This document shows positions 1-64,000 of a stretch of DNA of 64,000 nt, piece after piece. The stretch comes from Anadara kagoshimensis. Taxonomy: Eukaryota > Mollusca > Bivalvia > Arcoida > Arcidae. The notes beneath the pieces are model-generated. The model did not search any database and was not told the DNA's origin. It was given only the letters and a program-made list of their open reading frames with translations. The position numbers were made by a program, and so were the translations under genes. Every line of letters begins with the position of its first letter. The first letter of the stretch is position 1. The stretch lies in assembly GCA_021292105.1 (NCBI GenBank), contig CM037869.1, positions 45,486,832 to 45,550,831 of the forward strand, given 5' to 3'.

Positions 1-146
1 ACAGTTTCAGGGCTTTATTTTACGCTGTAGAAAAGGACAGAAATGATTAAAAAATGTTATTTGTGGCTAAATCGACTTTTTATGATGTAATCTTTCGGAA
101 AATAGAACTAAAAAAAATTCGGTTTTTGGTGACCGGTGACCTTTAA
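1..146 (+). repeat. Direct repeat, copy 1 (cut by window edge)
   Basis: About 145 bp starting at the first base recur almost unchanged at 2261-2405, ending in the same CCGGTGACCTTTAA. After that point the two copies diverge: here a perfect inverted copy of the last 17 bases follows, in the other copy unrelated sequence. They may be the ends of one mobile element or two insertions of a short one. No coding capacity lies between them. Confidence 0.75.
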
Positions 147-164
147 GGTCACCGGTCACCAAAT
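126..164. repeat. Perfect 17-bp-arm palindrome
   Basis: TTTGGTGACCGGTGACC is followed by a 5-base spacer TTTAA and then its exact reverse complement. It sits at the end of the direct-repeat copy and looks like a junction of two inverted element ends. Confidence 0.8.
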
Positions 165-1430
165 TTATCAATTTTGTATTTTGCATTCCAATGGGTAGAA
201 TAGTCAATATTGATGTGTCTGACGGTTTCCCACACCTTACATTTACCTGTAATACACTAAAACCATACCTGAACGAACTGCTAATACTCGTTAGTTTCCG
301 TCACCGCTCGTAACTTTCCGGCGACCTAATTGATGACGTACATGGTGTTAAGCTGCTGAGGAAAGACACACTACCTATATATGTATCCATATATTACATG
401 TGGGTTTGTGTGGCGTTTTGAAGGGTTTTAAAGTTTGATTTCAAGTCAAAATGATATATTTTAAGAAGTTTGGAGATAATAAAATCACAATGACCGATGA
501 ACATGTTTTTTCCACAAATTTCAGAACAAATTAAAACCAGATTTACACAAGTCCTTCATGCAGCTTTCTAGTTGTTTTGAATGTATTCAGATTAAATATT
601 ACGAGATAAGTCAGGAAAATATGAGTGATATAATTATTTAAGACAATTCTATTATGAATGAATTAAGTCTAATAAATAGATTTTAAACAATTTCAATTTT
701 CAAAATTAATTTAATTCAGTAATTCAATCAGCTCACACATTCAAACAAAGACGTGTATGTCTTGTTCAAATTAACCAATCTAATTTGACTTTAATTTATT
801 CGATTTTCAGAATCCATCAAAAATGACAAATAACATTTACCGGGTATATCATAAAGATAATCACACGTGTCAATTAATGTTGCATATTGTAAGGTAAACT
901 CTGTTGATTACAGGTGGTAGATGTCTACTTCTAAACAGGATGTTTCCTAGTGTACTGTAGCATATTGATAATCTCTTAATTATACTGGTATGTGAGGGAT
1001 GTAAATCACACTTTAAACGATATAAATTTATTGTGAATAAAAGAAAGAAAGTTTCACTCGAGTTTTGAGTCCTTAAATAGTCGAGCATAATCCCACTGGT
1101 ATCACATTTTGATGACGTTTTTTTAATCCCATTAAAATTAAGCGTAATAAAGTTATCATATGAATTATTTTTTTTATTTTACCATGGAAACAATAATGAT
1201 TATTATTATTATATTATTATTTTATTTAAACTTACTGCAAATAAGAAATGGGAAGCTATTGAATTGAAATAGTTTTAATATTTATGTAATACTGGGGTGA
1301 AATATTTTATTTGAGAGACAATAACAAATTATTTTTTAAACCTTTATTTTGATAATTTAGTTGTACAAAAAACTACAGGTCTTGGACCCAGTTCTACCCG
1401 AAAATGTGTTTTTTTTATTCATTACATGGG
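165..1430. other. No recognisable gene
   Basis: AT-rich unique-looking DNA. No exon with plausible coding content, no SINE and no clear inverted termini were seen. Confidence 0.5.
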
Positions 1431-1432
1431 TA

Positions 1433-1435
<3 letters not shown>

Positions 1436-1470
<35 letters not shown>
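1436..1470. repeat. TAA microsatellite
   Basis: Uninterrupted trinucleotide repeat of about eleven units. Confidence 0.95.
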
Positions 1471-1472
<2 letters not shown>

Positions 1473-1587
1473 CCTTGATTTTAATCTAAAAAGGAATTAA
1501 AAATTGGACAAATATGAATCAAAATTATTATTCATTATGATAAATAGATAAAAATAAATAAATAAATAAATGACGAAAATAAATAAA

Positions 1588-1723
1588 TAATTAATTAATT
1601 ATTTGATTAATTAATCAGAGATATGTAAAGATAATTAAAATGATATTAAATATTAATAAAAATTAATGTGAACAATATTTTAAATAAAAAACGGAAATTT
1701 GTGTCTTTTATTATTTGTTATGA

Positions 1724-1758
<35 letters not shown>

Positions 1759-1925
1759 CGTAATTAATTAATTAGTTAATTATTAAATTGATTAATCAAT
1801 CAGAGATAAGCAAAGATAATTAAAATGATATTAAATATTCATGAAAATTAATATGAACAATATTTTAAATAAAAAACGGAAATTTGGGTTCTTTTATTAT
1901 TTCTTGTGATAAATAAATAAAAAAA
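1588..1925. repeat. Tandem duplication, about 184 bp unit, with AAAT tracts
   Basis: A block running from TTAATTAATCAGAG to AAACGGAAATTTG plus an AAAT tract is present twice in tandem (starting near 1590 and 1760), with a few substitutions. Extremely AT-rich. Confidence 0.8.
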
Positions 1926-2260
1926 TAAATATCAAAATAAATGTAAAATTATGTTTTGTAAAAATATTAGTAAATAGTATATCATACTTAGAGCAAACAC
2001 AAATATAGTTTTTTTTGATTTATTTCTTATTATTATATTTATTTTTTATTTATTTTTTTCTGCCGAAGGAAACTGAAATACCCAATGCTAAAAAATAAAT
2101 ATATATATATAAAACACTAGAAGTTATTTCCGATTTATCTGGGTAATAAATGCAGTTCACTATACAAGCTTCATTTCCTAAATAGCTTGGATAACACCTT
2201 CTGCGTCACTTCCGGTTTTGTGCCTTCTTACTACCAAAGGGAGATAATACAGATTTTCAA

Positions 2261-2405
2261 CAGTTTCAGGGCTTTATTTTACGCTGTAGAAAAGGACAGA
2301 AATGATTAAAAAATGTTATTTGTGGCTAAATCGACTTTTTATGATGTAATCTTTCGGAAAATAGAACTAAAAAAAATTCGGTTTTTGGTGACCGGTGACC
2401 TTTAA
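2261..2405 (+). repeat. Direct repeat, copy 2
   Basis: Second copy of the sequence at the start of the window. The similarity ends exactly at TTTAA, where the first copy turns into its inverted arm. Confidence 0.8.
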
Positions 2406-2523
2406 CAGTTTTACTACATATCGTTTTGGTCTCTTCAATGTGAAGTTAAGTAGATGTTTTTTCTGGTACTGTGGCTCCATCCACTTTTTTTCAAAAACTG
2501 ACTCCATTCAATTATAGTGGAAA

Positions 2524-2620
2524 CAATCTTGACTAGACAGCATTCTACTCTATAAACACTTGAATCCAGGCCCAATCTTGACTAGACAACATTCTACTCT
2601 ATAAACACTGGAATCCAGAC
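2524..2620. repeat. 49-bp tandem duplication
   Basis: Two head-to-tail copies of a 49-bp unit beginning CAATCTTGACTAGACA, differing at only a few positions, directly before a TIR element. Confidence 0.85.
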
Positions 2621-2872
2621 CCCAGTTTCACAATCATTCCTTGGCTAATGTTTATCTTAAATTAAATCTTTCAAAATTTAAAATCTTTAGATTTTTTTTA
2701 TTTTTCAAGATATGAAGGAATTTCATTTTAAATATCACTTCTAGATATCAACATTTACATTTAATTTGGATTAAAATATTTATCAGTGATTAAAAAAAGT
2801 ATTACCAAATTTTGCTAAATTTAGGTTAAGGAAAATCTTAACTACAGTAAGGAATAATTGTGAAACTGGCCT
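2615..2872. mobile_element. MITE, family 2 (TTTCACAATCATTCC termini)
   Basis: Inverted termini of about 30 bp: left CAGTTTCACAATCATTCC, right the complementary GGAATAATTGTGAAACTG. Related copies lie at 28761-29033 and 50714-50930, and a possible fragment near 4325-4450. No coding capacity. Confidence 0.8.
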
Positions 2873-4500
2873 GCTTGTATTATAGTGGTATTTGTTTGTC
2901 CACACGGACATATAGAAAAGTGTCCAACTTGAAAAATACATTTTTAGCGTTACCAGGTTACTGAATCTTTGTTCTACTGAAGACTTTATAGTCTGAAGTA
3001 TATAAAATAAATTATTAAATTTGTTGCCATTTGTCTTTAATATAGGAAGTCCATTATCTAGGTGCTTAAATTTTGAAAATCACATAAATAATAGCAATAA
3101 TATATAATTTTTTGCATTAATGGACTTCATAATAAACATTTTATAAACATCAGTACATACATGTATATTATTACATGTACTTTTGTCTAAAGTACTAAGT
3201 CAGCAAATACCTGTAATAACATATCTTACAGTGCCTATAAATCACAATTGCTTTTAAATGGTCAGGTACTTTGATTGCTTTATTGTTATCTAAATTTAGC
3301 AGTTGTTTTTTTATTGGTTTGCCATCCTCTCGAACATTAAAAAAATCAATCTAGAATTTATATCATACAAGATCAGCATCTGAAAAGGTTTTATGTGATC
3401 AATCAAAAATATATCAGAAACAAAAGGTGATTTGATTTATGTCACTCTGCTGATGACACACTTGTAGCAACTATAAAAGTCATCTGAGGGTTAATTTATC
3501 ATGTCAAATTTATTTTGTGTCAGTTTTGATGGGAGATACTGGGATACAAATATGTCACTTTGCATTCTGGTTTTCTGGATATACCAGAGCAGTGTGCTAC
3601 TGATATTTAATCAACAGGAGTTTAGAGTCAGGTGGCATAGGTGTTGGTGGTGAGCTTGGTACTGTGTTAAGTACTTTGATCTGTGGATTTGGTGACGTTT
3701 ATCTAAGAAATTTTAATAAAATAAACTGAAAATTGTCAACATCACTACTAGTATTTTATGGTATTTTCTAGATGAAACACTTTGGATTTATGTGTAAGCT
3801 TGTCAAGTGATTGGCATATTTGGAATGATCATTTAATATTACTCTTCTTTCTTTTTCATGGGAACTGTTGTTGTAGCTTCATTGAGATCAACACCAACAT
3901 GTATTTAAAGCAACCAATCAGAAAATAACCATTCCCATACTCAACTGGCTCATGTTTGGGTTACCCTTATTAAAACATGGAGGGAACATATCAACTGATA
4001 AATTTAGGGAATTTTCTGTCCAATTCAGTGTGAGGTTTGCAGCATAAATTTCCAATTATTAGTTTGTAATGTTTAAAATCAGAAATATATATTTAATAAA
4101 ATGGTATATGTTTCTGTTAATATTTGGCAGCTGTCACCTGCCAGACAAGAGAAACTTGCTAGTACAAAAGCTTTGATCTTCAAAGATCAATGCCATGATT
4201 CACAATTAAGTTCACTTTTCTCTTATTTAGAGAGCATGATAAAATAATTAAAATATACCAGAAAAGCAACATCATATTAAAAACATTGAGACCAATGATC
4301 ATGAAACTATTGAGACTTCTTATGGACCCAGTTTCCCAATATTTTTTTTAATCTGATTTTTTTAACTTAAATGTGGGGAATTTTAAATCTGTATGATTTT
4401 GTTAGTTTTCAAGATATTCATAAATTTAAGGTGTCAATTTGAAGAAAACTCTGAGCTTATTGCATTTATATTATGATTTGGTTTAACTTTAAATATTTTA
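2873..4500. other. No recognisable gene
   Basis: AT-rich DNA without open frames of note. The stretch around 4325-4450 resembles a decayed family 2 MITE end. Nothing else was identified. Confidence 0.5.
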
Positions 4501-4502
4501 TT

Positions 4503-4571
4503 AGTAGTGTCGTGTGCTAATTTTGAATTTTTATTAAAATAATGCATTCAAGATCAGCACATGACACTACT
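4503..4571. mobile_element. Miniature palindromic element (AGCACATGAC family)
   Basis: A roughly 57-bp hairpin with termini GTCGTGTGCT and AGCACATGAC and loop TTTTTATTAAAATAATGC. The flanking AGTAGT and ACTACT are also inverted, lengthening the palindrome. Relatives lie at 6836-6892, 12332-12388 and, as an inverted dimer, at 31759-31869. Confidence 0.8.
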
Positions 4572-4693
4572 CACTAGTACCATAAAATATAATCAAAGTT
4601 TACCATATTTAAATTTACAGGTCAATGCCAAAATACCAAAATCAGAGTCATTGGAAAAAAATAAATGTATCATATATAAATAAATAAATACTG

Positions 4694-5036
4694 ATGGGTC
4701 AGTATGTATACAGTATAGCTTTGACAGCCCTGTATGTCTACAGTATAGCTTTGATGGGCCAGTATGTATACAGTATAGCTTTGATGGGCCAGTATGTATA
4801 CAGTATAGCTTTGACAGGCCAGTTTGTATACACTATATCTTTGATGGGCCAGTATGTATACAGTATAGCTTTGACAGGCCAGTTTGTATACAGTATAGCT
4901 TTGATGGGTCAGTATGGATACAGTATAGCTTTGATTGGCCAGTTTGTTTACAGTATAGCTTTGACAGGCCAGTTTGTATACAGCATAGCTGTAATGGGCC
5001 AGTGCAATTGTTCATTGATGTTGACAGGCCAGTGTA
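4694..5036. repeat. 30-bp minisatellite
   Basis: About eleven tandem copies of a 30-bp unit containing GGCCAGTATGTATACAG. Because 30 is divisible by three, several frames stay open (for instance a repeated MGQYVYSIAL decapeptide), but the repeat decays at its right edge like DNA under no coding constraint. Confidence 0.92.
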
Positions 5037-5702
5037 AACTACACTAGATATTGACAGAGAACTGTAAGTATGGTTAAGCTCTTTGCATGTTAGTTTAATA
5101 TTATATAGATACTGTCAGGCTGGTGGTAGTTTTAACAGATCTTGAGGGATGGGGAGCAGTGGAAGTATGATAAACAGTTATTAGCAGCTAGTATAAGGCT
5201 ACATAGATACTACCAGGCCAGAATAGGCTGGTTTGATGGGGACAGAGGATATGACAGGCCAATATTAGTCTACATAATATTTTAACATTTTAGACCACCA
5301 ATTATAAAACTCAAACAGTTGATATAAGGACTTAAAAGATATTAAGTGATGATTATTCTCTCTGCATCTATAACTGAATCAGTTATATAGCTTGAATTAT
5401 GAAATGTAAAATACAGTCAGTTTTCAATTTTTCTTTAAATGTTAATGGAAATCCAATATACAATGCATTTAGTTATCCAAATCCATGTTTTTAATAACAA
5501 AATGTATGTTACAAATATATTCGAAAATATAAAATCCAAGGCATGCAAGCAAGCTAAAAATTAAAATATACTTATTATTCCCAATATTCACAAAAATTAC
5601 ATTAATTATAGCAATAAATGTATTTTTTATTTTGTATATCCATCTGATTCTGTAGTCATATAGGCAAATATAATAAATAAATAAATAAATTTTTATTTAA
5701 AT

Positions 5703-5734
<32 letters not shown>

Positions 5735-6268
5735 TAAATAAATAAATATGAATAAATAAAAAAAGAAGAAAAAACTGATGATGTAATATGTTGATGATTT
5801 TATTTTGGAATTTCACACATTTCTAAAGTGTATTTAAAATACTGAAGTAAATTGTAAAATCAAATTTATACAAACTCGTGTTAACTGGTTAACGTTCTTG
5901 CGTCCCTATCATGTACACTACTGGCCATAAAATGATTATATCCGCGATTTAGATGAATGACCACTATCTGAGACCACATTTTCTAATCCAGTCAGCTAAT
6001 TAACAAACTTGAAGCATAGGGAATATTGCGCTATCAACAAAAAAAATCCGTAGTCTATGACATAGACTGATTTGACGAGCGTACGTCATATCTCTTGTGT
6101 TGACTGCAAAACATCGCGGTAAGTTCACCTTTATTGTCATATCTCGTGTTTCCAAATTGATAGGTAATTCCCCGAGTGCATCATACTTTCCATCGCATAA
6201 ACTACAGTAATGCAAGAGCAAATACAATAAACCAAAAATGTGCTGTCGATTGCCGTCATGTTGTTTAC
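5037..6268. other. No recognisable gene; AAAT tract
   Basis: Contains an AAAT-type microsatellite at about 5668-5760. The rest is AT-rich and unassigned. Some CAGGCCAGT fragments between 5190 and 5270 look like decayed minisatellite. Confidence 0.5.
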
Positions 6269-6322
6269 CTTGGTTTCATTTCCGCGTTTTTTCCCTTTTG
6301 ACCTTTGACCCGAAGACGCCAT
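6269..6322 (-). CDS. Weak candidate first coding exon, gene unknown
   Basis: On the minus strand an ATG in good context (AAATGGCGTC) opens an 18-codon basic frame, MASSGQRSKGKKRGNETK, ending exactly at a consensus-like donor CCAAG|GTAAAC. The short stretch is less AT-rich than its surroundings. No following exon was recognised to the left, so this may be chance. Not assignable to any family. Confidence 0.2.
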
Positions 6323-6835
6323 TTGTAAAAATCAAAACGTGTATACTGTATTAATTATGCCTTGATTTGAAACTATTTATATAGTTCGTGTGTGTACTGT
6401 GCCAGATGGTCAATTATTCCATGTGTCAACTACTTTCTGACCAGATGAATTCTTAGTTAAAATCAGCCTTGTATATCGTTTATATATAAATTTGTTATTG
6501 TGGCCTTTTGTACATTAGCTTCAACATTTATGTTTGGGCGTGATATTGCATCCGCTACTTATTTTGTACATCTGAATAAGGTCACTTCTCATGTGTCTAT
6601 ATTCGAGAGTGGGTAGTTTCAAATCAAGGCTAAATGCAATATGTAACACATCATCCAACAATATTTAACCCACAGTCACACAAAATGTGTGCCTCATAAG
6701 CAAGAACAGAACCATAAAACAGAGATATCCGTACAAGCATACGTCCTATTAATGGCGGTAAGAAATGGTAGGAAAATCTCCATTACTCCACTCCAATACG
6801 GGTTAAGACGAACGTGTACGTAGTACTTAAGTAAT

Positions 6836-6892
6836 GTCATGTGCTGTTTTTTAATTTTTATTAAAATAATGCATTTAAAATCAGCACATGAC
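6836..6892. mobile_element. Miniature palindromic element with 6-bp TSD
   Basis: A 57-bp palindrome with termini GTCATGTGCT and AGCACATGAC, flanked on both sides by AGTAAT (6830-6835 and 6893-6898). The direct flanks indicate a transposition product rather than a chance hairpin. Confidence 0.85.
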
Positions 6893-6968
6893 AGTAATGT
6901 CAATACTTTTTCTGTATAGTTGGGTTCAGATAGTCCTTTGGCTTTCTTGGTCCCTGTTCTTTCTAAAC

Positions 6969-7314
6969 CACTGCGGTAGCTCATTTGGTAGAGTGCTCGC
7001 TTCGTAAGTTGGAGGTCGTGGGTTCGATTCCTGGCCGGGTCTGACCCTAGACTTGATGGGTAGTGGCTGTTCTTTCCGCGGCCAAGCACTCGGCATTACG
7101 AAATGAAAGTCGCGGTTCTTTCGGATGGGAACTTAAAATAAACGAGGTCCCGTGTCACGGTGGGCTTGGCACGCTAAAGGACCCTGCTGCTGTATTATGC
7201 CATCAGCGCAACGCACAGGCAAAATTTCTGCAGCTTCGTCTATAGCTGGCGACGTCTCGATATAAGTGAAATATTCTTGACTGGGACGTTAAACACCATT
7301 ACTCAACTCAACTC
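6969..7314 (+). mobile_element. tRNA-derived SINE, family A
   Basis: A tRNA-like head CTGCGGTAGCTCATTTGG carries an A box. The B box GGTTCGATTCC follows at the spacing of a tRNA gene, then a non-tRNA body that includes a run related to GCACTCGGCATTACG. The 3' end GACGTTAAACACCATTACTC is followed by an ACTCA repeat. Further copies or parts occur at 30282, 44605, 45265, 47396 and 61321. It is not a working tRNA gene: no acceptor stem closes and the body is shared between copies. Confidence 0.88.
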
Positions 7315-8354
7315 TTCTTTTGGACCTCAGTTTCTATTTGTTATTCATTGTTTGGTTTACGCCTTAGTTTAGGGATGTTGGAGGAAATCGGAGTGCCCCA
7401 AAAAACCCACGGACCCTTTGGCAGCCAACTGATAAACTTCTCACACAATCTGCACCAAATGGGATTCGTAATTAAATAAAGTTACTTACAAATACTCTTT
7501 TAATATTGTTTACAGCTGCTAAATCTTCACTTTGAATAGTTAACCTCCCTACAACAAAAATGAAAGAAAAATTATTGTTATGGTCACCAACGAACTTAAA
7601 GGCAAACAAAATGTTGAAGATTGTTGAACTCTTCTATAATAGTATTAATCTTTAAGTTACCGTGAATGTTAAAAGTATCTAAAACATGACTGAACTTTTT
7701 ATAGAATTTTGAAATTTAATATTTCCTTTTGACAACATTTTTATCAAGTTAAAACGTTTTAAAGACAGCGCATAAGAAAGAAAACAAGGAAACAACACTG
7801 CATGGTGGAACTATATTAGTGCAAAAAACAAAAATATCAAGGCCAATGTAGGCCCACCTAATTATAATAAATTTAGGGTCAATTCTGAAAAAAAACCCAT
7901 AAAATTCGTTTCCTACGCGGAGGAGCTCGATTAGTGCATTTATAGGTCAATAATTTTAGTGTTGTTCTTTCCAGAAGGGACTATGGGACCAATGGTCCCT
8001 TATTTTCCAAATGATTCCTATTGGACCAAATTGAATATTTACATGAATGCAAAAATGTTGATGTTATGGTGTTTTACATGAAAATTTTAAAAATGGCCCC
8101 TCTTAAAGTCGGTCTAACTTGATTATTGTTTTCTGTGTGTGTGTAGAGAAATTCCGGTAAGATCCAACTCATCGTTTACAATTTGATGACAAAACAGTTC
8201 TTATATCCGTCATTTTTATTCAATATTGAAGTTTGAAGTCTTTCGTTTTTCAGGATTTGTGTCTGCCGACGCGATAAAAACGAACAAAATAAATAAATAA
8301 ATAAATATTAAATAAATTTCAGAATAACATTGTGGATTATTAAAAATTTCTCAT
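7315..8354. other. No gene; SINE family C remnant
   Basis: At about 7375-7480 GGAGGAAATCGGAGTG and CCAACTGATAAACTT resemble the body of the family C SINE on the minus strand. An AAAT tract lies at 8287-8320. The remainder is unassigned. Confidence 0.4.
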
Positions 8355-8360
8355 GTGACA

Positions 8361-8362
8361 TT

Positions 8363-8429
<67 letters not shown>

Positions 8430-8433
8430 TTTG
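8361..8433. repeat. TTTA microsatellite
   Basis: About eighteen uninterrupted TTTA units. Confidence 0.97.
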
Positions 8434-8497
8434 TCTTGTACCATCTTTATGCATTTGAAGTTAAAATTAACAAAATGGTATATATGTATGCGGTGTC

Positions 8498-8552
8498 TTC
8501 CCACTTAGCCAACATTTTAAAATTTCTTATTCCCACTCAGCCAACATGGTTA
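8498..8552. repeat. Tandem half-copies of the CCCACTTAGCCAACAT hairpin repeat
   Basis: TTCCCACTTAGCCAACAT and TTCCCACTCAGCCAACAT lie in tandem. The same motif forms both arms of the hairpin at 9695-9765. Confidence 0.7.
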
Positions 8553-8639
8553 AATAAACATTTAAGATTTCACCTGGAAAGTTTTTGCTATAGTCTTTTT
8601 CAGCAAAATTGTTTTGTGGTGCTGTTAACAATGCAAATA

Positions 8640-9694
8640 AATAAATAAATAAATATTTGAATAAATAAATAGATAAATAAAAATTTTAATAAATAAATAT
8701 TTGAATATATGAATATTTGAAATAAATAAAAAATAAATATTTGAAATAAATAAAAAAATAAATAAATATTTTGTGGTGCTGAATATTTTTAGTAAATATA
8801 TGTGTCTGTAAGGGTTTGGTCAATTTAGACAATTATATTTTAAGATTTGTAATATTTTTTTCGCTTTGTTTAAAAAATCTTTAACAATATCTTTCTTTAC
8901 TGAACACTGAACAAAATATCATACACAATGAATAAATAAACTTACAAACATATCCATGGAAAAATATTATACATGTATGTATTTAACCTTTAATTCATTT
9001 AAATGTAAACACTACCAGTTTTAAAGCAACATTTTCAAATAATTTTCCCCATTAATTGAAATATGCACGTTTGCCAGTTTCAATACAATAACAATTAAAA
9101 AGTAATACAACTGAGGCATTTCTCAAAAACGATTAACATTATATAATCTTTTTATTATTATTCTTATTTAAATATTAAATAATATCATAGTTTTGCTGTG
9201 AATATTTTTCTCTAAAAACTTGAATTCTTTTAGCTTCATAACTTCTTAACAACCAAGAGAGAGAGAGAAATATTGAATCAATGATTTATTTGATAATCCA
9301 CTTTTCCACTTTTTAAAGATCTCAAACATGAAACTCCATAGACATGATCAAATCCTCTAATGTACTTTTGAAATATCATACAATGCACCATAAAAATTTA
9401 TTTAAGACTTTCTTTTGCCACATTATGGTGAAAAAATGGTAATTTTATATCATCTCCTTGTACACAAGATCAAGATTGAATTAAAAAAAACCAAAAAACC
9501 TTAATATGCATGAATTTCTAACAAGTAATTTTATTGATATAGTTTGTAACTCTATGTGTAAAATAATTCCACTACTAATTTTCAAAAATATTTTTATTCA
9601 GATTTTGAACTTTTGTTATTGATTTTCTGAAACAGACTTTACCCTCACCTGTAATTAATACCTATTGTCTTTGCTAATCCTACAACGAACACCA
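8640..9694. other. No recognisable gene
   Basis: AAAT-type tracts at 8636-8770, followed by AT-rich sequence without identifiable features. Confidence 0.5.
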
Positions 9695-9765
9695 ATTCCC
9701 ACTTAGCCAACATTGAAAATCTTTCCAATAGGTACAAAATTTCAAAATGTTGGCTAAGTGGGAAT
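9695..9765. mobile_element. 71-bp hairpin element
   Basis: Arms ATTCCCACTTAGCCAACATT and its reverse complement surround a 31-bp loop. It shares its arm sequence with 8498-8552 and looks like a miniature inverted-repeat element. Confidence 0.75.
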
Positions 9766-9929
9766 GAACCATGTATGCGTACATGTACGACGCATTTATT
9801 AATTTATTTATTTTAATATAAAGCATGTACAATTCGGTAAATAGCAAAACATAAAAAGCGCGGTAAACATTGGCCAATAAATAATGTTTTCATGAGATTT
9901 TAACTGTCACTACGACATGTTTTAAAAGT

Positions 9930-10135
9930 AAAGGAGGTGTTTTAAGAATAAAGATGACGGTCCCCACACATATAAAAAACATGCCTATTTTAATATAAAC
10001 TTAGTGACTTTTTAAGTCGAAATGACAAGCTGTCCCATGTTTCGCAAGAATGAATAGTTTTGTTTAAAAATTCATAAATTATCCGTTCCCGTTACCTACA
10101 AACTTAGTGACTTTTTAAGAGTAGAGATGATGGTC

Positions 10136-10170
<35 letters not shown>

Positions 10171-10600
10171 GCCTATTAAATACATGTATAAACTTAGTGA
10201 CTTTTAAGATTTGACAAGCTGCCCGATATTAAGTTTTACAAGAATGAGGTTGTTTTTTTTTTTTTTTTTTACAAATTCAAAATTATCCATCGCCTTAACA
10301 TATATAATATGTACTTAATGACTCTATAAAAGTAATGATTATGGACCTCGGATTTGTGAAAATTAAAAATTGTCTATTTAATATAAACCTATTGGCTTTA
10401 GGTCGATATGACAGGCATGTTTATGCATTTTAGCAAGAATGAGTATTATTTGTTTCAAAATTCATAAATTATCTCCATTCTCACGTCATATAAACATTGG
10501 ACTTTTTAGCTCGATATGACAGGCTGTACCATGCTTCACAAGAATGAGTAATTTTTTTTAAAATTTTAAAAAATATCCGTTGCCATGACAGGCATATTTA
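9930..10600. repeat. Degenerate tandem array around an AAACTTAGTGACTTTT motif
   Basis: Four to five diverged units share AAACTTAGTGACTTTT, a GACAAGCTGTCCCATG-like block, CAAGAATGA and AATTCATAAATTATCC. Unit length varies between about 110 and 200 bp because of inserted simple repeats, such as AT at 10139-10166 and a T run at 10251-10270. Confidence 0.7.
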
Positions 10601-10924
10601 CAATTAAAACAGTATATGTCATAGCGTTTTACTTTTTACATATACATATATATCTAATTTAAAAACGCATGAAACAGCGAGAAAGAATTTTATATTTATG
10701 ATACCGTCAAATTTTTACTTAGAGGTGGTCAGTTTTTATCCAAGGTTCATTAAGTGACTCATGCAGGACATAAAGAGACCATGGTGACCAATGGGGTAAA
10801 CTATTTTGGCTTTTAAATTTTAGGTTATTACAAAGACATTTTGATCAATGTTCCATCGACCGTTGTAGAATATTTTTATTTATTTATTTTTTACATATTT
10901 AGTTACTGATTTGCTACTTCTTGC

Positions 10925-10991
10925 CAATCATCATCATCAGCAGCAACAACATCATCATCAGCAGCAGCAACATCACCACCACCACCACAAC

Positions 10992-11038
<47 letters not shown>

Positions 11039-11062
11039 GTAGCAGTAGCAGCAGCAGCAGCA
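10925..11062. repeat. Compound CAT/CAG/CAC trinucleotide repeat
   Basis: A 15-fold CAT run is flanked by CAG-rich and CAC-rich runs. Open frames through it encode only homopolymers. Confidence 0.95.
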
Positions 11063-11243
11063 AACAGACCACTTGAAAGTGTAACTTATGCGAAACTAGT
11101 ATTTTTTTATAATTGGATATATATATAGAATCGCATGTTTCCGACTTTTCAGCTAAAGCGAATTTGCTTTTTAATCGCTGTTCCTCCATCCCAAAAAACT
11201 GACTGCTTCTGTATTCACTCTAATCAATCCTGCTACTGAACCT

Positions 11244-11640
11244 GAGGTCGCGGTGGCCTAATGGATAAGACGCCAGTCTTCAAATTTAGGGTCTCTCACC
11301 GCTGTGAGAGAGCCTTCGAGTCCCGCTCAGACCACATGTTGGAAAGTGAATTTTCCTTGCCGTTGGCCTTTACTGTTTCACCTGGAATCAGTATAATGGA
11401 CTGGGGGAGTAGCACGCTAATCTCCTGTGTACTGACTCTGTGAGCTAGCACCTTAAAGCCTCTCCGAGTGCGCACTAGTACAAGGCAGACCATACAACAC
11501 ACTCGCACTTCACATGCATACACGAATTTATTCATAGATTACCGGGTAATCCATAGAGATCAATAAAATCGTTCTCGTCGCGAATAACTGAAAAATTGCT
11601 GATATGCGACGTTAAGCAACATTTAACCAACCAACCCTGT
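11244..11640 (+). mobile_element. tRNA-Arg-like SINE, family B
   Basis: The head GGTGGCCTAATGGATAAGAC matches a tRNA-Arg 5' half and A box, and TTCGAGTCCCGCTCAGAC matches the B box region. The shared body contains TTCCTTGCCGTTGGCC and a GTGCGCACTAGTACAAG block. It ends GCGACGTTAAGCAACATT followed by ACC/ACCAACC repeats. Relatives at 15236-15540 and, on the minus strand, 60112-60437. Confidence 0.88.
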
Positions 11641-11645
11641 GCTAA

Positions 11646-12330
11646 CCATAAAAGCGATGTAAGACAGGTTTGATCTATATCAATTCTATAATCCCGAGTA
11701 TATTCGAAGTTCAAATGATAAATAGATTTGAACGAAACACTAGAAATGTTAATTGATTTTTATCCGTTTTCAAGCATTGAACCACGGCAATCTCGAAACT
11801 TAATATCTCCGAGGCGGAAGAAAAATAAATCTTGAAACATAAGTTAATCTTCCCTTTACAATCCGAACCATAAATGACTGACGGGTCTATATGCCAATAA
11901 ATGTCTATTCTTGGATCAGAAAACAAAAGAAGATATATATTCATAGAATATAATTATATTGATGTGTGACTTTTATGTATTAAAAAGAAGCAAATGAAAT
12001 GGCTTCAGTCATTTAAATATGAGTTTAGCCATATTCATTCTCCAGAATGTCTCGATAAGCGAAAGAGTTTTGATTGAGAGATTAAACGTCCTTATTCTTG
12101 ACACTTCTTGATACTAATAAGCAATGCTTTACATAAAATAGAACATGCAGTTCGACTTATATCGATGCGTCACCACTCAGGAGCGAAGTTGCTGTGCAGA
12201 TTTATCTAATAGCAATGTTATCCATAACACGAAAGATCAGTTTCTAACTGGCCCGGCGCTTTTAATCCACGACCTCACATTTTCTGAGTTAGCATACATA
12301 TACATGTACTATCAACTGAGCTTTTGTATA
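11646..12330. other. No recognisable feature
   Basis: Unassigned AT-rich DNA. Confidence 0.5.
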
Positions 12331-12331
12331 T

Positions 12332-12428
12332 GTCATGTGCTGATTTTGAATTTTTATTAAAATAATGCATTCAAAATCAGCACATGACAAGTAGTTGTCC
12401 TATTTGCCATGTGTTGATTTTGAATGCA
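12332..12428. mobile_element. Miniature palindromic element plus a half copy
   Basis: The cleanest family member (12332-12388) has perfect 20-bp arms, GTCATGTGCTGATTTTGAAT and its complement. A half copy, CATGTGTTGATTTTGAATGC, lies at 12409-12428. No direct target duplication is evident here. Confidence 0.85.

Positions 12429-12438
<10 letters not shown>

Positions 12439-12479
<41 letters not shown>
12439..12479. repeat. GA microsatellite
   Basis: About twenty GA units. Confidence 0.97.
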
Positions 12480-12482
<3 letters not shown>

Positions 12483-12641
12483 GTGTGAGTAAAGCTGTTT
12501 TACGCCCCAGTCAAGATTCTAACATTTCAGGGTGGTGGAGGAAACCGGAGAGCAAGAAAAAGAGAGAAAAATTAACGACCCTAGTTCGAAAATTAAACTG
12601 ACAAACATATTCACATTATCTAACCCAAGTGGGGTGGTAAG

Positions 12642-12750
<109 letters not shown>

Positions 12751-12759
12751 TTACCAGTG

Positions 12760-14214
12760 TATATGATTATTCCTGGAAATAATATTAATGTAATTATTGC
12801 TAGCCATCTTAATTTTGTGGTAACACGCCTTGGAATAAACATAGATTTTAAAACCATACTTTGTACAACTGATGCATCACACAAATTGAGTTGAGGACAA
12901 TATTGTCCTGTTTCTGAAGTGTGTATATCCCCTAACAACAAAAATAATAATAATATCTTAATATTTATCATGGAGAGAACTTAACAAGGTTATTTTACAT
13001 GCACGACATTAAAAACGTCAAGTTAGGGACATGTCCCATTCATCATTACATCGGAGGAGCTTTACGGGAAACCATTCCAAATTATATATGACAACTGGAC
13101 ACTATAGATGATTGACAGTGGTCACTACAGAATATATATAATTCGGCCCATCCATATACTCCCACAGTGACCATGTTTATTTCATGTTACATGGTCAGTG
13201 CCCGTAATATATACACAATGGAAACACGAATTACTTCAGATATATATATATATATTTATTTATAGCCATAGTTACCGATTCTTAAGGTATATTAATTTTT
13301 ATTTATGTATTTTGATGAAAACAATAAAAGATCAAAGCAAATCTCAAAAAGTTATTAATTATTTTTATGTGAATTAAAATACTCCCGCGCGTGTGTTAAT
13401 TTCAGTACAATGAATAATGAGTAACATTTAATTAAGTCTGTTGATGAAGACAATGTAGCATTTCATTTTCACGAATTTTAAAACCAGGTAAACGGAAAAT
13501 ATATACACTGTATGTTAAGGTGTATTACCTCAGATTTGACAACAGAACGTCGTGAGCTTCATAACCATTAAAAGTATATTAATTATCAATGTTGAAATAT
13601 ACATACCTACCTACTCGCGGAAATGAATATTTCATGATATTTTTTTTATTTGCGGAGTTGAAATGTTAATTCGCGGAAATGAAAGTACATCGCTTAGAGT
13701 CTCTGTTAATTAATGCGCGTGCATGTGTGTGGCAACCTTTTTCTCCTTTTTTTAGTACAGTGGCTATCTAAATTTTAACGGATTTTATTTGATGTAAAAT
13801 ACTTGAAGTGTCTCGTAAGTCAATTATGACCGAATTAAATGGTTCTTATTATTCCCTATGATTGCATGATGCGAGATCTGAAAAAAATACTTATTTACAT
13901 GTGACAATTGAATAAACAAATATATACTTCTACTTCTAATAATAATATTATTATTATTTCCATTAAAACTAAAAATAATTTTGTGTTTTTTGTTTTTGTT
14001 TTTTTATTACTTTTTTCTCTTATAAAATAATGATTTGCCGCCATATACATGTAAAGATATACTTTTTCTTTTATCAATATATGTCTCATTTCATTATTAT
14101 AACCAAAAATCTCAATTTTGATTATAATAAATGAATTGAAACATATATTGATAAAACAGTAATGATACCTCATTTTAAAAGTTTAATTTACTTTAATGTT
14201 AATTAAGGTTGTGT

Positions 14215-14274
<60 letters not shown>

Positions 14275-15010
14275 TACCGAGACTTATTGTCATACTATCC
14301 TACATTCCGTTATGAACTTGGCATAAATTCATTACCCAACCTTGTGCGAAGTAATTTATGAATTCTTTATGCTCTTCAGATGACTAATTCGAACAATGTG
14401 TGGTATTATTAATAAATTATGAATTTACTAGAAATTTTTCATTTATGTTAAAGAAAGCCTCTTGCGCAACAAATCTTTACCTTGAAAATGAAATTAAGCA
14501 AAACATAAGTTGTTTTAGTTTTTCAGTTATTACACCATATTTATTATTTCTTAGAACCTTGTTTTTCAGAGTTTTTTGACACGTTTTACGAAAAATAGCA
14601 TTTTTTCTTGTTGTATCATTTTATTAATGTCATATACCATTTTTTTTAAAATTTAATCATAAAATACATTCAAAAAATAGTATATAACATTAGCAATTAT
14701 TCCTTTTCAGGATATAAAGGTGGAGTTGCTGGACATATAATTTTTTTCAGTTTGAAATGAAATTGAATTTTACGGATTGTGCAGTCTTTCTGAAAGAAGA
14801 TTTTGAGCAGAGACTGGCTTTGTACATTAGGTCACTTTCTGGAACACAATGTTTAAGTAATATTTGCGGTCTCAATCGACACACGACATTATACAGATAG
14901 ACATGTACCTTGCCTAGAACTGTTTCAATCGCCTCTAGTTGTTGCGACCAAAGATGGTCTACTATTTTTTTCCAAATCCACATAGATGTCTTTGTCGTAC
15001 ACCTAAACAC
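12760..15010. other. No recognisable gene; GA tract at 14218-14272
   Basis: AT-rich with scattered simple repeats. A long GA run occupies 14218-14272. An 87-codon minus frame (14747-15010) has no recognisable motif and no supporting splice context. Confidence 0.5.
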
Positions 15011-15011
15011 A

Positions 15012-15232
15012 AGGTTTTGGTACCTTGGCTGTCTAGTGGTTTAAAGGACGTGCTTGCAGAACACAGCTCCTCGTACCGCCTAGGTTCGAATCCCACTCAG
15101 GACAGATTCTAGTGTTAGAAATTAAGCCAGTTTGGCTGTCGAATGTTGGCGGTTTTCTCCATCATTTCTGATCCGAGCACCTCGTTATAAGTAAAAGACT
15201 CTTTACTGGGGCGTAAAACCTAATTACTTTAG
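15012..15232 (+). mobile_element. tRNA-derived SINE, family C (Ser/Leu-like head)
   Basis: The head TTGGCTGTCTAGTGGTTTAA is followed by the B box AGGTTCGAATCCCACTC and a body with GGTTTTCTCCATCATTTC. It ends at CTTTACTGGGGCGTAAAACC. Relatives at 24775-25050 (minus), 32676-32870, 47862-48095 (minus) and 51123-51350. Confidence 0.8.
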
Positions 15233-15235
15233 AGA

Positions 15236-15540
15236 GGCTGTGGTGGCCTAATGGATAAGACGTAATCATCTCAGTCTCACCGCTGTGAGTTCAAGTCCCG
15301 CTCAGATCGCATGTGGGAAAGTGAATTTTCCTTGCCGTTGGCCTTTACTGGTTCTCCTGGATCTGTTTCATATAACTGGGGGAGTAGTACGCTTGTCTGC
15401 AGCGTACTGGCTCTTGTGAGCTAGCACGTTAAAGTCGCCCTGAGTGCGCGCTAGTACAAGACACATCATTAAACACGCTCGCACTTCACATGCATAAATT
15501 GCTGATGCAACGTACAGAAACATTCAACCGACTAACTAAC
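15236..15540 (+). mobile_element. tRNA-Arg-like SINE, family B
   Basis: Same head GGTGGCCTAATGGATAAGAC and body as 11244-11640, with the B box GAGTTCAAGTCCCGCTC. It is inserted directly after a family C SINE in the same orientation. Confidence 0.88.
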
Positions 15541-15945
15541 CGATTACTCCAAGTCCACGGTTTTGTGTCTTGTCCAAAAAAACTGGTACTATTTTACAAG
15601 TATCTAGCTTTGTACAGCTTCAGCAAGTTCAAAATGGGAAGGAGTTTAAATTGATCTTTAAAAAAATCCAAGTTCTAGGTAAAGTTCGAACTCAAACCCT
15701 TGACTTTGAAAGCAAGTGGCACCACTTGACAACCCCCCTCCACTAAAGGTCAACAATTAAACAGAGGAAGACAGATTGGTAATAAATAATCATTATTTTA
15801 TTTCATTTGAGCGTCATCTTTTGATATTTTTTATACAAAATACAAAAATAAACCTTTAAATGCAGTTATTTATTGTAGAGCTTTAGTTGCGACGGAAAAC
15901 GCGTATACATGCGTGAGTAATCTCTGGTCAAACAGTGAAAACGTG
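15541..15945. other. No recognisable feature
   Basis: Unassigned intergenic DNA between the SINE pair and the transposon nest. Confidence 0.5.
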
Positions 15946-16071
15946 TACAGCACAGGCCTGTCGAAAGTTTAACACTGAGCTAACGAATGAGTACCAAAAA
16001 CGCTATAATTCGCCCACTTTTCGACAGTTGTTTGGTCACTAGGTATCTATATTCCGGTAGCCGGTACTCCT
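15946..16071. mobile_element. MITE family 1, left part of an interrupted copy
   Basis: It begins with the family's roughly 42-bp terminus (TACAGCACAGGCCTGTCG, then AAAGTTTAACACTGAGC). It runs up to GGTACTCC, where two TTAA-flanked elements are inserted. The missing right terminus reappears at 22853-22888. At least eleven copies of this family occur in the window. Confidence 0.85.
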
Positions 16072-16075
16072 TTAA

Positions 16076-17065
16076 GGGTCATTTAAGTAGGAAAATTCAA
16101 GTGAAAACCATTTGGTTGAAAAGCGTGAAAGAGGGGTATAATTATGAAATTACCTACACAAGTGTGAAGATTTATAAATAAAAATAAAGTAGGAATTGAT
16201 AACTTAAGAGTTTATAAAATATTTGTTGCATTTTTTAAAGAAAATTGTGAAAAAATACACGTGTTGGGGAAAAAAGCTTACACCTTGTATAACCAATTAA
16301 TTTTAAAAAATGAAACGATATTATGATAGTCAACATCATAGAGCAGTGCAAAGGGGGCAGATTGTGTTAAAGAAATACGAGATTTTTGAAAACTCGACAA
16401 TTTACGGTTGATGTTTTCTATGATTTGTTTTCCTTTTCAAAACGCGTGTACCAGGCGTGATAGTTCATATTCTAAGGCTACCAACGATCCAAGGGAAGAT
16501 TATAAAAGCTAATTTTGTAAATTACTTGATTATTGTTGAGGCATATTCGGATTTATATAGTTCAACATTGTTGAAACCAAACAAAATTCACCTCAATTCA
16601 AATAGAACAGTATTGTGTGACCGTGCACTTTTAGTGACTTGTTGTATTTCGGATTATTAGTGGCCTTAGAATATGAACTATCACGCCTGGTACACGCATT
16701 TTTAAAAGGAAAATAAATCTAAGATAACCTCAACCGTAAATTGTCGAGATTTCAAAAACCTCGTATTTCTTTAACAAACTCTGGCCCCTTTGCACTGCTC
16801 TATGATGTTGACTATCTTAATATGTTTTCATTTTTTAAAATTAATTCGTTATACAAGGTGTAAACTATTTTCCCCAACACGTGTATTTTTGCACTATTTT
16901 CAAAAAAACATGCAACAAATATTTTAAAATTTCTTAAATTATCACTTCCTGCTGTATTTTTATTTGTAAATCTTCACACTTGTGTAGGTAATTTCATAAT
17001 TATACCCCTCTTTTACGCTTTTCAACCAAATGGTTTTCACTTGAATTTTTCTACTTAGATGACCC
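16076..17065. mobile_element. 990-bp near-perfect palindromic element at TTAA
   Basis: The arms 16076-16481 and 16660-17065 are reverse complements of each other with scattered differences; the loop is about 178 bp. The ends read GGGTCATTTAAGTAGG and its complement, and TTAA flanks both sides (16072-16075, 17066-17069). Target TTAA is used by piggyBac-like and Kolobok-like transposases. The element has no convincing coding frame, so it is a non-autonomous foldback element or an inverted dimer of a roughly 0.5-kb MITE. Confidence 0.88.
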
Positions 17066-17070
17066 TTAAA

Positions 17071-17170
17071 CAGGTTGGGATTCACCCCCCATAATGAAGG
17101 TAACATCCGACTTCGGCGATAACATCCCAATTGGGGTGAAAATTTATACCCCGTTTGAGAGGAAAACTTC
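17071..17170 (+). repeat. Left terminal inverted repeat of the 5.8-kb transposon
   Basis: 100 bp with no mismatch to the right terminus by direct comparison. After GGAAAACTTC the two sides diverge. Confidence 0.97.
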
Positions 17171-19804
17171 GTGCACGCATGCTTTTTTCCGACAGGTATT
17201 AGAAAGAAGCAAAAGCGCATCATGTCAACACTCGTGGTAAGTACCTTACACTATTACTTTTCGAAATACGTTCCGTTTTTGGTGAATGCAAATCATTTTT
17301 CTGTTGAAAAACGTCAATTTCCTACCTGCTGTTGTAAAAATACAAAAATTCCAGGCAGTGTTTTTGTAAATTACTCAATAAACACAATTCTTTGCGTTGT
17401 GGAAATTCACGATCCAAATTTTTGATAATCATCCGCCATCTTTGCTGCAACGTGATCACACGTGATCTTGCATGCAGGGTCAAAATTCTATCAAATTCGT
17501 CAGTTTCGTACCCAAAAAGTAACTAAGTATGGTCACCAATTCGTGTCATAATTTTGAAATCGTTAAATTTTGAATTTTTTCTGTTTTTCATTCAAAATTA
17601 TTACAAATATCATGTTATGTCTTCAGAATCAAAATTAAATGTATCTTTCGATAAAAATATAACATAACAAGTATAATATTCAGTAATAATGGGTGTATTG
17701 TCTGTTTCTATTACCCCCCTTGGATATAAACTGTTGAGTGGCCAATAATAATAATTTTGACTGTGATATTAACTTATTTAATTTTTTTTAAACCTAACCT
17801 TTACAAGTTTAAGTATAATTCATGTGTGTAATAACTTCTCTTCACCCACATTTTATGAATCTGTTTCATTTTTTATTTTCCTCCTATTTCAGGAGCACCC
17901 TGACAAGTTATTTGAGTATTTAAACCTAAAATGACAATGGAAATTATTAAAAATGAAATAGTATCAAACTACAATTAAGGTTTTATGCCCACAATTATTG
18001 TGCTGAATCTGATTTTATCCAAAATGACACGACCTTCAACCTATTAATGGACATAGGTCACTATTTTTTAATTATTATGTGCTCTTTGATTTTGAAAGTA
18101 GGTCACTGACTCACTGTGAGTTATTTCTTTTCACAATTGACTTTTTGGAAAATTTTAAAGGATATTAAAGGATGTTTATAAATGTTTAAATTTAAATGGC
18201 TCACAACTTTTTTGCTAAAATAAGTTACTTTTTGAAAGAATTCCTCAGAAATTAATAGCCAATGGCAATTTTGGCTACCAGGAATGGAAACATAGTACAT
18301 GCATTAGGTCACTGTGAACTAAATTTACATGACTCAATGATTTGGTTTTTAAATTCAATTTGTTTTACAGAATCTGACAAAACTTGAAAAATCATATGGC
18401 TTTTGTCTATAACAAAAAGTAGCTTGTCTAAAATTTATCAATAATTTGAAATTGTACTATACACAGTATACAGGAGACTTTGCTTCATTTTTTGGGGATT
18501 TCATTGTTTTAGTTCAATACTCTTATATAAATTAAGTAACATTTTAACTTAAAACACTACACTACATTATCTAGATCTTAGTAGTTACAGCTACAAAATG
18601 ATTACACACATGCTTTTGCATCCATGATGTTGTTGTTTAATATAGGTATGATAATAATATTGCCATTGTAGTGGCAACTTGCATTCCATATCTTTCTTAA
18701 TACTTGTCTATAGATAGTTTGTAACCAAATGTAGTTTTGGTCACCCATTGCCCAAACTACATGTACTAATAAGGAGTGTCATAACAGGATCTGATTTTTT
18801 TTTAAAATAGGAACAAAAGATATTTTAACATTTTTAAACATCCTAGACACCATAGTTAAGCCCCAACCTTCTAAATCCTTTTACATATCAAGACAAAGAG
18901 CATTGACCTGTTCACTTGACCTTTGATTTTGAATATTCATATAGAATGATCTACCTACTATTTGGGTAGTGTTAGTATTCCCAGTTAATATTAATAATAA
19001 GCATGCTTGAACCTTAGATATGTTTTTGCTCTTGCCTATGATACATATTGAAATTAAAGTTCAAGCAGACAGGTCAATGTTATTTGCCTATACCAAGAAT
19101 TTGTCATTTCCAGTTCCACAACTTGTGGACATATTATTTAACATTTAAAATACACATGCATATAGAATAAAAAAAGCAACCACTGAGACATATAATGATA
19201 TTAAATAAAAGTTTTTTATTAAATTTAATAAATTATACAATGCAAATATAGAGTGATAAAAATTTCATTAATGACAATTTCATTTAGTATACAAATAAAT
19301 AAGCATAAATAGCGAAAAACAGACATTTCAGTCTATGTTACATAATACTGAAAAAAAATATTTCAAAAATTATCAGATACATTATTTTTTACCCCTTAAA
19401 ATTCCCCACACACACTGTATTTCCATAAATACAGTGAATTAAGAAAATAAATTGATATTAATATTGGATAAATGCTGTTATACTGCTTTTCTAGAAAAAA
19501 GAAACTAGGACAGGAAAATTGGGGTTTGGCGCAATAAAGACCAAACTTAAAGTGGATGAAAAAAAATCAAAAAAAGATGTTTATAACACTTTTTACAAAA
19601 GAAAAGAAACTATATTAAAAAAGGTAGGTAATATTTACATAAAAACAGTTAAAAAAACAAAAATTTACACAATGCCATTTTCAAAATGTTGAAAAGGTGA
19701 CCTTTTTTGCAATGATTTTTAATTATTGTTATTCATTTTGTGTTCATTTTAAAGGTAATCTGCATAAAGGACTTTATACTAATTTCCTCGTAAAGATTTA
19801 AAAC

Positions 19805-19954
19805 TTAAATGACTTTCAAATACCTATATTTTCTGAAGATTTCATTAAATTTATAATTTAATGTTTGGAATTTCTTGCTCAAGTCCTTCTTGTCATCCGG
19901 ACTATTTCTCAGCCAGTGTTTTGGTGATAGGTGGTCATTCCTCTGGAGAAATTC
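19805..19954 (-). CDS. Candidate terminal exon of the transposon gene
   Basis: On the minus strand an acceptor CCCAACAG is followed by an open frame containing RNDHLSPKHWLRNSPDD and KFNEIFRKYRYLKVI before a TAA. An alternative acceptor TATCAG lies 12 bases upstream in the same frame. Its entry phase (0) does not match the exit phase (1) of the exon at 20692-20952, so at least one exon between them is missing or unrecognised. Confidence 0.4.
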   Translation of the reverse strand, partial: EFLQRNDHLSPKHWLRNSPDDKKDLSKKFQTLNYKFNEIFRKYRYLKVI

Positions 19955-20691
19955 CTGTTGGGGGGACTGATATGAATGACATTAGTAATGACAGAGGCGA
20001 CTGATTTAAAATTGTGCTCAACCCTCCATTTCCTCTGAATTATCTAATAATACATGTATAATATAAAATTAATCAAATATTACAATCTGTAATACTATGC
20101 AAGCATATTGTTTTTGAGGGTTCATCCACTATACATTTTTTATATAAATGTTGAAATACAGTTAATTCTGTATATATAGATGACCCATAAGACTCAAGAA
20201 TAAATACGAATTTTATAATCAAAACAACGATCTGAAAATTTGGAATGTGAGTTGATACTTTCCATTTTCACATGTTTTCTTGTGGTGGTTTTCACAGAAA
20301 GGTTTAATTGTACATTTAATGATATTGAAACATCAATAGGGTGGAGCACAGTAAGACAATTTCATGACCCAATCAACATTTTTGAAATCAAATTGAGTTG
20401 ATCAATTCATAGATGCTTGAGGAAACTGCATTGCCCGCAAAACCAAGAACCTTCAGCAAGCCAACTGACAAATTTTCTCTAAAATGTGCTCCTAATGTAA
20501 TTAAAACAGACAGTGAGAGACATGTAATCAATAAGTGTGCAGTTTTGACCAATCAGGCATAGAGGCTCCACTCCACTTTAACAACCATTGTAATCAACAA
20601 AACTTAAATACAAATAATGTATAACAACTTGCCTGATTGTTATCAAAAATGAACAATGTCATGATCTCCACAAAATTCTATAGTTTCTTAC

Positions 20692-20952
20692 TTTGTTCCT
20701 TCAGCCATCTCTGCATTGTAGAATACGATCCAGATGGTGACAATGCAGAATTCAATGTAATTGCTCCTTTGCTTCCAGTAAGAAAATATGTTACTATATT
20801 CTTAATGAAGGCAAAGGGTGAAATAAACAATGAATTTGATAAACTGTAAATTTCATCAATACATCTGGTTAATTTAATCAATGGCATTTCATCATTAGGA
20901 ACTATTCCTTTTAGAAAATTTAGCACAACTGCATTTCTATTGAGAAGCCATT
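20692..20952 (-). CDS. Middle exon of the transposon gene
   Basis: Acceptor TTATTTTTCAG and donor CAAA|GTAAGA bound a frame of about 86 residues. It contains the segment FIKNIVTYFLTGSKG followed by SPSGSYSTMQRWLKEQ. As I recall, multicopy uncharacterised proteins of molluscs and cnidarians, probably transposon-encoded, carry an alternating pattern of this kind; no search was possible. Entry phase 1 fits the exit of the exon at 21820-22210, giving ...NCE-E-WLLNRNAVV. Confidence 0.65.
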
Positions 20953-21819
20953 CTGAAAAATAATTAACTGTGATCATTGTATGTACTGTTTGTAATGTGT
21001 TATTGAATTAGATATATTTTGACTTCAGAATAATGTAGAGAAACCTTATTGAATTCAATTTATCACAATGTTTGCATTACATATGTTTACATAATAGTAT
21101 TTCATTGAAATGCAGATATCTTTAATAACATTAAGGACATCATTATAGATTTGAATCAGAGACTAATGGGTTCAGATTGATGCATGTATATAATTTATTT
21201 ACTGACATTGGTAATTTTTATTTACAGAAATCTTTAATTATTCAGACATGTGTTCCTTGAAATGAAATTACAATGTCTTTACAATATATGCAATCACAAA
21301 TTGCATTGATTTGATAGGTTTTCACACATGTTTTCAATTGGAAATGTATTTCATTGAAATTTGAAACTGCATGCATAAAAATGATTAAATTTATTTCAAT
21401 GTGCCAATATCGACATGGCATGAATATCATCTATCACTATATTAACATTCAATATTTAATATATATAGAGAAATTTTATGTATATATACTGCGTCATCCA
21501 TGAATAAGTATACAAATTTATATTTGACATAATTTTTTGGAAAATTGATCTTAGTAAATTAAAACATTGAATATTTGGTACTAATTAAAAGTTACATATT
21601 AAGTTATTGATATAAAACTATGCACCAAAATTCTTTTTCTTCTAATTCCTGCTTTTTAAATTTTAAAAACATTTAAAAGTATACTTTTTGAGGATAATAC
21701 ATGTTCTATATAAGCTTAAAACATACCAAAATTATGTTTTCAACAATTTCAGTCATTATCGATATGCCAAGTTTTAAATATGTATAATAATACATGGATA
21801 GCAGTGTTTGTGTGTGTAC

Positions 21820-22210
21820 CTTCACAGTTGAATGATTCCAAACAAGTGGAAGATTTTGAACCTTGTGTAATGTTGTTGGAGTCTGTCCAGACTGCTACAC
21901 TCTGTGATTTTGCAATGGCATAAGACAGTCTGGACAGATCCGCTTCAGCAATTTGGCCATTTTCAATTTCTTTAATAATGTTGTCAACATTGGTGCTGGT
22001 GGGACATTCATTATTGTTCAAATTTGTTTCAGCATATTTCGCACACTGGCTACACAGGTATGTAGACTGTTTGCCTAAGTCACCATTTTGGACTAAACTA
22101 TCCACAACATTCTTTCGGAATTTTTTGGAGCTTATTTTAAAAATAGTACCATCTACTCCTTCCGAGTACTCTGCATGCCTCTTGCAGCTACAATTTTTTG
22201 GTGGCATTTT
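21820..22210 (-). CDS. N-terminal coding exon of the transposon gene
   Basis: Acceptor CAATAG is followed at once by AAAATGCCACC, a good start context. The exon encodes about 129 residues, beginning MPPKNCSCKRH. It has Cys/His-rich spots (CSCKRH; LCSQCAKYAE) and a FRKNVVDSL segment, and ends at donor GAAG|GTACAC. The CxC...H and CxxC pairs suggest a possible zinc-binding N-terminus; no classical THAP or BED spacing was recognised. The frame also stays open upstream through the preceding exon, so an alternative start at 22825 is possible. Confidence 0.65.
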
Positions 22211-22600
22211 CTATTGATAGAATTAATAATCATTTAATTATTTTTATATAGTATTTATTTTTAATGATATATTGCATTTTTGTTTCGTTAAAATCGCAAA
22301 AAATACGTTTATTTTAAAAAAATCTAAAATTATGAGACACGTATGGTTCACCATACTTTAAAATAACAGTAAACATATTTTTTGGAAAGCTAGTACTTGT
22401 TCTTGTTTGTTTTGGTTTTTGCCCTGCGTGAAAGATTACTGCATTTTTATTGGATAATCAACAGATCATGTGATCATGCACTTCATTCAAAATGGCGGCT
22501 GAGGAAAGCAGAACAGCGCACAGTTGCATGTTTATGTTATGTTGCAGTCTAAACGAGGAATTTTAACTTTAAAAACGATGTTTACATAAATTGGACTCAC

Positions 22601-22825
22601 CTGCTGCATAAAAACCATCCGCTGCGACAGACAATTGGTAATGTACTGCGACAAAATTTGGTCCAGACCTCCTTTTATACCCATACCTTCTATCCATAAC
22701 CACGTGGACACGCGCTTTTCGGAATTCATGAAACTGCACGCTTTTTTGGAAGTTTTCCTCTCAAACGGGGTATAAATTTTCACCCCAATTGGGATGTTAT
22801 CGCCGAAGTCGGATGTTACCTTCAT
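22601..22825 (-). CDS. Possible upstream exon of the transposon gene, starting in the TIR
   Basis: An ATG inside the right TIR opens 75 codons ending at a strong donor GCAGCAG|GTGAGT. Splicing to 22210 keeps frame (phase 0, one Lys codon, then MPPK). It may equally be a non-coding leader, with translation starting at 22207. Part of the encoded peptide is simply translated TIR. Confidence 0.4.
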
Positions 22826-22848
22826 TATGGGGGGTGAATCCCAACCTG
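22749..22848 (-). repeat. Right terminal inverted repeat of the 5.8-kb transposon
   Basis: Exact reverse complement of 17071-17170, followed by TTAAA. Confidence 0.97.
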
Positions 22849-22852
22849 TTAA

Positions 22853-22888
22853 AGCTCATTGTTTCAACTTTGGACAGGTCTTTACTGT
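22853..22888. mobile_element. MITE family 1, right terminus of the interrupted copy
   Basis: AGCTCATTGTTTCAACTTTG followed by GACAGGTCTTTACTGTG is a diverged form of the family's right end. It completes the copy that starts at 15946, so the whole 16.07-22.85 kb block is a later insertion. Confidence 0.75.
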
Positions 22889-23093
22889 GATTTACCATTT
22901 TTGACCAGTATTGTATAGGTATAGGTTCACGCGGTTTTGCAACTAAAGCTCATTAATTCATTCATTTATAAAACATACATTCATAATCTTATACAATATC
23001 ATAATTTTAAATATTTTTGGTGAACGACTATTCTACAACAATAACAATCGGGTTGACGCACCTCTCTGAAAATGACCCTACTTTTACAAATCA

Positions 23094-23203
23094 TTATTGT
23101 GACAGCCACTGTCCTATTAGTTTTTGTATAGTCTGTCTGGCTTGTGTTAGCTGGGGTGGGTCAGTATCTGCTGCTGGGTACATGTTAGCACAATGAGCTG
23201 TAC
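23094..23203 (-). CDS. PRSS16-like: S28 peptidase exon 10 (catalytic His, stop)
   Basis: Acceptor TATTTTAG|GTACAGC. Encodes [17 protein letters not shown] with catalytic His471, then a helix ending IGQWLSQ and TAA. The stop is only 246 bases from the end of the 5.8-kb transposon. Confidence 0.95.
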
Positions 23204-23275
23204 CTAAAATATACAGAAATAACCATTACTTGTGTTATACCTATTTTAACCATGTACCTGTACACTATTCTCGCT

Positions 23276-23327
<52 letters not shown>

Positions 23328-26300
23328 ACAGAGCGAGAGAGAGAGAGAGAAAGGGGGGTCCATGTCTTCAAATCATAATTTCCACAAAAAGCAAAGTGAA
23401 AGCCTTGAAATATGGCAAATAAATAGGTAAACTTCCACTACGGGAAACTTCTGGTGTCCGGAGGAGTGTCCACATCCGGTCTGGCCAGCTAGCTACACGT
23501 GTGTACCGGTAATCAAAATTGAGAGTAAAAGGAAACAGAACTACAGGATGTCAAACAAATCCAGGACACAGAGCCATCATATGATCGTTTTGCACTTGTG
23601 ATTTAGTAACAAAAGAACATATTAAAACGGAAATGGAATGTCATTTCAAAAGTGCCACCCCCCCAAAAAAAAACATAGCTAAATCAATGTTTTCAAAACC
23701 ATGATCATTATACGAATGGACAATGGTATATAGATAGAGGTTACTTCACACCAAAGATCCCATTGTTCCTTTAAAGTTTCATAATAATCTGTACAATAGT
23801 TTTTGAGAAAAGTGGCGAACAAAATGTTGGCAGAAGAAATGAGGTAAACACTACATATCCCCAACTTTGTTTGGTAGTGAGGATGTAATTATAATTATTA
23901 GTGATTTTTATTGTTTGAATACTTGGTTCACCACGCATTTCATGTTAACTGGAACAGTGACATATTAAATGCCGCTGGTGTCAGTGAGGTAGGAACAAAA
24001 TTACATTTGTACTTGGGTTGTGCCTATTCTCGACAGTTATGTCTATTCTCTAAGATTTCTGTTGAAGTTGAATCGACATTTATATAATTTCTGTTGAAGT
24101 TGAATAAAATTAATAAATTATTTTCCGTGACCTAAACCCAGCGTTTCTTGCTTCAGAATACTGTAATAGTTTGAAATAATGATCTCATGAAAACCATTGT
24201 GGCGGGAATACAAAAATTTAGGTACAACGCATAAATAGGTACATGTACACCACTTACATAATACATGATGTATTATAGTAATGAAAATATTTGAAAAACC
24301 ATATCGCCGAAAATAGGTATCCCACATATAAATAGAGTACATCGCTAACACAATATTATATTAACGAAAATATTTCTTCATAATCTCATGAAAACCATAT
24401 ACATGTAGGCGAAAATAGGAATGCCGGGAAATAAAAATTTTGTTGTTTCCTTTCAAAGTCATAACATGATAATATTTACACCTTAAGGTAACAACAACAT
24501 AATTCACATCAGATGTTCATTAGTTATAGTGTACAACTGGACACAATTACCTGTCATTTCAAAATAAACTGACCCATAACTTACCTTGACGTGTAACTTG
24601 ATATTTTAATTTATGTTCTAATTTGACAAGCCTTTAGAACACTTCATACGAGAGGCTATTTGTGTATGTCTATTGATGTCAAGTGTGACTGAGTGTTCTT
24701 GGGCAGCACTGCACATTGCAATTTTAATTAACATTGTATATGACAAACATTAGGGCTGGATTGAGTAATGGTGTTTAAGCCAAAGGCAACATTCTTTCAC
24801 TTGCATTGTGGTTCGTTTCAGTTCAGGGATGGTGAATCGGAGTGGGGGTATGGTTTTTACTACCCCAGTAAATTCAGAGATGGTAGAGGAATTTGAGTAC
24901 ATGAAAAAAAACCCACTGACCTTCGACAAGCGAACTTAAAAAATCATTATTTGCATTATCTGGAGTGGGAATCGAACATAGACAGTGAGAGGCGCTGCGA
25001 TTCGTAAGCACACGCTTTAAACAACTCAGTCACCAAGGCTCCTGACAAATATTAGACCACTGTACGTTTTCTGTAGTAAAATATAGTACTAACACCTCAT
25101 ACAAGAGGCTATTTGTGTATGTGTAATGATGTCAAGTGTGACTGAGTAGTCTTGGGTAGCATTGCACATTGCAATTGACGTATCGCCGACCACGCCCACA
25201 ATGTTCCGACACTGGCCGCCATCACGGTACCGAAGCAGCGTCACGGCAACAAATGACGTACTAGTGTCAGTGACGTTATTAAATGGCGCTATTCAGGCCG
25301 AGTTTTCATTCTTTTTTGCGTGTAAATCAAGCATCTCGCCATTTGACGGAACATTGTGGGCGTGGCCGGCGATACGTCAATTTAAATGTATGGCAATATT
25401 AGAGTTGGGTTGAGTAATCAGGTAATGGGGTCTTCAAGTTTCTTTCACTTGTATGAGGCGGTCAGTTTTAGGCTGGTGAAAGAAAGTTAAGTGTTGGTAG
25501 AAAAACCAAAAACCTCCAACAAGCAAGCTGACATACTTCGAGTTGGATACGAAAATAGGCAGTAATTATAAAAAAGCACTTCACACAGTATATATGTAGG
25601 TGATTATCGGTATTAAAAACATAATAAGTTAGTGTAAATTCTAAAATTAGATGTTCATATTTTAAGTGCAGTTAAAACATTATGTGTTAAGTAGTTATTG
25701 ATTGTACAATAATCAGGGGAAGTTAGGATGGCTTACCAGAGAACATAAAAACCAGTGGCAAATAGCCCTTTATGTTTATATCCTTTTTGTTTTTTCTTGT
25801 TTCAATAAAGTTTGTTGTATTGTGTTCTTGATTACCATGGCAACGAGCTATAGACACATGCACGTTTTTTTTAGCTGTTACTTTATATACATGTACATGT
25901 AGCTAGAAATTGGTATATTTCACTTTAAAATTTTTGGCTTGCAACCTTACCATCTATATATATTGCCGGAGAATCTGGTGACACGGTCTCGGTGAAGCTG
26001 AGAGCATGCCATGGATCAATAGACCCATTAGGGAACACGATTTTAGAACCCTTCATGGCAAATCCACCATAGTTTGTGTTACTTCTATTGACGGCTATCT
26101 GGATAAACTCTTCATTAAATTTCGTACCAAATATATCCATACATTGCTGAACTGAAAAACTGAAAAAATATAAAGTTGAATAATGAAATATTTGAATAAG
26201 AAAGAAATAACGCAAATACACAAGTGCCAGTGTGTGTACTTTTTAGCGACTTTCGCGGTAATACAAAGGCAGTAATTAAAATAAATTCCACTTAAAGCAA

Positions 26301-26423
26301 AGAGTGACCCATGGAATTTACGCTAATTAAAGTTTAGTCATATTTACCCAGATCACAATTTTGCGCTAAAATAAATATGATTAAGGTATGTATATGCGCA
26401 AAATGTGAACATACTTGAAATAA

Positions 26424-26459
<36 letters not shown>

Positions 26460-26763
26460 GTGTGTGTGTGAGAGAGAGAGAGAGATGATGATAATAATAA
26501 TAATAACAATGACTGTTTCGAGGGTTGCATATTTGGACTAAGCCAATCTTATATAAGGCCCTCCAATATGAGTGATTACATACTATTAATACAAAATAAC
26601 ATTTCTTTAAATGTAGTAATAAACAACACAATATAAAACATATGCTTAGTATAAAACTATATATTAAACGCCAAATGTTAAAATGCATTGATAATATAAT
26701 ATTATGAAATTAAGAGGTAAAAGTACTTTGTATAACTTTTTGAAATTCTTAAAAAATGTCGCC

Positions 26764-26813
<50 letters not shown>

Positions 26814-29800
26814 CTTTAGTGGAAAATGCTGTCCGAATGGTTGACTAGGAAGATCTGAAGACTGGAAATACGCAAATTCTGTACAAGTTTGATAGGTCCA
26901 CTGTCGCCCTGGAATTGGAGAAAGATTGTGTAGGATTATCAATTAGAAGCATTTATTAAGCATGTCCGTTCAACATTGGTCAAACCACTCAAGGCCCCTC
27001 CATCATAGTTTTAAAGTACAACAGAGAGAATAGAAGTATAAAAAACAAAGACCAGAGTATAATTCCAAAACAATAAATTGTTTTTGATAGAAAATGAATA
27101 AAATAGTTAAATGACGCCTAGAAGAGAATCAACATTAAGAATATTTTCATCCATAAGATAAATCTATATTATAAGAAGTTAATCCAAAAAAGTACTTAGA
27201 ATCCAAAGCATCATATGCTCCAATATCATAAAGCAATATGTCTTTTAAAAAAACAACAAGAACAACAAAAACCTCCCCCCCCCCCCAAAAAAAAAAAAAA
27301 AACCCCAGAAAACAAGCCGTTACTCTATCGTATAATTCCATTTAAAAGAAACAAAACACCAAAATTAAAACACCAAAAGCCCCAAATTTACAATAAACGC
27401 ATTTGATCTTTTTCAGCGGCTAAATGATCTGATTTTGAAGGTCATTGTTTGTTCAAAGAAGTATAAGCATAAAACAGAAATAAGCCTTATTTAGAGAAAA
27501 TTACACCAAATGTTGTGTTTGAGCAAAACCAAATCAGAAACCATATGAATCAGACACAAACATACCATTTCATTTTCAAATCACAGCCCCCCCCCCCCCC
27601 CCCCCCAAAAAAAAAAAACAAAGTCAAAACTCCACCAGGAAAGTAAACAACTTCTGTTGAGCTAGCTACACAATAGTCCCTTTGGAAAGATGGAATGGCC
27701 ATTCCTCATCAGTCATTTTCGTAGCAATGCGTTATATTGAGACCTGCTGAATGTACCCGGGGTTATAATTATTAGACATCCTTCATTAGAGGTCGCTCAT
27801 TTTTGTAGGGTTTCGTTTTACTTTGCTTTGGGATTGTGAATGTACCCGAGGTTATAATTGTACCTCAATGCAACATCGACCATTTCCGTAGTGGTTTGTT
27901 TTATCGAGAACTGCCGAATGTACCCGAGGTTATATAATTCTACACCCTTCATTGGAAGTCGCTCATTTCCCTAGGGTTTCGTTTTATCGAGAACTGCCGA
28001 ATGTACCCGAGGTTTTATAATTGTACCTCAATGCAACATTGACCATTTCCGTAAGGGGTTTGTTTTATCGAGAACTACCGAATGTACCCGAGGTTATATA
28101 TTTGTACCTCCTTCTGCAGCACTGCTGTTCCAGTCGGTTTTCTTTAAGTCGTTTATCATGCTATCATACTTAAAATCTGTGCATTTCTCAGAATATGTAT
28201 CCAGAAGAGTATCAATAACATCACCATATCTGACAAGCGGGTCTCCAAGCCGTTCATCGATCATGGTATTGCACAGAATATCGATGGTAACGTTTAGTTT
28301 TGCACCCTGAAGTTAAAAGTAACACCCATATGAATTTTATAGCTATTGACTTTACCTCCCTCCGCAGCACTGCTGTTCCAATCAGTTTTCTTCATGTCAT
28401 TTATCATGCTGTCATATTTAAAATCAGTACATTTCTGCGAGTATGTCTTTAGGAGCAGAGAATTTACACTAGCAAATCTGGTCAATGGACTCCCTACATT
28501 GTCATTGTTCATGATGCCACATAGTACCTCAATGGTAATATTAGTGCCAAGTCCACCCTGAAGTAAAAAAAAGCAACACTAGAAGTGTTAGATTTCAATA
28601 GTTACTTGGGTTAGTGCTTCAAAAACAAACATGCCAATCAATACCCAAATCACAATCCCAAAGAAAAGTATTTTTTTTCAAAACTGGCAAGTTAAGCAAA
28701 AGCATAGTAATAACTTGGAAAAATGGCGAATTAAATCAAACTTCCACCAGGGAAGTGAGGCCAGGCCCGTTTCACAATCATTCCTTAACAAAGATTTTTC
28801 TTAACTTAAACTTATCAAATTTTGGTTAATCTATTGATGGAACTAATGAAGAATATTTCTGTCAAAACTAAATCATGTAAATGCAAATGTTTAAATCTAT
28901 AGGTGATCTTAAAAATGACACATTAAATTCCCGAATATCTTGAAAATTAACAAAATTATAAAGATTTGAAATTTTGCAAGATTTAAGTTAAGGAAAATCT
29001 TAGCTAAGAAATGATTGTGAAACCGGGGCCAGGTGCTACAAAAAGGTAAGAATCCCCCATTAAGCTCACTTCACCAGACTCTGTGTAATCACAATCGTGA
29101 CATAGAACTATGGGGCAAAAAATATATCCAGATAAATTTTGCACATAGAGACATCTTACTTATAAACGTGTAAATAAGATATTAAATATCTTTTTTTAAA
29201 TCCAGTCAAGATCACACGTTCATACGCCCATGTTTATATTTCAACAAGCAAATTCAGTGATTGGCACATATGTTTAAAGGGCAATAACTCCCAGGAAAAT
29301 GAGCAAACCATCTCCGATCAATGTTGATGCTTTGCAACAAGTTTTGTGAAATAGTGCTTCATAGTTATGAAGAATTTCAAATGGACAGACGGAATTTAAT
29401 ATTGCTCTTTTTCTTCGAAAGACTGAGATAAAAAGTGTTTCAGAAGGGTATGTGTGCCTAAAATTTAACCAAAATGTGAAAATCGGACATCTACCAGGGG
29501 ATATGGATGACAATCTGCCTCATAATTCATATTACCAAGCTAAAAGTTCCATTCGTAGTTCAGGTGCACCAAACTGCAAATCTGTTAAACTAATTTTAGT
29601 TACCTCAAACTTCCTATTGTCTTTATTATATTGGACCACGCCCTCAAAATTACCAGCTAGTGCAGAATAAAAGTTAGCTATGTCTAACGGATTGGTAATG
29701 TCTAGATCATCACATAATCTGAAAGAAAAATCGAAGTGGTTATTGCCCCGTACGTGTCAATAACAAATGTGTTATTACCACATATTTTTTATACCCGTAT

Positions 29801-32800
29801 TTTATAGTACCGTTATACATGTACATGGGCTTTATAACTTTATGATTGTCTATAAATACATCAATTTAGTGATAATTAAAGTATATTTAATAGAAACTTG
29901 TCATGTTTGGGTCAAATAATAGATTATTTTAATAAAAACGTAAATACGGTTTTAGATCTGCCATTTTGTTTTCGTCATACGGTCGGGTCGTTTTTTGTAG
30001 TTCATCACGATCAAAGATCTATCATCAATCATTTAGACAGCAACTTTTTGGAAAAATATCAATAAAATTTTGTTTTAATTCAACATTGAACTATTTTATC
30101 CTATTCAATCGATGTATGAAGTTACATGCGTACGTTTATACGGATATAAAAAATACATGGTACATGTAATAACATCCGCCAAGAAAAATATTAGTATATA
30201 AAACATATCAAAGCATGTAGTATTTAAACAAAACCAGATTGGGGGGGGGGGGGTAATGGAGATTTACTCCCCATTGCGGAAACCACTACGGTAGCCCTGT
30301 CGGTAGAGTGCTAGCTTCGTATGTAGGAGGCCGGGTTCTGCCAGCGCCAAGACAAATTTTCTGAAATTAGGGTCTGCCATAAGTGGGATTCGAACCTTGA
30401 TGGCCAGAGGGGCTTGTGATCAGTATGTGTGCGCTTAAGACCATCCTGCAACCGAGATTCCCACAATACAAGACACAAAGAAACAAAACCTTTTTTCAAT
30501 ATAAGGTATGTCCAAAGAACAGCATAGCTATTTATAGCATGCCTGTACATAATCAATCACTTTAACACGTGTCAAATGCTGAACTTGCAGTGTTAAATGC
30601 AATTTTATTGAAAACTGTATCACAGGACATGTACAAAGGCGTTGGCGTTAGGTTGTCCTGAAATAGAAATCTCAGTGCTTTTCGTAAGGCAAAGTCAAAT
30701 TTTATCAAACACCGCTGATCGCAAGTCTAGACCTGTTTGAAAAGAATGGTCAACTGGAAAACCTTTATGAGTGACATGATATAGTGGTATCTAGTAGACA
30801 TTATATACATCTATTGCTGTAACATTATTTAAGAAATAAGGTAATTTTCCAATGCCTTTATAAAGCCTTTTGTGCACAACTTTGAGACAACCCATTATAC
30901 TTTGCAAGTTCATAAAGACATTGGAAAATTACCTTATTTCTTATATTTACAATATTTATAAAATCAATTTTATTGCCGTCTCACGTTTTCCATGTTAATT
31001 TGAAAACAATTATGAAATGCGCTGTTGGTGCACTTATCATAAATTTGATCGTCTCCTGCCAGTCAACAAGAGGATTTGACATCTGCCGTCATCACGTCAG
31101 CACGTGAAGCAAAGCCTCTAATATGAAGTTGCAAAGTATAGTCGATGACAAATACTTTATTGAAGCAAAGATATTGCACTTGTAAATATTTACACTGTTG
31201 GGTTGTTAGGCTGGCGGATGATGTGTGGCACCCGTTTCATTTATTTATTATTCATCGGTTTTGCACTGAAGGAAACCAAAATACATTGTACAAGAAGAAC
31301 ATTGTGGTATTTGGGAATGAGAGCTATAGTACATAAGTTAAACACTAAGCTAATGGATAAGTGCCGCATTGGCAGCTCATATCGGAACTTTATTAGGTTT
31401 ATCTCAACAGCATTTCATTAGCTGTTTTCTATCTCCAGACAGCTCTAACGTCACCAGCAATCCATATCTCAGCCACTCGGCAGATGAAGTTCGACTCCTT
31501 TTTGTTAGCTCAGTGTTAAACTTTCGACAAATTTGTATTGTTCTTTGATTGGCAAAATGTATTATATACAGGTATCTTACACAAAATTCTCCTTTAATTG
31601 TTTTCTGCCATCATCAGTCTGTATTAGTCTTTCTATCATTTGTGTGGCTACTTTAATATTTTGGTTACAGCCTGGTCCGGTTGTGGCTAAAGAGTCTCTT
31701 ACCACACCAAGATATTCTGAAAAAAAAATTATAAGAATGAAATAGCATTAATAGCATTGTCTTGTGTTACTTTTGAATTTTTATGAAATAATATAATTCA
31801 AAAGTAGCATATGGCATGTGCTACTTTTGAATTATATTATTTCATAAAAATTCAAAAGTAGCACATGACAGCATTAAGGAAAATAATACGTGTGTGTGTG
31901 TGTGTGTGTGTGAAACCGACACCTTGTATATAAAATCCAGTGACTCACCAGTAAAATTCAGTTTTGCAAATATTGGAGCACTTGTCGCCACGGCACCAGT
32001 CGCTAAATGTGGATACTTCAACCTAAACCATGCTGACAGGGCACCTATTAGAGAAAATACAGGTATATACTAGTATATATCATGATTAAGCTTCAGGCAA
32101 CCGGAATGTAAAAATTAGGATGGCTAGGGAGCCTATAAAGTAGTGTGGTGTTAAAGAGACTCGCATATAACTGGGTTCTTCTTTCTGGGGTAAGGGTTTT
32201 AAATGTTAAATACATAATTGACAAAACAATAAAACAAGTTATAACAGAAATGAGATACCATTTCAAAAGTGCCCGCCTCCTAAAAACGCTTCCAATCTAA
32301 AAAAAAATCCATGTTTTCCCAACCATGTGTTTGATTAAATAAGAATTACAAGTGCCACATCTATTCCAGCAATACTGTTGCTGTGTGGCTCAATAAGATA
32401 AGTAGTTATCAGAGAATGTGTCGGACAAATGTTTGCAGAAGAAACGGATTAAACAATACTGTTTATGCTCCAGCACTTCGTTTAGGGACACTATAGTATG
32501 TTGAATCAATCTGCACAAGTTTTGTCTATGAAACTAAATTTAATTAATATGAATAATATATATAATATTTAAAATTATCGAAAATTGTTTCTATTCAGAT
32601 GTAGGCGAAAGGTTTTTTAATTCTAAAGAACCTGACTCCATCCACATGTACATCCGAACCTTGGTTGAATAGATACGGGGCTTCTATGGTCGAGTGGTCT
32701 AGAGCGCGCGCTTATTAATCACGGCGCCCACATCGAATCCTACTCGGGGCAGATTATGGTACGAGGAACTTTGTCAGATTGCTTTGGTGAAGGTTTCCGG

Positions 32801-33100
32801 TTTCTTCCACCAGCTTGCCGCCTCGATATATGTGAAAGAATCTTGACCAGACCATAAACATCATCCAGTGATCAATTTTCCCAGAACTGACTGTCTGAAC
32901 ATACTGTTGTGTCTCGATATATCTTAGAAAGCGAAAAGCTTTTGACTGTGCGGTAAAACTCTGCATTGGTCCAGAAACAAGTAAGTATTAAATCAAAATG
33001 AACATCACATCACAACAAGAAAGGGGAATGAATTGAACTGTCTTAACATGGCGATTATCCATTGCGGTGCAAATCAAACTGATAATTATGCGCTCTACGT

Positions 33101-33132
<32 letters not shown>

Positions 33133-35586
33133 ACCAATCAATCTATCAACATACCTGAGTATGAGCCTCCAAATGTGATATATTTGTTGTCATATAACTT
33201 ATATTTTGATTTAGTATACTGGATAAAATTTGCTAGATCGGCTAATGCTTGCTCACTGCTTAAATATTGTAGGTTTTCTGTACTCATATCACTGTAAAAG
33301 AAATTATATGTAACAAGTTATAACAGAAACGAGATGCGACTTCAAAAGTGTTCCCTTAAACGGACCCCAACTGAGAAATCCGAAAGAATGACCCGAGTAG
33401 GCGAGCGGCCGAAGATTAGCCGAAAAACTGTCGAGAGATGGACAACAGCTGTCTAAAACGTGTCGAGTTATAGAAAACTATAGGCCGAGATATAACTGTC
33501 GATTAGCCAATTAAGCACTAATTAGTGTTAAACTTTCGACAGATATATACTGTATGAATAGCCAATGACGCATCAACTGCAATCAAGAATTTTCCGGTGA
33601 AGTTTCGTAAATATCATTCTGAGAAAAGTGGCGGGCTAAATATGGAGTAAACAATATTTGCCCATGACTTCCTTGGGGGCATAATTTATGGTTCTTTGTG
33701 GTAAATTATACTTTATTAACCATAAAAACCCAACATTCATTATGCCAACAAAAAGATCGATTCTCTTTTCGATAACACAAGAAAAACATGACATAATGAA
33801 GTTCTTACGAATGTGAGAAATTGATTTATAACGCAAAATTATGAGTGGAAAATTTTATGCTCCGACAATGTTTTGAAACTACTTGGAATGATATGATGGC
33901 CCTAGGACTGTAAATTTTAAAATTTTGTATCCACAAAGATAGTTTTTTTTTCTGTATCAAGATTAAAATTAGGATACCTTCAAGATTTTCTGCTGAACAT
34001 ATATACAAAGGAGTATCTGATAAGTTGTTATGTTGATAAATGAATATTTGTATCCCGTAATAGTCAAAAGACAACCAGCACCCAATTGTTTTAAGCTTGA
34101 TTAGTTTCATCAATGCTCAGCGAAAAATTTAAAACATGAAAATATTATTATCGATTTTCAACATTTCAACATATTTTCACAATACATATATATCTGAAAT
34201 CATGCAATGTTCAAATTTTGACTAACGAATTGATTAAACTAATCAGGCTTCGAACAACTGACCCCAAACATTTAGATTTACTGATACCCTGTCCCATTGA
34301 ATTTTGATGGCCAGAGCAACAAAACGCGATAAAATTGATACAATTCGCTTACACTCGCGGTCAGTGGGCTACCGCAGTGGTGCACTAGCCCAGAACTTCC
34401 AACCGCCGCGATATATCGGTAAGTAAAAGGGTCTCTGCACCGTAAAATCCAATTTAGCCCTCTTTACGCTAAATGCTAATCCATCCATTGACTATTAATC
34501 ACAAAGGGGGAAAAGGATTTCAATGTCCAGTCTTTTTACCTGGTTGGGTGACTTTTTCCATAAAATCTATGTTCAAGTTGGAAACACATTGCGTTGTAAG
34601 TTTTGGCAAAATCAATCCATGCTCCATTGGACATCCATGCAGGATTAGCCGGGCCTTCACCTCCAATCATCACAAACACTGGACCTCCAGTCTTATAGTA
34701 CGAATCTTCCATAAAATATCGCTTTTAAATAAATATAAAACTGGTTTTTTTTTAATCGCAAAGTTTCAAGGCCCTCTTACGGCCCAGGTCTCTCTCTCAC
34801 ACTTTTGTGAATAGGACCAGGGCCCTTGCAGTTGTAAAAATAATGGCCAAAATTGTGAAAAATGTGATAGGAAACTCTAAATATACTGGCTTTACAGCTG
34901 AAATTTTCAAAATTGTGAAAATGGGCAAAATGATTGTGAAAAAAAACATAAGATTTTGAATTGTGAAGGGGCAGAATATCGGCCCCAAAAGTGACCCAAC
35001 GAGAGCCATGCGACCAGAGTTTATTAGTACGTCCTTAATTCAAACATTGAAATAGAAGCATACCAGTTCATGTTCAAATCACAATCAAAAATGCAAATTA
35101 AAAAAAAAACAACCGAGATAATTAAAAAATGCAAAATAAGCTAAACACACGACCTTTAAAAAGGGTCTAAGTGAGGCTGGATACTCCGAAAGGATTAACA
35201 CCTCCCATCCGCCACAAGTGCGATTAAATTAGAGAATGACAGATACATGGAACTATATGGGGCCTCAAATATATCAAGAATAATTATCAATACAAAGACA
35301 TCATACTTATAATACTCCCCCCTTCCTCTTACTCTCACGCAACATGTAATCACCATATGCACGATATATGTCAGTATTTATTAGACGCTGTAAATCGCTG
35401 TAGAGGGGGTCGTCGGTCCATCTCTATTGACCAGGAAGGGGGGGGGGAAAGAGAGAGAGAGAGAGAGAGAGATTTTACTTAATAAAGTGATATAAAAATA
35501 TGTGGTTCGCTTAATCAAGTACCTGTTTCCAAATCGCTGTAGAGGGGGTCGTCGGTCCATCTCTATTGACCAGGAAGGGGGGGGGG

Positions 35587-35650
<64 letters not shown>

Positions 35651-35756
35651 ACTTAATAAAGTGATATAAAAATATGTGGTTCGCTTAATCAAGTACCTGT
35701 TTCCAAATCGCTGTAGAGGGGGTCGTCGGTCCATCTCTATTGACAAGGAAGGGGGG

Positions 35757-35827
<71 letters not shown>

Positions 35828-36108
35828 TTTTACTTAATAAAGTGATATAAAAATATGTGGTTCGCTTAATCAAGTACCTGTTTCCAAATCGCTGTGTCTG
35901 CATTGTTGAAATTGTCTAATTTTTGTGTGAACCAGAGATCTGGAAATATTTTTGCCCGTAGATTCTTCGGTACCCGTGGGGCACCAAGCATTCCCCCTCT
36001 CGGTCTTCCTCGAAGAAAACGTGGGATCCATGCATTTGTTAAGCTTAAAGAAATCACAAGTAAGCCGAACACTAACATAGTGTTGTTTACACCCATGGGC
36101 GCAGCCAT
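23094..36108 (-). CDS. PRSS16-like: S28-family serine peptidase (PRSS16/thymus-specific serine protease-like), 10 coding exons
   Basis: Coding exons, minus strand: 35878-36108, 34540-34721, 33155-33291, 31949-32044, 31581-31716, 29604-29718, 28356-28557 (7a) or 28108-28306 (7b), 26815-26908, 25951-26159, 23094-23203. All introns are GT-AG and all phases agree; the total is 1512 nt, 503 residues (502 with 7b), the usual S28 length. Residues 1-26 form a signal peptide. The motif [10 protein letters not shown] (59-68) is typical of the PRSS16 branch. The nucleophile is Ser181 in GGSYSG. Asp446 lies in NGSIDPW and His471 in [10 protein letters not shown], 25 residues apart as in prolylcarboxypeptidase. 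The family cleaves peptides in lysosomes, endosomes or outside the cell, often at proline. An in-frame TGA four codons upstream (TGA TTT GTC AAA ATG) fixes the start. No canonical AATAAA was found before the adjacent transposon; TATAAA occurs near 22963. Confidence 0.95.
23279..23351. repeat. Compound CA/GA microsatellite
   Basis: About 23 CA units, a short interruption and then about ten GA units. Confidence 0.97.
23560..23890. repeat. Dispersed repeat shared by three peptidase introns
   Basis: Blocks such as TTTCAAAAGTGCC, GAGAAAAGTGGCG and GTTGGCAGAAGAAATGAG are shared with 32225-32485 and 33312-33680. No coding capacity or clear termini. Confidence 0.7.
24638..24800. repeat. Duplicated segment, copy without MITE
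   Basis: Matches 25090-25430 from GAGGCTATTTGTGTATGT through GTCAAGTGTGACTGAGT to GGATTGAGTAATGG. It shows the site before insertion of the MITE at 25175-25380. Confidence 0.8.
24775..25050 (-). mobile_element. tRNA-derived SINE, family C
   Basis: Read on the minus strand: a head containing GGTGACTGAGTTGTTTAAAG, a B box GTTCGATTCCCACTCC, then a body with GGTTTTTTTTCATG. Confidence 0.7.
25175..25380. mobile_element. MITE family 4 (TTGACGTATCGCCG termini)
   Basis: 206 bp bounded by TTGACGTATCGCCGACCA and GGCCGGCGATACGTCAA; the inverted match extends about 34 bp through CACAATGTTCCG. A second copy in opposite orientation lies at 58279-58472. Comparison with the empty paralogous site at 24730-24745 supports recent insertion, with AATT at both edges as possible target duplication. 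Confidence 0.9.
25951..26159 (-). CDS. PRSS16-like: S28 peptidase exon 9 (catalytic Asp)
   Basis: Begins after TATTTTTTCAG and encodes [21 protein letters not shown] and [12 protein letters not shown] with catalytic Asp446. Donor ATG|GTAAGG. A second CAG eight bases into the exon would shift the frame and is unlikely to be used. Confidence 0.95.
26160..26814 (-). other. S28 intron 8
   Basis: 655 bp, with a CT/GT/GA compound microsatellite at about 26426-26484 and a GA run (26769-26810) ending right beside the exon 8 donor. Confidence 0.8.
26815..26908 (-). CDS. PRSS16-like: S28 peptidase exon 8
   Basis: Acceptor AATTCCAG|GGCGAC, donor CTAAA|GTAAAT. Encodes [15 protein letters not shown], a highly conserved S28 segment (usual form QW.YQTC.E.G.YQ), with conserved Cys375. 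Confidence 0.94.
26909..28107 (-). other. S28 intron 7: homopolymer runs and tandem repeats
   Basis: Contains two poly-C/poly-A blocks (about 27275-27302 and 27587-27619) and an array of about five 80-bp units next to exon 7b (27720-28107). A fragment of the AAACTTCCACCAGGGAAGTG repeat family also occurs around 27500-27660. Confidence 0.75.
27720..28107. repeat. About 80-bp tandem array abutting the exon 7b donor
   Basis: The motif CGAATGTACCCGAGGTT recurs at about 27750, 27839, 27917, 28000 and 28081, spaced 78-89 bases. Two alternating sub-types are visible (CTCAATGCAACATCGACC versus CCTTCATTGGAAGTCGC). In gene orientation each unit repeats GAGGTACAAT-like sequence resembling the true exon 7b donor. 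Confidence 0.85.
28108..28306 (-). CDS. PRSS16-like: S28 peptidase alternative exon 7b
   Basis: 199 nt between acceptor TTAACTTCAG|GGTGC and donor GGAG|GTACAA, entry phase 0 and exit phase 1, exactly as exon 7a. Encodes 66 residues from [12 protein letters not shown] to [10 protein letters not shown]. The last 26 residues differ from 7a by a single Met/Leu exchange although about nine codons carry silent changes; the first 40 residues are strongly diverged. It is therefore a functional paralogous exon. Using both exons would shift the frame, and the 49-nt gap to 7a is too short for normal splicing, so the two should be mutually exclusive. The exon lies between the two catalytic blocks, in or beside the helical SKS domain that caps the active site in S28 enzymes. 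Confidence 0.88.
28356..28557 (-). CDS. PRSS16-like: S28 peptidase alternative exon 7a
   Basis: 202 nt between acceptor TTTACTTCAG|GGTGG and donor GGAG|GTAAAG. Encodes 67 residues from [13 protein letters not shown] to [10 protein letters not shown]. It keeps an N-glycosylation sequon (NIT; NVT in 7b) and the LC cysteine also present in 7b. The conserved family segments around KCTDFKYD and [12 protein letters not shown] run into exon 8. Confidence 0.93.
28761..29033. mobile_element. MITE family 2
   Basis: Near-perfect termini: CCAGGCCCGTTTCACAATC at the left and TGATTGTGAAACCGGGGCC then AGG at the right. Adenine/thymine-rich interior without coding capacity. Confidence 0.88.
29277..29450. 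repeat. GGGCAATAACTCC dispersed repeat
   Basis: Shares GGGCAATAACTCCCAGG, GAGCAAACCATCT and GAAATAGTGCTTCAT with 53310-53510. Non-coding. Confidence 0.75.
29604..29718 (-). CDS. PRSS16-like: S28 peptidase exon 6
   Basis: Acceptor TTTCTTTCAG|ATTATG, donor GAG|GTAACT. Encodes [20 protein letters not shown] and [10 protein letters not shown], both recognisable PRSS16-branch segments. Confidence 0.95.
30282..30475. mobile_element. SINE family A head joined to an inverted family C fragment
   Basis: The plus-strand head CTACGGTAGCCCTGTCGG is broken after GGAGGCCGGGTTC. At once a minus-strand piece follows with B box GGTTCGAATCCCAC and a tRNA-like head. A nested or chimeric SINE. Confidence 0.6.
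30831..30942. mobile_element. 112-bp hairpin element
   Basis: Perfect 24-bp arms: AAGAAATAAGGTAATTTTCC plus AATG at the left and the exact complement at the right, around a 64-bp loop. Confidence 0.85.
31327..31540. mobile_element. MITE family 1
   Basis: Left end TACATAAGTTAAACACTAAGC is degraded; the right end TTGTTAGCTCAGTGTTAAAC, then TTTCGACAAATTTGTA, is clear. Ends shortly before exon 5. Confidence 0.8.
31581..31716 (-). CDS. PRSS16-like: S28 peptidase exon 5
   Basis: Acceptor TTTTTTTTCAG|AATATC, donor TTTTGT|GTAAGA. Encodes [20 protein letters not shown] and a helical tail. The family equivalent is EY..VV..SL...G..C. Confidence 0.95.
31759..31869. mobile_element. Inverted dimer of the miniature palindromic element, 6-bp TSD
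   Basis: Two units of the AGCACATGAC family lie head to head, making a perfect outer and inner palindrome. AGCATT flanks both ends (31753-31758 and 31870-31875). It sits in the 232-bp intron 4, so nearly half of that intron is foldback DNA. Confidence 0.88.
31892..31911. repeat. GT microsatellite
   Basis: About ten GT units in intron 4. Confidence 0.95.
31949..32044 (-). CDS. PRSS16-like: S28 peptidase exon 4
   Basis: Acceptor CTCTAATAG|GTGCC, donor ACTG|GTGAGT. Encodes [19 protein letters not shown] followed by TSAPI, the helix and strand directly after the nucleophile elbow. Confidence 0.95.
32045..33154 (-). other. S28 intron 3
   Basis: 1110 bp with a dispersed repeat (32225-32485), a family C SINE (32676-32870) and an AATC microsatellite (33098-33131) next to exon 3. 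Confidence 0.8.
32676..32870 (+). mobile_element. tRNA-derived SINE, family C
   Basis: Head GGGGCTTCTATGGTCGAGTG, B box ATCGAATCCTACTCGG, body with GGTTTCCGGTTTCTTCCAC and GATATATGTGAAAGAATC. Confidence 0.82.
33155..33291 (-). CDS. PRSS16-like: S28 peptidase exon 3 (nucleophile Ser)
   Basis: Acceptor TCTTTTACAG|TGATATG, donor TCAG|GTATGT. Encodes [20 protein letters not shown] and ends in FGGSYS, so the nucleophile Ser181 is three codons before an intron that splits the final Gly codon of the motif. Confidence 0.96.
33292..34539 (-). other. S28 intron 2
   Basis: 1248 bp. The dispersed repeat (33312-33680) is interrupted by a family 1 MITE (33382-33553). The remainder to 34539 is unassigned. 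Confidence 0.7.
33382..33553. mobile_element. MITE family 1, degraded left end
   Basis: Right terminus TTAGTGTTAAACTTTCGACA, then GATATATACTGT, is clear; the interior keeps TGTCGAGAGATGGACA and similar family blocks. Confidence 0.65.
34540..34721 (-). CDS. PRSS16-like: S28 peptidase exon 2
   Basis: Acceptor ATTTAAAAG|CGATAT, donor ACCAG|GTAAAA. Encodes [30 protein letters not shown] and [12 protein letters not shown], the classical S28 N-terminal blocks (GGP.F..IGGEG; EHR.YG.S.P). Confidence 0.96.
34722..35877 (-). other. S28 intron 1 with triplicated exon-edge units
   Basis: 1156 bp. From 35381 to the exon border it consists of three GA-rich tandem units that carry copies of the exon 1 end; the rest (34722-35380) is unassigned. 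Confidence 0.8.
35392..35885. repeat. Tandem units duplicating the exon 1 splice donor
   Basis: AAATCGCTGT followed by GGGGGTCGTCGGTCC, a G run, a GA microsatellite and TTTTACTTAATAAAGTG recurs at 35392, 35531 and 35705. The true exon edge is at 35886. In gene orientation the copies at 35531 and 35705 reproduce GCGATTTGGAAACAG|GTACTT, the last exon 1 bases plus donor. Spacing is 139, 174 and 181 bases, varying mainly in GA length. Confidence 0.92.
35878..36108 (-). CDS. PRSS16-like: S28 peptidase exon 1 (start, signal peptide)
   Basis: 77 codons. The start [10 protein letters not shown] leads into hydrophobic [16 protein letters not shown] (signal peptide, cleavage probable after Ala26). A basic stretch and the family motif [10 protein letters not shown] follow. 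Donor AAACAG|GTACTT. Confidence 0.95.
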
Positions 36109-37770
36109 TTTGACAAATCACATGATAAACCTTGTGACCCAAGGTATACAATAAACGCGGAAAAGGTTATGGTATGTACATGTAGTATGTTAAAATAATC
36201 CGGTTCAGTAAGTTCTGACATGTACAGCCCCCCTCTTAGTATAATAGCGAACCAAGGTTATGGAAGCTCAGTTTGGTAAACAAATAAAGTTTGTTTGTAT
36301 AAATAACTAAAATTAAAAGAGTTAAAATGGACATTTATTAAAATTTCATAAACATTCAAATCAATAGCCACCACTGTAACATACAAACTGAACAAATTAC
36401 AAAATAATATATATAATATTGCATAATTGTACATTACAGAAATAGATATCTGCACAGATTGCACAAATTACATAATATACAGCTTAATCTAAACTACACA
36501 CATCCACTGATGGTACCTTATGGCAATATGTATCTGGAAGGATTACATAATTTTGTCACGACAAAATCTAAAGTTTTCAGACTAGATCTGTATAAACAAC
36601 AAACCATATATAATTGAAAGGGAAGCGTCCTTTTGCATCAGTTGCATATATTTGATTTAGAGTTATCAACTCCGCCACTAATTTAAATTTCTTGTGTTTT
36701 AATTCCGCCAGGATCTGGAGGTCTTTAGCGCCAGTCTACATGTACAGTTAATTCATGTTATAAATGTCAATAGATAGGTATTTCAAATGTAAAGCAGCAG
36801 AAATGATGTCCAGAAGATCATCCATGGTTATATGTCTGGTTTGTTTAAGATAGACAAAGACAAACTTGAAAAATTGATTGAAATATGTTCGAAAGCCCAG
36901 AGTTCCCAGCTCAGCTGCAATCACGATCAGAGTTTCAGGAAATCTTAATGGCGATTGGAGTTGCTACCAACAAAGAAGGAACATTTTTGTCAGCAAATGA
37001 TGTCCAGATTATTGTTCATATCTCCATCGCACTCTCAATAAAGTGAGACAGTTGGGTACCATATTAGTGCAAAAGGACTATTGGTTTTTAAAAAGTTGGT
37101 GGCGGATATGATATACTGGCGCAAAAAGGTTGTGGCGCAAAAGGAAGCTAAAATGGTTCAAATTGAATTTCACCCAATTGAAATAGGTTGCCAAATCTGG
37201 GGGGGAACAGCCATACCACCACCCCCCCCCCCCCCCCCCCGACAACAGAACATTTTTAGTTATATAAAGTAGCCAATTAGATTCGAAATATCTTCTTCGC
37301 TAGAAAAAGCAAATATATTATAAAAATATTGAATTATAAGCTCTCTCTCATGTTTAATTAATAAATATATGGTTATTAATTAGAATAATTAGTGTATCTT
37401 AATTAAGGGTTCTACAATATATTTAAAATATTTGACATATACTGAGATAAATGATTTTAGATTAAAAAAAAAAAGTACCACCCATTTTCAGTTTGGTTCC
37501 GGTTTAAATATCACCAAGTCATGAAGAAAATCAAGAATATCTTCTTCACACTGTAAATCCGTTTCACATGCAAGTTAATTTGAGAGCCGCGATTCGTCCG
37601 TCCATGTCGTCAGCAAGTGGGGATTATATTTGCTGCTTGCAAATAAATTGTTGACTAAGGGATATTGCAAGCCTAGGCTTATCAAGGACCTCAAAAGGTG
37701 TTATGGCCTTCATCACAGTATTGTTGATAAGTTTGATGTCTCTGTGTCCAGGATTGTCCTGGATATATTT
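36109..37770. other. Upstream flank of the peptidase gene, no gene seen
   Basis: 5' flank on the minus-strand gene side, otherwise unassigned AT-rich DNA. A run of about 22 C lies at 37219-37240. Confidence 0.5.
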
Positions 37771-37975
37771 GGCGTCCCATAGTTCCATGTTCCTTTCACA
37801 CGATTTTGATTACACATGTGGCGGATGTAGCTAGGCTTACCCTTCCAGAGCACCCGGCCTCACTTCCCTGGTGGAAGTTCACGTGTCTAACCTAACTTGT
37901 CCGTTCCAAAATTTTTACTTTGCTTCTGGATTGTGATTCGGACATCGATTAGTATGTTTGTTTTTTGATTTATTG
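37770..37975 (+). repeat. Dispersed repeat (CTTCCCTGGTGGAAGTTCACG)
   Basis: Nearly the same 200 bp occurs at 51395-51610, with shorter or inverted relatives at 28615-28760 and 59500-59635. Shared blocks include TCCATGTTCCTTTCACAC and TTTACTTTGCTTCTGGATT. The central TTCCCTGGTGGAA is a short palindrome. Non-coding. Confidence 0.82.
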
Positions 37976-37979
37976 ATTG

Positions 37980-38170
37980 AATAGGGCTTTACTCTAGATC
38001 AAGAATATTTCACTTATATTGAAACATCACCAGATCTATTCAGGTGTAGCGACAGAAAATTTTTACCTTTGCAGTAAGTGCAGGGAGGACACGAGTCATC
38101 GTTTTTAAGTTCTCTTACTAAGCACTTTCGTTTCAATACCATGTGCTATAGCAAAAGAACAGTCACTTCT
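37980..38170 (-). mobile_element. Decayed SINE family A
   Basis: Contains GATCAAGAATATTTCACTTA and CAAGCACTTTCG-like blocks of the family A body on the minus strand, without an intact tRNA head. Confidence 0.5.
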
Positions 38171-38780
38171 TTTCTTTCAGTCTCGGCCAAGATCCGGCTG
38201 GGTTCCGGTGACCCCTGCGTAGACGGAGTTATTACTCTAACTGCTATATTGTTATATTTTGTATAATTAAGTTTTAATCGGAGAGTGGACTTCTCCTACC
38301 TCATTTTTGTAGATCGAAATATTAATGTTTTTTCAAATGTTTTCACACCATTTCAATTGATAAATGACGTCATCATTTTAAATCAGTGCTTTACGGCAGA
38401 TAACAAGACCAATTAACATACAAACACTAATTGAGTGACCAATAAACCCACATTCAGCTGAGATATGTCAGTTATAGATAATTGCGTGCAGATAAACACG
38501 TGGATTATCTGTCACCATGGTTACACGAATAAAACGAAAAAATAAGTGTCAGATTCATATAACTTGATATAAAAGGCATCTTAGAAAATTATTAATAATA
38601 GAATCTAAATATAAAAAAATAATATTAAAAAAAAAAATAAATAAAAAGAAAACAGAAAAAATGGAGAAATCTTAATGCTCCCGCCAGCTCTATAGAAATT
38701 TGAAATTTAAAAACGTTGAGAGACAGTATAATTGGAAATTTTTATTTTACATTAACTTTACAAAAATTAATTAAAAAGAG
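38171..38780. other. No recognisable feature
   Basis: AT-rich intergenic DNA with A runs around 38620-38660. Confidence 0.5.
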
Positions 38781-38782
38781 TT

Positions 38783-39003
38783 ACTGTACGGGCCTGTCGA
38801 AAATTTGACAATAAGAAACCAACACATTAGTTCCGAACTAGCAGCTCATCTCAGCTCTCCGTTAGCTATATCTGGACAACTTTTTGGAGGCTGTCATTTA
38901 TATCTAGGCAGATTTAGTTATTAGTTAATAATATCACTGTCACTCGGCAGTCGAACTTACTAGCTCAACGTTAAACTGAACATGTTGACAGGACTGTACT
39001 GTA
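38783..39003. mobile_element. MITE family 1
   Basis: Termini ACTGTACGGGCCTGTCGA and GTTGACAGGACTGTACTGTA; interior with CAGCTCATCTCAGCTC and TCACTCGGCAGTCGAAC as in other copies. Confidence 0.85.
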
Positions 39004-39106
39004 TCTATGGAATTTGTCTTAAAAATTGGGTAACATAATTTTTTGAAATTTTGTGGAAACACAAATAATATTTGTAAAGTTAAAAAAATTCTTAACCCAA
39101 AATTCA

Positions 39107-39520
39107 GATGTACCTGTTACCATAGCGGCGATGTACCTGTTTCCATAGCGGCGATGTCCCCCCTTTACCATAGTGGCGATGTACCTGTTACCATAGCGGC
39201 GATATATCTGTTACCATAGCGGAGATGTACCCCTTTACGATATCGGAGATGTACGCTTATATCATAGCGGCGATGTACCCGTTACCATAGCGGAGATATA
39301 CCCGTTACCATAGCAGCGATGTACTGTTACCATAGCGGAGATATACCCGTTACCATAGCAGCGATGTACTGTTACCATAGCGGAGATATACCCTTACCAT
39401 AGCAGCGATGTACTGTTACCATAGCGGAGATATACCCGTTACCATAGCAGCGATGTACTGTTACCATAGCGGAGATATACCCGTTACCATAGCAGCGATG
39501 TACTGTTACCATAGCGGAAT
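39107..39520. repeat. 23-bp minisatellite, first array
   Basis: About 18 copies of a 22-23-bp unit GTTACCATAGCGGCGATGTACC. The right half is organised as a higher-order dimer of about 45 bp alternating GCGGAGATATACCC and GCAGCGATGTACT. Confidence 0.95.
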
Positions 39521-39599
39521 TTGGCTAACATTGATTGTTAAAGTTTTGTAGAAACACAAGTAATATTTGAAAAGTTAAAGATTTTCCCAGCCAAAATTC

Positions 39600-39870
39600 A
39601 GTTGCCATGGCGATGTACCTGTTACCATAGCAGCGATGTACCTGTTACCATAGCGGCGATGTACGCCCTTTACCATAGCGACGATGTAACCTTTTATCAT
39701 AGCGGCGATGTACCTGTTACTATAGCGACGATGTACCTGTTACAATAGCGGCGATGTACCTGTTACCGTAGCGGCGATGTACCTGTTACCATAACGGCGA
39801 TGTACCTGTTACCATAGCAACGATGTACCTGTTACCACGTACGTGTTACGATGTATCTGCTTGTTACCAT
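39600..39870. repeat. 23-bp minisatellite, second array
   Basis: About eleven further units of the same repeat. The 65 bases before each array (39040-39107 and 39536-39603) are also similar, so flank plus array was duplicated as a block. Confidence 0.93.
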
Positions 39871-39924
39871 AGCGATGATGCATCCGCTTGTAACCATATC
39901 GACAATAAATCCCTATCGAAAGGA

Positions 39925-40130
39925 TGGTCATCAAACTGACGATTTAGTGGAAGTCCACATCTTATTTTTGTTACCAATATCTCAGCAGCTTTTCGTCAAT
40001 TGCTATCTAGCTCTCAGCAACTTATATTATATGATATTATCACAAGCCGCTTCCATATGTCGGTCAATCGGAAGTCGATCTTCAACTCCTTTTTGATAGC
40101 TCTTCGTTAAACTATCGACAGATCTGTACC
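39925..40130. mobile_element. MITE family 1, left end degraded
   Basis: Right terminus TTTTTGATAGCTCTTCGTTA followed by AACTATCGACAGATCTGTAC. Confidence 0.7.
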
Positions 40131-40171
40131 ATATGCCTTCATGTTACTACACGTGGCATTTTTATAAGGAG

Positions 40172-40353
40172 TACAGTCAAACCTGTCTATAAAGGACACC
40201 AAAGTGAACCAGTAAAAGTGTCCTTTATGGGCAGGTGATCTCTATATACAGGTTGAAATAGCATGCATATAGAACAATTGGGATACAATTCTATTGGCTT
40301 TTATGAGCAGGTGGCCTTTATATAGAGGTGGCTTTTAAGCTAGGTTGGACTGC
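40172..40353. mobile_element. MITE family 3 (ACAGTCAAACCTGTCTA termini)
   Basis: Left ACAGTCAAACCTGTCTATAA, right TTAAGCTAGGTTGGACTG. Interior CAATTGGGATACAATTCTA is shared with 52861-53009 and 57726-57908. A fragment lies at 40565-40633. Confidence 0.85.
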
Positions 40354-40376
40354 ATTAATACCGTATTGTTGGAGAT

Positions 40377-40545
40377 GAGTGGAATGGAACGATGGTGTTT
40401 TACGTCACAGTCAAGATTCACTTTTATTCTAGTGTTCGGAGAAAACCACCCACCTTACAAGCAAACTTACAAACATTCTCACATAATACGATCTTCCCCA
40501 AGTGGAATAATCCCACTTGGGAAAGATCTTATTGTGTGAGAATTA
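40377..40545 (-). mobile_element. SINE-derived body with terminal hairpin
   Basis: GTGTTTTACGTCACAGTCAA and GGAGAAAACCACCCACCTTA match the SINE body on the minus strand. The segment ends in a palindrome around AAGTGGGATTATTCCACTT with arms CACACAATAAGATC-like. Confidence 0.55.
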
Positions 40546-40639
40546 GGATTACATGTATAAGACTTACTTGATGAATACTTCAGACAGGTGGACTTTATAA
40601 GGAGGTGGACTATATAGCAGGTTATACTGTATAATATGT

Positions 40640-40895
40640 AATACAGAGAAGTAATGTCATGTAATGCTTAAATTACATGCATCTGTGTCCATGTAATGCA
40701 TTACATTACAATTACATGTAATGCAAAGATTGAAGCATTACACATTACATGCATTACTTGGGGAAATGTAATGCATTACAGAGCATTACAATTACAAATA
40801 AGCATTACTCCATGCCTGGTGGGATTCGGACCTAGGCGATGAGAGGCACTTTCATCTATAATAGACCATCCGGCGACACCGAGCCCCTCCCCAAA
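40640..40895. repeat. ATGTAATGCATTACA cryptic repeat and SINE head remnant
   Basis: 40651-40810 is built from interleaved TGTAATGCATTACA palindromic words. 40806-40890 then carries a minus-strand tRNA-like head (GGTCCGAATCCCACC, CGGTGTCGCCGG). Confidence 0.6.
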
Positions 40896-41286
40896 TGTCT
40901 TTTTTGAAATTACTAAAACAGTGGCCATATTAAAGTCACTATCAATCCGGCAAACTGATTCGATTTATCTTGCTATTTTCTTCTTTACATTTAACAGAAT
41001 TTTGTTAGCGATATACTAAATGGAAATTGATTTAAAATGTTTTATTTATTCAAGGTACTGATAATTAATAAATAATTGATATTAATACCAGGTAGGGCAT
41101 CGGCCATCTTGTAATGTAGGCCATGTTGATAACACAGAAATTATCAAAATGCAAAATTATTCTAAAACCAAATTTCAAAGTGGAGTTCCATTAACTGTTA
41201 GATAACAGTGTTTATCCAGACCATGTTTAAACTTCCTACATTCCACTTATATGCCAATCAAAACGTTGTTGTGACAATGATGCCGA
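40896..41286. other. GPCR upstream region, no repeat recognised
   Basis: Unassigned DNA directly upstream of the GPCR, with two GGCCAT repeats near 41100-41125. Confidence 0.5.
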
Positions 41287-41307
41287 TGACGTAAGTAGAT
41301 CACGTGA
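41287..41307 (+). promoter_or_regulatory. CRE-like and E-box pair upstream of the GPCR
   Basis: TGACGTAA (41287) and the palindrome TCACGTGA (41300) lie about 170 bases before the start codon. They match core sites of CREB/ATF and bHLH-Zip factors. Their functional role is inference from position only. Confidence 0.25.
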
Positions 41308-41472
41308 CTGTTTTTACCAACGACAAGGAACTTAGCTTTAAATGTTTTTGAAACTGATAATCTTTTAGGTTATGCCCAATGTTATTTATCTAAGTTTAAT
41401 TTTTTTTCAAAGCAGGTAAAACACATATTATCTGATATTTAGCGATATCAAATGTTTTGATGTAAAATTTAA

Positions 41473-42621
41473 ATGGCAGACGATAAAATTCAACATGAAA
41501 CAAAATGGTTGAATTTGTTAAAATCTTACAAAATATCATCAGTTTTTTGTACAGGGAATCACTGTGATGTATCTTTGGAATCGGCGAAATATATAAACAC
41601 CAGCGAATTCGTACAAACCGATGTCATTCCGGAATACGGAACAATTCTGAGTGGAATGTGTGACGCTGATCCCGATAACCTGCACGAGAAAATTAAACAA
41701 GTGACTTTGATACCGTTGTCGGTGTTGATTATAAGCTGTAATTTTGCGGTAATCATTTTTATGGCTGTTAACAAACATTTTCACAGCCCAACATATTTCT
41801 TGATTGGTTGTTTGGGTATGGCGGATTCGTTTGTTGGTTTCGTTTCCATCGGGACGCTCATTACGCATGCTAAAGAATCAACGTTAGATACATGCTTGAT
41901 ACGGATTGGGTTTTCTATAGCATCGTGTGTAGCATCGTTGATGTTTTTGGTGTGTATTGCGATAGATCGATACATTGCAATAACTCAGACGCTACTTTAT
42001 AAACAAATCGTCACGGAAACCAAAGTAGGAGCTGTTACAATATTGGTTTGGACATTTTCTTTATGTTTTGGATTTTTGCCTCTTATGGGTTGGAAAAGAG
42101 ATGAATACCGCCATTACTGTTCTTTTTTGTATGTTCTTCCGGATAATTACGTCATTTTGTTATTTGTTGTTGGCGCATTTATTCCATTTTTCGTCATGCT
42201 TGTAATTTATATCAAGTTGTATAAAAACACTAAAATACACATAAAAAGAATAGAGGCCATAGAGAATTTACATTTGGACACTCGGAATAATAATGGACCA
42301 CTCGGAATTTCGTTACGGACCTGGAAATCCCTAAAAACGTTGACCGTGATCATTGGATGTGTATTCCTGACGTGGATTCCGTTAATTATTACCTCAATTG
42401 TCCAGATAACGATAGGACACAAAGCTTGCTTCTTAAAAGATATCATTGGAACGCATTTGTTGATTCTGGGATATTCCAACTCTTTCCTAAATCCTCTAAT
42501 ATATGCCTTCAGAAGTAAAGATTTCCGGGAAAAGGTTAAAAAGAAATTTTGTCGGAAACATGTTTGCCATCCGGTGGAGTTTATTTCGGTCTATCCGATT
42601 TCTAGGGGAAGTAATAAGTAA
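41473..42621 (+). CDS. Intronless class A (rhodopsin-family) G-protein-coupled receptor
   Basis: 382 residues; TAA directly before the ATG (TTTAAATG) fixes the start. Seven hydrophobic helices lie at about 77-99, 107-130, 141-163, 186-206, 225-247, 288-310 and 325-345. Landmark residues are Asn90 (TM1), Asp118 in LGMAD (TM2), Asp165-Arg-Tyr (TM3), Trp193 (TM4), TWIP 300-303 (TM6) and NPLIY 340-344 (TM7). Helix 8 is basic, with Cys360 as a possible palmitoylation site. Asn42 in NTS can be glycosylated. FLPLMGWKR after TM4 and the DRYIAI run resemble the adenosine/GPR119/lysolipid receptor group, but orthology is not clear and the ligand is unknown. It would signal at the plasma membrane. A possible polyadenylation signal AATAAA occurs at 43402, or a nearer non-canonical one is used. 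Confidence 0.95.
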   Translation: MADDKIQHETKWLNLLKSYKISSVFCTGNHCDVSLESAKYINTSEFVQTDVIPEYGTILSGMCDADPDNLHEKIKQVTLIPLSVLIISCNFAVIIFMAVNKHFHSPTYFLIGCLGMADSFVGFVSIGTLITHAKESTLDTCLIRIGFSIASCVASLMFLVCIAIDRYIAITQTLLYKQIVTETKVGAVTILVWTFSLCFGFLPLMGWKRDEYRHYCSFLYVLPDNYVILLFVVGAFIPFFVMLVIYIKLYKNTKIHIKRIEAIENLHLDTRNNNGPLGISLRTWKSLKTLTVIIGCVFLTWIPLIITSIVQITIGHKACFLKDIIGTHLLILGYSNSFLNPLIYAFRSKDFREKVKKKFCRKHVCHPVEFISVYPISRGSNK

Positions 42622-43935
42622 ATATTGTGTTTGGAAAAATATTGCATTTTTATGTTTTAATTTCATGTGATCAGATGATCTGGTGGGATCATGGTATTTT
42701 GAAACACAGTCGATACCACACAATAGGATTCGTCATCGAAGTACTTGAGCAATGCCCCCTTAGATTGCGCTGTACAGTTTAGAAAGTATTTATGCCGAAT
42801 ATTTACGGAATAACGTAATTTTACAGGAACATGTCAAGTACTGCAATTCGGTGCCCAATGGAAGTCATAATTTTTCCTCTAAAATTTTCGAGGTGGGGTG
42901 GCGGGATCACGTGGCACGATGGAAAACTGTGTTGTAGGCTTTAGGACAGCCATGCTAGATCGTGACAAAAATTTAAAGTACGCGTCAACAATGGAGTTTT
43001 CAAAAATGAATATTATTCGATTTTGGCACAGTAGTTTTAGATGAGAAAAGTTTGAGAGAATTTGTTATTTGTTAAAATTAACACATTATGGAGAAAACTA
43101 CACAAAAGGAAAAAGGGAAAATCTGTTCCAATGTTAAATGGGTTTGTATTTACATTCTATAGATACAAGCCGAAAGTTTGGATTTCCCCTTATATAACCT
43201 TTGTAAAACAGCAGTTTTGACAGTCTTAGTACTTAGTGATTTGTTAACGTATGTATGTGAAAGGACTATTTGCATTTTTAGTATTGAATATTTTTCCAAA
43301 TGTCATAATAGATAAAAGGTTAGTTGAACGGAAAGTTTAAAACACATGAAAAGACTTGGAAAAATACAATTTCTTGAAATGAGGACGTATTCAATACATG
43401 CAATAAAAATACTAAAAACTACTACATGTATAAAAATTTAGTGCGGTGTGATTACAAAGCACTTTCGAAGAAAACCACATCAATTTATCAGTTCAGTTTT
43501 GAAATACTAAAATATCTTAAAATTGGAAAAAATCCGATTTTTTGTGAGTGTATTCAAAGATTATTTTATCTTTTGTGTAACGTCCATTTCCAACCACAAA
43601 AAGATATCTCATAATATCATTTGATGTAGAAAAAGAATTTTAGTTGTGCTGTGAAACATATGCTTATAGTTCTTAGTGTCTGAAACATTTTTGCCATGGA
43701 CAACAGTCGGTTTCTGAAATGTATAAAGGGAGATAACCGTGTCTTTTGAACTGTAATGTTATTGTGTCAAATGTACATACGTTTACTCCCTCATGAAAAG
43801 TATTTCCTTAGCTAAACTTGGTAATATATAATTTGGTCCTTTTGGGTATCTTTTCAACATCTTGAACACTATTTTGATTTTATAATTTTGGGCCAAGCGC
43901 TATTGATGAGGAATTGTATTCCGAAACGGTCTGTG
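42622..43935. other. GPCR 3' flank, no other gene seen
   Basis: AT-rich. AATAAA at 43402-43407 is the first canonical polyadenylation hexamer seen downstream of the GPCR. No SINE or TIR element recognised. Confidence 0.45.
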
Positions 43936-44604
43936 GGACCCCTATATGTAGTAACTACCACAAATGTAGTAACGGTCACAAATGTAATAAAATTGTGTCA
44001 CATATGTAGTAACGAACCACAAATGTAGTAAGGTTTGTCACATATGTAGTAAATGTTGGTCACAAATGTAGCAAAATTTTACCACAAATGTAGCAACAAA
44101 ATCTTACCACAAATGTAACAACTTAATTTTACCACAAATGTAGTAAAATTTAAAAAAATGATAAAATATATTTTTTTCAATATTGGTAATATCTTGGCTA
44201 GTGTTAATTAATGACAAGCACTGTGGTTTCTCTGTTAGGTAATTTAAGGTATATCTGTCGGGTAATTTAAGGAATTAAACCCCAAACCCATATTATGCCT
44301 CGGTTTCAACCATGTTAAGCCAGAGTCAAATGCAAGTAGATTTTTCAGTTCTAAGCTACTCATAACGATGTGGAACGTCACGGTTCATGTTCATGTGAAC
44401 AGTCATTTTCAGCTCTAACAAGGCTACTACAAGGAAGTCCCGAGATGAATTTCACGTCCCCAGTACATTTATTAGTTGCCACTTCGAAGATATATATATA
44501 TATTTGTTATTTTTGGTCACACCCCTATCTGACCAAGACTTAAAAATGGTATTTTAAAAGGAAAGCTATTAGGGTAATTTGGAAAAGACCCTAAAACCAG
44601 GTGT

Positions 44605-44715
44605 GACGCGTTAAAGAATCTTAGCGCATTCCATTGCACTCCATGGGTCAAACTTTCTGCCACTTCTCATATAGCTGGTGAAGTCTTGATATAAGTGGAA
44701 CATTCATTCAATTAA
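44605..44715 (+). mobile_element. SINE family A 3' fragment
   Basis: GCGTTAAAGAATCTTAGC and GCTGGTGAAGTCTTGATA, then ATAAGTGGAACATTC, match the end of the family A body. Confidence 0.65.
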
Positions 44716-45264
44716 CGGATCGATACTCTTGCAAATTACACATGACGTCGGATCGACATTGAGATTTGTATATTTATCAAAAGTTTTAAAAACGTGTAAC
44801 CTTTGCACAAATCAAAATAGTGTGTTGGTGGGGATGAAGTGGGGGGGGGGGAGATGCGTACATAACTAGACAATAACAAAATAAAAAATTCTGATAATGG
44901 CTAAAGTATGAGAACCATCACTTAAAACTTTGAAAAAGCCAAATTGCTTATTATGTCCGTTTTTTTGTTTTGTTTTTTATTCGGGGGGGGGGGGGGGTGT
45001 GTTGCATTGTCCATATAGTTGGTCAAATTGCAATATTCAGCAGGAAACTGGACATCCACGCATAGCAATGCAAATTAAAAACAATAGGCTAAGAATTTAG
45101 TTACAAAATAAAACAATCTGGAATTTTTTTAACACTTCCGTTTAATTTAAACCGCAGACAAAAGAGAAAACCTTAAACAAGTACCACACTATGATCTGTT
45201 TTTAGCGGATTGGGTACGCAACTAGCCTGTGAGAAGTGCACTTAAACACTAAGCAGGGTACAAG

Positions 45265-45497
45265 AGTTGAGAGTTGAGTAATGGTGTTTAACGTCCCAGT
45301 CAAGAATATTTCACTTATATTGAGACGTCGCCAGCTATAGGCGAAGGTGCAGAAACTTTGCCTGTGCGTTGCGCTGATGGCATTATACAGCAGGGTTTTT
45401 TAGCGTGCCATGCCCACAGTGACACAGGGTCTCGTTTTTTGTAAGTTCCCATCCGAAAGAATCGTGACTTTCATTTCGTTATGCAGAGTGCTTGTCG
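45265..45497 (-). mobile_element. SINE family A, 5' truncated
   Basis: On the minus strand: body from AAGCACTCTGCATAACG through GGGCATGGCACGCTAAA to GGACGTTAAACACCATTAC and a CTCAACTCTCAACTC tail. The tRNA head is missing. Confidence 0.88.
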
Positions 45498-45617
45498 AAA
45501 GAACAAGATACACCATATATGATTACAGACGTTCTATTTTACAGACTAACACATCTTATAAAATGCAGTTCATATACTTCAATAACGATATATACGAAGT
45601 ATTGTAAATGCAACAGA

Positions 45618-45618
45618 C

Positions 45619-45679
<61 letters not shown>
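45618..45679. repeat. GA microsatellite
   Basis: About thirty GA units, following a GACA repeat. Confidence 0.97.
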
Positions 45680-45681
<2 letters not shown>

Positions 45682-45846
45682 ATTTCAGCGAAGCAAAATG
45701 AAACGTGAACTTGATCTGTAACACATTATGGTAGACCTACATGCGAAATCAGTTCATATGTGGTGCAAGCTTTTACGAAAAAAAAACCTGCAGAAAGCTG
45801 TTATTTCAATCAAATCATCAAAGACAATTGCAAAGGATCGGCCTAG

Positions 45847-46342
45847 CAGGGGCGTAGCTAACTATGAGGCAACCGAGGCAACTGCCTCGGTAAAAGTTAG
45901 AAAGTATATTATATTTTTTACAGAAACACAAAAAATTAGAAAAGGATAAAAAATAATTTATAGAGAACAGATATACTAGTAGTTAGTAAATATGATAAAC
46001 TGCTGTATTTCCGATGACTGACTTAATGAAAATCTCCAGTAAAACTTGAGTTACTATGTTGTTTTATTTGTTCAACTGTATGTACAATGTTCGGTTTAGT
46101 CAAAGTTTTGCTTTGCCTTTTTGACAATGTTTATATTTATAAGCACGGGGTGATATGTTTGTATTTAAATTTATAAGTTTTATTTTATATTTATTAATAT
46201 CATTTAACTGCAAGTGTCACATTCAGGTGTTGCCAGAAAGCACTATTTATTGCCATTATTTTATTTTTTGGGGGAAGCATGCCCCTGGACCCCCTACTTC
46301 TATTTTTGCCTCGGTTGTAATTGGGTCCTATCTACGCCCCTG
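45847..46342. mobile_element. 496-bp TIR element (CAGGGGCGTAG), hAT-like ends
   Basis: Termini CAGGGGCGTAGCTAACTATG and CTACGCCCCTG with subterminal matching of GCAACTGCCTCGG/TGCCTCGG. CCTAG flanks both ends (45842-45846 and 46343-46347). CAGGGGCG is a common hAT terminus; the 5-bp flank is shorter than the 8 bp typical for hAT, so the superfamily is uncertain. No transposase. Confidence 0.8.
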
Positions 46343-46568
46343 CCTAGTATCTGAAAGTGTTTAGGAAACAATGTGGAAAACTTATAATTGACTGATGGAC
46401 GGACGGAGGGACCGACCAACAGCATTATACTTCCTACGTCTTAAGTTTCGTAGAGTATAATAATAAATACATGTACCCTACTAAAATCTGCCAAAATACA
46501 GAAAACCCAGAAATTTAAATTTAAAAAACTGAATTTTACATGTACTTTACAAACCGAAGTATAATGAA

Positions 46569-46620
46569 AATAAGAGGCCAATTGGCATTATCGCTCATCG
46601 CATAATACATAACATACGTA
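46569..46620 (+). repeat. Helitron-type 5' end remnant
   Basis: AATAAGAGGCCAATTGGC then ATTATCGCTCATCGC resembles the 5' end of the element at 54342 (AACAAGAGGCCCATGGGCC, TACGCTCACC). Confidence 0.4.
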
Positions 46621-46824
46621 CAGGGGTAACACCCCTACAAGGATTATCAGATACTAGTAGTTATTTATTACATGTATATCTGAATTACTATTAGATCATT
46701 GTTTAATGTGCCGATTTATGTGACACTAATAGTTTTCAAGTAAATAGAAAAAACCCAGCAAAATTAACAATTTATACATACATTTTTCTTTGGTAGTTTG
46801 GTTATATCGGAATCAGAGCCACTT

Positions 46825-46925
46825 CTATCGGGATAGAATTCCCTTCTATCTGGTTAAAAGTCACTTCTAACGCGTTAAAAGTCACTTCTATTGGAACAAC
46901 AGTCGCTTCTATCGGGTTAGAACAC
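46825..46925. repeat. About 25-bp tandem repeat (AGTCACTTCTATCGG)
   Basis: Four to five imperfect units near the right end of the 3.2-kb element. Confidence 0.75.
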
Positions 46926-47395
46926 ACCTTAATTAAATGTTGGTTTCTAACTTTCAGATTTCAAAATTTTCGTTACTACATATAGCGGTTTTCATTTACT
47001 ACATTTGTGGTAACAAAAATTGTTACTACATTTGTGGTAATGGTCGTTCCTACATTTGTGGTTCGTTACTACATATGTGACACAATTTTATTACATTTGT
47101 GACCGTTACTACATTTGTGGTAGTTACTACATATAGGGGTCCAACACGGTCGTCTAGTGCTTTAAAATTAACACTGGTATAATTTGTAATTTAATCTAAT
47201 GATGGCATGTCACCTGTACATTTTAGTAACTATTAAACAAACCATTGATAAAACATGTTAAAATTTATTATAGCTGACAAATTCTTGCAAAGCCATTTAC
47301 TACATTTATTGGGGGGGAGGGGGGGGGCTCCAAACATTTTGTTAATGCCGGTATATACTAGTATCAAATTTGAACTCAATATAGATTGAGGATCA

Positions 47396-47712
47396 CCGCA
47401 TAAGCTCGGTCGGTAGTAACAGTACTAACTCGTCCGTATTTCGGAGATAGGGGCGAATCCTGGCCGAGTCTGACAAAGTTTCGATTGTACTCTCGCCAAA
47501 CACTTGAACTTTAGAAATAAAACTCGCCGGAAGAGACCTTAAAAACTAAAGCCTCATGTCACGGTAGGCGTGAAACGCTAAGGAACCCTCCCTGTACATT
47601 GCTCTGAGTGAACCGCAAAGGTCCAAATTTTTGTTACTTCACCTATATCTGGTGACGTCCCAATATAAGTGAAATATTCTTGACTTGGACATAAAACCTA
47701 TTTCAATCAAAA
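47396..47712 (+). mobile_element. SINE family A, with an extra 3' end copy
   Basis: Diverged head CATAAGCTCGGTCGGTAG, B box GGGGCGAATCCTGGCC, body TCATGTCACGGTAGGCGTG and end CCCAATATAAGTGAAATATT. A second short copy of the 3' end follows at about 47727-47775. Confidence 0.8.
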
Positions 47713-47861
47713 TGTCTGTCATTTCATCTTTTGCTGATGGCATCCCAATATAAGTGACATATTGACTTGGGCATAGGCCAACCAATCCATTGTCTAAATG
47801 CAACATATACCATTACAGGTAGTAAAACAGATCTAGCACTCTAGGAAGTGATTGAATTGAG

Positions 47862-48095
47862 TTGAGTTGAGTTGAGAAATGATGTTTTACGTTCCAGTAA
47901 AGAATATTTCACTTATATCGAGGTGGTCATGCAGTTCAGGAATGGAGAAAACCGGCTAAAACCACCTACCTTAGGTAAGCAAACTGACATACTTTCTCAC
48001 TCGAAAATCAATCCGAGTAGTATTCGAACCTATGCGGTGACAGGTGCTGTGAGTGCGTGTTTTGGACCACTCGGCTACTATGACCCCTAGGAAGC
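47862..48095 (-). mobile_element. tRNA-derived SINE, family C
   Basis: Minus-strand head GGGGTCATAGTAGCCGAGTG, B box AGGTTCGAATACTACTCG, and a tail of GTTGAGTTGAGTTGA repeats at the opposite side. Confidence 0.82.
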
Positions 48096-48416
48096 GATTG
48101 AAATGGTCTTGGCAAAGAAACACCAGAATTAAATAATAATAATAAAAATAATAATAAAACATACATTACACAATTTGTTTCAACTTTTATAAATTAATAC
48201 AATGTTTACAAATTATCAGCTAATGATGTCACATTAAAATAATTAATTGCACTTAAAATTATGACTGTATTGCACTTAAACGAAATTTATCGACTGATGT
48301 TAAACATACGCTTTGTAAGCTCATATTTCTTACATGTTATTCCAAAAAGGATTTTCTAATTGACAATAAAAATAATATTTCTCTCTGCTAACAATTGAAA
48401 AGCAGTTCTTTGTAGA
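48096..48416. other. No recognisable feature
   Basis: AT-rich intergenic DNA with an ATT/TAA run near 48135. Confidence 0.5.
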
Positions 48417-48648
48417 CAGTGCAGACCTGTCGAAAGTTTAACACTATACCATCAAATTAGTGCCAAATCGTCAGCTCGCCCCGGCTTCTCTTAAGCTTTA
48501 TCGTGGCAGCTTTTCGGCAGATTTTATCTACCTCTCGGCAGATGTTCTGCCACTAGCTAGTGTTCCATTATCACGGTCACTTGGTAGCCGAGTTTCAACT
48601 CCTTTTTGTTAGCTCAGTGTTTTAAACTGTAGACAGGTCTGTACTGTA
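48417..48648. mobile_element. MITE family 1
   Basis: Good copy: ACAGTGCAGACCTGTCGA at the left and GACAGGTCTGTACTGTAG at the right; interior with CAGCTTTTCGGCAG. Confidence 0.9.
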
Positions 48649-49324
48649 GGCAGGTGCGACCCACTTTCATGTCGAGAAACTTACAATTACGCGTCAATCA
48701 TTGAATAAAAGAAAAAAAATTGCAATGAAACCAAAATTGAAAATCCAAACTGTTTAGAATTTACCAGAATCATTTTAATATTCTAATTATTCTTACAAAT
48801 GTTAAAAAAAACCATTTGGCATTGATATTCATTATTTCCGAAATTTGCAACAAAACAAAATTAAAGATACAAACAGATTACGAATTATTCTGTTGTCGAT
48901 CTTAATAATATTAAAAACATTTCACATAGACAGTCATTATTTTTAATGAAAAAGCGGTATGTCTGCAATTAGGTTTTTTAATATAGTTTATAAAAAGCAG
49001 AGACGCCAGTTGGAGGTAGATAGGTTATAGGGCTATATGATGAAGCAGTAATGCAATGTGAAGTAAGAGGTAGAGAGGTCACGAAATGCTTCATTAGAAA
49101 TATTTTATCTTTATATGTTTAACAGGAAAATTTACACTTAGGTAAGTTAAAGTATTATCAACACATTGAATTAGTAAAATATAGATATATAACAAAAAAG
49201 ATAAATAAAAAAAGGGTAAGCATGAACAAAAACACACATAACGAATCACTTGAATGAAAAACAAATCAAAATCAAAGGCAGAATTATTTTAAATCTGAAT
49301 GTAGGACTACCGACTTGTGACGGG

Positions 49325-49762
49325 TACAGTACAGGTCTGTCGAAAGATAAACACTTTTCTCACATATGTGACATGGAAATGCCTTGTTTTTACCCATGTG
49401 GGATTTCCTTGTCTCAGCCTAGGGTTGAGACATGCTACGCGCTAAGCCTAAGAAACACGCAATTTCTGTGATCCTAGAAACATTCAATTGATTTTTAAAA
49501 GAATAAGGTTTGAGAAAAAGAATCAACCGCTACTGGTCATATGAGATAGGGATATTTCAACCTTCGGTCTTATATATTTGGTCCAGAACGAGGGTTTATT
49601 AATCTAATGAATTTGTACCAAAACGGCCCCTTCTCGACCCCATATTACCTACATGTATTTCAGTCAGTAGCTATCCATATCTCGGCTACTCGATCAGCAG
49701 CCAAACTTGACTGTTTTAATTTTTTCAGCTCGGTGTTAAACTTTCTATATGCCTGTACTGTA
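49325..49762. mobile_element. MITE family 1, enlarged copy
   Basis: Left TACAGTACAGGTCTGTCGA, right TATGCCTGTACTGTA. At 438 bp it is about twice the usual length, so other DNA has probably entered between 49350 and 49660. Confidence 0.7.
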
Positions 49763-50432
49763 ACGGTCAGAATAATAAATGTCTAGTAAAGTCCTAACAA
49801 GTCTAAAATCTAAAACTTTTAGATATATTATGAGTTCGTAATCACTTTGGTTGTCAAAATTTCAGTTAAAAAGTCTTTAGGTTTATGTTGATTTCCAAGA
49901 ATACTGCTGTATAAAAAACAATACTAATTAAAACATATAGGTTTCTACTACTGTTCGAATCATTATTTCGGTGACAGCAAATTATGCTTTTTTCATGGCG
50001 TCACCAAGAACATCACTTCCAGTGTAAACATCACTATTTTCGACATGTATAATCCCCATGGAGCCAATATTTTCCTTTCTACAGATGTAAAGTTGTGCAA
50101 AGAGATTTACAGTTACGACTCGGCAAAAGTATGGAACAATATCAAATAGTATATACGTTTATTTTTTTTCTATGGAAATAAAGCATAATTCACGATCACA
50201 AAATTAGTGATATGGCAAAAGTTAATAATTTAATTTCGCAAAATTGTCATTTTATGCCTTTGTTTCTCAAGGCTCATGGATCAGACCCAGAGGGCCCAAA
50301 TTTACCAAATTAAAAACAAATATTATCACAGATTTGAAGCAATTATCACAGCCAGTTACGTTCACATATTATGAGGAATGACATGAGTATTAACAATCTC
50401 AAACTGTAAAAGTATTAAAACTCTGGATGACA
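49763..50432. other. SLC22 3' flank
   Basis: No gene. On the minus strand AATAAA occurs at 50157-50162, about 270 bases past the SLC22 stop codon, and is a plausible polyadenylation signal. Confidence 0.5.
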
Positions 50433-50642
50433 TCACAATAATGGCGTCTTGTCGTTGACCTCGTTGTCCTTGGGGTCGTACTTGGAAGTTGACACTGTGG
50501 TTACAATCGTGGTTTCGGCATGGTCCTCCAACGTATCCGGAAGTATCTGGTTCCGTGTTTCCGGTAAGAACAATGTACACAAAGCGGAAAACGACATCAA
50601 ACCGCCACAGAGAAAGAAAACTAATCCGGGTACTGACTGTCC
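50433..50642 (-). CDS. SLC22A-like: SLC22 last exon
   Basis: Acceptor TTCTTCACAG|GGACAG. Encodes the last membrane helix (GLVFFLCGGLMSF), then LPETRNQILPDTLED and a hydrophilic tail ending KTPLL and TGA. Confidence 0.95.
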   Translation of the reverse strand, partial: GQSVPGLVFFLCGGLMSFSALCTLFLPETRNQILPDTLEDHAETTIVTTVSTSKYDPKDNEVNDKTPLL

Positions 50643-53600
50643 CTGTGAAGAAAAATAAAATAAATAAATAAATAATTAATTAAATAAATAAAAATGAGAG
50701 TGATAAAGGCTCTAACCCCGGTTTCACAATAATTCTTTAGCTAGGCTTGTCCTTAACTTAAATTTAGCAAATTTGGCTAATCTTTTTTGGAGCTGCTTAT
50801 AAATATTTTTGTCAAATTAACAACATGATAACTATTTGAAATTCTGGCAGACGCTAGCCGTCTGAAATCTGATAGCCGGTGGTATGTTAAGGAAAATTAT
50901 CTAAGGAATGATTGTAAAACTGGGACCAGGGCGATCGCACGAGAGTAATTTGCATTTAGTTTAAATTAGTTCACTTGAAGCAAAATACCCCAATTCGGGC
51001 TCAGATGAGCTAAAGAGCACAAAAGGAAAATTTGAAGCACCAGAAACACAACAAAAATATAAACCAAACAGTTAAACATCTCCGATTTGATGTAGAATGT
51101 CAAAGTAGTTGGCACTTAGATAATTTGAGGCCTCAGTGGTTGACCGGTCTAGAGTACATGCTTACGATAACAGAAATTCTTGCAGCTTAAGTTCGAGTTC
51201 GAGTTCCACTCGGGCAGATTCTATTGCAAGACAGTTCACCAGTTTTCTTGCCGGTTGTATGTTGTATTTACATTTCTGTTTCTACCATCAAGAACTGACT
51301 GCCTAAATTTAAGTGAACGAATCTTTACTGGGCGTTAGACCATAAAACTAGCCATGATTTCATCATACTTGACAATGACCAGAGCAACAAAAATATTATA
51401 TGACGTCCCATAAATCCATGTTCCTTTCACACAATTTTGACTACACACGTGACGGGTGTAGCTAGCTAAACGCGAGGTGATTACCCTTCACAGCATCGGC
51501 CTCACTTCCCTGGTGGAAGTTCACGTGTCTAACCTAAATTGTCAGTTCCAAAGTTTTTACTTTGCTTCTGGATTATGGTTCGGACATGGATTAGTATGTT
51601 TGTTTTTGATAAGAATGCAGGATCAACGCTTACTTAGAACATACATTATAGGATAACAGAAAATGTTCTTTGTATTAGATATACTTACCGCCATGATGAC
51701 TTGAGGTGCCACCATACCACTGATACGGGAAAGTGAGTTAACAAAACCATAACCATTATTTCTACAAATCAAAGATATATAAATTAACATAAGTCGAACT
51801 TCGAATTCAAACACCTATTAACATTAATAATGTATCAAGAATTCGTGTCCAAAGCTGGCCAGTTTCAAAATTATGTAATTTTGCAATGTTCAAACTGGTG
51901 TTTACTATAAAGAACTGCAAATAAAGATCAATTATCTGGAATCTAGAGAATGTATGGTGGGTACAAAGAAGAGAGAAAAGTAAGGGTTGATTGAGAGTAC
52001 AGCAGCATCAGGGGAAAAGATCTGTCCAGAAATAAAACGCACAAATAAAGGTAGGACCTACATGTACTCATTAAATACAGTACAGGCCTGTCGAAAGTTA
52101 ACGATGAGCTAGAGAAAAGGAGTTAAGCTTTGATAACGAGTGACTGATATATAAAAAGTTAGTGATTACATATTATACCAGTTTTAATATAAGAGCACCA
52201 AACGACTGTTGACTGTGTTTGGACCAAAATTGTGAAACCAATTTTTTTTCAAGATGTTGAAAAAAGACCAAAGACCCAAAAGACCATAATATATTTTACA
52301 TTTCATAAGCTAAGGAAATACTTTGGATAAGGGATTATATACCACAACACTGTCAAGAGATATATCAGCAGCTGCTGAAAATCTCTCGAGATATAACTTA
52401 CAAATGAACCGATATTCTTCCAATTCGGTACTAGTCTCGTGTTAAACTTTCGACACTGTAAATAAGTCAATTACTTTGTATTTTTTACTTTAAACTTATC
52501 TAGTACTTTTGTACTTTTGCACTTTGTCAATTTCATTTACGAAATTTGGTTTAACAGTTTGTTGAGTTTCATATTAATTAAACACCTGTAGTTAACAGAA
52601 ATCAAAAGATTATAATTAATACTGCAAAAATTAGATTGTTTATCACACAACTGTTCATATTTAGCTGTCAATATCGTTAACACAGTATTAAATCATAAGC
52701 GACAATACACCATTAAAACTCACATTCAAGGGAATGGCACTACTGATTAATTTGATTAAATGATTAAACCATTAAACAGAAAACACCAAGTCATTAGAAA
52801 CACAAATTGCCGTGAATGTTATAAACGATACGTACATGTATATGTTAATCACCATTGTAATACAGTCAAACCTGTCTACAACGACCACCCAGGTTGCCTT
52901 TAGATACAGGTTCAGATAATATGAATAAAGAACAATTGGGATACAACTCTACTGGCTTTTATAAGCAGGTGGTCCTTATAAAGTGGTGGATTTAAAGCAG
53001 ATTGGATCAGACATCATTCTGTGGAAAGTGCAAGCACAGCACAACATGAGCAAATTAACAAAATTTCGTTGATTGCATTCCGTTTACCTGTAATCTTTTT
53101 AAATAATAGTTTTAAATTCCATTTAACTGATACTATATCGAAAACTGATAACAGAATATTTAACATACTGCAAATGATGTGTGACAAGGAACCATGGAAT
53201 ATGGGAAAATAGAATCCAATATTCGCTTAATGTCCAAAAAGAACAAGTAAATTCAATGAATTAAGATTTCTTGCCAACAGGTTTTTTTTTGTAATTTGCA
53301 CTTATGTTTAATAACTCCCAGGAACATGGGCAAACCATCTGACATTAACGATATGCGCATCTGCCATCAATGTGGATGCTTTGCACCAAGTTTCATGAAA
53401 TAGTGCTTCATTGTTTTGGAGAATTTGCGCTGACAATAATTTCGGATAGACGGAAACTCAAGTTTAATATCCCCCTCTTTCTTCAAATGGCGAAGGATAA
53501 AAATTCAAACATACCAAAGGTCAAAAGGATATGAATTTGTACTATATGGGCATCTGTTTCATGGAACAACATGCAGAGTGTCTGTATTTCAAGAATACAT

Positions 53601-56600
53601 AGAGTACAGATATGTCAAAAGTGTACCACTAAGCTAACAAAGTATGGTCAAAATGACTGCCCAAATATAGATATCACGCGCAACTTTCAAAAACCAAAAA
53701 GATATTTGAAACCAAAGACCGATATGAGCTGCAGATACTAGTACAGTATCTAACTTTTAACAGGTCTGTACTGTGTCCAAGAATAGAAGGGCGATTTTGT
53801 TAAGTACACATGTGACATCACCCAAATTGCAGTCTCTATTTTAGAATACATACCTTATAACGGTAGGGTATGATTCTGTGACGTAAATCTGTGACATTGC
53901 CCATCCTGAGGCTATCCCCAGCTTCATTGTCAAGGAGAAACCATTTATCAACTTTCCTTGTAGATCATGGTCAATATCTGAAAATATTGAGAAACATTAA
54001 TTATATTTCAATGAAGTGTCTGCAATTCAATGAAATGTCTCCAATTCAATGAAGCGTCTGCAATTCAATAAAACGTTTGTATGTATTACAAGTTCAAGAT
54101 AAACATTTCAATTACTAAAAAATAAGCGTAAGCGTGTACTTGATAACAAAATTGTTTTTTTGTATTTTATTAACATCTTCGAATTTCAATAAAGCGTTTT
54201 TATTTCAATGAAGAGTTTGCACTTAATTGAAGATTAATTTACATTTCAATTAAGCGTTTTGGTTTCAATGACGTTAGACGATCGTAACTGGTATGTATCT
54301 GAAAATGGGAATATATTTTTCAGTTAACAAACATTTATAATAACAAGAGGCCCATGGGCCTGATACGCTCACCTGATAACTAATGGCTAGCTGATAGATT
54401 TAAAGAAAACATAAATACTAAACCCCAATGACTTTTTTCTTTACATCATGATAACCGTTGTATCATTACCTACAACATTCTAGTATACATGCCTATACAA
54501 AAAGTTAATAGTTTTCAAGATAATTAACCATTTTAGTATTGTTTCACATCCGTGACCTTGACCTTTGAACCTATGACCTTTTTCTATACATCAAAATGAT
54601 CATTGTATCGATACTTACAACATTCTAATATACATGCCTATACAAAATGTTGATAGTTTTCGAGATAATTAACCATTTCGGTATTGTTTCGCATCTGTGA
54701 CCTTGACCTTTGAACCCATGACCTTTTTCTATACATCAAAATGATCGTTGTATCAATACCTACAACATTCTAATATACATGCCTATACTAAATGTTTCTA
54801 GTTTTCGAGATAATTAACCATTTCGGTATTGTTTCCCATCTGTGACCTTGACCTTTGAACACATGACCTTTTTCTATACATCAAAATGATCGTTGTATCA
54901 ATACCTACAACATTCTAATATACATGCCTATACAAAATGTTGATAGTTTTCGAGATAATTAACCATTTCGGTATTGTTTCGCATCTGTGACCTTGACCTT
55001 TGAACCCATGACCTTTTTCTATACAACAAAATGATCGTTGTATCAATACCTACAACATTCTAATATACATGCCTATACAAAAAGTTTATAGTTTTCGAGA
55101 TAATTAACCATTTCGGTATTGTTTCACATCTGTGACCTTGACATTTGAACCCATGACCTTTTTCTATACATCAAAATGATCGTTGTATCAATACCTACAA
55201 CATTCTAATATACATGCCTATAAAAATGTTTATAGTTTTTGAGATAATTAACCATTTCGGTATTGTTTCGCATCTGTGACCTTGACCTTTGAACCCATGA
55301 CCTTTTTCTATACATCAAAATGATCATTGTATCAATACCTACAACATTCTAATATACATGCCTATACAAAATGTTTATAGTTTTCGAGATAATTAACCAT
55401 TTCGGTATTGTTTCGCATCTGTGACCTTGACCTTTGAACCCATGACCTTTTTCTATACATCAAAATGATCGTTGTATCAATACCTACAACATTCTAATAT
55501 ACATGCCTGTACAAAATGTTTATAGTTTTCGAGATAATTAACCATTTCTGTATTGTTTTGCATCTGTGACCTTGACCTTTGAACCCATGACCTTTTTCTA
55601 TACATCAAAATGATCGTTGTATCAATACCTACAACATTTTAATATACATGCCTACACAAAATGTTTATAGTTTTCGAGATAATTAACCATTTGGGTATTG
55701 TTTCGCATCTGTGACCTTGACCTTTGAACCCATGACCTTTTTCTATACATCAAAATGATCGTTGTATCAATACCTACAACATTCTAATATACATGCCTAT
55801 ACAAAAAGTTTATAGTTTTCAAGATAATTAACCATTTGGGTATTGTTTCCCATCTGTGACCTTGACCTTTGAACCCATGACCTTTTTCTATACATCAAAA
55901 TGATCGTTGTATCAATACCTACAACATTCTAATATACATGCCTATACAAAATGTTTATAGTTTTCGAGATAATTAACCATTTTGGTATTGTTTCGCATCT
56001 GTGACCTTGACCTTTGAACCCATGACCTTTTTCTATACAACAAAATGATCGTTGTATCAATACCTACAACATTGTAATATACATGCCTATACAAAAAGTT
56101 TATAGTTTTGGAGATAATTAACCATTTGGGTATTGTTTCGCATCTGTGACCTTGACCTTTCAACCCATGACCTTTTTCTATACATCAAAATGATCGTTGT
56201 ATCAATACCTACAACATTCTAATATACATGCCTATACAAAATGTTTATAGTTTTCGAGATAATTAACCATTTGGGTATTGTTTCGCATCTCTGACCTTGA
56301 CCTTTGAACACATGACCTTTTTCTATACATCAAAATGATCGTTGTATCAATACCTACAAGATTCTTATATACATGCCTATACAAAAAGTTTATAGTTTTC
56401 GAGATAATAATTATAATGAGAGGTAAAAAAAAATAGGTCACGACCTTCACAATTGACCTTGACCTCATTTTGAAGATACTAACAAGAAGATGTCAAAACT
56501 GAAAACCCTATGTCATTATCTGGTCAAATAGTCAAGTTATAACAATTTGAAGCTATTTTACAATTTTTTCAAAATTAAACGCAAAACGCGTAACCTATTT

Positions 56601-59600
56601 TTATCAGAATTTCACAAAATGAACAAACTATAGGCTTAAGACCCTAGAGAAGCCAAATATCACATCAGATTTTTTCTCCAATCAGTACTTTCGGAGAAGA
56701 AGATTTTTTAAGATTTTTGCACCCCTAGGTCACCTTGACCTAGTTATGGTAGCCATGGCAACGCCACGAACAAATCTGAATTGCACGGCCCATATATACT
56801 TCTGACAAAGTTTCATTAAAAACTGTCCAGTAGTTTCAGAGGAGAAGTCGAAAATAGGTGTTAACGACGCACACACGCACACACGCACACACGCACATAC
56901 ACACGCTGCGCTATGCCATAAGCTCACATGACCTTCGGTCAGGTGAGCTAAAAATAAAGGTTTAAAAAAATTGTCCTAATGGGACAATGAAAAATACAGT
57001 TTTTTTTTTCAATTTAATCATAAAATACATGTATAGTAAATGACAGGACTAATGCCCATATATTGTGCACTCTGCACAATACCTGTAAAGAAATACATGT
57101 ACCAATTTGAGTTGAGACGTTCACATTACAAATCAAGACAACAGAAAAAAGTCTGGAAATCACAATAATTGCCGATAATTTCGAAAAATGAATTTTATCA
57201 AACTAATAATTTCAGGTGCGCAAGTAACACCTGTGCAAAACTTTAGAAAAAATGGATCATACATAACCGAGTAAATCTCCAAACAAAATAATGTCTACGG
57301 AAGACGTGATTCCAATATATCCCTCTTACTTCGTAGCGGAGGGTACGATAATACGTATGCTAAAATTGTTACCTGAGATCTGAACAAAGGCCACAACTAA
57401 CCCAGATATCCCAGCTATGGTGAAAAATAAAAATGTTGTTCCTTTCCTGCCTAAACTGAAATAAAATGAAATAAAAATTATATGAAAAAAACTATCTGCA
57501 CTTAAATATATATAATTTTGCAGTCTATTTTAATGCAATATTACTGCATTGTGCATTGGAATAATTGCACATGAATGACATACCATACCCATTTTTACTT
57601 TTCACCGCATGATAATATAATTATTTTAGTATGATGAACCTTTCTTGATTTGGATTTTAGGTTACCGAGAAAGTCTTTGATCCAGTTAAAAATGTCCAAA
57701 TACAAAGTAAAATACCCATATATGTACAGTCCAACCTGCCTTAAAGGTCAACTCTATCATAAGGGTCACCTGCTTATAAAGGCCAGTAGAATGGTTTCCC
57801 AATTGTTCTTTATTTGTATTATTTGAACCTGTATATAAAGGCCACCTGCCCATAAAGGCCAATTTTATTTGTTCCCTTGGGTGACCTTTATAGACAAGTT
57901 TGACTGTATGTATAATGGTTTCAAAAAGTATACTAGTAAGTAGCCTACGTGTTCATGTGGTCCTAAGCATACCATGTGCCTCTTACCTTCTTGGTTCAAT
58001 TCACAATCGGACAGGTTCTAGTATGAAAACGTTTGCCAGTGGTTGTCTTATGATACTATTAATTCGTCCACTATCAAAGAGCTAACCGCCTCGATATGGA
58101 TGAAAGTATCTTGACTTGAGCGTGAACCACCATCACTTTATTCCCCACTTGCAAAGCAGATTAACATTTGCGTTTAATTTTGGCAGTATTTTCTAATTTT
58201 AATTTCAATATGTTTAATGTGCACATAAATGAACGGCAAATTAAAGGCCCAGCGAACGTTAAACACTAAGCGAACGAATTGACGTATCGCCGGCTACGGC
58301 CACAATGTTCCGACAAAAGCCCGGCATACACACTAAAAGAATGAAAATCTGGACTGAATTGTGCCATTAATGACGTCACTGACACCAGTACGTCATTCGT
58401 TGCCGTGACGCTGCTTTGGTACCGTGATGGCGGCGAGTCGGAACATAAAAGGCATGGCCGGCGATACGTCAATGGGTGCCAAATCGACGTCTTATCTCGG
58501 CCCTACGTCAATGATATGACAGCAACAGCTTTTGGCAGGTGTTCGGTCTCGACAGCTTTCCGGAAGCTGTTGTCTATATCTGTAATCAACTTTTTTCGGT
58601 CACTAGGCAGTCGAGCTTTGACTCCCCATTCCGTCAGCTCAGTGTTAAATTTTCGACAGGGCTGTACCTAGTCCGACTAATCAGCCTACTAAACCCCCAT
58701 TTAAATTTTTTGACTTTTTGGAGGTTAGTGGTCTGACAGCTTCCATTATTGAATTCTTGAAATTTCTGGCGAAAACGCGCGATCTGATTGGTCAATGCAG
58801 ATAAGTAATGTTTTCACGATGCGAAAGTGACAGAGAGCTGAAGAGACATCAGAAAACCTTGTATTTCTACCGATATCGGTGGATTTTAATTAAAGGTTAA
58901 GCATGGATCGGGAGAATAATGCTTTAGGAAGTGATCGATGTTGTCAACAAGAGCGAGGTAAGGAAATACTTGAAGTTATCGACGCGTGTTTTCGTTTCTG
59001 CCGTTTTCGCCAGAAATTTTAAGAATTCAATAATGGAAGCTGTCAGACCACAAACCTCCAACAAGTCAAAAAATTAAAATGGGGGTTTGGTGGACTGATT
59101 AGTCGGACTAGGCTGTACCTATCGTCTTATCTCGGCTACAATGACAGCAGTTCTTTTGGCAGGTTTTCGGTCACTTACTATCCATATCTCGACAGCTATC
59201 CGGAAGCTGATGTTTATTTGCATGTAGTGTTTCGGTTACTCGGCGCTAGTTTCTTTTGTCAGTTCAACGTTAAAATAAGTAACAGTCCTGTCCATGTATA
59301 CTTTTTCCACTTACCATCTAGATAAATGAAAGATCATCACAGATGTTGGTATTTCAACAAGAGCAAGCAGTGCCATGTTAAGATACAGATTTCCCGACAG
59401 TTGTTGAATTCCAAAAGCTATGGCGTAGTAGGCATATCCACATGAAAACCTATGTAAGAAATAAATAGAAAAATATAATTCAATATTTCACACTTCCCGG
59501 GTAAAGCTAGATAAATAACAAGTGCTCGCCCTTCCGGAGTACATGACCTCACTTTCATGGTGGAAGTTCGTGTGTTTAACTAAATTTTAACCGAGTTTTA

Positions 59601-59684
59601 TTTTGCTTTTGGGGTTGTGGTTTGGTTAGATAAGAAGTGGATCCAGAATATAAGGACAGAACCTTACATTGGGATTGGGATTTG

Positions 59685-59731
<47 letters not shown>

Positions 59732-62700
59732 TATATATATATATGCATTAATTTACGAACAGACGTTATATGACGCAAATAGTTCAGAACAATGCAATGT
59801 TAATTTGTTTACTTTTACTCTTAGCTGCGATTTCCATTAATAAAATGTCAAATGTACTTAAAGTTTTAGCCCTAAGTACGACTTGCTGTTCAAATGTTTC
59901 AAATTTTCTCCAACAATATCAAATTTTTCGCGTAGACTTAATTAGTCATCTTCACAGGTATTATCAAAGCTAGCTAAAGTATTCTCATAAGCAGCTCTAA
60001 ACGTATTACAGAAGTTCCATGGAGGGCTTATTGAATTATCTCCGGTATTATCTTAGACACATGAATGGTACCGGCCCGTCAAACGTTAATCACTAAGCTA
60101 AAGGTTAGTTGAATGTTGCTTAACGTCGCATCAGCATTTTTTCAGCTTTTCGCGACGAGAACTATTTTATTAATCTCTATAGATTAATCTATGAACACTT
60201 TTGTTTATGTATGAGAAGTGCGAACGTGTTGTTTGGTCTGCCTTGTACTAGCGCGCACTCATGGCGACTTTCACGTCCTAGCTCACAGAGTCAGTATGCC
60301 ACAGACAAGCGCACCACTCCCCCAGCCACATTATACTGATACCAGGTGAAACAGTAAAGGCCAACGGCTAGGAAATTTCACTTTCCCACAGTCATGTGGT
60401 CTGAGCAGGACACGAACTCACAGGGGTGAGAGACCCTGACTGAGCTAATGAATTAGTGCTGAGTCGGCAGTTCATCTTGGCCTCTCGTTAGCTATATCTC
60501 GACAGTTTTTGGGCATCAAATATCTCTTGCTCAATAATTGTCACTTGGCATTCGAATTCTTTTCTTTACATCAATTTTAAACGTTCGACAGATCTGTACT
60601 GTACAGCTTGGTCATTGTGATAAGCGACTCTCAGCATCCGTTGCGTGCTGGACTCTGTTTTGACTTGATTCTCAACATGTATTGCGTGTTGGACTTATGG
60701 ACAGTTTGTATGCGTCTGCTATGACCTGCTGAGGAAATTTATTGCGTTACGAATTTAGATATGTTCTTCGGAACTTCAAATGATATGAACTTGAATTGTT
60801 ATTATTATCAAGAAATAACGTAGTGGCACCCCTAGATCGCTATTGTTGGGTTGTAATTGGCTAACCTTTAATTGCTTACATTAATGTAATTCTGTCACTT
60901 GTCGTAACTTATGTTGACTCAGAAATAATTTGCCAAAGACCCATTTGTTTGAACTGTAAGGATTGATGATTGCATGACATCTCAATGAAACTTGCTGTTT
61001 TACCATTAACTCTCACAACTGATTATTGGTCGAATTGTATGACCGAGTACAATGAACCATGGTACAAAATGGAATAACTTAAACGAACTTATTTTTCGCG
61101 GTGTACTAATTTTAGCTTATTTGGCGGTCATATGTTTTGCGCGAAAATTAATACTGAGCAAAAATTGTAGTATGCTTAATATGTTATTGTGCATATTTAA
61201 AACACACGAAAATTAAACAATGTGGATATGTCTAAATTTCAAATACCTTGGAAATAAATACACGGGCAATTAAATATAGTCACCTCAATAGTAATGTGAC
61301 ACAGCTGTACTCATTCTTACCACTGCGGTAGCTCAGTCGGTAGAGTGTTCGCTCCGTAAGTGGTAGGTCGTGGGTTCGAACCCCGGCCGGGTCTGACCTC
61401 AAGACTTGAAAGTGAGTAGTGACTGTTCTTTCGCCAAGCACTCAGCATTACGAAATGAAAGTCACGGTTCTTTCGGATGGAAACTTAAAATAAACAAGGT
61501 CCCATGTCACGGTGGGCTTGACACGTTAAAGAACCCTGCCATCGTATCTTCGCAACTTCGCTTCTTCGCGTTCAGGTCGAACGAGCAATCATGTCAATAC
61601 GCCGGTGTTTCTAGAGTCCGGTGCCATTGTAGTGGTGAGCGGACACGTACTTGAACACGTCTCAGAAAACGCGAATATAACGAATACATGGATAGTACGA
61701 AGTCAAATATTGGGCCCGACCGCTCCTCTATATAAACCTTTATATAACAATAAACGAAGCCGCTTTATAACGAAGTTAAAGATATAGTCCAAATGGCTTC
61801 GTTATAAACGTGTTTTACTATATACATAATTATGCATGTACTGTATTTCCATAAATTCAATGCACATGGAAAATGCAAGAATAAAGTCGTATTTTCCAAC
61901 AAACTCACAAAAAAATTGTCAAAACTTAATACAAAATATACTGACCTAATAGGGAAAAATATTTTTCATTCATGAAAAAATATTTACAATTCCATTATTA
62001 CAACTTCGATAACACTTTAATTGTCATTATATGTTATCAGCCGATAACAACAATAGAAAGTAGTTCCGGCTTTGTTGACAATCTGTGTGTCAACGGGTTT
62101 CTAGATCCCCACTTTGGCGTTACGTGTAACGTTGAAAACGGGAAAACCAAAAGATATTCACACTACGCCCAATAATTTCAGTCAGGTATACTCACAAATT
62201 CTACGTTTTCAAATTGCACGTTTATTTTTAACATGAGAATGTAAACCAATATGTAATTATTCAATAAAAAATCATATAGAAGGAAAAGTCTGTACTATTT
62301 TTTCACGTTGACAGTATCATCGGAATTTCCATCCGCCATTAACACAGTGGAGCACCATCGAAATATAAATTGTATATGTTTGTTAAAGTTACCATGGGAA
62401 ATATTGAAAATATAAGAAATAAAGACAATTGTGTTGTAAGTTATCGTGGTTTAACAAAGAATGGCCTTTCGCAAATTTATCATGAAATGCTTCGCATTTC
62501 ATTCAATTTGCGAAAGGCCATTCTTAGTTATACCATGATAACTAACAATACAATTGTCTTTATTTCTTAAGTGAACTTAATTCTGTACATAGAGCCATTT
62601 TTTAACTTTTTAACAAAACAACAAATATGACTATGTCAAAATTATCCCTTCTGTACCTTCTTACTTGGAACAACTATAAACGTTATGTCATAATTTGAAT

Positions 62701-63249
62701 ATTCATGATGATCACACCTGGAAAAACCCGAGCAACGTTAACAATGACCTACCTGACCCTAAATGCCCTGATGTAACTTTGAATAAGGCCCAATTGGTGT
62801 ATAAACTTGATCAAATTTCCACAATTTTCGCAAAATTTCTCTATGTACAGAAGAACTGAACAATAATGTTTTTAATTTTAAAAATATAATTTGGTTAGGT
62901 CAGTGCATTTTAAATGCATTTTATTGATAGTTTAATGGAAACATTTTCAATTAAAAGAAATAAAGATTAAAAACCATGTGCCATCAATTTATGGAAATAC
63001 AGTAATACTCACCAGCCCACAGAGTGACATATCGTTATCCTGGCCAGTTTTAAGGAGTAAAATAGATCTTTAATTGTATATGTCCGATCCGGTTGTTGTT
63101 CATTGTCCAGTTCCGTTTCCAGCATCCGGCTCAGTTTTTCATAATTCCTCAGGACAGATCCGTTGGTCTTGGCAATTCTTCGTACCACGTGCTCAGCTTT
63201 CTGTAATTTCGATTGACTCACTAACCAACGAAAACTTTCTGGTAAAAAC
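50433..63249 (-). CDS. SLC22A-like: SLC22-family organic cation/carnitine-type transporter, 3' six exons (5' part beyond window)
   Basis: Exons, minus strand: 63013-63249, 59315-59449, 57373-57455, 53854-53977, 51689-51761, 50433-50642. All GT-AG borders agree in phase and give 286 residues plus stop, about the C-terminal half of a usual 550-residue transporter. Family signatures in order: LPESFRWLVS (start of the loop after TM6), a TIKDLF block, the LSGNLYLNMALLALVEIP helices, LGRKGTT between TM8 and TM9, TESYPTVIR between TM10 and TM11 (usually ELYPT..R), RISGMVAPQ, and LPETRNQILPDTLED in the cytosolic tail. The protein moves organic cations or zwitterions across the plasma membrane in this family; the substrate cannot be told from the C-terminal half. 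The first exon present starts in mid-codon, so upstream exons lie to the right of base 64000. Confidence 0.93.
50714..50930. mobile_element. MITE family 2
   Basis: CCCCGGTTTCACAATAATTC at the left and GAATGATTGTAAAACTGGG at the right. Confidence 0.82.
51123..51350 (+). mobile_element. tRNA-derived SINE, family C
   Basis: Head GAGGCCTCAGTGGTTGACCG, B box GAGTTCGAGTTCCACTCG (with a small internal duplication), 3' end GAATCTTTACTGGGCG. Confidence 0.78.
51395..51610 (+). repeat. Dispersed repeat (CTTCCCTGGTGGAAGTTCACG)
   Basis: Second near-full copy of the repeat at 37770-37975, with an extra AGCTAAACGCGAGG stretch. Confidence 0.82.
51689..51761 (-). CDS. SLC22A-like: SLC22 exon with RISGMVAPQ
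   Basis: Acceptor GATTTGTAG|AAATAATGG, donor ATGGCG|GTAAGT. Encodes NNGYGFVNSLSRISGMVAPQ; only 73 nt. Confidence 0.94.
52077..52460. mobile_element. MITE family 1, long copy
   Basis: Left ACAGTACAGGCCTGTCGAAA, right GTGTTAAACTTTCGACACTG. Confidence 0.75.
52861..53009. mobile_element. MITE family 3
   Basis: Left TACAGTCAAACCTGTCTAC, right TTTAAAGCAGATTGGATC, interior CAATTGGGATACAACTCTAC. Confidence 0.85.
53310..53510. repeat. GGGCAATAACTCC dispersed repeat
   Basis: TAACTCCCAGGAACATGGGC, ATGTGGATGCTTTGCACC and GAAATAGTGCTTCATTG match 29277-29450. Confidence 0.75.
53604..53774. mobile_element. MITE family 1
   Basis: Left AGTACAGATATGTCAAAAG, right TTTTAACAGGTCTGTACTG. Confidence 0.75.
53854..53977 (-). 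CDS. SLC22A-like: SLC22 exon with ESYPTVIR
   Basis: Acceptor CAATATTTTCAG|ATATTG, donor ATAAG|GTATGT. Encodes a membrane helix (GFSLTMKLGIASGW) and TESYPTVIR. Confidence 0.95.
54005..54290. repeat. About 20-bp degenerate repeat (TTTCAATGAAGCGT)
   Basis: Tight copies at 54008-54080 and looser ones (TTTCAATAAAGCGTTTT, TTTCAATTAAGCGTTTT) to 54275. Confidence 0.75.
54450..56408. repeat. 145-bp tandem array, about 13 units
   Basis: GTGACCTTGACCTTTGAACC recurs at 54552, 54697, 54842, 54987, 55132, 55276, 55421, 55566, 55711, 55856, 56001, 56146 and 56291. The step is 145 bases (one is 144). Units are nearly identical, including AATATACATGCCTATAC and GATAATTAACCATTT. The reverse strand of the shared core reads GGTTCAAAGGTCAAGGTCAC. 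Confidence 0.97.
56870..56905. repeat. CACACG microsatellite
   Basis: About six ACACACGC units inside the 3' part of the Helitron-like element. Confidence 0.85.
57373..57455 (-). CDS. SLC22A-like: SLC22 exon with LGRKGTT
   Basis: Acceptor CATTTTATTTCAG|TTTAGG, donor TCTCAG|GTAACA. Encodes LGRKGTTFLFF and a hydrophobic helix. Confidence 0.94.
57726..57908. mobile_element. MITE family 3
   Basis: Left ACAGTCCAACCTGCCTTAAA, right TTTATAGACAAGTTTGACTG. Confidence 0.85.
57965..58135 (+). mobile_element. SINE family C fragment
   Basis: TTGGTTCAATTCACAATCGG (decayed B box) then CCGCCTCGATATGGATGAAA and CTTGACTTGAGCGTGAACC. Confidence 0.6.
58244..58668. mobile_element. MITE family 1 carrying a family 4 MITE
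   Basis: Left CCCAGCGAACGTTAAACACT, right GTTAAATTTTCGACAGGG. The 194-bp family 4 element sits at 58279-58472 just inside the left terminus. Confidence 0.8.
58279..58472. mobile_element. MITE family 4
   Basis: TTGACGTATCGCCGGCTACG and GGCCGGCGATACGTCAA. The interior (GTACGTCATTCGTTGCCGTG) is the reverse complement of the interior at 25175-25380. Confidence 0.9.
58669..59110. mobile_element. 442-bp MULE-like TIR element with 9-bp TSD
   Basis: Inverted termini of about 100 bp begin TAGTCCGACTAATCAG and continue through CCCCCATTT, GACAGCTTCCATTATTG and TTTCTGGCGAAAAC. GGCTGTACC occurs directly outside both ends (58660-58668 and 59111-59119). Long TIRs with a 9-bp duplication are typical of Mutator-like elements. 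No transposase. Confidence 0.9.
59111..59295. mobile_element. MITE family 1, second tail
   Basis: Repeats the interior and right part of the preceding copy (GTCTTATCTCGGCTACAATG, GACAGCTATCCGGAAGCTG) without a left terminus, suggesting a tandem or rearranged copy. Confidence 0.6.
59315..59449 (-). CDS. SLC22A-like: SLC22 exon with TM7-TM8
   Basis: Acceptor CTTACATAG|GTTTTC, donor AGATG|GTAAGT. Encodes FSCGYAYYAIAFGIQQLSGN and LYLNMALLALVEIPTSVMIF. Confidence 0.95.
59684..59744. repeat. CA/AT compound microsatellite
   Basis: About twenty CA units passing into AT repeats. Confidence 0.96.
60067..60604. mobile_element. MITE family 1 interrupted by a family B SINE
   Basis: Left part CCGGCCCGTCAAACGTTAAT, right part CGTTCGACAGATCTGTAC; the SINE occupies 60112-60437. 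Confidence 0.82.
60112..60437 (-). mobile_element. tRNA-Arg-like SINE, family B, 5' truncated
   Basis: Minus strand: GTGAGTTCGTGTCCTGCTC (B box region), TTTCCTAGCCGTTGGCC, GTGCGCGCTAGTACAAG, then GCGACGTTAAGCAACATTC. The A-box half is missing. Confidence 0.85.
61321..61545 (+). mobile_element. tRNA-derived SINE, family A, best-preserved head
   Basis: CTGCGGTAGCTCAGTCGG with A box, GGGTTCGAACCCCGGCC with B box, then the family body; the usual 3' end is missing. Confidence 0.9.
62414..62568. mobile_element. 155-bp imperfect hairpin element
   Basis: Arms AAGAAATAAAGACAATTG and CAATTGTCTTTATTTCTT, with further pairing of AGAATGGCCTTTCGCAAAT and ATTTGCGAAAGGCCATTCT around the centre ATGAAATGCTTCGCATTTCAT. 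The outer A-rich arm end resembles that of the hairpin at 30831. Confidence 0.88.
63013..63249 (-). CDS. SLC22A-like: SLC22 exon with LPESFRWLVS (first exon in window)
   Basis: Acceptor TTCTTATTTAAG|G with a TA-rich tract upstream, donor GGGCTG|GTGAGT. Encodes FLPESFRWLVSQSKLQ, the charged intracellular loop and TIKDLFYSLKLARITICHS. Begins with the last base of a codon. Confidence 0.93.
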
Positions 63250-63270
63250 CTTAAATAAGAAAATTATAAA

Positions 63271-63272
<2 letters not shown>

Positions 63273-63338
<66 letters not shown>

Positions 63339-63342
63339 ATAA
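63273..63342. repeat. TA microsatellite
   Basis: About thirty TA units starting about 25 bases upstream of an SLC22 acceptor. Confidence 0.97.
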
Positions 63343-63565
63343 TATTTTAACCTAAAATATCCCAAAACTTAGCCAAAAAGACAAATTTTTTGGTGATTTG
63401 TTTTATTTGAGAAAGGTACTTTAAAGTTATATAAAAATTCCCACAATACCAGAAGTGCCCTTGCAATGGTGCAACTATTGAAAATAGTCAGATTGCATTT
63501 TTTTGTAAATTAAAATAAAGAAATGTAATTTGTTTACTGTGTAGGGAAGTTAAAAAAGGTAAAGT

Positions 63566-63845
63566 CTGTCCCGAGCCATTAGTCCCATCAGGCCGGAGCT
63601 TATCCCGGTTTCGGTGGCGTTAAGCGACTGAGAGTACAAGACTCTCCCCTGAATAGGACGCCGGTCCATCGCAGGGTTAACCCCCAGCATTTTGCTGGTA
63701 CTCATTTATTTTTCAGCTGAGTGAACTGGAACAACGTGAAATTAAGTGTCTTGCTCAAGGACACAACACATCGCCCGATCCAGAGATCGAACCCACGACC
63801 TTCGAATCATGAATACAACGCCTTAACCACTAGGCCACGCACGTG
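63566..63845 (-). mobile_element. tRNA-derived SINE, family D
   Basis: Minus-strand head GTGCGTGGCCTAGTGGTTAA, B box GTGGGTTCGATCTCTGG, then TCCTTGAGCAAGACACTTAA, a central block of a type shared by SINEs of many metazoans, and GCGATGGACCGGCGTCC. It may correspond to a described conserved-domain SINE superfamily; which one cannot be fixed here. Confidence 0.85.
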
Positions 63846-64000
63846 TAGGGAAGTAGGGTAATCATAAACAAAGAAAATATTAACTGCAATGTTTGTACTA
63901 CATCAAAATAACTATTGTCAACTAATTATTCTTCTGTAATGTAGTATTATGATCAGCTTATTACACCTTTATAACGCCTTGTAATTTGTGCAAATGTTAG
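63846..64000. other. Right edge, SLC22 intron
   Basis: AT-rich; the preceding SLC22 exon lies further right. Confidence 0.5.

What the first reader, a model, noticed from the sequence alone, without database searches (positions are those of the whole stretch)
28108..28557. Tandem, apparently mutually exclusive exons 7a/7b in an S28 serine peptidase
Seen: two adjacent exons, both 1 mod 3 in length (202 and 199 nt), same entry and exit phases, intact AG and GT borders, separated by only 49 nt. Their last 26 codons differ by about nine silent changes and a single Met/Leu change, while the first 40 residues have diverged strongly. Established: tandem homologous exons that cannot be joined in frame and are too close to splice together are normally used one at a time. 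Inference: the gene makes two enzymes with different surfaces in or beside the SKS cap region and so possibly different peptide preference. I know of no described example for PRSS16-like enzymes, but could not search.
Basis: partly seen in the sequence, partly recalled or inferred. Interest (0 to 1): 0.92.

Follow-up and report, generated by a model that had tools for sequence, protein, structure and literature searches.

The report
Either-or exon pair in peptidase gene
A gene for a prolyl-peptidase-like enzyme in what is probably a mollusc carries two alternative versions of one exon, 49 bases apart, which most likely lets the animal make two enzymes that share a catalytic core but differ in the outer part of the lid over the active site.

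Summary
A minus-strand, ten-exon gene for a peptidase S28 enzyme (K12H4.7/F56F10.1 branch) has two homologous exons 7: 7a (28356-28557, 202 nt) and 7b (28108-28306, 199 nt), equal phases, 49-nt gap. Only mRNAs with exactly one copy stay open; both or neither give a premature stop. The pair is old: silent sites have diverged strongly while protein changes are held back in both halves. A 100-aa ORF from a separate public contig (P0187) reads through a near-identical 7a and a gap of equal length into the first bases of 7b. Both copies keep the two cysteines that align with DPP7 cap disulphides. The last 26 codons, nearly identical, align with the substrate-side segment of the cap. The first 40 residues align with outer cap helices, where the swap changes net charge by 5. 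Mutually exclusive splicing is therefore likely, but no transcript was available. Altered peptide preference is possible, not favoured. My ten literature searches listed no S28 example (capped lists). This is a known kind of splicing in a new gene family.

The parts
35878..36108 (-). coding exon 1 (N-terminus)
   Evidence: open frame and donor CAG|gtactt
34540..34721 (-). coding exon 2
   Evidence: splice borders, S28 homology of the gene
33155..33291 (-). coding exon 3 (Ser181 in GGSYSG, catalytic by alignment)
31949..32044 (-). coding exon 4
31581..31716 (-). coding exon 5 (Cys232, aligned with DPP7 Cys216)
29604..29718 (-). coding exon 6 (Cys263, aligned with DPP7 Cys246), ends in phase 0
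28356..28557 (-). exon 7a, 202 nt, the copy more like the homologs
28307..28355 (-). 49-nt gap between 7a and 7b (gt...ag); same length in P0187
28108..28306 (-). exon 7b, 199 nt, more diverged copy, one codon shorter
26815..26908 (-). coding exon 8, enters in phase 1
25951..26159 (-). coding exon 9 (Asp446, catalytic by alignment)
23093..23203 (-). coding exon 10 (His471, catalytic by alignment; stop codon)
27731..28114 (-). minisatellite that begins at the 7b donor and repeats donor-like GAG|GTACAA

Best explanation
Exons 7a and 7b are a mutually exclusive pair in an S28 peptidase gene. Shown: each joins exons 6 and 8 in frame, both together or neither give a stop, the two copies have diverged under purifying selection, and a second record has 7a, the gap and the start of 7b. 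Inferred: the 49-nt gap prevents 7a-to-7b splicing because its only well-placed branch-point candidates lie 25 and 36 nt from the 7a donor; any double or zero inclusion is removed by frame shift and mRNA decay. Inferred: the two enzymes keep one catalytic triad, one set of cap disulphides and one substrate-side segment, and differ in two outer cap helices and the loop between them, where 7b is 5 charges more negative. The most likely effect is on partner binding, location, pH behaviour or stability of the cap; a change of peptide preference is a lesser possibility.
For: Open frames only with exactly one copy. Codon maximum likelihood: omega 0.15 in the first 40 codons and 0.03 in the last 27, each below 1 (p = 0.003 and 9e-6); dS above about 1 in the first part and about 1 (lower bound 0.3-0.4) in the second. 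P0187 agrees with 7a at 64 of 67 residues, reads through a gap of the same length with one residue different and ends exactly where the window reads a stop inside 7b. 7b keeps 13 of 18 family-conserved residues of the first part against 7.6 expected if all changes were random and on 7b (P = 0.005). Both copies keep the two exon-7 cysteines and both N-glycosylation sequons. Only 0.56% (90 of 16,180) of non-exclusive exons on the fly X chromosome share these features with a neighbour (PMC3228551, passages). The smallest other intron of this gene is 232 nt; the smallest of 263 complete mussel introns was 100 nt, in a size-selected set (PMC4101229 Table 4, passages).
Against: No transcript of either junction could be examined. 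7b has changed several residues that are nearly invariant in the family (exon positions 32 Asn to Ile, 29 Ala to Gly, 34 Leu to Thr) and has the lowest donor score in the gene by a rough matrix written from memory (-0.24, next exon 5 at -0.14). If only half of the changes are put on the 7b branch, retention of conserved residues is not significant (P = 0.28). Of 120 homologs 110 score better with 7a, 9 are ties within 5 points and 1 scores better with 7b; of 86 fragments none scores more than about 6 bits better with 7b. So I saw no clear 7b-type exon in another protein. P0187 does not cover the body of 7b.
Confidence: 0.78

Rival explanations
1. 7b is a decaying copy: only 7a is used, and 7b is a cryptic exon whose inclusion gives rare or no mRNA.
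For: 7b is the more diverged copy, has changed near-invariant residues, has a weak donor directly abutting a minisatellite, and no clear 7b-type exon was seen among 120 homologs and 86 fragments.
Against: No stop and no frameshift, although random placement of all the differences on one copy leaves it stop-free in only about 20% of simulations; omega of the last 27 codons 0.03 and of the first 40 below 1; the start of 7b reads the same in a second record.
Confidence: 0.13
2. 7a and 7b are two cassette exons used as a switch: joint inclusion or joint skipping deliberately makes an unproductive mRNA that lowers enzyme amount.
For: Both joint inclusion and joint skipping give early stops.
Against: This would not require 7b to stay a good S28 exon, yet its last 27 codons are held almost unchanged; the 49-nt gap is unusually short for this gene.
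Confidence: 0.06
3. The near-identity of the last 26 codons is the product of an older partial gene conversion between the copies and not of special constraint. (A question of history, compatible with the best explanation.)
For: At 19 of 21 family-variable positions in the last part the two copies are alike; of 2313 homolog pairs with first-part identity 0.35-0.50, none reaches 0.81 in the last part; a model with one omega and two dS values is not rejected (p = 0.39).
Against: Nine silent changes have accumulated since, dS about 1; equal dS with two omegas is not rejected either (p = 0.13).
Confidence: 0.45

Closest known systems
Mutually exclusive homologous exons with a close branch point, e.g. 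OGDH exons 4a/4b (alpha-tropomyosin and alpha-actinin are cited there)
   Same: Adjacent homologous exons and, for OGDH, branch points 25-41 nt from the upstream donor (PMC7969005, passages); here candidates at 25 and 36 nt.
   Different: Different protein family; the gap of 49 nt is shorter than the 118-131 nt of OGDH in birds and mammals; no transcript or branch-point evidence here.
Peptidase S28: human DPP7 and PRCP
   Different: Belongs with K12H4.7/F56F10.1-named proteins. The stretch from the second exon-7 cysteine to the next Trp is 28 residues here, 25 in DPP7 (Cys322-Trp347) and about 16 in PRCP (my count; the PRCP cysteine there is not aligned by either). No alternative exon is mentioned in the parts of the two structure papers that I saw.
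Two S28 proteins of the scorpion Centruroides sculpturatus, both listed with a contig of 320,410 bases (P0038, P0095)
   Same: Nearly identical over most of the chain, strongly different inside the cap segment, with the difference ending at SWN-DSAAEGG.
   Different: They also differ at the N-terminus and slightly elsewhere, so more likely tandem gene copies than alternative exons; not tested.

Membership tests
Peptidase S28 (PF05577) | match to the Pfam model | tested here: met
   214 bits in one reading frame and 88 in another against a cut-off of 25
Peptidase S28 (PF05577) | Ser-Asp-His triad | tested here: met
   Ser181, Asp446, His471, all in exons outside 7, aligned with PRCP and DPP7; activity not tested
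Peptidase S28 (PF05577) | cap disulphides (DPP7 Cys216-Cys293 and Cys246-Cys322) | tested here: met
   Cys232, 312, 263, 342; the homolog profile aligns all four columns with those DPP7 cysteines (numbers); with PRCP only three of four align; bonds not seen
Mutually exclusive exon pair | adjacent homologous exons, similar length, same phases, intact splice borders | tested here: met
Mutually exclusive exon pair | joint inclusion and joint skipping break the frame | tested here: met
Mutually exclusive exon pair | both copies kept by selection | tested here: met
   pairwise omega below 1 in both parts; not resolved per copy: one of two simulations for 7b alone is not significant
Mutually exclusive exon pair | pair shared with another lineage | tested here: inconclusive
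   one other record, P0187, which covers 7a, the gap and only the first ten bases of 7b and whose species is unknown
Mutually exclusive exon pair | gap too short for joint splicing | tested here: inconclusive
   branch-point candidates 25 and 36 nt from the donor; mollusc lower limit not established
Mutually exclusive exon pair | each mRNA holds exactly one of the two exons | not testable with these tools
   no RNA reads available

The most novel reading that the evidence does not exclude
The outer cap of K12H4.7-type S28 peptidases is an exchangeable module that evolution swaps repeatedly while the catalytic core and the substrate-side segment are held constant: by either-or exons here, and by cap-focused divergence of otherwise near-identical proteins in a scorpion. 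The exon choice would then retarget or retune one secreted or lysosomal peptidase between tissues or states.
Probability: 0.2. Interest if true: 0.65.

Novelty: new member of a known kind. Interest (0 to 1): 0.42.

Why it matters
If transcripts confirm it, one animal would offer a natural experiment on the SKS cap: two enzymes that are identical except for outer cap helices. That would make it directly testable what this unusual cap domain does beyond covering the active site, in a branch of the S28 family whose substrates are, as far as I recall, poorly known. It also adds a peptidase to the list of genes diversified by tandem exon duplication.

Tried and rejected
Recent gene conversion or a haplotype or assembly duplication: rejected, since silent sites and the first part are strongly diverged. 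Older partial conversion is not rejected. The simple dS figures (pS 0.65 and 0.79) ignore the transition bias and were replaced by the likelihood fit.

A third copy of exon 7, or copies of other exons, in the window: none by tblastn and blastn, apart from the last 18 nt of exon 1 (twice) and a 21-nt match of exon 4 at 46519. RNA families and tRNAs in the window: none reported.

A 7b-type exon in other species: no clear one among the best 120 of 2342 full-length hits, nor in a search on the 7b region (4 hits), nor among 86 fragments, which did give P0187. The database is clustered at 90% identity, so isoforms that differ only in exon 7 would be merged and hidden. Six oversized hits (566-874 aa) were dropped before the alignment counts (P0011, P0053, P0067, P0073, P0090, P0098), leaving 114 of 120; one search counts all 120.

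Placing the species by a tree of 63 rows: unresolved. A PRCP-based assignment of the fourth cap cysteine: not borne out by the alignments, so DPP7 is used instead.

Literature: ten searches. Those that join S28 names with splicing, exclusive exons, bivalves or invertebrates are 20 of 6,112 listed; 15 of 2,059; 0 papers; 12 of 1,022; 0 papers; on exclusive exons in serine proteases found one paper, on prostate cancer. No listing showed an S28 case; the lists are capped and subscription papers are mostly missing, so absence from print is not proven.

Full report
The gene. The minus strand from 36108 to 23093 encodes a peptidase of family S28 in ten coding exons. I placed the borders by hand from homology and splice signals, and the spliced frame runs open to the stop. 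The protein is 503 residues with exon 7a or 502 with 7b. The closest relatives found are animal proteins, many named putative serine protease K12H4.7 or F56F10.1. The best is 66% identical, and the five best named hits are molluscs.

The pair. Exon 7a is 28356-28557 (202 nt) and exon 7b is 28108-28306 (199 nt), 49 nt apart. Both enter in phase 0 and leave in phase 1. 7b matches the 7a peptide with 93 bits, against at most 25.8 bits in 100 shuffled windows. The transcript with 7a alone and the one with 7b alone are open to the normal stop. Joining both stops 16 residues after the junction codon; skipping both stops near the end of exon 8. This is the classical layout of mutually exclusive exons.

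Age and selection. In the last 26 codons there are nine silent changes and one Met/Leu. In the first 40 positions, 17 of 39 aligned residues agree and one codon is missing from 7b. A codon model fitted by likelihood gives omega 0.15 for the first 40 codons and 0.03 for the last 27, each significantly below 1 (p = 0.003 and 9e-6). Silent divergence is above about 1 in the first part, and about 1 with a lower bound between 0.3 and 0.4 in the second. One common rate and ratio for both parts is rejected (p = 2e-7). The data do not decide between stronger constraint on the last part (equal dS, p = 0.13, omegas 0.30 and 0.02) and a later partial conversion there (equal omega, p = 0.39).

The halves compared with the family. 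In 114 homologs (6441 pairs) the last 27 positions are on average less conserved than the first 40 (0.48 against 0.54). In 7a/7b it is 0.93 against 0.44. None of the 2313 pairs with a first-part identity of 0.35-0.50 reaches 0.81 in the last part. So the sameness of the last part is particular to this gene and not general protein constraint.

A second record. A search with the piece from exon 6 into exon 9 that contains 7b found P0187, a 100-residue ORF from a 987-nt Logan contig. It agrees with exon 7a at 64 of 67 residues, reads through the whole gap with one residue different and no length change, and runs on for the first ten bases of 7b (RVQN), ending exactly where the window reads a stop. 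The arrangement and its gap length therefore exist in another sample, from a close relative or the same species. Only the protein reading is available. It does not reach the body of 7b and shows no splicing.

Splicing mechanism (inferred). The gap's best-placed branch-point candidate lies 25 nt from the 7a donor and 24 nt from the acceptor. A poorer one lies at 36 nt, and two others are only 6-7 nt from the acceptor. Vertebrate work quotes a limit of about 50 nt between donor and branch point (PMC7969005, passages). Other introns of this gene are 232 nt or longer. Steric exclusion is thus likely, but not shown for this animal.

Where the difference lies. In DPP7 the insertion 329-341, with the substrate anchors Asp334 and Thr336, lies in the stretch aligned with the conserved last part. 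The channel residues shown from Table 2 of PMC3430648 (passages) include none in the stretch aligned with the variable first part; Leu281 aligns just before exon 7. The swap changes net charge in exon residues 1-41 from 0 to -5, and in the second helix from +2 to -2. Of 114 homologs, 4 are at or below -5 and 15 at or above 0; in the helix 1 is at or below -2 and 14 at or above +2. I therefore expect the two isoforms to differ mainly on the outer cap. A survey of such exons finds their variable residues enriched at the surface and near functional sites (PMC7954323, passages), so an effect on substrate choice is not excluded.

Against. 7b has lost several near-invariant residues and has a weak donor by a matrix written from memory. 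Of 120 homologs, 110 score better with 7a, 9 tie and 1 scores better with 7b, though the one-codon deletion costs 7b some of that margin. One of two simulations of neutral change is not significant. The probability that 7b is a dead copy is put at 0.13.

Novelty. Mutually exclusive exons are well known; WebScipio predicts them by length, phase, splice sites and homology (PMC3228551, passages), all met here. My literature searches listed none in an S28 peptidase, within capped lists. It is a new member of a known kind, in a place that makes the function of the SKS cap testable.

Noticed in passing
27731-28114: A minisatellite (units of about 83 or 164 nt) starts at the 7b donor and repeats donor-like sites GAG|GTACAA near 28030 and 27867; read on from 7b, the sequence after the normal donor meets a stop within five codons, so those sites would give truncated proteins.
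   Followed up: partly
35450-35895: The last 18 nt of exon 1 with its donor are tandemly repeated in intron 1 at 174- and 181-nt spacing with CT microsatellites, giving three possible exon 1 donors.
   Followed up: no
P0038 and P0095 (Centruroides sculpturatus, both listed with a 320,410-base contig): Two S28 proteins nearly identical except at the N-terminus and in a cap block from about exon 5 to late exon 7.
   Followed up: partly
28766-29026: 58-nt inverted repeat arms, 83% complementary, in the intron before 7a; a similar-looking element lies near 2625-2870 (by eye), perhaps a MITE.
   Followed up: no
31752-31867, 4500-4565, 6836-6895: Short AT-rich palindromic elements of similar sequence scattered in the window, seen by eye.
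   Followed up: no
41473-42621 (+): Open 382-residue single-exon frame for a rhodopsin-type GPCR (7tm_1, 138 bits), upstream of and divergent from the S28 gene.
   Followed up: no
21749-22210 (-): Cysteine-containing 153-residue open frame without a Pfam match at E 0.001.
   Followed up: no
P0193 (Mytilus galloprovincialis) and P0200 (Mytilus edulis): Annotated mussel proteins that lack the exon 7 region, joining the equivalent of exon 6 to later exons; possibly a gene-model fault around exon 7.
   Followed up: no
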